A stretch of 32,293 nucleotides of DNA, taken from positions 1 to 32,293 of the IMG/VR virus record IMGVR_UViG_3300022074_000208; one strand, written 5' to 3'. The translations under genes and the position numbers were made by a program. Source of the stretch: a virus. Under the pieces are notes generated by a model. The model was not told where the DNA came from and searched no databases. It saw only the letters and a program-made list of their open reading frames with translations. Positions 1-32,293 of this stretch are shown here, one piece after another (position 1 is the stretch's first letter; every line of letters begins with the position of its first letter).

Positions 1-17
1 CACTATGAAAATAGTTA

Positions 18-48
18 TTGACAAATATTGTCAATATGTTATTATAAT
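18..48 (+). promoter_or_regulatory. Sigma70-type promoter with overlapping palindrome
   Basis: A TTGACA box at 18-23 is followed by the AT-rich -10 region TATTATAAT at 40-48. The -35 box lies inside a dyad, TTGACAA-ATA-TTGTCAA (18-34), which could be an operator. The leader carries GTGATTCGTT, a motif repeated before several other genes in the window. It drives the gene at 93. Confidence 0.65.
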
Positions 49-92
49 AGTGTAAGTGATTCGTTTTTAATATGAAAGAAAGTGAGAAAAAT

Positions 93-329
93 ATGAAATA
101 CATTGTTTATCCTACATTGGGAAAAAAGTCTAACAAGGTTGAATTCGATACTGCGAAGGATGCCGTAAAGTGGTCGAAAGACAACATCCATGCATTTGAT
201 TATGTCAAGGAAAAGAAGGACGAGTGGGAAGACTTGTTCTATGAGTTGTTGGTTGGAATTGAAAAGGGTGAAGGCCCTTTGACCCTTGATGAATATTTCT
301 TAACGAAAGGAGAAGTTATAGATGTCTAA
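93..329 (+). CDS. Hypothetical small phage protein
   Basis: I do not recognise this 78-aa acidic protein. It has no signal peptide, membrane segment or cysteine motif. I chose the ATG at 93 over the one at 72 because the purine-rich leader AAAGAAAGTGAG sits just upstream, the same leader found before the gene at 3365. It is the first gene after the promoter at 18-48, and its end overlaps the next start by 8 nt, so the two are probably translationally coupled. Short length and its own strong promoter suggest an early gene; that is inference. Confidence 0.6.
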   Translation: MKYIVYPTLGKKSNKVEFDTAKDAVKWSKDNIHAFDYVKEKKDEWEDLFYELLVGIEKGEGPLTLDEYFLTKGEVIDV

Positions 330-639
330 TTTTGTTGTGAGTGATTCTGTCGATATTAATGGTACTTCCTACCAAGGAATAGTTACCACGACATATGATG
401 AATTAGTAAGTAAGTTCGGTGACCCTACATATACGGATGCATCACCATACGAAAAAGTCAATGCACAATGGTCATTAGAATTTGATGTTCCTACCGAAGA
501 TGGTGAGGACTATGAGTTAGTGACTGCTACTATTTACAATTGGAAAGTAGGATATATACCTACTGATAAGTATGAGTGGCACATTGGTGGATTCGACTTT
601 GATTCAGTTGACTTAGTTCAAGGTGTACTTGACTCCTAA
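322..639 (+). CDS. Hypothetical acidic phage protein
   Basis: This 105-aa protein has many Asp, Glu and Tyr residues, no cysteines and no membrane segment. An AAGGAG ribosome binding site lies about 10 nt before the ATG, and the start overlaps the previous gene by 8 nt. The alternation of polar and hydrophobic residues suggests a small beta-rich cytosolic fold. I do not recognise the family. It belongs to the short operon that starts at promoter 18-48. Confidence 0.6.
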   Translation: MSNFVVSDSVDINGTSYQGIVTTTYDELVSKFGDPTYTDASPYEKVNAQWSLEFDVPTEDGEDYELVTATIYNWKVGYIPTDKYEWHIGGFDFDSVDLVQGVLDS

Positions 640-710
640 GTAACTTTGTGTTAGAATAATAATAAACTTGGAGAGGTACTAGTTGCCTCTCCCATTGTAT
701 AAGGAGTACT

Positions 711-1004
711 ATGAAATATAATAATAAAAAGAACTTTCAAAGGAAAGATAAATATAATAAAGAACTAGGTGGTATGACAGTATCAGTACGACAAGTAAAG
801 AACAAAGATGGTGAAACTGTATCTGATGTAAATGGTGCATTACGAGTTCTTAAAAAGAGAATGATGAAAGATGGTTTTTTTCAAGACCTAAGAGAAAGAG
901 GTCATTTTACAAGTAAAGGTGAAAAGAAACGAAAAGCGAAAGCCGCTGGTCGTAGACGTTGGTTGAAGAAAGTAGAAAAGAGAAAATCGGAGTTGGGTTA
1001 TTGA
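711..1004 (+). CDS. rpsU: Ribosomal protein bS21, phage-encoded
   Basis: Residues about 40-92 match the bS21 pattern: VNGALRVLKKRMMKDG, then LRERGHFTSKGEKKR, then a run of Lys/Arg/Ala. This is the arrangement ALRxLKR..G...L..RxHF..pseKRRrk..A in bacterial S21. bS21 sits by the 3' end of 16S rRNA near the anti-Shine-Dalgarno and aids initiation. The N-terminal 35 residues are an extra Lys/Asn-rich extension compared with the roughly 70-aa cellular protein. A strong AAGGAG site lies 5 nt before the ATG. The TGA stop overlaps the TTG start of the next gene. Phage bS21 is known from SAR11 phages; a role in biasing host ribosomes towards phage mRNA is inference. Confidence 0.87.
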   Translation: MKYNNKKNFQRKDKYNKELGGMTVSVRQVKNKDGETVSDVNGALRVLKKRMMKDGFFQDLRERGHFTSKGEKKRKAKAAGRRRWLKKVEKRKSELGY

Positions 1005-1396
1005 CAAATAATATCGTAAAGTTTCCCAAGACTTTTAAGGGAAAGAAAACACCAAAGATTGTAGATTTAGATGCAGTTAGGGTTCAAGAAGATATTGCAT
1101 TTTGTGATAATCTTGTTGAAGGCCTGATGGTTAATCTAATTCATAATGTTGGTGAAAATGGTTTCGATATTAAGAAAGATAAATTCATTGGAGACATAAG
1201 TTTTCTAAATGAAGCAGTAAGAGGTGCTCTTTATCGTCAAATGGGTTTTGGACATCCCATGCAAGGTTTCATGGATATGATTGTAAAGACGGAAAAAGAC
1301 GATAGAGAAATTTTGACAAGGGTTGATTTAGATTTAATTGATAGAATGAATAAATCAAATCCTAAAGATGATGGTAACGGAGATGATATTAGTTGA
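1001..1396 (+). CDS. Conserved T4-like marine phage protein, unknown function
   Basis: About 131 aa if translation starts at the TTG at 1001, which overlaps the bS21 stop as TTGA and has GGAG about 9 nt upstream. An ATG at 959 would lie deep inside bS21 and is less likely. The N-terminus NNIVKFPKTFKG and the segment LNEAVRGALYRQMGFGHPMQ resemble small proteins near replication genes in marine T4-like phages, from memory rather than a search. No catalytic motif is visible. The end overlaps RNase H, so bS21, this gene and RNase H look like one coupled operon. Confidence 0.7.
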   Translation: MTNNIVKFPKTFKGKKTPKIVDLDAVRVQEDIAFCDNLVEGLMVNLIHNVGENGFDIKKDKFIGDISFLNEAVRGALYRQMGFGHPMQGFMDMIVKTEKDDREILTRVDLDLIDRMNKSNPKDDGNGDDIS

Positions 1397-2237
1397 TATG
1401 AATCAAGTGACACTATCAAATTTGATGGTGCAGATTGGTGGAAAAAGTACAGTAGACCCAGACCTAGTTAGGCATATGGTTCTAAACTCTCTTAGAAGTT
1501 ATCGAACTAAATTTACAGAAGAGTTCGGTGAACTAGTCTTATGTTATGATAACAAGACTAATTGGAGAAGAGATGTATTTCCCAATTACAAATATAGTCG
1601 AAGAAAAGACAGAAAAAGTTCAAAGTTAGATTGGAACGCAATCTTTGATACATTACATCTAATTCGTGATGAACTTACAGAAAATTTTCCATACAAAGTA
1701 TTAGAGGTAGAAAATGCAGAAGCAGATGATATCATTGCATCTGTTGTATTTCATGTTGCATCTGAACCAAAGAACTATGAGAAGGTTCTAATACTTTCTG
1801 GAGATAAGGATTTTATTCAGTTACAAAAACATAACTTTGTATCTCAATATAGTCCTATACAAAAGAAGTTTATGAATGGTGAGAACCCTACTACATATAT
1901 TAAGACACATATACTTCAAGGTGATAGGAGTGATGGTGTTCCGAACTTCTTATCACCAGATAATACTTTTGTAGATGAGTTACGACAAAAACCTATCTCT
2001 AAAAGAAAACTTGAAACTTGGATTGATTTGGAGCCTGAAGATTTCTGCAATGAGAACATGATGAGAAACTATCATAGAAACAGAACTTTAATAGACTTGG
2101 ATTATATTCCAAAAGAAATAGTGGAAAGGTGTATTCAAACATTTATTGATACACCATATAAGGATAGAAAGAATCTACTAAATTATTTTGTAAAGTATAG
2201 ATTAAGAAACCTAACAGAGAATATTGGAGACTTTTAA
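1368..2237 (+). CDS. rnh: T4-like RNase H (5'-3' flap exonuclease)
   Basis: This FEN/5'-3' exonuclease family enzyme removes RNA primers and 5' flaps at the replication fork. Seen in the sequence: N-terminal acidic strand MILVDMNQ, the CYDNKTNWRR segment with the NYKYSRR loop, the metal-binding block ENAEADDIIA (about residues 120-130), then LSGDKDFIQLQ and LQGDRSDGVPN. These are the conserved acidic motifs of T4 Rnh and T5 flap endonuclease. The length (289 aa) is close to T4 RNase H (305 aa). The start is uncertain: ATGs at 1368 and 1371 have weak ribosome sites, while the family core begins at the ATG at 1383. The TAATG junction couples it to the next gene. Confidence 0.9.
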   Translation: MMVTEMILVDMNQVTLSNLMVQIGGKSTVDPDLVRHMVLNSLRSYRTKFTEEFGELVLCYDNKTNWRRDVFPNYKYSRRKDRKSSKLDWNAIFDTLHLIRDELTENFPYKVLEVENAEADDIIASVVFHVASEPKNYEKVLILSGDKDFIQLQKHNFVSQYSPIQKKFMNGENPTTYIKTHILQGDRSDGVPNFLSPDNTFVDELRQKPISKRKLETWIDLEPEDFCNENMMRNYHRNRTLIDLDYIPKEIVERCIQTFIDTPYKDRKNLLNYFVKYRLRNLTENIGDF

Positions 2238-2692
2238 TGGTAGTAAAAACATACACACCTAGTCTTGCAGAAGTTCTGACTAAAGTGAACAATGCAAAAA
2301 CTAAGGATAAAAAAATTGCAATTCTAAAAGAGAATGATAGTCCAGCTCTCAGAGCGATTATTAAATCATCTTTTGACCCAAACATTCAGTGGGTCATGCC
2401 TGAGGGTGATGTTCCTTTCAAACCAAATGATGTTCCAGAGGGAACAGAACATACCAGACTCAATCAAGAGTACAGACAACTATGGCACTATATTAAAGGT
2501 GCAGATGCAAAAACCCCACAATACAGAAAAGAACAAATGTTTGTTCAGATGTTAGAAGGTTTGCACATTGATGAAGCAAAAGTAGTGTGTCATGCAAAAG
2601 ATAAAGTTCTTCATCAAAAGTATAAAGGACTATCTGACAAGGTGGTTAAAGAAGCCTTTGGTTGGAATGAGAATTACGTTCAATCGACTTGA
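2237..2692 (+). CDS. DUF6433-like conserved T4-like phage protein
   Basis: The 151-aa protein has the order typical of this T4-like family: an N-terminal helix ending AILKENDSPALRAIIKSSFD, then the signature WVMPEGDVPFKPN, then an aromatic LWHYIKGAD segment and a helical tail. The function of the family is unknown. It follows RNase H with a TAATG overlap, so it is probably made with the replication proteins. No catalytic residues stand out. The family name is from memory and would be confirmed by a profile search. Confidence 0.75.
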   Translation: MVVKTYTPSLAEVLTKVNNAKTKDKKIAILKENDSPALRAIIKSSFDPNIQWVMPEGDVPFKPNDVPEGTEHTRLNQEYRQLWHYIKGADAKTPQYRKEQMFVQMLEGLHIDEAKVVCHAKDKVLHQKYKGLSDKVVKEAFGWNENYVQST

Positions 2693-2717
2693 CTTTTACA
2701 GTTGATTCGTGTATAAC
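2689..2717 (+). promoter_or_regulatory. Promoter of the 2723-2806 small RNA
   Basis: TTGACT (2689-2694), a 17-nt spacer and TATAAC (2712-2717). The spacer contains GATTC (a GANTC site). It overlaps the end of the DUF6433-like gene. The expected start near 2723 coincides with the first base of a stable hairpin and no ORF follows, so the product should be a non-coding RNA. Confidence 0.75.
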
Positions 2718-2722
2718 TATAG

Positions 2723-2806
2723 TTGTGATACCAAACTCCTCTCTCTCACTTACAAGGTATCACACCAAAGATAGGGGGTTTCCTTTCACCCCCTATCTTT
2801 TTTTTT
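2723..2806 (+). ncRNA. Candidate phage trans-acting small RNA with anti-SD loop
   Basis: The predicted RNA is about 84 nt and lies between its own promoter and an intrinsic terminator, with no ORF. It begins with a 9-bp perfect hairpin, TGTGATACC (2724-2732) with GGTATCACA (2756-2764). The 23-nt loop is pyrimidine-rich and contains CTCCTCTCTCTCACTTAC, complementary to the GA-rich ribosome binding sites of this phage. The strongest match in the window is the leader at 13887-13909. Bases 2741-2752 pair with TAAGTGAGAGAG and bases 2756-2766 pair with GGTGTGATACC, with only CAA (2753-2755) bulged. This predicts strand invasion of the hairpin by the mRNA and blockage of its ribosome site. The RNA and its role are inferred; the complementarity is seen directly. 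Confidence 0.72.
2767..2806 (+). terminator. Strong intrinsic terminator
   Basis: AAAGATAGGGGGT (2767-2779) pairs perfectly over 13 bp with ACCCCCTATCTTT (2788-2800) around an 8-nt loop, followed by a long T run to 2806. It ends the small RNA and would also stop read-through from the RNase H operon. Confidence 0.93.
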
Positions 2807-2815
2807 ATTATTTAC

Positions 2816-2845
2816 TTGACAAATGTTATGAAAACATGGTAATAT
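2816..2845 (+). promoter_or_regulatory. Dyad-class promoter for the SprT-like gene
   Basis: TTGACA (2816-2821) and TAATAT (2840-2845), with an 18-nt spacer that contains ATGTT-ATGAA-AACAT followed by GG. The same dyad lies in four other promoter spacers (3305, 23738, 24271, 25038). The leader GAGAGAGAGTGATTCGTT precedes the ATG at 2875. Confidence 0.75.
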
Positions 2846-2874
2846 TAAGTATAAATGAGAGAGAGTGATTCGTT

Positions 2875-3303
2875 ATGAACATAGTAGAAGTAATCGGTGG
2901 AAATAGAACGCAGAGAGAAATCTGTCACAATGTGATTTCTCATATACTAAGTGTTTTACTTCCTAGATACAGAACATTAGACATTACAGTTTCGTTAAAG
3001 ACGTTACATGGTGATGCACTTGGTTATTGTATGATGGAAGAAAATAATCGAACATTTGAAATTGAACTTCATAACAAAGTTAGTATTAAAGAATTAGTGA
3101 CAAATCTTTGTCATGAAATGGTTCACCTAAAGCAGTATGCAAGAAAAGAAATGAATGATGGTGACGTACAAAGTGGTTCTGCCTTTTGGAAAGGTAGAAA
3201 AGTAAATCCTAATACTGACTATTATAATCTACCTTGGGAAAAAGAAGCCTATAAAATGGAAACTTGTCTTGCAAATAGTGTTTGGGTAAATAATATTATT
3301 TGA
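2875..3303 (+). CDS. SprT-like zinc metalloprotease
   Basis: The 142-aa protein carries LCHEMVHLKQY (about residues 80-90), an HExxH zinc site, followed about 45 residues later by PWEKEAY, which could supply the third ligand or a structural Glu as in SprT-like zincins. It is shorter than cellular SprT/Spartan proteins and lacks their C-terminal zinc ribbon. No signal peptide is visible, so it should act in the cytoplasm. It is transcribed alone from a dyad-class promoter directly after a terminator, which suggests early, regulated expression. The substrate is unknown; family members cut DNA-protein crosslinks, but nothing here proves that role. Confidence 0.75.
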   Translation: MNIVEVIGGNRTQREICHNVISHILSVLLPRYRTLDITVSLKTLHGDALGYCMMEENNRTFEIELHNKVSIKELVTNLCHEMVHLKQYARKEMNDGDVQSGSAFWKGRKVNPNTDYYNLPWEKEAYKMETCLANSVWVNNII

Positions 3304-3304
3304 C

Positions 3305-3333
3305 TTGACTTTGTTATCAAAACATGGTATAGT
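3305..3333 (+). promoter_or_regulatory. Dyad-class promoter
   Basis: TTGACT (3305-3310), a 17-nt spacer with TGTT-ATCAA-AACA followed by TGG, then TATAGT (3328-3333). A GATTC site lies just after the -10. It starts the operon 3365-7403. Confidence 0.75.
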
Positions 3334-3364
3334 GATTCTATAAGATAAAGAAAGTGAGAAAAAA

Positions 3365-3667
3365 ATGAAAACACCACAAGTTACACCAGATTGGAATTAT
3401 GGAATTTATGTAGGTAATGGACAGATTGTCACAAAAGATACGACAGCAGAAGATACAGTAGAGAATATTGCAAGAATGGGTATCCAAGAACGAGATACAT
3501 TCGTTAAGACACTTGTTACGAAGTGGCCTGACCTTGCAGTCAGTGTAAATAATATGATAACACTGGAACAGATGGTTCAAGAAAAGTTATACGAGAAACA
3601 TCTAGAAGAACAAGCAGAAACTTTTGAGATACAAAAGGCTGCAGAAAATGGAACTAAATTATATTAA
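3365..3667 (+). CDS. Hypothetical phage protein
   Basis: A 100-aa protein of unknown function. The N-terminus (PDWNYGIYVGNGQIVTKDTTAEDTVENIA) looks like a small beta hairpin followed by helices, and the C-terminal third is a charged helix (EKLYEKHLEEQAETFEIQKAAENG). It has no cysteine or membrane segment. The leader AAAGAAAGTGAG supports the start at 3365. It is the first gene of a tightly packed operon, and its stop overlaps the next ATG as TAATG. Confidence 0.65.
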   Translation: MKTPQVTPDWNYGIYVGNGQIVTKDTTAEDTVENIARMGIQERDTFVKTLVTKWPDLAVSVNNMITLEQMVQEKLYEKHLEEQAETFEIQKAAENGTKLY

Positions 3668-3678
3668 TGGAGAGAGTG

Positions 3679-4038
3679 ATGAAATATAAAGTTTATCAAA
3701 TACATTTAACCGATGCAGAGTATGACATGGTTAATGCAAAAGGTCATGATTCAGTTGAGAAACAAACACTGAAACTTGATATGGGTTTAATGAAGTCCGA
3801 TACTAAATCTATCGCACAAGAAGCGTTCGGTAAAGGTTTTTATACACACGTTTCAAATATTACTGCATCAAGTCTTGATGAAGTTTTTGAGTATGGTAAT
3901 ATCGGCCCAGAGGAAAACATTCAAAGATTATCCCCAATGTATTCAGTTAGTGTTGGTGACATCATAGAAGATGAGAGTGGTGTCAAAAATGTTGTTGCGA
4001 GTTTTGGTTTTGAAACATTAGAGAAGGAGGCTGCATAA
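3679..4038 (+). CDS. Conserved T4-like phage protein, unknown function
   Basis: About 119 aa beginning MKYKVYQIHLTDAEYDMVNAKG. The ATG at 3679 is preferred because GGAGAGAG lies immediately before it; the in-frame ATG at 3667 overlaps the preceding stop and lacks a site of its own. The KVYQIHLTDAEYDMVN opening recalls small proteins of marine T4-like phages, but no function is known. No cysteine or membrane segment. Its end is coupled to the next gene by TAATG with GGAGG upstream. Confidence 0.65.
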   Translation: MKYKVYQIHLTDAEYDMVNAKGHDSVEKQTLKLDMGLMKSDTKSIAQEAFGKGFYTHVSNITASSLDEVFEYGNIGPEENIQRLSPMYSVSVGDIIEDESGVKNVVASFGFETLEKEAA

Positions 4039-4310
4039 TGTCAGTAGTTGCAAAAGGTAGACAAGGTACTACAGTAATAGACCTTGATGGTTCACAAGGG
4101 AACGCATTTGTTCTCTTGGGTATCGCTGGACAAACCATGAGAGAAAGTGGTTTTGACAAAAAAACACAAGATAGTATTTTGAATGAAATGAAGTCTGGTG
4201 ATTATATCAATCTTCTAAAAACATTTGAGAAATATTTTGGTAGTGCATATACTTTGCAAACATCTAATCCAGAGTATCTGGATGCATTTATGGTGGAGAA
4301 GTCTGCATGA
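4038..4310 (+). CDS. Hypothetical phage protein
   Basis: A 90-aa protein that opens with a short beta region (GTTVIDLDGSQGNAFVLLGIAGQTMRES is its core) followed by helices carrying aromatic residues. I recognise it only as the kind of small protein found in marine T4-like genomes. The AAGGAGG site, one of the best in the window, lies a few bases before the ATG. Its end overlaps the wall hydrolase gene by 4 nt (ATGA), so the two are co-translated. Confidence 0.6.
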   Translation: MSVVAKGRQGTTVIDLDGSQGNAFVLLGIAGQTMRESGFDKKTQDSILNEMKSGDYINLLKTFEKYFGSAYTLQTSNPEYLDAFMVEKSA

Positions 4311-4744
4311 TTTTAGAAACTGCATTTGTATGTCTTGCACTCAACACCTATCACGAGGCAAAAAATCAATCGTTGGTAGGTCAGATTGCAACGGCACAAG
4401 TAGTTATGAATCGTGTTGAAGATACTAGATTTCCCAATACAGTTTGTGAGGTGGTCAAACAAGGCCCAACTCGTCCTTCTTGGGAAGACCCTAATAAAGA
4501 ATATCCAATAAAACACAGATGCCAATTTAGCTGGTACTGCGATGGTAAGGCTGATGTTCCTAAGAATAAAAAGGCATGGAAGAAAGCACAAGATGTTGCA
4601 TTTCTTGTATTGTATAATAAAATACAATTAGATGTTACAGAAGGTGCAACACACTATCATGCAACCTATGTCAGACCAGCATGGGCGAAGACAAAGAAAA
4701 GAACAACTAAAATAGAGAAACATATATTTTATAGATGGGAATAA
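4307..4744 (+). CDS. SleB-like cell wall hydrolase
   Basis: The 145-aa protein matches the Hydrolase_2/SleB family of spore cortex and phage lytic enzymes. Seen: LALNTYHEAKNQ with the catalytic-type Glu, GQIATAQVVMNRV, then CQFSWYCDG, and the late GATHYHATYVRPAWA block. Family members cleave the glycan strand of peptidoglycan. The N-terminus LETAFVCLALNTYHEA is part of the domain rather than a signal peptide. Together with the M15 peptidase at 6936 the phage would have two activities attacking different wall bonds. Overlaps: 4 nt with the gene before and 1 nt with the gene after. Confidence 0.83.
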   Translation: MILETAFVCLALNTYHEAKNQSLVGQIATAQVVMNRVEDTRFPNTVCEVVKQGPTRPSWEDPNKEYPIKHRCQFSWYCDGKADVPKNKKAWKKAQDVAFLVLYNKIQLDVTEGATHYHATYVRPAWAKTKKRTTKIEKHIFYRWE

Positions 4745-4998
4745 TGATGTTCAGTGATTATAATAAAAAATACAATTTACTAGATGGAGTAGGATATGAA
4801 TATAAATTTGATAATGGATATGGTGCCTCTGTTATTTGTCACAGTGGGTCTTATGGTGGTAATAAAGGATTGTACGAACTTGCTGTCCTTGACTCCACAG
4901 GCGATTTGTGTTACAGTACACCAATAACTGAAGATGTTATTGGACATTTGACATCTGATAAAGTGGTTGAATTATTAAATAGGATTAAATCGTTATGA
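4744..4998 (+). CDS. Hypothetical phage protein
   Basis: About 84 aa, beginning at the ATG that overlaps the hydrolase stop (TAATG); ATGs at 4735 and 4747 are alternatives. Gly/Tyr-rich first half (VGYEYKFDNGYGASV, HSGSYGGNKGLYELAVLD) suggests a small beta sandwich, followed by a helix. No function recognised. A 4-nt overlap (ATGA) couples it to the next gene. Confidence 0.6.
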   Translation: MMFSDYNKKYNLLDGVGYEYKFDNGYGASVICHSGSYGGNKGLYELAVLDSTGDLCYSTPITEDVIGHLTSDKVVELLNRIKSL

Positions 4999-5576
4999 AC
5001 TTTTTTTACTTAGATGAAGACCCATTCAAGTCTATTGAATACCATTGTGATAAACACATTGTAAAGATGCCTACTGAGTACAAACAAATGTTGAGTACTG
5101 CACATAGGGTTCTTGATGGTGAGATGTATATTGATAGAACTAAGAATGGTGCAAGGATTAAGAGGTGGAAACATCCAGACCGAAAAATGAATAGAGACTT
5201 ATATCTCGCTGGTCATGTTAATCACCCAACTAATATTTGGTTAAGGGAGTGTACAGAAAACTATATGTTAATGTTTACATATTACAAGTTGATTTGTGAT
5301 GAATATACATATAGGTATGGGAAAGAACATGGTGCAAAAGACAATTGGTGGATATTTAGAAACCCACCAAAGAATATGCCTAGTTTAGGTAAGAATACTC
5401 CAGTACCACAAGCGATGTTAGCTTTTCCAGAATGTATGGTCGAAAACGATAGTGTTCAAGCATACAGAAATTTTTATGTTGTTGCGAAAAGACGATTTGC
5501 GACTTGGAAAGAAAGAGGTACACCAACGTGGTATACAAACATGACCCAGAACCAGCAAGGTATTATGATTGGATGA
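4995..5576 (+). CDS. Conserved phage protein with CDKHxVKM motif
   Basis: This 193-aa protein begins NFFYLDEDPFKSIEYHCDKHIVKMPTE, a signature I know from T4-like marine phages, followed by LSTAHRVLDG and HPTNIWLRECTENYMLMFTYY. The fixed Cys, His and Asp near the N-terminus suggest a catalytic or metal site, but no activity has been shown to my knowledge. It resembles a small DNA-repair glycosylase only in general layout, so I assign no enzymatic function. The last part overlaps the next frame, and an ATGA junction lies at the stop. Confidence 0.7.
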   Translation: MNFFYLDEDPFKSIEYHCDKHIVKMPTEYKQMLSTAHRVLDGEMYIDRTKNGARIKRWKHPDRKMNRDLYLAGHVNHPTNIWLRECTENYMLMFTYYKLICDEYTYRYGKEHGAKDNWWIFRNPPKNMPSLGKNTPVPQAMLAFPECMVENDSVQAYRNFYVVAKRRFATWKERGTPTWYTNMTQNQQGIMIG

Positions 5577-5809
5577 TGTGGAAACTTAGACAAGAGAGGA
5601 ATGATATGGAACAAGATGACCCTATGGATGATGTTACGAAAGGTAACTTATCTGGTTGGATACAAGATTCAGAAAAACCACATATGTCAAAAGAAGATTT
5701 ACTCCGTAAGGATATTGCAGAGATGCAAAAAACTAATCATCTCTTAATGATTCGTGTAAAACAACAAGCAGAAGAGATTGATAAACTAAAGAAGAAAATA
5801 GATGCCTAG
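5573..5809 (+). CDS. Hypothetical coiled-coil phage protein
   Basis: About 78 aa from the ATG at 5573, which overlaps the preceding TGA. The open frame extends back to 5504, where it encodes YTNVVYKHDPEPARYYDW. That segment looks protein-like and could mean a longer product or an out-of-frame extension of the previous gene. The C-terminal 40 residues (LLMIRVKQQAEEIDKLKKKIDA) are a heptad-type coiled coil. Function unknown. Confidence 0.55.
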   Translation: MMWKLRQERNDMEQDDPMDDVTKGNLSGWIQDSEKPHMSKEDLLRKDIAEMQKTNHLLMIRVKQQAEEIDKLKKKIDA

Positions 5810-6095
5810 TTATAGTTTTAGAAACACCGAAACTGGTGAGGAATTTGATGATATACTCACAATATCAGAACGAGAAAAGTTCTTAGAACAAAACTCACAT
5901 ATCGAACAACTACCATCAAGAGTATCTATTGTTGGTGGACATGGTGATAGAATTAAAAATGATGGTGGATGGAAAGAGAATATGTCTAGGATTGCAGAAG
6001 CGAACCCAGGCTCCCCTCTTGCATCACGATATGGTAAGGAATCTACAAAGAACATAAATACTAGAAACGTATTGAAAAAACATAAGGTATTATAA
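5802..6095 (+). CDS. FmdB-like phage protein lacking zinc cysteines
   Basis: A 97-aa protein with the opening PSYSFRNTETGEEFDDILTISEREKFLEQNSHIEQLP. This resembles the small zinc-ribbon (FmdB-type) regulators whose first residues form a Cys-containing beta hairpin, but here there are no cysteines, so no zinc can be held that way. Related Cys-less versions are, from memory, common in T4-like cyanophages. It sits directly before phoH with a TAATG overlap. Function unknown. Confidence 0.6.
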   Translation: MPSYSFRNTETGEEFDDILTISEREKFLEQNSHIEQLPSRVSIVGGHGDRIKNDGGWKENMSRIAEANPGSPLASRYGKESTKNINTRNVLKKHKVL

Positions 6096-6799
6096 TGGCA
6101 AAAAAACAAGATGTAAAAATTGATGACTTAGTTGCAATCAAACCAATAACAGATAATCAAACAGCAGTTTTTGATGCATATAAAAAGGATAAGAAAAATC
6201 TATTCTTGCATGGTGCCGCTGGAACTGGAAAAACCTTCATATCATTATTTCTTGCATTAGAACAAGTATTAGACCCTTCAACACCATATGATTGTGTCTA
6301 TATTATTCGTAGTGCAGTTCCGACTAGGGAGATTGGATTTCTTCCAGGCGATGAAGAAGATAAAACTGCATTGTACCAGATACCATACCAGAACATGGTT
6401 CAGTTTATGTTTGAACAACCTAGTGACCAAGCGTTCACAATGTTATATGATAGACTAAAAGCACAAGGTTCTATTATGTTTTTGACAACATCATATTTAC
6501 GAGGTATTACATTAGATAATTGTATTGTGATTGTTGATGAGTGTCAGAACATGAATTTTCACGAACTAGATACGATTATGACTCGTATCGGTCAAGAGAG
6601 TAAAATAATTTATTCTGGTGATTTCTTCCAATCAGATTTAGTAAAGAGTGGTGATAGAGAAGGATTTGGTAAATTTTTGGGTATACTCAATAATATGAAA
6701 GAATTCCAATCTGTTGAATTTAACATTGGTGACATTGTAAGGTCTGGTCTGGTACGAAGTTATCTAATTGCAAAAACTAAACAAGGGATGAATACATAA
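6095..6799 (+). CDS. phoH: PhoH-like P-loop ATPase
   Basis: The 234-aa protein has a full PhoH core: Walker A GAAGTGKT (about residues 40-47), YIIRSAVPTREIGFLPGD with the PhoH-typical LPGD, TTSYLRGITLDN, Walker B IVIVDECQN, and IIYSGDFFQSDL. The family is a predicted ATPase or RNA helicase related to the superfamily 1 core. phoH is one of the most widespread accessory genes of marine phages; phosphate stress is often invoked but not proven. The length equals that of phage PhoH proteins without extra domains. It starts and ends with TAATG overlaps. Confidence 0.92.
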   Translation: MAKKQDVKIDDLVAIKPITDNQTAVFDAYKKDKKNLFLHGAAGTGKTFISLFLALEQVLDPSTPYDCVYIIRSAVPTREIGFLPGDEEDKTALYQIPYQNMVQFMFEQPSDQAFTMLYDRLKAQGSIMFLTTSYLRGITLDNCIVIVDECQNMNFHELDTIMTRIGQESKIIYSGDFFQSDLVKSGDREGFGKFLGILNNMKEFQSVEFNIGDIVRSGLVRSYLIAKTKQGMNT

Positions 6800-6936
6800 T
6801 GGCAAAAATGTTTAGAACAGTTACGACACATGAACCTACCAAGAAGGGAACTTCTATGGGAAAGAAACCTATAACTTCTACAATGAATAAACATAAAAGA
6901 CGGAGTTATAAACAATATAGAGGACAAGGAAAATAA
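6799..6936 (+). CDS. Small basic conserved phage peptide
   Basis: A 45-aa peptide with TAATG overlaps at both ends, between phoH and the endolysin. It is very basic, with FRTVTTHEPTKKG near the start and STMNKHKRRSYKQYRGQGK at the end. A similar short gene with the NKHKxRSxKxYRGQG tail occurs in T4-like marine phages as I recall them. The charge suggests binding to nucleic acid, which is inference. Confidence 0.7.
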   Translation: MAKMFRTVTTHEPTKKGTSMGKKPITSTMNKHKRRSYKQYRGQGK

Positions 6937-7403
6937 TGGCTTTTAAATTATCAACTAGAAGTAAAAATAAATTAGAGGGTGTACACCCAGACATGATTGC
7001 AGTTGTTGAACGTGCTATCGAACTGACGAAAGTGGACTTTGGAGTCACATATGGGGTGCGAAGTTTAGCAGAGCAAGAGAAACTTGTAGCATCTGGGCGT
7101 TCACAAACTATGAAAAGTAAACATCTTATCCAAGACTCTGGATACTCTCATGCAGTAGACGTTGTTGCTTATGATGGTTCAGATGTTGTCTGGGAAATAA
7201 ATGTTTATGATGATATTTGTGATGCGTTCAAACAAGCTGCAGAAGAAAAAGGTGTTGCCGTAAAATGGGGAGCCGCATGGTCTGAAGGTGATATTCGTTC
7301 TTATGAAGGAACAGCAGAAGATGCTATGAACTCATACATTGACCTTAGACGAGGACAAGGTAGACGGCCTTTTATTGATGGGCCGCATTTTGAGCTTATG
7401 TAA
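6936..7403 (+). CDS. M15-family peptidase endolysin (L-Ala-D-Glu/DD-peptidase type)
   Basis: The 155-aa protein has the layout of VanY/endolysin M15 zinc peptidases: FGVTYGVRSLAEQEKLVASGRSQ, then SKHLIQDSGYSHAVDVVAYD with the zinc His and Asp, and the terminal DGPHFELM with the third zinc His. Single-domain phage enzymes of this length, such as T5-type endolysin, cut the peptide stems of peptidoglycan. There is no signal peptide, so release would need a holin or membrane damage. It is the last gene of the operon from 3365; a new promoter lies 6 nt after its stop. Confidence 0.88.
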   Translation: MAFKLSTRSKNKLEGVHPDMIAVVERAIELTKVDFGVTYGVRSLAEQEKLVASGRSQTMKSKHLIQDSGYSHAVDVVAYDGSDVVWEINVYDDICDAFKQAAEEKGVAVKWGAAWSEGDIRSYEGTAEDAMNSYIDLRRGQGRRPFIDGPHFELM

Positions 7404-7408
7404 TCGAC

Positions 7409-7437
7409 TTGACTTTTGAATTGAATCGTGTTAATAT
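7409..7437 (+). promoter_or_regulatory. Sigma70-type promoter
   Basis: TTGACT (7409-7414), 17-nt spacer with GAATC, TAATAT (7432-7437). The block CGACTTGACTTTT is shared with the small-RNA promoter at 2689. It drives the exonuclease operon 7464-9184. Confidence 0.72.
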
Positions 7438-7463
7438 GGTAAAAATTTACCTAGTGAGGATAT

Positions 7464-8177
7464 ATGATGTTTACACACAAACCAATAGAGTTACCAGAAC
7501 TCTCAACTAAGAATGTTAATCGTAAAAGATTTTACTTAACTCCAGAAGGAAAACTCTATCCTTCTATTACTACTGTTTTGCAAAGACGTAAGATGCAAGG
7601 TCTTATGGAGTGGAGAAAAAGAGTTGGTGAGGATGTTGCAAACTATGTTGCAAGAACTGCCGCTCATAGGGGTACTAAAGTCCATCATATGTGTGAGGAC
7701 TTTCTCAATAATAATTTTGATGATGAAGTACATAAAAAGAACTTTTTACCTTATGTGCTGTTTGGTCAAATCAAACCAGTACTTATGCAAAAAGTGAATA
7801 ATATCTATGCACAAGAGTGTGGGTTGTACTCTGATAAATATATGGTAGCAGGACGAGTAGATTGTATCTCAGAGTATAATGGTATTCCATCTATTGTAGA
7901 TTTCAAAACATCCACGAAAGAACGCAACGATGACTGGAATGAGTCCTACTATATTCAAGCATCTGCATATGCAGAAATGTTTGAAGAAAGAACTGGAATT
8001 GAAATCAATCAGATTGTAATCCTAGTTGTGACCGAAGATGGTGTTGTACAAGAATTTGTAAAGACCAAACACGATTATCTTCCGTTACTTGTGGAAAGTA
8101 TTGATGATTTTACTACTAATTGGGAAAGAGAAGAAAATGAATTGGTTCATAATAGTAATAATGACACAGCAGCTTAA
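7464..8177 (+). CDS. PD-(D/E)XK exonuclease
   Basis: A 237-aa protein with a RecB/Cas4-like nuclease core: GKLYPSITTVLQRR, AAHRGTKVHHMCEDFL, AGRVDCISEY followed by IPSIVDFKTS (the D...DFK catalytic pair), and WNESYYIQASAYAEMF with the QxxxY motif. These match the phage exonucleases annotated in T4-like cyanophages. Likely roles are recombination, degradation of host DNA or end processing. GTGAGG lies before the ATG at 7464; the ATG at 7467 is an alternative. The 3' end overlaps the next start by about 40 nt. Confidence 0.87.
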   Translation: MMFTHKPIELPELSTKNVNRKRFYLTPEGKLYPSITTVLQRRKMQGLMEWRKRVGEDVANYVARTAAHRGTKVHHMCEDFLNNNFDDEVHKKNFLPYVLFGQIKPVLMQKVNNIYAQECGLYSDKYMVAGRVDCISEYNGIPSIVDFKTSTKERNDDWNESYYIQASAYAEMFEERTGIEINQIVILVVTEDGVVQEFVKTKHDYLPLLVESIDDFTTNWEREENELVHNSNNDTAA

Positions 8178-8409
8178 TGCGTTTGGTAAACCAGAAACAC
8201 CTTTGTGGATACCAGAAATGGTATTTGAAGGGAAAGAAGAATGTATGACGTTTGCGAGAAATAATCAACTAAGGTTGTTTAGAAAGTCAACTGAAGCGTA
8301 TGGTAATTCTATTCTACCTACAAGATTGAATTGTGTAAACGAAGATATCATGGTACAAATAGGTCAGTTGAAAAGTGAAGAAGGAAAGAAAAATGAAGAA
8401 GATATTTAG
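8137..8409 (+). CDS. Small phage protein with hydrophobic N-terminus and paired cysteines
   Basis: About 90 aa from the ATG at 8137, or 82 aa from the ATG at 8161. The first residues MNWFIIVIMTQQL are hydrophobic and may be a weak signal or anchor. FEGKEECMTFARNN and RLNCVNEDI supply two cysteines, the same layout as the gene at 29126 (YECVEVA, TCIED). The two may be distant paralogues acting in the periplasm with a disulfide. Function unknown. Confidence 0.5.
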   Translation: MNWFIIVIMTQQLNAFGKPETPLWIPEMVFEGKEECMTFARNNQLRLFRKSTEAYGNSILPTRLNCVNEDIMVQIGQLKSEEGKKNEEDI

Positions 8410-8764
8410 TCTATTTGCATTATCTTTTGTTCTCACAACAAGTGCATATGCAGAACATGAAAAGTTTAGTTACAATTCACAAAAACCAGTGACTTGTACA
8501 ACTCCAGAAAAAGTTAAAGATATACTTGGTAATACGTTGGGGGAGTTACCCTACTTCCAAGGTGAAGGAACTGCGGCTGCAATGGATGGTAAGTCTTTTA
8601 TTAAAACAAATGTAATTGTTTCAGTAAATCTAAATACTGGTACTTTTAGTGTTGTTGAAATTATAAAAGAAGGCACTATTGCGTGTGTGATTGCTGGGGG
8701 TGATAAGTTTCAATTTAATGCACCACTGAAAAATAACAAGACTAATATATCACTGGAGAACTAA
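8393..8764 (+). CDS. Predicted secreted phage protein
   Basis: 123 aa from the ATG at 8393, which has AAGGAAAG upstream. Residues 1-20 (MKKIFSLFALSFVLTTSAYA) form a textbook signal peptide with an AxA-type cleavage site before EHEKF. The mature protein is about 100 aa with two cysteines (VTCTTPEK and IACVIAGGD) that could form a disulfide in the periplasm. The C-terminal half is beta-rich. Family not recognised. It could alter the host envelope during infection, which is inference. It ends directly before the nuclease ATG. Confidence 0.7.
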   Translation: MKKIFSLFALSFVLTTSAYAEHEKFSYNSQKPVTCTTPEKVKDILGNTLGELPYFQGEGTAAAMDGKSFIKTNVIVSVNLNTGTFSVVEIIKEGTIACVIAGGDKFQFNAPLKNNKTNISLEN

Positions 8765-9184
8765 ATGTACGAATATAAATGTAAAATGGTCAGAGTAGTC
8801 GATGGAGATACAGTTGATGTGGACATTGACTTAGGGTTTGGTGTTTGGTTACGAAAACAACGCATACGAATGTATGGTATTGATACACCAGAATCACGAA
8901 CATCTGATGACGAGGAAAAGATTTATGGAAAGGCTGCATCTGCATTTTTGACTAAGTGGACAAACGCTGGTGACCTAACTCTAAAGACATTTAAAGATGG
9001 TAAAGGTAAATATGGTAGAATACTTGGTGAACTCTGGTATGGTGGTGAACATAATATTAATCAATTACTAGTAGACAATCACCATGCAGTACGTTATCAT
9101 GGACAATCTAAAGACGATATTGCAGAAGAACATATTGCAAATCGTGAAAAAGTAGAGTTGTTAGACTTGACAACAGAGGAATAA
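8765..9184 (+). CDS. Thermonuclease (SNase-like)
   Basis: A 139-aa staphylococcal-nuclease-fold enzyme. Seen: VRVVDGDTVDVDIDLGFG (calcium-binding Asp), KQRIRMYGIDTPESR with the catalytic Arg, and GKGKYGRILGELWYGG with the second conserved Arg. SNases cut DNA and RNA using calcium. Unlike secreted bacterial enzymes it has no signal peptide, so it should act in the infected cell, perhaps on host DNA. The promoter of the tmRNA begins inside its 3' end. Confidence 0.9.
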   Translation: MYEYKCKMVRVVDGDTVDVDIDLGFGVWLRKQRIRMYGIDTPESRTSDDEEKIYGKAASAFLTKWTNAGDLTLKTFKDGKGKYGRILGELWYGGEHNINQLLVDNHHAVRYHGQSKDDIAEEHIANREKVELLDLTTEE

Positions 9185-9197
9185 TCTGGTATAAATA
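9167..9197 (+). promoter_or_regulatory. tmRNA promoter: TTGACA with overlapping TATAAATA late motif
   Basis: TTGACA (9167-9172), a 17-nt spacer and TATAAATA (9190-9197). The second box fits both a sigma70 -10 and the T4-type late promoter. It lies in the end of the nuclease gene and would start RNA near 9203, just upstream of the tmRNA acceptor piece. Confidence 0.65.
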
Positions 9198-9201
9198 GAA
9201 C

Positions 9202-9530
9202 ATAGTTTGTTGATACAAATCGAATGACGGGCAGGACATGGGGGCAGTACCCATCACCTCCACCATAACTACTCTTAGATGAGATAGTGAATCACTGTAT
9301 GAGAGTAGTTATGATGGGGGTGAAATAGGTTCGACTGACGTAGATAGAGGAGAGTAGAACTATCGGATGACTGCGTTATTGGTCAAAACTACTAAATGCA
9401 AACGATGATTTTGCGCCTGTTGATTACGCACTAGCTGCCTAATCGTACTGAGTTCGGTGGTGTACTTGGAAACAGAAACACCACCACGAATTTTAAGGTT
9501 TTCGGTGACGGCCGAAATCGCATCGTGCAA
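9202..9530 (+). ncRNA. ssrA: Circularly permuted (two-piece) tmRNA
   Basis: tmRNA with SmpB frees stalled ribosomes and tags the nascent protein for proteolysis. Gene order is permuted. The acceptor piece comes first: GGAC, a 5-bp T-arm (ATGGG/CCCAT) around 9250, acceptor strand TCACCTCC (9254-9261), A, then encoded CCA (9263-9265). A 50-nt intervening segment forms an 11-bp hairpin (9265-9275 with 9302-9312). The coding piece follows: GGGGGTGA (9316-9323) pairs with the acceptor strand, then the D-like loop AGGTTCGAC. Resume codon GCA is at 9398 and the tag ANDDFAPVDYALAA ends at TAA 9440-9442. Candidate pk1 stems are GATAG/CTATC and AGTAG/CTACT. A hairpin follows the tag (9456-9463 with 9478-9485). 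The outer limits are approximate and the P2 helix was not resolved. Confidence 0.9.
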
Positions 9531-9729
9531 GGAATAAGTATCTCACCAAGAGATATGAACTTGACTAGTTAGAGGTGGTACTCAGGCATGGTTGCAGAAA
9601 TGCGTTGTGTCACATCAATCTACCGATTGGAACTAGGTTCTGGAAGTAAACAAGAATGGTATCTTGGTCTTTCGGTTGTAGGTGAACCCACAGTCCTACC
9701 GATGCACTATTATAATTATGGAGAGGTCA
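9531..9729 (+). other. Unassigned structured stretch after the tmRNA
   Basis: No convincing gene. Several short hairpins are visible, for example TATCTC/GAGATA, GCAT/ATGC, and CGGT...ACCG with TAGG/CCTA near 9673-9703. No T-run terminator is present. I tried to fold a tRNA here and could not. It could be the tmRNA 3' trailer or a leader of the next gene. Confidence 0.4.
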
Positions 9730-10221
9730 ATGTACAGAATAACTGGATATTTTAGAGATAAAAAGGTTGTCAAAGTTTTCGTTGACTTATATGACGCAAT
9801 AGATTTTAGAGATTCTGTGGATGCACATTATCCACTAAAAGTAACATTTGAAAAGGTAATAGATATGCGAGAATTTATTTACGATAGTTGGAATGGTGTC
9901 ATGAACGCTGACAGAAATCCACTAAGACATATCCCAGACAATATGACAAGACACATGATACTTCAAATTCTTGCATGGACATGGTGTACGTCATTTTCAT
10001 TATGGATTGGAAGTATCACATTTTTTGGATTTACTGCAATTGCACATACGTTTATACTTGCAGCTATTGTTATAACAGTTATGACATTTGAAACTGCAAA
10101 ACGTAAACCAACATTATTCTTAAAAAGTGGATATCACACACCTAGTCGTAGTAGAAGTTTATGGTATAATGGAAAGAAAATTGAAACTGATTCTAATGAC
10201 ATAGGTGGGGAACATGAGTGA
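9730..10221 (+). CDS. Conserved phage membrane protein, two TM segments
   Basis: 163 aa from the ATG at 9730, which has GGAGAGG 4-5 nt upstream; longer forms would run into the structured RNA region. A soluble N-terminal part (YRITGYFRDKKVVKVF) is followed by NMTRHMILQILAWTWC leading into two hydrophobic segments, roughly residues 86-105 and 108-128. A basic tail follows. The MTRHMILQ and FETAKRKP pieces recall a T4-like cyanophage membrane protein of unknown role. The last 8 nt overlap the oxygenase gene. Confidence 0.65.
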   Translation: MYRITGYFRDKKVVKVFVDLYDAIDFRDSVDAHYPLKVTFEKVIDMREFIYDSWNGVMNADRNPLRHIPDNMTRHMILQILAWTWCTSFSLWIGSITFFGFTAIAHTFILAAIVITVMTFETAKRKPTLFLKSGYHTPSRSRSLWYNGKKIETDSNDIGGEHE

Positions 10222-10918
10222 GGTAAAATTCAGACCAGTATTTCCAAGTCCTATGGGTTATGCAAATTTTGGTGAATCTGTTAAAGAACTTAACAAACAA
10301 ATTGTTCATGATATAGATACTGAAATGGTAATGACACAAGGTACTAGTGGTGAGGGGAGAAGAACATTCTCTAAAAATGCATCATCATGGCAATCTATGG
10401 TGGGTATGGAAAACAAATATGAAAGTTTTAAACTATTACAAGAACTAATTCATAAAACACAACTTCCAGTATTGCAACAAAGTGGTTATCAAAATGTAGA
10501 ACATACTGATACAAGAAGTTTATGGGCAAATGTTTGTTTTGATGTTGGTGGTTATTCTAGACCACATTTGCATGGAATTGGAAATACATTATGGAGTGGA
10601 GTTTATTATCCTAAAGGTCTAACTCAGATTAATAATCTTGACGAATGGGATGAAAATGAAACATTCCATTATGGTATACCGCCTGATATAGATGGTATGT
10701 TAGTTCTTTTTGACCCAGCCATCACAACAAAGAAAACAATAAAACCAAAAGGGAATATTAACTCAGAATACTATGGTGCAGAAATATCCATAATACCAAG
10801 AGAAAGTTTACTTATTTTATTTCCAGTTTGGATGTTACATATGGTTACACCCTTGACAACAAAACAAAAAAGGTATAGTATATCATTTGCGATTAATAAA
10901 ACTGTAGGAAACGTATAA
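10214..10918 (+). CDS. 2OG-Fe(II) oxygenase family protein
   Basis: About 234 aa. The double-stranded beta-helix core is visible: WANVCFDVGGYSRPHLHGIGN (iron-binding HxH), WSGVYYPKG, then a long acidic loop, and LILFPVWMLHMVTPL (second iron His) followed by KRYSISFAIN with the Arg that binds 2-oxoglutarate. It fits the putative 2OG-Fe(II) oxygenase type (2OG-FeII_Oxy_5-like) common in T4-like marine phages. The substrate is unknown; DNA base, protein or small-molecule hydroxylation are all possible. The start at 10214 has GGTGGGG just upstream. Confidence 0.85.
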   Translation: MSEVKFRPVFPSPMGYANFGESVKELNKQIVHDIDTEMVMTQGTSGEGRRTFSKNASSWQSMVGMENKYESFKLLQELIHKTQLPVLQQSGYQNVEHTDTRSLWANVCFDVGGYSRPHLHGIGNTLWSGVYYPKGLTQINNLDEWDENETFHYGIPPDIDGMLVLFDPAITTKKTIKPKGNINSEYYGAEISIIPRESLLILFPVWMLHMVTPLTTKQKRYSISFAINKTVGNV

Positions 10919-10920
10919 TT

Positions 10921-11157
10921 ATGGATAATGAAGTAAACGAAAAATTGATGACACCTAAAAAGTTCTCTATTGCAATAGAGAAAAAGGTAAAAGAATTTGA
11001 GATGTCATATCTTGATGCTCTGATAGACTACTGTGAAAAGTATGAATTAGAACCAGAGATGATTAAACCACTTATTACGAAGTCGTTAAAAGAGAAGGTA
11101 GAGGTTGATGCAAGAAATCTTAACTTCTTACCTAAAGTTGCACAACTACCAATTTGA
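10921..11157 (+). CDS. 33: gp33-like late transcription co-activator
   Basis: A 78-aa helical protein with TPKKFSIAIEKKVKEF, YLDALIDYCEKYELEPEMIKPLI and the tail LNFLPKVAQLPI. This is the pattern of marine T4-like gp33, which links RNA polymerase to the sliding clamp at TATAAATA late promoters. T4 gp33 is longer (112 aa). The position next to gp59 and the late motifs in the same window support the call. Recognised by pattern, not by a search. Confidence 0.7.
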   Translation: MDNEVNEKLMTPKKFSIAIEKKVKEFEMSYLDALIDYCEKYELEPEMIKPLITKSLKEKVEVDARNLNFLPKVAQLPI

Positions 11158-11159
11158 TT

Positions 11160-11768
11160 ATGGGAAATAATATGGAAGCGTATGATGCTTACAAAATATA
11201 TCATGCATTAAAACTGCACTTTAATAGTGATTATGATTATAACAAGTACAATGGTAAAGCGAAAGTTACTGTTGACTCCTATCTTAAAAGAAAAGATAAA
11301 CCATTCTTTGCGAGAGTAGCAAGAAAATATCTAACATCCAATAATGCAAAGGAATTTTTTGTTTCTAATTTTATTGTCAATCCAAAAGGTTGGGTTGGTG
11401 ATTTCAATGAACAAAATCATTTGGATTATAGAAAAAGAGTTGAAAGTTTAAAATATACATACCGAAATGAATTGTCACAGATGTTTGCAAATGCAAAGAA
11501 ATTTGATGATATATTCTATGTCGAGGAAGGACAACACCCTTTGTTATTAAAACAACACCTTGCAAAAAAGGTTAGTCTTGAAACAATGTGTATCCTTGAA
11601 GAGCTATTGAATTATTGCAAATATTGGAATGATGATATAGACGAAAAGTATGTATGGACTCAGAAAGAAAAACTAATCAAAGACTATCTGGGGGTCTTGA
11701 CTTTTGATAAAGAATCATGTAGATTAGTAACAATGCAAACAATAAAGGAGTCGTTTGATGGAAAGTGA
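11160..11768 (+). CDS. 59: gp59-like helicase loader
   Basis: About 202 aa. Similarity to T4 gp59 is visible along the whole length: AYKIYHALKLHFNSDYDYNKYNGK, KRKDKPFFARVARKY, FFVSNFIVNPKGWVGDF and YVWTQKEKLIKDYLGVLTFDKE. gp59 loads the replicative helicase gp41 onto gp32-coated forks. T4 gp59 is 217 aa. The start is at ATG 11160 or 11172; the latter has GGGA at a good distance. It sits in an operon with gp33 and upstream of gp32, in keeping with its partner. Confidence 0.85.
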   Translation: MGNNMEAYDAYKIYHALKLHFNSDYDYNKYNGKAKVTVDSYLKRKDKPFFARVARKYLTSNNAKEFFVSNFIVNPKGWVGDFNEQNHLDYRKRVESLKYTYRNELSQMFANAKKFDDIFYVEEGQHPLLLKQHLAKKVSLETMCILEELLNYCKYWNDDIDEKYVWTQKEKLIKDYLGVLTFDKESCRLVTMQTIKESFDGK

Positions 11769-11961
11769 AGTTCTATCAGTAATGAAAGAACGTGACTTTT
11801 ATCGTGCAAAGGTTGAAGAACTCAAACAGAGTATTCGTAAACTTGAGTACGATAATGCAGAACTCGTTAAAACTAACGAGGAGTTCTCAGCAAGGGTGAA
11901 AGACCTTGCAATGAAGACACCATACAAAAAACCTTATAAGAGGTTTAATCGTGTCCAATAA
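11758..11961 (+). CDS. Small coiled-coil phage protein
   Basis: 67 aa with AAAGGAG 7-8 nt before the ATG. Residues 5-50 form heptads (MKERDFYRAKVEELKQSIRK and following), a parallel coiled coil, then a basic tail ending KKPYKRFNRVQ. It overlaps gp59 by 11 nt and the next gene by 11 nt. Function unknown; the basic tail could touch DNA. Confidence 0.65.
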   Translation: MESEVLSVMKERDFYRAKVEELKQSIRKLEYDNAELVKTNEEFSARVKDLAMKTPYKKPYKRFNRVQ

Positions 11962-12160
11962 AACTTATAAAGTCTATCAAGCAAAGTATCTTATACCTAA
12001 GTCCGACAAAGGGCCTGCGTTTACTTTGCTTGCAGACCCAGTAAAGTTTCATACCGAACTTTACAATGATGGTGTACTATCTGCGTTCCTTACCAGAGAT
12101 AGTCTCAACGAAGCACAAAAAGAAGGTGAGGAATATGTTAGGAGAGGTAATGCGAGTTAA
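11951..12160 (+). CDS. Hypothetical phage protein, GTG start
   Basis: A 69-aa protein starting at GTG with AAGAGG about 7 nt upstream. The opening KTYKVYQAKYLIPKSDKGP resembles the start of the protein at 3679 (KYKVYQIHL), so the two may share a small fold. The C-terminus AQKEGEEYVRRGNAS is helical. It overlaps thyX by 11 nt. Confidence 0.55.
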   Translation: MSNKTYKVYQAKYLIPKSDKGPAFTLLADPVKFHTELYNDGVLSAFLTRDSLNEAQKEGEEYVRRGNAS

Positions 12161-12806
12161 ACTCATGGATAAAATGGGTTCTGACCTAACAATTGTAAAT
12201 GCAGCTCGTGTGTCATTTGCAAAAGAATCTGAGTGGGATACTATTCCAGAAGGTGGACAAACTGAAGGAATATTAAAAGAATCAGATGAAAGATTAATTA
12301 GTTATCTTGCAAAACACAATCATTGGAGTCCTTTTGGACATTGCAGTATGCAGTTTCATATTAAGGCACCAATTTTTGTTGCAAGACAACTGGTTAAACA
12401 CCAAGTCGGTTTGGTATGGAACGAAGTATCTAGAAGATACGTTGAAAACGAACCAGAGTTTTATATTCCTAAAAACTGGAGATTGCGTCCAGAGGGTGGT
12501 ATAAAACAAGGTTCTAGTCATGAAACTGTTGAGTACGATATATCTGGAACAATGCAATTTGTAAAACAAACATATGAAAACTTGTTACGAGAACGAGTTG
12601 CACCAGAGTTAGCGAGAATGGTTTTACCACAAAACTTATACACCGAATGGTATTGGTCTGGTACGTTAATGGCTTTCGCAAGAGTATGTAATCTGCGTTG
12701 TGCAGAAGATACACAATGGGAAACAAGACAAATTGCATATCAGATAGATAGATTTGGTGCAGAATTCTTTCCATATTCATGGGTGGAATTACGAAATATG
12801 ACTTGA
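12150..12806 (+). CDS. thyX: Flavin-dependent thymidylate synthase
   Basis: About 218 aa. ThyX makes dTMP from dUMP using FAD, folate and NADPH. Seen: NAARVSFAKESEW, the HNHWSPFGHCSMQFHIKAPIF-type block with the FAD-binding His residues, and the signature region ARQLVKHQ followed by NEVSRRYVE. The canonical RHR(x7)S motif is altered to KHQ with a slightly different spacing, as I recall for other T4-like phage ThyX. ERVAPELARMVLPQNLYTEWYW is the C-terminal active-site helix. The ATG at 12150 is preferred because AGGAG lies 5 nt before it; 12135 is possible. Confidence 0.9.
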   Translation: MRVKLMDKMGSDLTIVNAARVSFAKESEWDTIPEGGQTEGILKESDERLISYLAKHNHWSPFGHCSMQFHIKAPIFVARQLVKHQVGLVWNEVSRRYVENEPEFYIPKNWRLRPEGGIKQGSSHETVEYDISGTMQFVKQTYENLLRERVAPELARMVLPQNLYTEWYWSGTLMAFARVCNLRCAEDTQWETRQIAYQIDRFGAEFFPYSWVELRNMT

Positions 12807-12836
12807 CAAATGCGTTGAGTTGTGTTACTATAAATA
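12803..12836 (+). promoter_or_regulatory. gp32 promoter: sigma70 boxes overlapping a late motif
   Basis: TTGACA (12803-12808), 17-nt spacer, TACTAT (12826-12831), overlapped by TATAAATA (12829-12836). Both host-type early and T4-type late initiation are therefore possible. It begins at the end of thyX and leaves an AT-rich leader of about 65 nt with AAGGAG before gp32. Confidence 0.7.
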
Positions 12837-12904
12837 CTATTATATTATGAATAAAGTGAAATATTTAAACATACGATAACATATATTAACATAAGGAGAA
12901 TAAT

Positions 12905-13786
12905 ATGTCAGTAAGTACACTACGCAAGTCCAATACGTTGGACAAACTTCTTGCACAAGTTCAATCAGAAAGTGCCCCTCAAGAAAAGAAATCCTATGTG
13001 GATGAAAGATTGTGGAAACCAGAACTAGATAAAACTGGAACTGGTCAAGCGACTATCCGTTTTCTGCCTGCACCAGATGGTGAGGAATTACCTTGGGTAA
13101 AAGTGTTTAAACACGCCTTCCAAGGCCCTACTGGTAAATGGTACATCGAAAACTCTTTGACCACTGTTAACAAAGCAGACCCAGTGTCAGAACATAATAG
13201 TGCATTATGGAATACTGGTCTTGAGTCTGATAAAGAAACTGCAAGAAAACAAAAGAGAAAGTTAGAATACTACTCAAACATTTATGTAGTGTCTGACCCC
13301 AAACACCCAGAGAATAATGGAAAAGTGTTTCTATTTCGTTATGGTAAGAAAATCTTTGATAAGATTATGGCAGCGATGCAACCAGAGTTTGAAGGTGAAA
13401 CACCAATTAATCCATTTGATTTCTGGGAAGGTGCGAACTTCCAATTGAAGATTCGCAAGGTTGATGGTTTCTGGAACTATGATAAATCTGATTTTGATAG
13501 TGTGACTGCTCTTGCAGACAGTGACGAGAAACTTGACGCAGTATGGAAAACTCAGTATTCATTACAAGAGTTCCATGCACCGACCTCTTTCAAATCATAT
13601 GATGAGTTGAAGAAAAGGTTAGATGATGTTCTCTCTGGAACTGTTACTGCAACTGCCGCCTCTATGGTAGATGAAGATGTTGTGGAAACACCACAGTTCA
13701 AATCAGAACCACAACCAAACATTCCAAGTGTTGAAGAGGATGATGAAGATACCATGTCCTACTTTCAAAAACTTGCGAATGAGTAG
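12905..13786 (+). CDS. 32: gp32 single-stranded DNA binding protein, without zinc cysteines
   Basis: A 293-aa homologue of T4 gp32 (301 aa), which coats ssDNA in replication and recombination. Seen: the basic N-terminal LAST-like region STLRKSNTLDKLL, OB-fold core GQATIRFLPAPDGEELPWVKVFKHAFQG, KWYIENSLTTV, KVFLFRYGKKIFDKI and INPFDFWEGANFQLK. The C-terminal tail is acidic (SVEEDDEDTMSYFQ), as needed to bind partners such as gp59. The zinc-binding Cys cluster that follows WYIEN in T4 is replaced by SLTTVNKADPVSEHNS, so zinc is probably not bound. It is closed by a terminator at 13834. Confidence 0.94.
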   Translation: MSVSTLRKSNTLDKLLAQVQSESAPQEKKSYVDERLWKPELDKTGTGQATIRFLPAPDGEELPWVKVFKHAFQGPTGKWYIENSLTTVNKADPVSEHNSALWNTGLESDKETARKQKRKLEYYSNIYVVSDPKHPENNGKVFLFRYGKKIFDKIMAAMQPEFEGETPINPFDFWEGANFQLKIRKVDGFWNYDKSDFDSVTALADSDEKLDAVWKTQYSLQEFHAPTSFKSYDELKKRLDDVLSGTVTATAASMVDEDVVETPQFKSEPQPNIPSVEEDDEDTMSYFQKLANE

Positions 13787-13833
13787 GGTGACGCCTTAAT
13801 ACGTCCGTCCATACCCAAGGTTAGGTTAGGGGG

Positions 13834-13865
13834 AAAGGGAGAGTAGAAATGCTCTCCCTTTTTTT
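13834..13865 (+). terminator. Intrinsic terminator after gp32
   Basis: AAAGGGAGAG (13834-13843) pairs with CTCTCCCTTT (13852-13861) around an 8-nt loop, followed by T7. It separates the replication block from the late region. Confidence 0.9.
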
Positions 13866-13871
13866 ATTTCT

Positions 13872-13879
13872 TATAAATA
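13872..13879 (+). promoter_or_regulatory. T4-like late promoter TATAAATA
   Basis: An exact TATAAATA directly after the gp32 terminator and with no -35 box. RNA would start near 13885. It drives the genes at 13919 and 14407. gp33, needed for late promoters, is encoded nearby. Confidence 0.75.
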
Positions 13880-13886
13880 GTCATAT

Positions 13887-13909
13887 GGTGTGATACCTAA
13901 GTGAGAGAG
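13887..13909 (+). promoter_or_regulatory. Predicted target site of the 2723-2806 small RNA
   Basis: GGTGTGATACC (13887-13897) and TAAGTGAGAGAG (13898-13909) are exact complements of small-RNA bases 2756-2766 and 2741-2752. The site starts about two bases after the predicted late transcript start and covers the GAGAGAGG ribosome site of the ATG at 13919. Pairing would hide that site or alter mRNA stability. Confidence 0.65.
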
Positions 13910-13918
13910 GTAGCAATA

Positions 13919-14413
13919 ATGATTGACCCAGTAACAGCGGTTGCAACTGCAACGGCCGCCTTTAATGCAATCAAATCAGGCTTTGCCGCAGGCCGTGATA
14001 TTGAAGGTATGGCTGGAGACTTATCCAGATGGATGGGTGCAGTATCCGATATCAAAAAATCAGAAGAGTATAATAGAAAACCACCACTGTTTAAAAAACT
14101 ATTTGCAGCTGGTTCGGTGGAAGAGGAGGCATTGCAGACACTCATGGCGAAGAAAAAAGCAGAAGATATGAGAGAGGAACTCAAACAAATAATATCTTTT
14201 ACTAGAGGCCCAAGTGCATGGCAAGAACTTTTACAGACAGAAGCAGATATTCGTAAGAAAAGACAGAAGTTAATTTACGACCAAGAAGAAAGACGAAGAA
14301 AACTTATAGAGATGATTGGTATTATATTCTTGTGTGTTGTTATCGTTGGTTTTGTAGGATTTATAGGATACTTATTTTTGGATTCAAGAGGACTGATTAG
14401 TCCAAAATGGTAG
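13919..14413 (+). CDS. Conserved marine T4-like late protein with C-terminal TM
   Basis: 164 aa. The N-terminus IDPVTAVATATAAFNAIKSGFAAGRDIEGMAGDLSRW is a helix typical of a protein seen beside tail genes in marine T4-like phages. Next come KPPLFKKLFAAGSVEEEAL, a long charged helix (EADIRKKRQKLIYDQEERRR) and one membrane segment (about residues 140-160, IIFLCVVIVGFVGFIGYLFL). It is the first gene of a late transcript whose leader matches the small RNA. The order of coiled coil then membrane anchor would suit a structural or lysis-timing role, but the function is unknown. Confidence 0.7.
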   Translation: MIDPVTAVATATAAFNAIKSGFAAGRDIEGMAGDLSRWMGAVSDIKKSEEYNRKPPLFKKLFAAGSVEEEALQTLMAKKKAEDMREELKQIISFTRGPSAWQELLQTEADIRKKRQKLIYDQEERRRKLIEMIGIIFLCVVIVGFVGFIGYLFLDSRGLISPKW

Positions 14414-14553
14414 ATTTCTACTACCATATGTTTGTACCTTGGGATGACTATAACACTGTGTGGGTTTGTCTTTTATTGGTAGTTGTAATTGTTAAAGTAA
14501 ACCAAAGAATACAAAATAATATCAGAAAAAAATACGAATTAGATAATCACTGA
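14407..14553 (+). CDS. Small membrane protein
   Basis: A 48-aa peptide overlapping the end of the previous gene by 7 nt. It has an aromatic N-terminus (VDFYYHMFVPWDDY), one membrane segment (VWVCLLLVVVIVKV) and a basic C-terminus. The stop overlaps the end of the convergent tape-measure gene by 7 nt. A holin-like or spanin-like role is possible from size and position only. Confidence 0.6.
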   Translation: MVDFYYHMFVPWDDYNTVWVCLLLVVVIVKVNQRIQNNIRKKYELDNH

Positions 14554-16517
14554 ACACCTTGAAGTGCTCCAGCGTATGCACCGGCAGGAGCACCATTATC
14601 TGATATACTTTCATTGTTAAAATTACTAGTAGTTTGTTTAACACTCTGGTCTTGTTGATTATAGATTTGATTTATTGTGACATTATTTTGTCTTTGTTCT
14701 TCTGCTTCTCTAATCAACTCTTCCATCTTTTCAATATCACCTTCTTTTCTTGCCTTGAAGAAGTCATCTTGTAATCCTGCTCTTCCCAAATTAACTGTAT
14801 CTCTTGTAGTGGGTTTCGGCCCCTCTATCTCACCAGTATCATAGTTGATACCAGCAAATGAATACACACCTTTTGGAATAGGATTAAAATCACCACCCTT
14901 ACCAGCAAGACCAAAAAATTCAGTCGCTTTGTTAGAGGGTATTTCAAACTTTAGAAAGTCTGGTGATGGTAATATACCACGAAGTAATCTTTTAAAAAAT
15001 CTTGGTGCAAGGTCAGTGATATACCCTTTCAATTCACTCAGACTATCTTTAATACTAAAATTTGTAAATAGAGTAACTATTCCATCTGCTAGTCTTGCAA
15101 TTAATCTAAAAGGTGCCCCAGCTAATGTATTGAATATGTCTTTAAAACTAAATGAGTTGAGAGTTTCTTCTACACCTTCAAATCCCAGTTTTCCTGCTAT
15201 AAATGCAACACCCTTTTTCAATAAATCAAGAGGAAGACCAATTAGATTACCTACAAGTTTTCCTAAAGCACCACCGACACCATCCATAAATTTTGAATAA
15301 ATGTTATTACCCTCTGATTCTGACCAACCATCTATAAACCCAGTAATAAGGTCAAACGCACCAATAACAATTGTTATAGGTAAAAATAATTTACCTAACA
15401 CTGTACCAAAACCTTGTGCAAATGATACTATAGTCTTAATTATGGGGAGTTTACTTGCAATAGTTCCAGCATCTCTTAATCTTCCAATAACATTTGAAAA
15501 TATACCAAATACAGCGTTTGCAACTTTTTTAATTTTTTCACCAACTGTTGCAATAGTTCTAATAAACAAATTTTTAGATAGACCATCTTTTGCAGCTGTA
15601 AAACTAGTTCTGATTTTACCAACTGTGTCACCAATAAATTTAAAGAACGCACCGAAAGGCCCTTTCTCACCAAACAGTTTTCTGAATGGTGGTGCAATTA
15701 CACTACTAATTCTTAACCTTAATCCACGAAACATATTACCTAGAGTTTTGAAAAGAGGCCCAAAATCATTCTTTATTTGTTTTACAAACCCCTTAATAAA
15801 TGCACCAACTACTGCACCAACAACACCCAATGGTAGGAATAATGTATCAAGTGCCTTACTTAAAAACCCACCTCCTGCTTTTGTTGCGTTAACAGCACCT
15901 TTTGCAAGACCTTTAATACCAGCCGCAATATCTTGGAATATGTTAGTTCTTTCTTCCTCTTTTCTTTCTCTTCTTGCAGCTTCTGCTGCTTCTCTAGATT
16001 TAAAAGATTCTGACCTATCAAACTGTTTCTGTTGTTTATCTATTGCTTTCTGATTATTATCAACTATCTTTTCTATAGTGGTAAATTTTTTCTTATCATT
16101 AATAAAACGTCCAGCTGCGAAATTAAAAGTTTTAGTATCAAGACCTAGGAGATTTTCTGCACCCCTTTGAATGTTATCACCAAACTTCTTTTGTGCATCT
16201 GTAACTTTCTTTTGCACTTCTAGTTGTTTAAATTCTCTTTTAGAAATACCAAGTTGTTGTCGTAACAACTCTTTTTCTCGTCTTGCTTTTATTGCAGAAA
16301 ATGTTTTATTAAATAGAGTTTTACCTACTGAACCAAGAGTTCCAACGCCTGGTATCTGTGCAAAGGATTGAGTGAAAGGGTCAAGTACACCTTTCTTTAA
16401 ATCGTTACCAACTGTCTTTGCAATCTCCACACCAGCGGACTGATTGAAATCTCTTAACTGTGCAGTTGCAAGTCTAAGTTCCTTTGCAGATTCTTTTAGG
16501 TTTAAACTCTCTGCCAT
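14547..16517 (-). CDS. Tail tape measure / gp29-like hub protein
   Basis: This 656-aa protein is the longest in the window. It has a helical, charged N-terminal half (ISKREFKQLEVQKKV, KQQKQFDRSESFKSREAAEA) and then many hydrophobic helices rich in Gly and Phe (LPLGVVGAVVGAFIKGF, FLPITIVIGAFDLITGF, LVGNLIGLPLDLL). That pattern is typical of tape measures, which fix tail length and enter the host membrane on injection. It lies directly downstream of gp26/gp51 and an EF-hand protein in the minus-strand tail operon. T4 gp29 is 590 aa. The Gln/Asn-rich end (VTINQIYNQQDQ) may bind the hub. Named by composition and position. Confidence 0.72.
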   Translation of the reverse strand: MAESLNLKESAKELRLATAQLRDFNQSAGVEIAKTVGNDLKKGVLDPFTQSFAQIPGVGTLGSVGKTLFNKTFSAIKARREKELLRQQLGISKREFKQLEVQKKVTDAQKKFGDNIQRGAENLLGLDTKTFNFAAGRFINDKKKFTTIEKIVDNNQKAIDKQQKQFDRSESFKSREAAEAARRERKEEERTNIFQDIAAGIKGLAKGAVNATKAGGGFLSKALDTLFLPLGVVGAVVGAFIKGFVKQIKNDFGPLFKTLGNMFRGLRLRISSVIAPPFRKLFGEKGPFGAFFKFIGDTVGKIRTSFTAAKDGLSKNLFIRTIATVGEKIKKVANAVFGIFSNVIGRLRDAGTIASKLPIIKTIVSFAQGFGTVLGKLFLPITIVIGAFDLITGFIDGWSESEGNNIYSKFMDGVGGALGKLVGNLIGLPLDLLKKGVAFIAGKLGFEGVEETLNSFSFKDIFNTLAGAPFRLIARLADGIVTLFTNFSIKDSLSELKGYITDLAPRFFKRLLRGILPSPDFLKFEIPSNKATEFFGLAGKGGDFNPIPKGVYSFAGINYDTGEIEGPKPTTRDTVNLGRAGLQDDFFKARKEGDIEKMEELIREAEEQRQNNVTINQIYNQQDQSVKQTTSNFNNESISDNGAPAGAYAGALQGVQ

Positions 16518-16518
16518 T

Positions 16519-16854
16519 TTACTTCTTCTTATCTACATATGCGTTTGCACCAAAGTAGGCGGCGACTAACGCTGAGATTGCAACAAAGTATGTCGGTGCA
16601 ATGTCACCAATAATCTTTGCAGTTCCCTCATATCCTAACACAGACGTAATCAAAATTCCTGCTGGATATAATAACATACCCATCAATGCGAACCATGTCA
16701 TCTTTCGCATCGCATCTCTACGAGCATCTGCGTCTTCAAGTTCTTTTCTTTTAAATTCCAAATTCATCTCCATTTCTTCTTGTGAAATGTGACCATCACC
16801 ATTAGTATCAACCTTTTTTGCAACCTCTGGGTCAACAGTTACTTCTACGGCCAT
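16519..16854 (-). CDS. EF-hand membrane protein
   Basis: A 111-aa protein with one complete EF-hand loop near residues 16-27 (DTNGDGHISQEE; Asp, Asn, Asp, Ile and Glu at the calcium positions). A charged helix follows, then two membrane segments, about residues 50-70 (WFALMGMLLYPAGILITSV) and 85-104 (YFVAISALVAAYFGANAYV). The start overlaps the gp51 stop (TAATG), and the stop lies 1 nt before the tape measure ATG. A calcium-binding membrane protein between tail chaperone and tape measure suggests a late role in DNA entry, lysis or calcium sensing; this is inference. Confidence 0.75.
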   Translation of the reverse strand: MAVEVTVDPEVAKKVDTNGDGHISQEEMEMNLEFKRKELEDADARRDAMRKMTWFALMGMLLYPAGILITSVLGYEGTAKIIGDIAPTYFVAISALVAAYFGANAYVDKKK

Positions 16855-16991
16855 TATCGACTCCTCTCTCTTTGTCGTTGTCGTTCCACTTCTTCTTCAA
16901 TATATTGTTTTAATAATCCCAAATATATTTCCCTTTCCCAAGGTATCATATCATCTAATTCTGTCAAACTGTATTTGTAATGTTGCATCAT
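16854..16991 (-). CDS. 51: gp51-like protein, probably made as a -1 frameshift extension of gp26
   Basis: The independent frame encodes 45 aa (MMQHYKYSLTELDDMIPWER, then EIYLGLLKQYIEEEVERQRQRERSR). It resembles the short marine gp51 pattern YSLTExxxMIPxEREIY. There is no ribosome binding site before the ATG pair at 16986-16991. The same frame is open upstream without a start codon (ALSHESLVSYYKSNFSMMQH) back into the end of gp26, where T TTT TTA occurs at 17045-17051. This suggests that most or all of it is translated as a gp26-gp51 fusion. The stop couples to the EF-hand gene. Confidence 0.68.
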   Translation of the reverse strand: MMQHYKYSLTELDDMIPWEREIYLGLLKQYIEEEVERQRQRERSR

Positions 16992-17002
16992 ACTAAAATT
17001 AG

Positions 17003-17051
17003 ACTTGTAATAACTTACAAGACTTTCATGAGAAAGGGCTACACTAAAAAA
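17003..17051 (-). promoter_or_regulatory. Candidate -1 ribosomal frameshift signal
   Basis: In gp26 reading frame the slippery heptamer T TTT TTA (17051 down to 17045) precedes GTG TAG. Eight bases later comes a 5-bp hairpin CTTTC-TCAT-GAAAG (17036-17023), then a 7-bp hairpin CTTGTAA/TTACAAG (17021-17004). A -1 slip gives FFSVALSHES and continues into the gp51-like frame. Confidence 0.62.
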
Positions 17052-17743
17052 CTTTGCATCCCCTCAAGTACAGTTTTATTCATCACTTTTGTATTTGGAT
17101 TTTCATATTCAATTTCATGTCGAAGTTTAGGCATACTATCAAAGAATCCTTGAACACCAGAGAATTGTTCCGTAGTCATGGACTCTACAAATTCTTGTAG
17201 TTCTTTTGGATTCATCTCATCGTAAACACTATTTTCATCAAAAACATTAACAAGACAATCTTGAATAATACCAAATGTTATATCAACATTCGATATATCA
17301 TCTTTTGCATATTTAGCGACATCTTTCATATTGGGATACCTAAACGTCATTCCTATTTTATCTGTTATCATAACAGTGGAATTGTGGTCACCTAATGAAG
17401 ATACCTTAATATCATCAATATTTATTTCGACTGGAACTTGTGTCTTCTCATCATCTGAACACAACATCATCAATTCTACTTTTGCACCAACTGATACTGC
17501 TCTCAATCTCATAAACATATACTCTACGTCAAACGTAGGAAGTTTCATTGCATCATCTATCCCACTAACACAATTTTCAACTAACTGACAAACTGTTCGT
17601 GTCATCATCGCTGGGTCACTTGACTCTTGTGCAATCATAAGTATCTTCTGTTCTTTTACTAAAAAAGGACGATAAGTTACTTTTTCTTGTGTGGAAGGTA
17701 CAACCAGTTCATATGTTGGGTTGTTCAACTTTGGTAAAGCCAT
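17039..17743 (-). CDS. 26: gp26-like baseplate hub / tail assembly protein
   Basis: A 234-aa protein (T4 gp26: 208 aa) of the T4 baseplate protein family. Seen: ALPKLNNPTYELVVPSTQEKVTYRPFLVKEQKILM at the start, VEYMFMRLRAVSVGAKVEL in the middle and an acidic C-terminal region. In T4 it is needed for hub assembly. Directly upstream of the tape measure and followed by an overlapping -1 frame, it occupies the place of the G/GT tail chaperones of other phages. A clear AGGAGA site lies before the ATG. Confidence 0.85.
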   Translation of the reverse strand: MALPKLNNPTYELVVPSTQEKVTYRPFLVKEQKILMIAQESSDPAMMTRTVCQLVENCVSGIDDAMKLPTFDVEYMFMRLRAVSVGAKVELMMLCSDDEKTQVPVEINIDDIKVSSLGDHNSTVMITDKIGMTFRYPNMKDVAKYAKDDISNVDITFGIIQDCLVNVFDENSVYDEMNPKELQEFVESMTTEQFSGVQGFFDSMPKLRHEIEYENPNTKVMNKTVLEGMQSFLV

Positions 17744-17764
17744 ATTATATTCTCCTATTAATAA

Positions 17765-18493
17765 TTAAAATAATCGCCTCAAAACACTTGGAATTCTTGT
17801 TTGTACTTGTCGTAAAATTGAATTCGCTAGAACATCTTGAAGTTTACCTTCTAGACTCTCTTTCTTTTCATCAGTCGCAATATTTTCCCAATTTCTATAC
17901 ATAAAACCGACTGTAATTTTATTTATTGCATTATTAGTACCATGTGAATAATCAATCTGGGAAATGGTTTTAGGGAACACTTCAAGTAAACGACAACCAT
18001 ATGTTCTTTCATCTTGTTCGTTTAATTGGTATATTTCTAGTCTACCAACATATTCTTTATAATAATTTATATTATATGTTGATGGGTTATATGTGGTTTT
18101 TTGCCATTCTTCAAAGAAGTATCTCTCTCCTAAGTCATTACCAAGGTAAAAAGTTGCTTGTAGTTCACCAAATGTAATCCCTTGTACTATCTCATGAGGA
18201 GGGCCGTATATATTACCATTTACTTGTGTTCTTAGGTTTCTGCCTGGTATAGAAATAGAGTCACATCTAAAAGATACTCTTCTTGCAGCTTCACTACTTT
18301 TAAGACCTTTTACATTGGTCGCAGATTCACCAGCGACATCTGAGGGAACAGCTGCACCAGCTGGTAAATAAATCATAACTTCATATCTGTTGGGTTTGGA
18401 ATATCCATCTCTTGATGCATTATGTGATAGGAACGCATTTAGGCTTCCAAAAGCCGCACCACCCAAAACATTTGAAAAATTAAATTTTGACAT
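17765..18493 (-). CDS. Tail-tube-fold protein, probable gp54-like tube initiator
   Basis: 242 aa. The central part has the layout of tail tube (gp19/gp54) proteins: KPNRYEVMIYLPAG, RVSFRCDSISIPGRNL, PPHEIVQGITFGELQATFYL, ERYFFEEWQKTTYNP, RLLEVFPKTISQIDYSH and ITVGFMYRNWE. A shorter Gly/Ala-rich N-terminus and a helical C-terminus flank it. T4 gp54 (320 aa) starts tube assembly on the baseplate; gp19 is the tube itself. Its place beside gp26 and near gp48 favours gp54. The true gp19 could look alike. Confidence 0.68.
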   Translation of the reverse strand: MSKFNFSNVLGGAAFGSLNAFLSHNASRDGYSKPNRYEVMIYLPAGAAVPSDVAGESATNVKGLKSSEAARRVSFRCDSISIPGRNLRTQVNGNIYGPPHEIVQGITFGELQATFYLGNDLGERYFFEEWQKTTYNPSTYNINYYKEYVGRLEIYQLNEQDERTYGCRLLEVFPKTISQIDYSHGTNNAINKITVGFMYRNWENIATDEKKESLEGKLQDVLANSILRQVQTRIPSVLRRLF

Positions 18494-19014
18494 TAAATCA
18501 TCTTCCTTGAATTACCCCAGACTGTATTATCTGATGCTTTCTTAAATCGTTGTACTGGTAACATAATCGCAGTTAAGTTATCCTCTGGTTCTATTTTTAA
18601 ACACATCGACCTCAAATATCCAAACAAATACCTTTTAATTGTTGGTTTTGTTAACCTACTCTTAATAACCTCATTCACATTTAATTTATCTTGACCAGCA
18701 GCATCTAGTAATCTCGCTCTTAACGCATATGGTAAATAGTGAAAATTCAATCCATAGAAACCTTTCTCTGCTGGTTTCAAGTACATAATCAATGGAAATG
18801 TATCATAATATGGTAACGTGTCTTTAAACTTTGGTGCGTATATGTACATATTTAGAAATCCCTCATGAGGACGTTTCGCAAGTTTTCCAGAACGTAGAAG
18901 TTCTGCCGTACTAGGAGTTCCTAATTCCTTAATACGATTACGATACCATCTAAAGGGTTCGTTTCCAGTTTTTATTTGTTTTGATATTCTATCGAAATAT
19001 GTTTCTTCTGCCAT
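18493..19014 (-). CDS. Conserved T4-like tail-region protein, unknown function
   Basis: 173 aa from the ATG at 19014, which overlaps the stop of the MIP18-like gene (TAATG). Highly patterned segments: FRWYRNRIKELG, LNMYIYAPKFKDTLPYYDTFPLIMY and FYGLNFHYLPYALRARLL. I know this pattern from many T4-like phages without an assigned function. It is basic and aromatic, which fits a structural or assembly protein. It is translated between the MIP18-like protein and the tube-like protein, so it is late. Confidence 0.65.
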   Translation of the reverse strand: MAEETYFDRISKQIKTGNEPFRWYRNRIKELGTPSTAELLRSGKLAKRPHEGFLNMYIYAPKFKDTLPYYDTFPLIMYLKPAEKGFYGLNFHYLPYALRARLLDAAGQDKLNVNEVIKSRLTKPTIKRYLFGYLRSMCLKIEPEDNLTAIMLPVQRFKKASDNTVWGNSRKMI

Positions 19015-19334
19015 TATAACCAACCCATTGCAAGTTTTGTTTCTTCAGGCACCATGTCCATACTGAATGGTGGAGAGAATGTACAATTAACTATACAATC
19101 TTCTGCACCAGTGTTGTTAAGTCCTGCCTGTTTAATATTGTTACTAATTTCATCAGCCATAGGACAGAACGCACTTGTTAATGTGTGTGTTATAGTAACA
19201 ACCTTTTTGACTATTTCTATATCGTATATCAGTCCAAGGTGTAAAACAGAAACACTAGGTATCTCTGGGTCATAAACCTTTTCTAAATTTTGAACAACTT
19301 TTTGTGTCATATCATTTATTTCTTCTGATGTCAT
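19014..19334 (-). CDS. MIP18/DUF59 (PaaD/SufT-like) iron-sulfur assembly protein
   Basis: The 106-aa protein matches the MIP18 (FeS_assembly_P, DUF59) domain: KVYDPEIPSVSVLHLGLIYDIEI, then VTITHTLTSAFCPMADEI with the conserved Cys, and CTFSPPFSMDMV near the end. Cellular members help to mature iron-sulfur proteins. Here the gene is embedded in a tail operon between gp4 and an unknown tail-region gene, which suggests a link to a phage structural protein holding iron or a cluster, or metabolic support late in infection. A TATAAATA lies 5 nt before the ATG at 19334, so translation may start at the second Met (19310). Confidence 0.8.
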   Translation of the reverse strand: MTSEEINDMTQKVVQNLEKVYDPEIPSVSVLHLGLIYDIEIVKKVVTITHTLTSAFCPMADEISNNIKQAGLNNTGAEDCIVNCTFSPPFSMDMVPEETKLAMGWL

Positions 19335-19339
19335 GTAAA

Positions 19340-19347
19340 TATTTATA
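19340..19347 (-). promoter_or_regulatory. Possible late promoter inside the gp4 end
   Basis: TATAAATA on the minus strand, overlapping the end of gp4. RNA would begin near 19334, so the first ATG of the MIP18-like gene would be leaderless and a downstream Met might be used. The match could be chance in AT-rich DNA. Confidence 0.4.
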
Positions 19348-19774
19348 CACCAAGTTCATCTTCTGTTATGATGATAAACTCCATGTCTCTATCCTTACAA
19401 TACTCTGTTGCATTTTTCCACTTTGCATCATTAACTGCATATGTACGAACTTCTGTTATATATCTTGATGTTTTTCTTTTAGGTGTCTTTGGTGGTCTGG
19501 TCTGGGCCTTTGGTTTGACTTCAACTATCCATTTCTTCAGACCCTTTGGTGTTTTAACTTTTACATAGAAGTCTGGGAAGTATCTGTGTATCTTACCATC
19601 AAGTGGAGAACGATAGGGTATGAAAAACTCTTCAGAACCCCATTCTACTATTTTTTCGTTTCGGTCACAATATACCATGAACTTCCTCTCCCACAAAGAA
19701 CGATAAATAATATTCGAAGGGTCACCTTTGTATTTTTTAGTGTTTGAAGGAAAGTATTTTCCACGATATGCCAT
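19343..19774 (-). CDS. 4: gp4-like head completion nuclease
   Basis: A 143-aa homologue of T4 gp4 (150 aa). Shared segments: AYRGKYFPSNTKKYKGDPSNIIYRSLWERKF, VEWGSEEFFIPYRSP, RRYFPDF-type strand (here HRYFPDFYVKV), WIVEVKPKAQTRPP and TEVRTYAVNDAKW. PDF followed by EVK is a PD-(D/E)XK catalytic set, in line with nuclease activity reported for this family. It completes the packaged head before the tail joins. A late motif lies 28 nt upstream. It is the first gene of the minus-strand block. Confidence 0.92.
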   Translation of the reverse strand: MAYRGKYFPSNTKKYKGDPSNIIYRSLWERKFMVYCDRNEKIVEWGSEEFFIPYRSPLDGKIHRYFPDFYVKVKTPKGLKKWIVEVKPKAQTRPPKTPKRKTSRYITEVRTYAVNDAKWKNATEYCKDRDMEFIIITEDELGV

Positions 19775-19801
19775 AATAATTCACCTAAATATTTACAAGG
19801 A

Positions 19802-19809
19802 TATTTATA
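19802..19809 (-). promoter_or_regulatory. T4-like late promoter for the minus-strand tail operon
   Basis: TATAAATA on the minus strand in the 38-nt gap between gp4 and the divergent gp48 gene, 28 nt before the gp4 ATG, with AGGTGAA as ribosome site. It could transcribe the whole block gp4 to tape measure. Confidence 0.68.
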
Positions 19810-19812
19810 AAG

Positions 19813-20880
19813 ATGCTAAAAGGTTTTTTACAAGAGATTAAAAATGTTGCAGTTAATCGTGCAACAAGTAGAATCACTGGACAAATAAACAAAGTCCTTG
19901 GTGGTGGTAGTGGTCTTAACCTCAATGGTAGAGGTGGTGTAGACCAAAGTGCATTTGCACAATTGAATAACCCATTTAGGGGAGCTACGATTGCGTATCC
20001 AGAAGATTTGGGTAGTATTGACCAAGGACATTATGTACAGTTTTTTATGAAAGAACAACAGAACGCAAAGATGCAATACAACACTGGTGGTGGTAAAATA
20101 TCACAAGGAAGTCATCACCCTAATGATTTAAAAAGTGGGGGTGGTAGCGGTTATGCTCAATCTGGTGGTGCAAACTCTACGTTAAGTGTTAGAAGAGTAC
20201 CTAGAAAAAGAACAGAAAGTAGTATTGCACTGTATATGCCTGCTACTGTTGCAGTAAATACCCAAATGAATTATGGTGAAACAGAGATGGGTGCATTTGG
20301 AGCATCTGCTGCTGAGGCAGGAAAATCTATTATACAAGGTGATATTAAGGGTACGTTTAAAAATACTAACTTTATAGGGGATGCAAAGGATTTTGCAACT
20401 GGAGCCGCAAAAACAGCTGGTGGTACAGCTGCAACGGCTGTAGAAATAGGGTCTGGTAAAGTTTTTAATAATAGAATGGAGATGATATTTCAAGGAATAA
20501 ACAGAAGAGAATTTTCATTTTCATTTAAAATGATGCCTAAATCAGAGTCAGAAGCGTCTAATGTTAGACAAATTGCAGAGATGTTTAGATTTTATATGTC
20601 ACCAAGTTTTGATGGTGCAATGAATACATCAAGAACATTTAATGTGCCTGCAACATTTGAAATACAATTTTGTTATGCGATGGGTTCACCTAATGGTTAT
20701 CTTCATAAGATAGGTGAATGTGTATTAACATCATGTAATATTACATATGGTGGAGAAAGAGTACAATTTTATAGACCAGCACAAGATGGTAAAGGTGCGC
20801 CTCCAGTCGAAACACAAATAGACTTAACATTTAAAGAACTAGAAATAATGACTAGAGAAAAAGTAGCGATGGGTCACTAA
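19813..20880 (+). CDS. 48: gp48-like baseplate tail tube cap
   Basis: 355 aa against 364 aa for T4 gp48. The N-terminus has a Gly-rich linker region (VLGGGSGLNLNGRGGVDQ), then QLNNPFRGATIAYPEDLG and IALYMPATVAVNTQMNYG. The tube-like C-terminal domain follows: MEMIFQGINRREFSFSFKMMPKSE, MFRFYMSP, FEIQFCYAMG and CVLTSCNITYGGERVQFY. gp48 sits on the central hub and receives gp54 before tube growth. It starts the divergent plus-strand baseplate block with gp53 and the gp27-like hub. Confidence 0.82.
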   Translation: MLKGFLQEIKNVAVNRATSRITGQINKVLGGGSGLNLNGRGGVDQSAFAQLNNPFRGATIAYPEDLGSIDQGHYVQFFMKEQQNAKMQYNTGGGKISQGSHHPNDLKSGGGSGYAQSGGANSTLSVRRVPRKRTESSIALYMPATVAVNTQMNYGETEMGAFGASAAEAGKSIIQGDIKGTFKNTNFIGDAKDFATGAAKTAGGTAATAVEIGSGKVFNNRMEMIFQGINRREFSFSFKMMPKSESEASNVRQIAEMFRFYMSPSFDGAMNTSRTFNVPATFEIQFCYAMGSPNGYLHKIGECVLTSCNITYGGERVQFYRPAQDGKGAPPVETQIDLTFKELEIMTREKVAMGH

Positions 20881-20881
20881 T

Positions 20882-21409
20882 ATGTCATATTTTGAAATGT
20901 TTCCAAAAATATACTATGATGCAAATGCAAATGATAATTATAAGGTAATGACAGACCTTATGTCTAGGGTTAAACTTATCACTAAAGTAAAACAGAATAT
21001 ACTTGAGTTTGACTATTATAATGTAAAAGATGGTGAAACACCAGAAATGATTGCACACAAATATTATGATGACGTAGAATTGCACTGGACGATACTCATG
21101 GTAAACGATATCATAGATTACTACACAGAATGGCCTATGAGTGTCCAAAAGTTTGAACAATTTGTAAAAGACAAATATGAAAATCCACAAGCGATACATC
21201 ACTACGAAGTAAACCAGACATCTGGAGATAACACAACAACAATAGATGTTGGAATGAATACAACAGACTATCCAAGTGCAACTGCGATTAGTAACTATAC
21301 CTATGAAGATAGATTACAAGAACAAAGAAGACAAATTAGACTCATACAACCACAATACATACGAGATTTTGTAAAGGAATTTGAAACAAAAATGAATGAG
21401 GCAATTTAA
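20882..21409 (+). CDS. 53: gp53-like baseplate wedge protein
   Basis: 175 aa (T4 gp53: 196 aa). Seen: MFPKIYYD near the start, MSRVKLITKVKQN, then a LysM-like unit DYYNVKDGETPEMIAHKYYDDVELHWTIL followed by NDIIDYYTEWPMS. The YYNVKDGETPExIAxxYYGD-type repeat is the hallmark of gp53. It joins wedges around the hub. It begins 1 nt after the gp48 stop and its stop overlaps the next ATG (TAATG). Confidence 0.9.
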   Translation: MSYFEMFPKIYYDANANDNYKVMTDLMSRVKLITKVKQNILEFDYYNVKDGETPEMIAHKYYDDVELHWTILMVNDIIDYYTEWPMSVQKFEQFVKDKYENPQAIHHYEVNQTSGDNTTTIDVGMNTTDYPSATAISNYTYEDRLQEQRRQIRLIQPQYIRDFVKEFETKMNEAI

Positions 21410-22794
21410 TGTCACAATCAGAATTACAATATGCAGGCGAATACCTGATGGAAGAATGTAAAATTATATCAACCACTGGTAATGAGTTTGATGTAATTGA
21501 TATAGTCGAGTCGATTAACTTTTACGAAAATTTATTCAGTAACACTATTACTGGTAGTATCATTATAAAAGATACGACCAATATTGTAATGAACTTACCA
21601 ATCATAGGTGAAGAAAAATTAAAACTGAAGATACAAACACCTCAAGTAAGTCCAAAACCAGAAACAACAATTGACTTTACACAAACTCCATTAACAATAC
21701 ATAAAATTAATTCACAGTCTGGTGAGGGTGAAAATGCACAAGTAGTTTCATTACAATTTTGTTCTACAGAAACTTTGAGGAATCAAACAAGTAGAGTATC
21801 CCAATCATATAGAGGAACTACAACTGATATAGTAGAAAAAATATTAAGAGATGAATTTTATCTGAGAAGTAAAAAGAAATTATATAAAGAAGCATCTGCA
21901 AACCTAGCGAAAATAATTTTTCCAAATTACAGACCATTTAAGTGTATAGAATATCTTACGACTATATCTAATTCTGCAATTAACAATTCTTCTCCATCAT
22001 ACTACTTCTTTGAAACAACTAAAGGATACCATTTTAGAACACTTGATGGTTTATGTAATGAACCGATTAAATTTTATTTTCGTGAACATATAGGTTCAGA
22101 ACTTAACGAATCAAGAGCTACAGATGCAAAATTAACTATGGAAACTATAGTAGAATTTCAAAGAGTCCAGAAAAAAGACACCATTACTAATATAAATAAT
22201 GGTATGATAAGTTCTAAACTTATAACACACGATGTATATAATAAAAAATTAGACACTTATAATTTCGATTACTTGTCTAATTTTGCAAATGATATACACC
22301 CAGATGATAGTGAAAGTAGTCCTATTGTATCAGAGTCAATAGACCCAGATACAGGCAAAAAGTTATCAGAACATGAAAATACAAAATTGATGTGTACTTC
22401 CACTTCCGCTGGACAATCATTTTCTGAGGGTAGTAATTTCCCATACCAGAGTGATAACTATCATACAACATTACAACGTAAATTTTCAAGAGCAAGACAA
22501 TTTCTAAATGGAATTGTTTTGAATGTTGAAGTGCCTGGTCAAACATTCATACAAGTCGGTGACAAAGTAAAATTAGAAATTGGTGCAACATCAACAACAG
22601 TCGATAAGACTGATGATGATTCATTAACTGGTACATACATAGTTATGAAATTAAGACATATGTTTATTCAGTCTCAAGAGAAAAAACATAGAATACTTAT
22701 GGAAGTTGCAAGAGACTCAAAGATTGGTGACAAACTTCCAAGTGAGGGAATTGGACGAAACGAACAAGGCACCTCAGAAACTATTGAAGTCTAG
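21409..22794 (+). CDS. gp27-like baseplate hub protein
   Basis: 461 aa. The N-terminal region (DVIDIVESINFYENLFSNTITGSIIIKDTTN) and the middle (FCSTETLRNQTSRVSQSYRGTTTDIVEKILRDEF, then FPNYRPFKCIEYLT) are typical of hub proteins of the gp27/gpD class. These form the ring to which gp5-type spikes attach. The C-terminal part has NVEVPGQTFIQVGDKVKLEIG, an OB-like beta strand pair. T4 gp27 is 391 aa. It is translationally coupled to gp53, which fits a baseplate role. The exact T4 counterpart is inferred. Confidence 0.7.
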   Translation: MSQSELQYAGEYLMEECKIISTTGNEFDVIDIVESINFYENLFSNTITGSIIIKDTTNIVMNLPIIGEEKLKLKIQTPQVSPKPETTIDFTQTPLTIHKINSQSGEGENAQVVSLQFCSTETLRNQTSRVSQSYRGTTTDIVEKILRDEFYLRSKKKLYKEASANLAKIIFPNYRPFKCIEYLTTISNSAINNSSPSYYFFETTKGYHFRTLDGLCNEPIKFYFREHIGSELNESRATDAKLTMETIVEFQRVQKKDTITNINNGMISSKLITHDVYNKKLDTYNFDYLSNFANDIHPDDSESSPIVSESIDPDTGKKLSEHENTKLMCTSTSAGQSFSEGSNFPYQSDNYHTTLQRKFSRARQFLNGIVLNVEVPGQTFIQVGDKVKLEIGATSTTVDKTDDDSLTGTYIVMKLRHMFIQSQEKKHRILMEVARDSKIGDKLPSEGIGRNEQGTSETIEV

Positions 22795-22848
22795 AAAGGA
22801 GATACAACTCGTTATTATGTAATCTAAAACTCTAACAAAGGAAACAAC

Positions 22849-23025
22849 ATGACAAGTAAAACAAAACTGAAAATGAGACGATTCAACAATTTACAAAGAC
22901 AAGTTAGGACGATAGAAGAGATGAAACCAGAAGAACATAAATACATTAAAGAGTTGTTACGAAAGATAAAAAATGAAAACATTCCAACAGTTACAAGAGG
23001 GAGTTTACGACCCCAACATATTTAA
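22849..23025 (+). CDS. Small basic helical protein
   Basis: A 58-aa peptide with AAAGGAAA before its ATG. The first 43 residues (KLKMRRFNNLQRQVRTIEEM, then KYIKELLRKIKNE) form a basic helix pair; the rest overlaps the next gene by 53 nt in another frame. It could be a small DNA- or RNA-binding protein or a leader peptide. The overlap lowers confidence. Confidence 0.5.
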   Translation: MTSKTKLKMRRFNNLQRQVRTIEEMKPEEHKYIKELLRKIKNENIPTVTRGSLRPQHI

Positions 23026-23644
23026 CGCAATATTTCTTGCAGGCGGGCCTGGGTCTGGTAAGTCCTATGTCGTTAAAAGAAGTTCTGGTGGTTTAGGTCT
23101 AAAGATATTAAATTCAGATGATATCTATGAGAAAGACCTAGAAAAGGCAGGACTCGACATAGGAAAACCAGAAGACATCTTTTCAGATGAAGGTCAAGAG
23201 ATACGAGCGAAATCAAAACGAATAACCAAGTTACGAAGAGATTCTTGGGTTGATGGTAGACTGGGTATTATCATTGATGGTACTGGTAAAGACCTAAACA
23301 AGATTAGTAGACAGAAGAAGTTGTTAGACCAACTTGGTTATGAAACTATGATGATATTTGTAAACACCTCATTGGAAACTGCACAGATACGAAATAAAGA
23401 AAGACGAAGAACACTACCAGAGAAAGCTGTTGCAGAGATGTGGAATCTGGTTCAGAAAAATATTGGTGGTTTTCAACAACTGTTTGGTTCTAGAAACTTT
23501 ATAATCGTAGATAATAATAATGCAGACGAAGACGTATTTGCAAAAGTATTCAAACGTATTCGTGGTATAGTCGTAAACAAACCTTCCAAACCACAGGCGA
23601 AACAGTGGATTGCAAACGAACTGAAGAAAAAAGATAGACGTTAA
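22973..23644 (+). CDS. P-loop kinase, zeta-toxin/AAA-like
   Basis: A 223-aa protein with Walker A AGGPGSGKS (about residues 21-29), an acidic base-type strand LKILNSDDIYEKDL, a Walker B-type strand GRLGIIIDGTGKD, and an Arg-rich lid (NKERRRTLPEKAV). This is the layout of zeta-toxin and polynucleotide-kinase-like P-loop kinases. The opening TFQQLQEGVYDPNIFNAIFLAGGPGSGKS recalls T4-like marine phage proteins. The substrate is unknown; RNA or DNA ends, nucleotides or a wall precursor are possible. It follows the baseplate genes and ends before a terminator. Confidence 0.75.
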   Translation: MKTFQQLQEGVYDPNIFNAIFLAGGPGSGKSYVVKRSSGGLGLKILNSDDIYEKDLEKAGLDIGKPEDIFSDEGQEIRAKSKRITKLRRDSWVDGRLGIIIDGTGKDLNKISRQKKLLDQLGYETMMIFVNTSLETAQIRNKERRRTLPEKAVAEMWNLVQKNIGGFQQLFGSRNFIIVDNNNADEDVFAKVFKRIRGIVVNKPSKPQAKQWIANELKKKDRR

Positions 23645-23695
23645 AACGAATCACTTTACCTTTTTTTACAATTTCCAAAAAAACACCTAGAATTT

Positions 23696-23733
23696 AACCC
23701 TTGTAAGTCTTTGATTTATAAGGGTTTTATTTT
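23696..23733 (+). terminator. Intrinsic terminator
   Basis: AACCCTTGTAA (23696-23706) pairs with TTATAAGGGTT (23716-23726), 11 bp with one G-T, loop 9 nt, then TTTTATTTT. It closes the late block before a new early-type promoter. Confidence 0.8.
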
Positions 23734-23737
23734 GTAC

Positions 23738-23766
23738 TTGACTCTGTTCTCAGAACATGGTACTGT
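23738..23766 (+). promoter_or_regulatory. Dyad-class promoter
   Basis: TTGACT (23738-23743), a 17-nt spacer with TGTTC-TCA-GAACA followed by TGG, then TACTGT (23761-23766). It is the best palindrome of the five dyad spacers. It drives the gene at 23799. Confidence 0.75.
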
Positions 23767-23798
23767 ATATATGTAATTGAGAGAAAGGACTAAAAATT

Positions 23799-24035
23799 AT
23801 GAGTGATACAGTTTTTATTAGTGCGAACAATGGTGGTATCGAAGTCGGTATCGGTGTCGGTAACAAAGTTGGTTTTGCAAAGACCGCTAAGATGCTCGCA
23901 TATATTCTTGATACCAAGAAAATCTATGGTGAAGTGATGTTCACTAGTTCTATGGATTTCGCAAGTGAATATGGTTTCGCAGACAATGGTGATGCGAGAA
24001 AATTGTTTGATGACGCAGTTGGAATGAGAGGTTAA
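23799..24035 (+). CDS. Hypothetical small phage protein
   Basis: A 78-aa protein with no cysteines. The first half is Gly/Val-rich (NNGGIEVGIGVGNKVGFAKTAKMLAYIL), the second acidic (FADNGDARKLFDDAVG). The spread of codons such as GGTATCGGTGTCGGT is less AT-rich than in the neighbours. Probably an early protein because it follows a dyad-class promoter. Not recognised. Confidence 0.6.
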   Translation: MSDTVFISANNGGIEVGIGVGNKVGFAKTAKMLAYILDTKKIYGEVMFTSSMDFASEYGFADNGDARKLFDDAVGMRG

Positions 24036-24037
24036 TA

Positions 24038-24274
24038 ATGGGTTACTTTTACGAAGAATGGAAAAATAAAAAGATTACTGTCGAAGATAATGAAGGACAG
24101 TTCATCATGGACTTTGGTGAAGCCGAAGACTCAATGATTGATAATCTAAATACTGCACTTATTTGGTTAGAAGAAGGTGCTTCTGATGAAAAAGAAAGTG
24201 CAAAGAAAACTATTGAGTACTACATAGATTGTTTAAAAAAAGGAAAACTGAAAGTTAAGTGGACTATCTCTTGA
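24038..24274 (+). CDS. Hypothetical acidic phage protein
   Basis: A 78-aa protein starting 2 nt after the previous stop. Acidic helices dominate (DFGEAEDSMIDNLNTALIWLEEG, DEKESAKKTIEYYIDCLKKG), with a beta hairpin at the N-terminus. Acidic, early and small fits a host-enzyme inhibitor or DNA mimic, but this is only inference. The next promoter overlaps its last codon. Confidence 0.6.
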   Translation: MGYFYEEWKNKKITVEDNEGQFIMDFGEAEDSMIDNLNTALIWLEEGASDEKESAKKTIEYYIDCLKKGKLKVKWTIS

Positions 24275-24299
24275 CATTGTTTTCAAAACGTAGTAGACT
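24271..24299 (+). promoter_or_regulatory. Dyad-class promoter for the zincin gene
   Basis: TTGACA (24271-24276), a 17-nt spacer with GTTTT-C-AAAAC, then TAGACT (24294-24299). GACTC and, in the leader, GTGATTCGTT supply two GANTC sites. It drives the gene at 24331. Confidence 0.7.
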
Positions 24300-24330
24300 C
24301 ATAGTGTAATAGAGAGAAAGTGATTCGTTT

Positions 24331-25035
24331 ATGACAACATATTTAAAATCAATACCAAGTGTAATTAGTGGAATTAGTGTTACTGATGCATATCAATCTG
24401 CACTCAAGATTATGAGTCATGAATATGCAAACAAATATGCAAACTACTTTGCAAAGAAACACAAGACTATCAAGTCTGGTAAATCGTCTTTCAAAGATAG
24501 TGGTAGACAAAAGACCTATAATGCAGAATTCAAAGCTATAAGAGAGTTGAGAAATCATATCAATAATGAAGATGATGTATACCATGCAAAGAAGTTGCAA
24601 ACACTAGATTGGAAAGGGTCACAGAAACTTTTCAAGAAGATTGCAAAGTCTAAAACTTATCAGAAGTTATGTGACAATAGAATTGGTTCAAATGGTGGAC
24701 ATAATAATCCAAGACTAGTCAAGAAAGTTTTTAGAGGTGCAACCGCTGGTCGTGCTACTTGGGATGGTGCAATGGAACTTCAAGAGAAGAATTGTCCTTA
24801 CACAATCATTCATGAGTTTGCACACTTGTGTGGTAATATGCACCATGACATTGGTTTTCGTAGGGATGTAATTAAACTTGCATCAATGTTTATCAGTAAA
24901 CAGTTTGGTAATCTACTGAAAAATAACTTCAAAGAAGCAAAACTAAAGATTACCACTGGTAGTCATGTAATGTCGCCTGAACAGTGGATTGCATCTGTAA
25001 TGAGAATGGAAAAGATACGAGAGTCAAAGTCCTAG
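24331..25035 (+). CDS. Predicted zinc metalloprotease
   Basis: A 234-aa protein with TIIHEFAHLCGNMHHDIGFRRD (about residues 163-184): HExxH followed by Gly and two His residues, like the HExxHxxGxxH of metzincins or SprT-like proteins with an added GF. The first 150 residues are basic and helical (FAKKHKTIKSGKSSFKD, KLFKKIAKSKTYQKL), which suggests nucleic-acid contact. It is unrelated in outline to the SprT-like gene at 2875, yet both are single-gene units behind dyad-class promoters. No signal peptide, so it acts inside the cell. Target unknown. Confidence 0.72.
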   Translation: MTTYLKSIPSVISGISVTDAYQSALKIMSHEYANKYANYFAKKHKTIKSGKSSFKDSGRQKTYNAEFKAIRELRNHINNEDDVYHAKKLQTLDWKGSQKLFKKIAKSKTYQKLCDNRIGSNGGHNNPRLVKKVFRGATAGRATWDGAMELQEKNCPYTIIHEFAHLCGNMHHDIGFRRDVIKLASMFISKQFGNLLKNNFKEAKLKITTGSHVMSPEQWIASVMRMEKIRESKS

Positions 25036-25037
25036 AC

Positions 25038-25066
25038 TTGACAATGTTATCAGAACATGGTATTAT
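25038..25066 (+). promoter_or_regulatory. Dyad-class promoter
   Basis: TTGACA (25038-25043), a 17-nt spacer with ATGTT-ATCAG-AACAT then GG, and TATTAT (25061-25066). GAATC follows the -10. It starts the long operon of small genes beginning at 25097. Confidence 0.78.
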
Positions 25067-25096
25067 AATAGAGAATCAAAAGAAAGAGAGAGAATC

Positions 25097-25324
25097 ATGA
25101 AAATACAAAAAGAAATCAAAGATATCAAATTCGCAAACTGTGATGTTTATGGTACAGAGATGCCTGTATCAGAAAACATTATCATGTCATCCGCCGCTGG
25201 TTGGTATGTCGGTTCGGTCTGTAAAGACCCAGATTGTGGTGGGATGGTAGTACCTTTTGATAGGTATACAGACTACTATGCAACGCCTGAAGATGTTGCA
25301 AAACATTGTGCAACCTTTCTATAG
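25097..25324 (+). CDS. Hypothetical small phage protein with cysteines
   Basis: A 75-aa protein. VCKDPDCGGMVVPFDRYTDYYATPEDVAKHC has three Cys and a His in an order that might bind zinc (CxxxxxC and later HC), and a further Cys lies near the start (NCDVYG). The compact, aromatic C-terminus recalls small early phage proteins. GAGAGAGAATC precedes the ATG. Not recognised. Confidence 0.6.
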   Translation: MKIQKEIKDIKFANCDVYGTEMPVSENIIMSSAAGWYVGSVCKDPDCGGMVVPFDRYTDYYATPEDVAKHCATFL

Positions 25325-25365
25325 GTTGCATATAACATTAACTTAATTTGAAAGAAAGATATATT

Positions 25366-25620
25366 ATGAGTACATTATCAAAAGTCACAGACCAACTTAT
25401 GGGTCTAACAATATCAGAACTTACACAAGTTCAGAGTCTAATACAAGAAGTCAAGACAATGAAAGCAAAATCTGTTTTATCAGTTGGTGCAAATGTTTTT
25501 GTTGTTCAGAAAACAAAGAAAACGCCTGGTGTAATTGAGAAAATTAATCAGAAAAAAGCACTTGTTAGAATGAGAGGTACAGTATATAATGTTCCTTTCT
25601 CAATGTTGGAGGCTGCATAG
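25366..25620 (+). CDS. Hypothetical phage protein with SH3-like barrel
   Basis: 84 aa from the ATG at 25366 with AAAGAAAG upstream. The N-terminus is a helix (LTISELTQVQSLIQEVKTM). The second half is VGANVFVVQKTKKTPGVIEKINQKKALVRMRGTVYNVPFSMLEAA, the strand pattern of a small SH3/KOW-like barrel that may touch RNA. It ends with GGAGG, which serves the overlapping GTG start of the next gene. Confidence 0.6.
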   Translation: MSTLSKVTDQLMGLTISELTQVQSLIQEVKTMKAKSVLSVGANVFVVQKTKKTPGVIEKINQKKALVRMRGTVYNVPFSMLEAA

Positions 25621-25835
25621 TGTCAGATAAATTGACACAAGAGTTCAATCAACTTAGACTCATCAAACTAAAATCTCTGTTAGAAAAACTTACAGAATTA
25701 CATGATGAGTCTGAGGACATTGATGGTGAAGACAACGATGTCGCAAGAGCGATTAGTGTTGCAGAGGACACATTAATCAACCAAATCAATTTCGAAACAG
25801 TTCAAGATAAACCAAAATGGGAGGTGAAACACTAA
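25620..25835 (+). CDS. Small acidic helical protein, GTG start
   Basis: 71 aa starting at the GTG that shares a G with the previous TAG; GGAGG lies 7 nt upstream. It is helical and acidic (LRLIKLKSLLEKLTELHDES, then EDIDGEDNDVARAI). Probably a small partner protein of its neighbour, with which it is translationally coupled. Not recognised. Confidence 0.6.
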   Translation: MSDKLTQEFNQLRLIKLKSLLEKLTELHDESEDIDGEDNDVARAISVAEDTLINQINFETVQDKPKWEVKH

Positions 25836-26026
25836 TGTCAGTTACATATGATGTTTTTAGTGAAATAGTTGGTACAATTAGTAGACATAAATCCTTAGAG
25901 GAAGCAGTAAAATCTGCAACCAAACTTGCAAACAAAAACATGATACACTTTACAGTATTTAAAAATCATGCAACTCCACCACATAGTCAAAAGTTGGTGA
26001 AGTGGGTATTTCCTAAGAAAAGGTAA
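25835..26026 (+). CDS. Hypothetical small basic protein
   Basis: 63 aa from the ATG at 25835, which overlaps the previous stop (TAATG) and has GGAGGTG about 9 nt upstream; the ATG at 25817 lies before that site. It has one helix (LEEAVKSATKLANKN) and beta strands with a basic end (KLVKWVFPKKR). Not recognised. Confidence 0.58.
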   Translation: MSVTYDVFSEIVGTISRHKSLEEAVKSATKLANKNMIHFTVFKNHATPPHSQKLVKWVFPKKR

Positions 26027-26030
26027 TGTT

Positions 26031-26219
26031 ATGAAAACATTTTTACTTATTACAACAATTATGATGAATACACCAGAGAAGGACTTTTCTGGTGTAGTTG
26101 TGCAAGAGTACGATTCTAGAATACAATGTACTATGCAACTTGACAAACACCAAGATATTATGGTAGACTTTGGGTTAATGAAAGTAGAAATTTTAAGAAA
26201 ATGTGAGGAAAAGAAATGA
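26031..26219 (+). CDS. Small protein with signal-like N-terminus and two cysteines
   Basis: 62 aa. The first residues KTFLLITTIMMNTP are hydrophobic and could direct export. FSGVVVQEYDSRIQCTMQLD and EILRKCEEKK provide two cysteines. This size and layout match the genes at 8137 and 29126, so it may belong to one loose family of small periplasmic phage proteins. It overlaps the next start by 4 nt. Confidence 0.52.
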   Translation: MKTFLLITTIMMNTPEKDFSGVVVQEYDSRIQCTMQLDKHQDIMVDFGLMKVEILRKCEEKK

Positions 26220-26431
26220 GTAATCAACGAAGAGGTTCTTGGAAACCAGCGTCTATGAGTCATGGTGATAATATGAGAACTGTGACTTTTTTTAAATATG
26301 CAAAAAAGATGTTGGAACAATATGGTCATGAAGATGCAGCCTTTTATTTTGAACAAGTCGAGGAACATTTGCGAAAAGGTGGTACACTACCAAATGATGA
26401 CAAAGAAATTGGAAGGGTGTTAGGTGTATGA
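26216..26431 (+). CDS. Hypothetical helical phage protein
   Basis: 71 aa. After a polar N-terminus (SNQRRGSWKPASMSHGDNMR) there are two helices, FFKYAKKMLEQYGHEDAAFYFEQVEEHLRKGG, ending in a turn. ATGA overlaps at both ends couple it to its neighbours. Not recognised. Confidence 0.58.
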   Translation: MSNQRRGSWKPASMSHGDNMRTVTFFKYAKKMLEQYGHEDAAFYFEQVEEHLRKGGTLPNDDKEIGRVLGV

Positions 26432-26604
26432 TAGATTTCTCAAAATATTCTAGAATAGAAAGATTTCGAAACAGTAGAGCTGCGAAGTTCTTTTCAGAAA
26501 ACTTTGGTGGTAAATACCTTGGATGGATTGAGCAAAAGACTACATATAAAGTGCGAGGAATTGGTGCATCCGATAAAGGGTGTTACGTTGTCGTTTGGGA
26601 GTAG
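26428..26604 (+). CDS. Hypothetical small basic protein
   Basis: A 58-aa peptide starting inside the previous stop (ATGA). It is basic and beta-rich: FSKYSRIERFRNSRAAKFF, GGKYLGWIEQKTTYKVRG, then CYVVVWE. The pattern resembles a small nucleic-acid-binding barrel, without family support. GGGAG near its end serves the next gene. Confidence 0.58.
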   Translation: MIDFSKYSRIERFRNSRAAKFFSENFGGKYLGWIEQKTTYKVRGIGASDKGCYVVVWE

Positions 26605-26606
26605 TC

Positions 26607-26795
26607 ATGCAACTGGAATTAGATTTAAAAAATAAAAAACGTATTATCAAAGAGGTAAAAACTACCTATTACGAAACATTTGACGAAGATGGTAAACGTA
26701 GAGTCAACAAAGTAGAAGAAGTTAAGAAATGGTTTAGTGATGATGAGTCAATAAAACATAATCCAACTTGTTCATATCATTCAGAGGTATTATGA
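26607..26795 (+). CDS. Hypothetical charged small protein
   Basis: 62 aa from the ATG at 26607 with GGGAG at a good distance. It is strongly charged: QLELDLKNKKRIIKEVKTTY, then EDGKRRVNKVEEVKKWFSDDES, ending HNPTCSYHSEVL. It resembles the small beta hairpin plus helix proteins frequent in phage accessory regions. Overlaps the next gene by 4 nt. Confidence 0.55.
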   Translation: MQLELDLKNKKRIIKEVKTTYYETFDEDGKRRVNKVEEVKKWFSDDESIKHNPTCSYHSEVL

Positions 26796-27130
26796 TAACA
26801 GCATATATTGGAGTCTTTGAGGAAAAACTCAAACGACTAAAAAGTGATTTGAAAAAAGAGTTAGAACGTGCAAAGTCTGACCGAAGAAAAGAAGTCATGA
26901 AAAGACTCGTGCAAGATGCAAAAGGTCTACAAAAAACAATCAAAGAAGCAGACAAGTTCGGAACAAAAAACAGAAATGTCTGTTGGGTTTGTGGTGGTGA
27001 ACTTATATGGGGTGGTGACCACGACCTTGACAAAGACGAGAGTTTAGAGTATTATATAGTTTCAAATTTAACGTGTTCCTCATGCGAATCATTCGTAGAG
27101 GTTTATCATAAAAGGCCTAAAGATGAGTAG
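26792..27130 (+). CDS. Coiled-coil plus zinc-ribbon protein
   Basis: 112 aa from the ATG at 26792 with GAGGT upstream. Residues 10-60 form a basic coiled coil (FEEKLKRLKSDLKKELERAK and following). A zinc ribbon follows: CWVCGGELIWGGDHD, a spacer of about 20 residues, then CSSCESFVEVY, so CxxC...CxxC. This architecture suits a small nucleic-acid- or protein-binding adaptor. The zinc ribbon keeps all four ligands. Function unknown. Confidence 0.68.
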   Translation: MITAYIGVFEEKLKRLKSDLKKELERAKSDRRKEVMKRLVQDAKGLQKTIKEADKFGTKNRNVCWVCGGELIWGGDHDLDKDESLEYYIVSNLTCSSCESFVEVYHKRPKDE

Positions 27131-27344
27131 AAGTAAAACAATGAATCACCTTACACATTTAAAAGAAGAAATCAAAGTATTAGAATCTAGAATTGAACCA
27201 CACGACACTGGACATATCATCACTGCGATTGGTGTACTCAGAGAACGAGTAGAAGAAGTTCAAAAAGAACTTGATGACCAGATGAAAGAATTGGAAGATG
27301 AAACAGATTTTGAAGAAGGTGATGGGGGTGAATTATTTGAGTGA
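27123..27344 (+). CDS. Small acidic coiled-coil protein
   Basis: 73 aa. Two helices with heptads (LTHLKEEIKVLESRI and LRERVEEVQKELDDQMKEL) are followed by an acidic tail (ETDFEEGDGGELFE). It overlaps the zinc-ribbon gene by 8 nt; the acidic tail and the basic coil of its neighbour could pair. Not recognised. Confidence 0.6.
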   Translation: MSRSKTMNHLTHLKEEIKVLESRIEPHDTGHIITAIGVLRERVEEVQKELDDQMKELEDETDFEEGDGGELFE

Positions 27345-27555
27345 TGAAGTAAAGAGTGATGCATTAGAACAAGCACAAGATGCATATAAAAAGTTTTTGC
27401 AATTTATTAAGTATTTAAGTTATGTTGTCTTGTTTATTATTTTTATTATGACAACACAAAATTGGTTAGTAGATGGTACTGGTAGTAAAAGTGACCCTGC
27501 TCTGTATGAGGAGTATTTAGATAGAATGAAAGAAATGAAAGAGGAAATGAAATGA
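27322..27555 (+). CDS. Small single-pass membrane protein
   Basis: Start uncertain: ATG 27322, GTG 27328 or TTG 27337, the last with GGGGGTG at the best distance. One membrane segment (YLSYVVLFIIFIMTT) is flanked by a short N-terminal helix and an acidic C-terminal helix (YEEYLDRMKEMKEEMK). The stop overlaps the next ATG (ATGA). Part of a run of tiny membrane proteins. Confidence 0.58.
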   Translation: MGVNYLSDEVKSDALEQAQDAYKKFLQFIKYLSYVVLFIIFIMTTQNWLVDGTGSKSDPALYEEYLDRMKEMKEEMK

Positions 27556-27722
27556 AACATTTTGGTATAATATTTTGGATTATGATAATTATCGCTGGTG
27601 GTCTGAGTGTATCAACTACTTACATGATAGACAGTAGAATGGATGATATGGAAACTAGCATTGATGAAATAAATTCAATGTTAAAAGATATGACAATCAT
27701 CGGTAATACTCCAGAGGGATAA
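27552..27722 (+). CDS. Small membrane protein
   Basis: A 56-aa peptide with an N-terminal membrane anchor (FGIIFWIMIIIAGGLSVST) and a short acidic coiled coil (MDDMETSIDEINSMLKDM). This anchor plus coil layout is similar to small inner-membrane or spanin-like proteins. Coupled to the previous gene through ATGA. Confidence 0.6.
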   Translation: MKHFGIIFWIMIIIAGGLSVSTTYMIDSRMDDMETSIDEINSMLKDMTIIGNTPEG

Positions 27723-27726
27723 TGAT

Positions 27727-28011
27727 ATGAATAGATTTGAGTTTGTTAAAGGACGAAAATCTCCCAAGGATATGATTATGAAATTCAATGGGATTGCAGT
27801 GAAGTTTGAGGATGTTGCAAAGATGTGTTTGTTCTTTATGAAGAATGAGGATAACCTCTACCCACCATCACAAGGTTTCAAGGGTGCAGAACTATTTAAG
27901 AACTATATGTACGAAGTTCTGGAAACAAGGGAAATACCCAAGGATAAGAAATATGCAATCAAGAAAAACAAATTGACAAAGATAACTGAACAAGGTGAAA
28001 TATATGGTTAA
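27727..28011 (+). CDS. Hypothetical phage protein
   Basis: 94 aa. It has the pattern KFNGIAVKFEDVAKMCLFFMKNEDNLYPPSQGFKGAEL followed by basic helices (KKYAIKKNKLTK). Soluble, one Cys. The neighbouring genes are membrane proteins but this one has no anchor. AAGGTG near its end serves the overlapping next gene. Not recognised. Confidence 0.6.
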   Translation: MNRFEFVKGRKSPKDMIMKFNGIAVKFEDVAKMCLFFMKNEDNLYPPSQGFKGAELFKNYMYEVLETREIPKDKKYAIKKNKLTKITEQGEIYG

Positions 28012-28201
28012 TGTGGGAGGCCCTCCTAATCCAAGAGGTAAAATAAAACAGACACTAGATGGTAGAACACCAATAGACCAACAATCAGAATCATTGATAC
28101 TAAAATATACTGGTCTAAAGTTTCTGGTAGAGAATCCAAAAGCACCATTCGTATGGTTTGCAATTGGAATGATTTTAATTTTAAGTATTGAAGGATTTTG
28201 A
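28004..28201 (+). CDS. Small C-terminally anchored membrane protein
   Basis: 65 aa from the ATG at 28004 with AAGGTG 6 nt upstream. The N-terminus is Gly/Pro-rich and basic (VGGPPNPRGKIKQTLDGRTP), and the C-terminus is a membrane segment (APFVWFAIGMILILSIEGF). A tail-anchored topology with the soluble part in the cytoplasm is likely. Not recognised. Confidence 0.6.
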   Translation: MVNVGGPPNPRGKIKQTLDGRTPIDQQSESLILKYTGLKFLVENPKAPFVWFAIGMILILSIEGF

Positions 28202-28202
28202 C

Positions 28203-28454
28203 ATGAGTAATGAACCCTATCATAATGAAGGATTTGGTGTTGCGTTTGTGACAATTGTGATATTCACAATCATAGTACCAGCGCTTATGATACTATCAAT
28301 AGACGATGGTTTTGCAAAGTTTGTGAGTATGCGAGGTTTCGGTAGTGAGTGTTGGGAAAACAGTAAACATGAACGAGTGTGTAAAGAAGATAACACTTGT
28401 AAATTTGGACGTAACTTTTGTACTGAGAACGTCTTTAGGTGGAGAGAAAACTAA
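28203..28454 (+). CDS. Membrane protein with cysteine-rich outer domain
   Basis: 83 aa from the ATG at 28203. One membrane segment (FGVAFVTIVIFTIIVPALMILS) is followed by a domain with four cysteines (ECWENSKHERVCKEDNTC...FC) that could form two disulfides in the periplasm. Predicted orientation is N-in, C-out. Such proteins can alter the envelope or block superinfection; no direct evidence. The stop overlaps the next ATG. Confidence 0.6.
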   Translation: MSNEPYHNEGFGVAFVTIVIFTIIVPALMILSIDDGFAKFVSMRGFGSECWENSKHERVCKEDNTCKFGRNFCTENVFRWREN

Positions 28455-28693
28455 TGAGTGGTTCAATCAATACACCACTCAGACAATTGATTATGGATTG
28501 GACTGCGTGTCAATTATTAGAGAAAGACCCAGACAATCACATACTCAAGAAACTCCGTACATGGGAACACCCAGAGACAATAGAGTTAAATAAATTGTTG
28601 AGTAAATTTGAGAAAGATGGTAAGTACCCAGAACATTATAATTTAGATTGGGGTACAATCACATACGAAGATTTTATGAAAGATGGAGAATAA
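28454..28693 (+). CDS. Hypothetical soluble phage protein
   Basis: 79 aa from the ATG at 28454 with GGAGAG upstream. Helical with aromatic residues: LRQLIMDWTACQLLEKDPDNH, KKLRTWEHPETIELNKLLSKFEKDG, then YPEHYNLDWGTITYEDF. It overlaps the DoxX-like gene by 11 nt. Not recognised. Confidence 0.58.
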   Translation: MSGSINTPLRQLIMDWTACQLLEKDPDNHILKKLRTWEHPETIELNKLLSKFEKDGKYPEHYNLDWGTITYEDFMKDGE

Positions 28694-29129
28694 AGTGAAT
28701 ATATTGAGTAAATTAAAAATGCCTGATTTTTGTTTGTCACATTGGTTGTTACGAATACCACTTGCAATCGTGTTTATACAACAAGGATTAATGAAAATAC
28801 CAGTAGACATAGAAGAGGCGTCTTCCTATGGGCTATCATACTTGGTTTGGTGGTTTGTTGCATATGGAGAACTATTAGGGGGTATCGGACTTATTATTGG
28901 TGGTCTGTTGAATAGACCCTATCTACCAATATTGGAAAGGTGTTATATTCCAGACATAGGAGATGCAATTACACGTTTTAGTGGTATTACATTATGTTGC
29001 ATTATGACTGGTGTTATCTGGATAGGAGAACCAGAGTCTTTCATGGACGTAATACTTTATGATAATCTTCATGTGTTTCTCTGGGTAGGTGGACTTATAT
29101 TTGCACTAAGGGGGAATCGTTTAACATGA
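28683..29129 (+). CDS. DoxX-like membrane protein
   Basis: A 148-aa protein with four predicted membrane segments: about 22-40 (LLRIPLAIVFIQQGLMKI), 55-80 (WFVAYGELLGGIGLIIGGLL), 98-114 (GITLCCIMTGVIWIG) and 128-143 (HVFLWVGGLIFALRG). The LRIPLAIVFIQQGLMKIP start and the GELLGGIGLIIGGLL Gly-rich second helix are the DoxX pattern. Cellular DoxX-like proteins are linked to quinone or redox chemistry. A phage copy could change host respiration, which is inference. Confidence 0.68.
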   Translation: MENKVNILSKLKMPDFCLSHWLLRIPLAIVFIQQGLMKIPVDIEEASSYGLSYLVWWFVAYGELLGGIGLIIGGLLNRPYLPILERCYIPDIGDAITRFSGITLCCIMTGVIWIGEPESFMDVILYDNLHVFLWVGGLIFALRGNRLT

Positions 29130-29329
29130 TTTATGGATACATATTAATTATGGTGACAATGTTACCATCTGGAGACATAGAGAGTACTGCACTTGATTGG
29201 TTCAATGACCCATACGAGTGTGTAGAGGTTGCACACTATCACCACGAAAATCATGAGTCACCTTTGGGTGTAGGGTTTACTTGTATAGAAGATGTATACC
29301 AGATAATAGAAAAGGATTTAGATGAATAA
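29126..29329 (+). CDS. Small phage protein with hydrophobic N-terminus and paired cysteines
   Basis: 67 aa overlapping the DoxX-like gene by 4 nt. The N-terminus IYGYILIMVTMLPSGD could be a weak export signal. FNDPYECVEVAHYHHEN and GFTCIEDVYQ hold two cysteines, matching the layout of the gene at 8137. Three adjacent His residues may add metal binding. Function unknown. Confidence 0.55.
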   Translation: MIYGYILIMVTMLPSGDIESTALDWFNDPYECVEVAHYHHENHESPLGVGFTCIEDVYQIIEKDLDE

Positions 29330-29432
29330 GAATGTAACAGAAGGTCAAGCACTTCTTCTCATTGTTGCACTATTCTTTGGTGGAACATTTCTACTCAACG
29401 CAATCGTCTATGGACTTATAGGAGGTTTGTAA
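29322..29432 (+). CDS. Tiny membrane protein
   Basis: A 36-aa peptide: a polar start (NKNVTEGQA) and one membrane segment (LLLIVALFFGGTFLLNAIVYGLI). It overlaps the gene before by 8 nt and the next by 1 nt (TAATG), and GGAGG at its end serves the next start. Too small to assign; single-pass membrane peptides of this size are common in phage host-takeover regions. Confidence 0.6.
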   Translation: MNKNVTEGQALLLIVALFFGGTFLLNAIVYGLIGGL

Positions 29433-29692
29433 TGGGTCTATGGAACTGGGGAAAAGGTAAGAGTAAACCACAAATCAGTACGATTGTAGAAGTGGATTCG
29501 GATAGGGTTTCATGTAGTGGTGAGGCAAACGACCATCCAAAGGTTTGGTATACAGTTCCAGAAGAGGGCTATGTGCAATGTGGGTATTGCGATATTATGT
29601 TCATGCGAAAGAAACTTACAGAGGTAGAAATGCTTGACAAATACTATAATGGGTCTACGTTTAACAAGAATGGAATAGACAATGACTTTTAG
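29432..29692 (+). CDS. CHCC-type zinc-ribbon protein
   Basis: 86 aa. VSCSGEANDHPKVWYTVPEEGYVQCGYCDIMF matches the zf-CHCC pattern, C...HP.VY......G...CxYC...F, known from NDUFS6 and small bacterial zinc proteins. All four ligands are present. It may bind a host complex; in cells the family is tied to respiratory complex I. It lies between two membrane proteins and two genes after the DoxX-like gene, so a shared respiratory target is possible (inference). Its end overlaps the DUF2061-like gene by 11 nt. Confidence 0.72.
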   Translation: MGLWNWGKGKSKPQISTIVEVDSDRVSCSGEANDHPKVWYTVPEEGYVQCGYCDIMFMRKKLTEVEMLDKYYNGSTFNKNGIDNDF

Positions 29693-29885
29693 ACGTATAA
29701 TCAAAACGTGTACATGGCAAATCCTTGGAGTCATCTGGTTCATGAGTTATGCACTCATTACTGGTGGTGACTTTTGGTATACTCTAGGGTTATCCCTTGC
29801 ATCCATACCAGCAGGAAGTATCATGTTTTATACTCATGAATGGGTCTGGGATAAATTAGATATATCGAAGATGGACAAATACTAA
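29682..29885 (+). CDS. DUF2061-like membrane protein
   Basis: 67 aa with two membrane segments, FRRIIKTCTWQILGVIWFMSYALITG and WYTLGLSLASIPAGSIMFY, and the closing motif YTHEWVWDKLD. The basic start RRIIKTxTW and the YxHEWxW end define the DUF2061 family of small bacterial membrane proteins. Function unknown in cells and phages. Confidence 0.72.
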   Translation: MTFRRIIKTCTWQILGVIWFMSYALITGGDFWYTLGLSLASIPAGSIMFYTHEWVWDKLDISKMDKY

Positions 29886-29886
29886 G

Positions 29887-30054
29887 ATGAAATATGCAGT
29901 ATTGATAGAAGCATTCGAAGGAGAATGGGATTACGTCAGAGTCGAGTCGAATTGGAATTACACAACTCCAGTAAAAACATTCACCAATAAAGAGGACGCA
30001 GAGAAAGAAGCAAACAAATGGAATACTGGACAAGTCGTACAATACGATTCATAG
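29887..30054 (+). CDS. Hypothetical small phage protein
   Basis: A 55-aa soluble peptide: KYAVLIEAFEGEWDYVRVES, then WNYTTPVKTFTNKEDAEKEA and a short end. This strand-strand-helix pattern (YVRVES...VKTFxNKEDAEKxA) is typical of small beta-alpha phage proteins that adjust or bind other proteins. It overlaps the next gene by 37 nt. Confidence 0.6.
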   Translation: MKYAVLIEAFEGEWDYVRVESNWNYTTPVKTFTNKEDAEKEANKWNTGQVVQYDS

Positions 30055-30230
30055 GACATTACCGAAAGTTGCGTGAGAAGAGGTGTGAGTCTAATTCTAA
30101 GACGCTTGTAGAGGTATTACTGAGTCAAGTACCTCTTGGTGCATACCATCCATCGTACAGTATATGGAACTGCACAATATGGGCATGGTCAAACAGTAAA
30201 ACACACAAAGTAAACGGAGAGTATCTATGA
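30018..30230 (+). CDS. Hypothetical phage protein
   Basis: 70 aa if it starts at the ATG at 30018 inside the previous gene; TTG or GTG codons near 30070 would remove most of the overlap. Basic N-terminus (FIGHYRKLREKRCESNSKT), then an aromatic part (AYHPSYSIWNCTIWAWSNSK). The stop overlaps the next ATG (ATGA). Not recognised. Confidence 0.5.
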   Translation: MEYWTSRTIRFIGHYRKLREKRCESNSKTLVEVLLSQVPLGAYHPSYSIWNCTIWAWSNSKTHKVNGEYL

Positions 30231-30304
30231 TAAATGATTGGTATGTAGTTATTATCTGTATTCTATTATTAGGAGCGTTGTTGTATAGTGCGTACTTTAC
30301 TTAA
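30227..30304 (+). CDS. Tiny membrane peptide
   Basis: A 25-aa peptide, almost all one membrane segment (WYVVIICILLLGALLYSAYF), preceded by CGGAGA and overlapping the previous stop as ATGA. Its end overlaps the next gene by 17 nt. Real by coupling and ribosome site, but short enough for caution. Confidence 0.5.
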   Translation: MINDWYVVIICILLLGALLYSAYFT

Positions 30305-30458
30305 AACATGGATGTATGCGTTAGGAAGTTACTCTGACGAGAAGACAAAGAAATATGACAGAAGTATGTTAGTGATTCGTAGTGCATGGGTATTATTACA
30401 CATCACAACGTGTTTGTTTATAATTATTGGTAATGGAAGGATATTAGGGCTATGGTAG
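30288..30458 (+). CDS. Small conserved membrane protein, GTG start
   Basis: 56 aa from the GTG at 30288. A short basic part (RTLLKTWMYALGSYSDEKTKK) precedes a membrane segment (WVLLHITTCLFIIIGNGRILGLW). The ending LHIxTCxFIIxGNxRxLGxW recalls small proteins of T4-like cyanophages, from memory. Overlaps the next gene by 7 nt. Confidence 0.58.
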   Translation: MRTLLKTWMYALGSYSDEKTKKYDRSMLVIRSAWVLLHITTCLFIIIGNGRILGLW

Positions 30459-30625
30459 AAAAATATATACCGAAATTCACAACTGGTGTAGGTGAGGGTA
30501 TTTCAACGACAGATAAAACACTTAGACGAGAAATAACAAAACTATCAGAAACGTATAATAAGATAATAGAACTATACGAAAAACGTATTAGTGCATTAGA
30601 AAAAAGACTTGCAGAATATGACTGA
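30452..30625 (+). CDS. Small coiled-coil protein
   Basis: 57 aa. A loop-rich N-terminus (VEKYIPKFTTGVGEGISTTD) is followed by one long coiled coil (LRREITKLSETYNKIIELYE and KRISALEKRLAEYD). It overlaps both neighbours (7 and 8 nt). Function unknown; an oligomer is likely. Confidence 0.58.
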   Translation: MVEKYIPKFTTGVGEGISTTDKTLRREITKLSETYNKIIELYEKRISALEKRLAEYD

Positions 30626-30851
30626 AAAAGAAAAGAGTATTGTATTCATAACAGACCTTATAGAGAATAAACTACGAAAAGAACGTGAAATAGAATACTT
30701 TGAAGAGAAACTCAAAGAAATAGAGAAGAAACTCTTCTTTCTCAAGAAGGAACAGAATGTTACGGAAACAATCTTAGATATCATACAGAACGAAAAGGTA
30801 CTAGAGTTTAAACAAGTCATGTTAGAACTCAAGGGTCAAACAGACGAGTGA
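30618..30851 (+). CDS. Coiled-coil protein
   Basis: 77 aa from the ATG at 30618. Nearly the whole length is a charged helix (RKEREIEYFEEKLKEIEKKL, FFLKKEQNVTETILDIIQNE). Follows directly on another coiled-coil gene, so the two might form a hetero-oligomer. Not recognised. Confidence 0.6.
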   Translation: MTEKEKSIVFITDLIENKLRKEREIEYFEEKLKEIEKKLFFLKKEQNVTETILDIIQNEKVLEFKQVMLELKGQTDE

Positions 30852-30967
30852 AAATACTCATGATAATTACCATATTGAGTAATCTTCTAATAGTAGATGA
30901 AGAACTATTACGAACCAGACCGACAGGCGGATATAGAAAAGAAGAGGATATGGGAAAACATGGGTAA
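30848..30967 (+). CDS. Small protein with hydrophobic N-terminus, GTG start
   Basis: A 39-aa peptide beginning at a GTG inside the previous TGA (GTGA). A hydrophobic stretch (ILMIITILSNLLIV) is followed by a polar tail (DEELLRTRPTGGYRKEED). It is the last gene of the run of small genes; no terminator was found after it before the next promoter at 31064. Confidence 0.45.
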   Translation: MKILMIITILSNLLIVDEELLRTRPTGGYRKEEDMGKHG

Positions 30968-31063
30968 TTATGGGATTTGCGTAAAATAATTAAAAAGGTT
31001 TAAAAGAATAGGATTCTCTTGTGATTAAATTCTGTTGTCTATCGAATTTTTAAAACGAATCAC

Positions 31064-31092
31064 TTGACAAATATATGCGAATCGGTTACTAT
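31064..31092 (+). promoter_or_regulatory. Promoter of a second non-coding unit
   Basis: TTGACA (31064-31069), 17-nt spacer with GAATC, TACTAT (31087-31092). It is directly preceded by AACGAATCAC, the inverse of the GTGATTCGTT leader motif. RNA would start near 31099; no good ORF follows before a terminator. Confidence 0.7.
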
Positions 31093-31098
31093 ATAAGA

Positions 31099-31325
31099 GT
31101 AATAGGGAGATGTTCCCATAAAAAGACCTCATGTTATCTTCATAGTAATATGATTTAATTCATGTTGTCTGAACACATCGCTCTATTGTGGACTGCGTTT
31201 GGGGTGCCCCTTAGTTCATAACCACGTTAAAAAACTAATGAACAAAATTGCAGAAAGACACCAGAGTAAAAGATACTGTGCAGGCAGCGAGTATCGTAAA
31301 AGTCCTCTCTGGTGTCTTTTTTTTT
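31099..31325 (+). ncRNA. Candidate structured non-coding RNA
   Basis: About 225 nt between its own promoter and an intrinsic terminator, with no likely ORF. Visible elements: GGGA/TCCC hairpin near 31105-31116, GGGG-TG-CCCC at 31201-31210, GTTCAT with ATGAAC (about 31213-31242), and a long closing hairpin AAAGACACCAGAG/CTCTGGTGTCTTT that encloses GATACT/AGTATC. It is not a tRNA or tmRNA, and I do not recognise 6S or another known family. A direct repeat of an upstream block (GATTTAATTC...TGTTGTCT) falls inside it. Function unknown. Confidence 0.55.
31254..31325 (+). terminator. Intrinsic terminator with large apical stem
   Basis: AAAGACACCAGAG (31254-31266) pairs perfectly over 13 bp with CTCTGGTGTCTTT (31307-31319), followed by a T9 run. 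The 40-nt apex contains a second hairpin, GATACT (31272-31277) with AGTATC (31290-31295). Confidence 0.85.
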
Positions 31326-31335
31326 GTTAAAAGAC

Positions 31336-31364
31336 TTGACAAACGAATCATAGTTTGGTATACT
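31336..31364 (+). promoter_or_regulatory. Sigma70-type promoter
   Basis: TTGACA (31336-31341), 17-nt spacer with GAATC, TATACT (31359-31364), then GATTC. It is only about 10 nt from the ATG at 31374, so the first transcript would be almost leaderless. Confidence 0.78.
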
Positions 31365-31373
31365 GATTCTGTA

Positions 31374-31469
31374 ATGAGAAAGATATTAGGATATATATTG
31401 ATGATTCTTGGAGTATTATTCGTAGTACACCTATTAGCAATATATTGGTTATTAACAGTTTTATTTTAG
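31374..31469 (+). CDS. Tiny membrane peptide, near-leaderless
   Basis: 31 aa: a basic start (RKILGY) and one membrane segment (ILMILGVLFVVHLLAIYWLLTVLF). The frame is open upstream to 31248, but that would run back through the terminator and promoter. With RNA starting about 31371 the message has almost no leader, so the peptide may be translated as a leaderless mRNA or not at all. GAAAGGA beyond its stop serves the next gene. Confidence 0.45.
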   Translation: MRKILGYILMILGVLFVVHLLAIYWLLTVLF

Positions 31470-31480
31470 AAAGGAATTAT

Positions 31481-31876
31481 ATGACTGCAATTGCAAATGA
31501 CATACCACACACAATATATACAGAGGCACATTCTAAGGGAATGTCCGCTGGGAATGAATGTTCACCAACTCCAATGGTGGTAGGACAACCAACAACTCCT
31601 CTAGGGAATGACATAGATTATAATAAAGAAACGTACTATGTCTCTGATGGGGTCTGTGGTTTTGCATGGGTCAATATCAAGCCTGCAAGAGGAGGCTTCG
31701 TAAAGTATCTGAAAGAGAAAGGTATTGGAAGAAAAGATGACTACTATGGTGGATACACTGTATGGGTTTCAGAATTCGGTCAATCCCTTGCGAGAAAAGA
31801 ATCATATGCAAGAGCGTTTGCAGATGTTCTAACAACGAATGGTATCAAAGCGTATTCAATGAGTAGGATGGACTAA
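31481..31876 (+). CDS. Conserved phage protein, unknown function
   Basis: 131 aa from the ATG at 31481 with GAAAGGA upstream. Seen: HSKGMSAGNECSPTPMVVG, YYVSDGVCGFAWVNIKPARGGFVKYLKE, YGGYTVWVSEFGQSLARKESYARAFADVL, and a terminal IKAYSMSRMD. This VCGFAWV...GY.xWVxxFGQSxxRKExYAxAFAxVL pattern occurs in many tailed phages without a known function. Two cysteines, soluble. It has the promoter at 31336. Confidence 0.75.
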   Translation: MTAIANDIPHTIYTEAHSKGMSAGNECSPTPMVVGQPTTPLGNDIDYNKETYYVSDGVCGFAWVNIKPARGGFVKYLKEKGIGRKDDYYGGYTVWVSEFGQSLARKESYARAFADVLTTNGIKAYSMSRMD

Positions 31877-31880
31877 TGAC

Positions 31881-31910
31881 TTGACAATATATATAAACGT
31901 ATGATATAAT
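31881..31910 (+). promoter_or_regulatory. Promoter for the lipoprotein gene
   Basis: TTGACA (31881-31886), 18-nt spacer, TATAAT (31905-31910). It leaves a leader of about 75 nt with a C6 run (31925-31931) and a matching GAGGG (31941-31946) that could fold a hairpin, then GGAGAAA before the ATG. Confidence 0.75.
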
Positions 31911-31990
31911 ATGACTTATAATATACCCCCCTTAAAACTGAGAGGGTTTATATAATCTATAAATGCAATAAAGATACGGAGAAAAATCTC

Positions 31991-32191
31991 ATGAAAAAAC
32001 TATTACTAATTACTCCCATACTATTTCTAATGGGATGTCAAACTTCATATATCACAAATGACGGAGAACGTCTGATATCTAACTCTGTAGTTGGGTGTGC
32101 AGTAGGACAAGTATTATTTGATGCGTGTGCAGAGGGAGCCGCTGTCGCAGCTGGTTCGACAATTATATCTGACCAAAAGAAACTCCCATGA
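31991..32191 (+). CDS. Small lipoprotein
   Basis: 66 aa with a clear lipoprotein signal: KKLLLITPILFLMGC, lipobox LMGC with the lipidated Cys at residue 16. The mature part has two more cysteines (VGCAVGQVLFDACAEG) and a Gly/Ala-rich helix (AEGAAVAAGSTII) of the glycine-zipper sort that can insert into membranes. Likely anchored in the inner or outer membrane; roles such as superinfection exclusion or o-spanin are possible. It overlaps the next gene by 4 nt. Confidence 0.78.
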   Translation: MKKLLLITPILFLMGCQTSYITNDGERLISNSVVGCAVGQVLFDACAEGAAVAAGSTIISDQKKLP

Positions 32192-32271
32192 ACAAAGAAG
32201 CTATACTCACACACTTCTTTATGTTTATATTCGGTTGTGTGATGATGTATATGATGGTGAGCTATCTATGA
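32188..32271 (+). CDS. Tiny membrane peptide next to the lipoprotein
   Basis: A 27-aa peptide starting inside the lipoprotein stop (ATGA). It is one membrane segment (ILTHFFMFIFGCVMMYMMVSYL). The pairing of a lipoprotein with a coupled inner-membrane peptide is noteworthy, but the peptide is too short for a spanin. Its stop overlaps the next ATG. Confidence 0.5.
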   Translation: MNKEAILTHFFMFIFGCVMMYMMVSYL

Positions 32272-32293
32272 TACCACACGACTTTGAAGATAA
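32268..32293 (+). CDS. Start of a gene cut by the window end
   Basis: An ATG inside the previous stop (ATGA) opens a frame MIPHDFED that runs to the last base. Coupling suggests it is real. Nothing else can be said. Confidence 0.4.

Follow-up and report, generated by a model that had tools for sequence, protein, structure and literature searches.

The locus described here raises the question of whether gp26 and the gp51-like reading frame behind it are two separate genes, or whether they are joined during translation. The sequence studied, called the window below, is the whole stretch of 32,293 nucleotides of IMG/VR virus record IMGVR_UViG_3300022074_000208 (positions 1-32,293), and all features of the junction lie on its minus strand. 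The upstream frame (17743..17039) encodes gp26, a protein of 234 aa that matches PF12322 (T4_baseplate, E 2.9e-58) and phrog_150 (baseplate hub, E 3.8e-60) and is a candidate for a short, G-like tail assembly chaperone (TAC-N). Its 3' end reads GAG GGG ATG CAA AGT TTT TTA GTG TAG. Thus, the heptamer T TTT TTA is found in the gp26 register at 17051..17045, where it had been predicted, and a single sense codon (GTG) lies between it and the stop codon TAG (17041..17039). An 8-nt spacer of the predicted length, GTGTAGCC, leads from the heptamer to hairpin 1 (CTTTC TCAT GAAAG, 17036..17023, stems 17036..17032 and 17027..17023), which is followed by hairpin 2 (CTTGTAA GTTA TTACAAG, 17021..17004, stems 17021..17015 and 17010..17004).

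The open part of the -1 frame extends from 17063 to 16854, with its stop at 16856..16854, and it reads FFSVALSHESLVSYYKSNFSMMQ... No ATG, GTG or TTG occurs in this frame from 17063 until a Met pair, ATG ATG, at 16991..16986, which is 54 nt past the heptamer and has no SD (anti-SD energy -0.2 kcal/mol). The frame encodes a gp51-like C-terminal (T-like) domain, since it matches phrog_634 ("baseplate hub assembly catalyst") with E 8.7e-25. In all of these points the original prediction, which was made from the letters of this DNA, was borne out. A frameshift product would use 17045..16854 of the -1 frame and would be a protein of 296 aa (17743..16854), a putative long, GT-like tail assembly chaperone (TAC-NC). 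When this fusion was used as a query against phage records, two-piece matches to gp26 plus gp51 were obtained in many of them, and a single place covering at least 80% of the query was found in 602 records. A single TTTTTTA site proves nothing by itself, because the heptamer is common in this AT-rich window (21 observed, 26 expected), and its conservation must decide.

A first IMG/VR scan, for which gp26 was the query, retrieved 79 loci in which the junction is complete (43-92% identity), and its seeds ended at least 15 codons upstream of the junction. All 79 relatives have T TTT TT(A/G/C) at the identical place, with the stop one codon on and the -1 frame open behind it. A second scan was partly seeded on the junction-adjacent peptide LEG..SF, a choice that enriches for these amino acids without any preference for their codons. 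The two scans and annotated isolates together make up a wider set of 183 gp26 genes, 102 of them non-redundant. A comparison of junctions among relatives had been proposed as a check, and it did reveal a conserved slip site: T TTT TTN lies 0-1 codons before the stop in 176 of the 183 genes, including those of the Kyanoviridae type, KVP40, Pootjesviridae, phages Moby, DLP6 and phiAS5, and Desulfovibrio 7757. The codon preceding the slip site ends in T in all 102 non-redundant genes, with a varying amino acid (S, A, N, D or T), and in-frame T TTT TT was found elsewhere in the same genes at 12 of 23,023 codon positions. For the amino acids encoded at the slip site, the joint probability of the codon choices comes to about 10^-42, a value that is overstated since it assumes that the 102 genes are independent. 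As the relatives share ancestry, none of these sequence counts is a number of independent events. The canonical heptamer is missing in the remaining seven genes, which belong to four Ackermannviridae, Vibrio K452 and K357, and Pseudomonas Cygsa01. They keep the -1 arrangement of gp26 and gp51, with xTT TTC or CTT TTT at the same place, and such sites would allow single-tRNA slippage at most. Among phages of this kind, PM10 of Salmonella and UPM 2146 of Klebsiella have no ATG near the junction, and gp51 is unannotated there.

Coding constraint was analyzed between the gp26 stop and the first Met of the -1 frame, with 32 sequences in which the first 17 codons of this frame include no start (276 pairs). 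The pN/pS of the start-less stretch was 0.24 in the -1 frame, and that of the rest of gp51 was 0.23. The same DNA gave 1.48 and 1.23 in the other two frames. Judged by these ratios, the start-less stretch is evidently under purifying selection at the protein level in the -1 frame, and this frame, which overlaps gp26 in the -1 phase, is conserved as coding sequence. Because there is no start codon in the stretch, ribosomes should enter it only via gp26.

These results bear on the foremost alternative, namely that gp51 is a separate small gene made without any frameshift. Its translation would then start at the Met pair (16991) or, for relatives, by termination-reinitiation on an ATG that closely follows the gp26 stop. 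A start of its own is absent in the window and near relatives. In the wider non-redundant set, the -1 frame contains an ATG within 8 codons in about 70% of the genes, in some cases as TAATG or TGATG, and in many relatives it lies 3-8 codons past the slip site. Public records annotate gp51 from such ATG starts, and the relatives that bear them could additionally make gp51 by separate initiation. However, no start occurs for about 20 codons in the window and its near relatives, and yet these codons are as constrained as the rest of gp51. Moreover, the first ATG of the -1 frame is as a rule without an SD in both groups (medians of 0.3 and -0.2 kcal/mol, with exceptions in 5 of 86), and the heptamer is retained even in relatives with an ATG. 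The pattern that the original prediction had named as speaking against it, a separate gp51 start with a good ribosome site and no slippery heptamer, is therefore not what the relatives carry, and we consider separate initiation as the general explanation to be improbable.

Part of the proposed signal lies upstream. The junction as first predicted was right in its heptamer, but the SD-like sequence GAGGGG at 17065..17060, 8 nt 5' of the heptamer, was overlooked. Its anti-SD pairing is -8.2 kcal/mol, and it is proposed to be a frameshift stimulator of the dnaX type. An SD-like element is located 7-9 nt 5' of the heptamer in 101 of the 102 non-redundant genes. Anti-SD pairing of the element averages -7.8 kcal/mol in the 102 relatives, with a median rank in the top 0.7% of gp26 positions, and few sites in the gp26 message pair more strongly with the tail of the 16S rRNA. 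It is also stronger than the ribosome site of gp26 itself (anti-SD medians of -7.4 and -7.9 versus -5.4 and -3.0). Codon usage at the element is biased, with GAG for Glu in 83% versus 31% elsewhere, and GGA or GGG for Gly in 75% versus 43% elsewhere. By analogy with dnaX, this element would stimulate the frameshift.

The stems of both predicted hairpins are present in the window, but they are not conserved across relatives. The stem of hairpin 1 is swapped with compensation to GCTGTC/GACAGC in one sister lineage, in which folding is about 4 standard deviations more stable than that of synonymous shuffles. The mean z of downstream folding against synonymous shuffles is -1.8, with about -4 in one sublineage and no effect in others. 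Apart from the one compensated sublineage, hairpin 1 is broken or absent, and it was rejected as a general element. Hairpin 2 was rejected as a conserved element, as its full 7/7 pairing exists solely in the window among 32 sequences, and it is probably incidental. The hairpins are at most lineage-specific aids, and hairpin 1 may act as an optional stimulator in the present lineage.

The upstream element and the T run also bear on the possibility that RNA polymerase slips on the T6 run and adds or loses a base, so that some mRNAs join both frames. A homopolymer run does occur at the junction in 102 of 102 genes. However, this run is exactly six in 101 of them and is never lengthened, whereas transcriptional slippage sites usually have extended runs. 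Also conserved are the register of the codons and the distance between heptamer and SD-like element, both of which matter to ribosomes only, and this makes slippage of the polymerase very improbable. That a sequencing error joins the frames, or that they are chance neighbours, is scarcely credible even though homopolymers are error-prone, for the same arrangement is present in 176 relatives including sequenced isolates. It is thus a programmed -1 ribosomal frameshift that very probably joins gp26 and gp51 in the tail assembly chaperone gene of this marine T4-like phage, and it is the best explanation because the slip heptamer is conserved, the start-less stretch is constrained as coding sequence, and the upstream SD-like element is conserved.

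Under this programmed frameshift, most ribosomes that translate gp26 would terminate at UAG and give the 234-aa, G-like chaperone. At U UUU UUA, the tRNAs in the P- and A-sites would slip back by one base in some of the passages. Slippage is probably aided by pairing of the 16S rRNA tail with GAGGGG just upstream, and probably also, in this lineage, by the short hairpin downstream. The slipped ribosomes would continue in the -1 frame and produce the 296-aa, GT-like protein that ends in the gp51 domain. The tape measure protein would presumably be coated with the 234-aa form and connected through the 296-aa form to the subunits of the tail tube, as it is by the short and long chaperones of lambda.

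The gene neighbourhood is consistent with such a function. The chaperone locus is situated between a gene for a tail tube-type protein upstream (18493..17765, minus strand; phrog_45 tail tube, E 5.5e-35) and that for a presumed tape measure protein of 656 aa downstream (16517..14547, minus strand), which was assigned from its position, two hydrophobic stretches and a weak match to a tape measure family (E 0.013). The locus had been predicted to lie directly upstream of the tape measure gene; the order was right, but a gene for a 111-aa protein (16854..16519, minus strand) intervenes. The ATG of this gene overlaps the stop of the -1 frame as TAATG. The protein has hydrophobic segments and an EF-hand-like DTNGDGHISQEE loop (EF-hand_5, E 1.3e-4, below the curated cut-off), its gene is located behind gp51 in 10 of the 11 relatives compared, including phage Melnitz, and all 6 related records that were searched contain a match. 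A membrane role in the tail or in lysis is a guess. Inside the tail/neck cluster, there is also a gene for a SufT/PaaD-type iron-sulfur assembly protein (19334..19014, minus strand; PF01883 E 1.1e-11; TIGR02945 E 1.5e-23, below the curated cut-off). The head closure (gp4-type) protein (19774..19343, minus strand; phrog_218 E 7.6e-63) has a TnsA-like endonuclease domain at its N-terminus (PF08722 E 1.2e-22), and the phage genome carries a gene for a DoxX-family membrane protein (28683..29129, plus strand; PF07681 E 2.3e-08).

Comparison of the gp26 AlphaFold model (pLDDT 87.5) with the PDB placed the HK97 chaperone 2ob9 among the best probabilities. The match is weak (probability 0.25, E 1.8, TM 0.43 on the target), and this modelled similarity is only a hint. 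gp26 had no significant match to the PDB by sequence, and none of gp26, the fusion product and the presumed tape measure protein matched an NCBIfam family. By analogy with lambda, gp26 and the fusion would assist tail assembly as chaperones of the tape measure protein.

The original prediction also regarded gp26 and gp51 of T4 as the equivalents of G and T. Both T4 proteins match PF12322 (gp26 E 8.8e-64, gp51 E 3.9e-52) and, from these matches, are evidently paralogues. T4 gp51 alone carries an extra C-terminal domain (phrog_634, E 1.2e-23), and its C-terminus is homologous to the product of the -1 frame (hhalign probability 96.5%, E 7.6e-10). By homology, then, T4 gp51 corresponds to the entire GT fusion, that is, the gp26 domain plus the T-like C-terminus, and not to T alone. 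The comparison with G and GT is therefore upheld and that of gp51 with T is not, and the equivalence had already been published. The junction evidence, together with the correspondence of gp51 to the whole fusion, leads to a tail-chaperone frameshift of the lambda G/GT type. Such a frameshift would explain an oddity reported for cyanophages (Sullivan et al., 2010; PMC3037559), whose gp51 has only about 20% of the length known from other T4-like phages and misses its first ~200 residues: the missing residues would be supplied by gp26. It would also qualify the statement in a review that long-tailed phages "except T4" share a conserved tail chaperone frameshift (PMC5009743), as the marine relatives of T4 appear to keep it. 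Many deposited genomes have gp51 annotated as a separate gene or omitted, and these annotations can now be corrected.

Vladimirov, Gautam and Davidson (Virology 2022, 566:9-15) reportedly showed which proteins of T4-like phages are the tail assembly chaperones, in a paper whose title is said to name a mechanism other than frameshifting. In the passages concerned, the PRFect paper cites Vladimirov et al. (2022) for T4-like phages with a short gene and a long fused gene (PMC10885494), and the Adele paper cites them for poly-T slip signals in T4-like chaperone genes (PMC12846349). Because these citing passages give them the credit, neither the kind of system nor its equivalence in T4 can be counted as new. 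No paper describing a gp26/gp51 frameshift in cyanophages was found among the open-access papers searched. Judged by these papers, three things are new: how widely the slip site is conserved, the test for selection on the stretch without a start codon, and the conservation of an SD-like element upstream.

Among known systems, lambda gpG/gpGT is encoded by overlapping frames between the tail tube and tape measure genes, with -1 slippage near the end of the first frame (PMC5009743). The present locus has the overlapping frames, the gene position, the -1 slippage and the short and long products in common with lambda. It differs in the PF12322 family, in a T TTT TTN site instead of the lambda heptamer, in the conserved upstream SD-like element, and in one additional gene before the presumed tape measure gene. 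The -1 signal of E. coli dnaX consists of an SD-like sequence about 10 nt upstream of the slippery heptamer and a hairpin downstream. The same order of elements is seen here, at the conserved spacing of 7-9 nt, but dnaX slips on A AAA AAG with a strong, conserved stem, whereas the stem here is weak and lineage-specific. The tail chaperone gene of Vandenendeviridae and Andersonviridae has a GTTTTT frameshift site. As here, a poly-T run near the 3' end of the short chaperone gene serves as the proposed slip site, and the -1 frame is uninterrupted; these are other phage families, and the relevant passages mention no SD-like element (PMC12846349). In T4, the gp26 domain is homologous over its full length, and the same two domains are fused in gp51. 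However, the short and long forms of T4 come from two divergently transcribed genes, gp51 being an in-frame fusion for which no frameshift is needed, whereas here both would come from one gene. There is perhaps an even chance that the chaperone frameshift of marine T4-like phages is driven by a dnaX-like internal SD stronger than the start site of the gene itself, that this frameshift is ancestral in T4-like phages, and that T-even phages swapped it for a gene duplication in which one copy fuses both frames.
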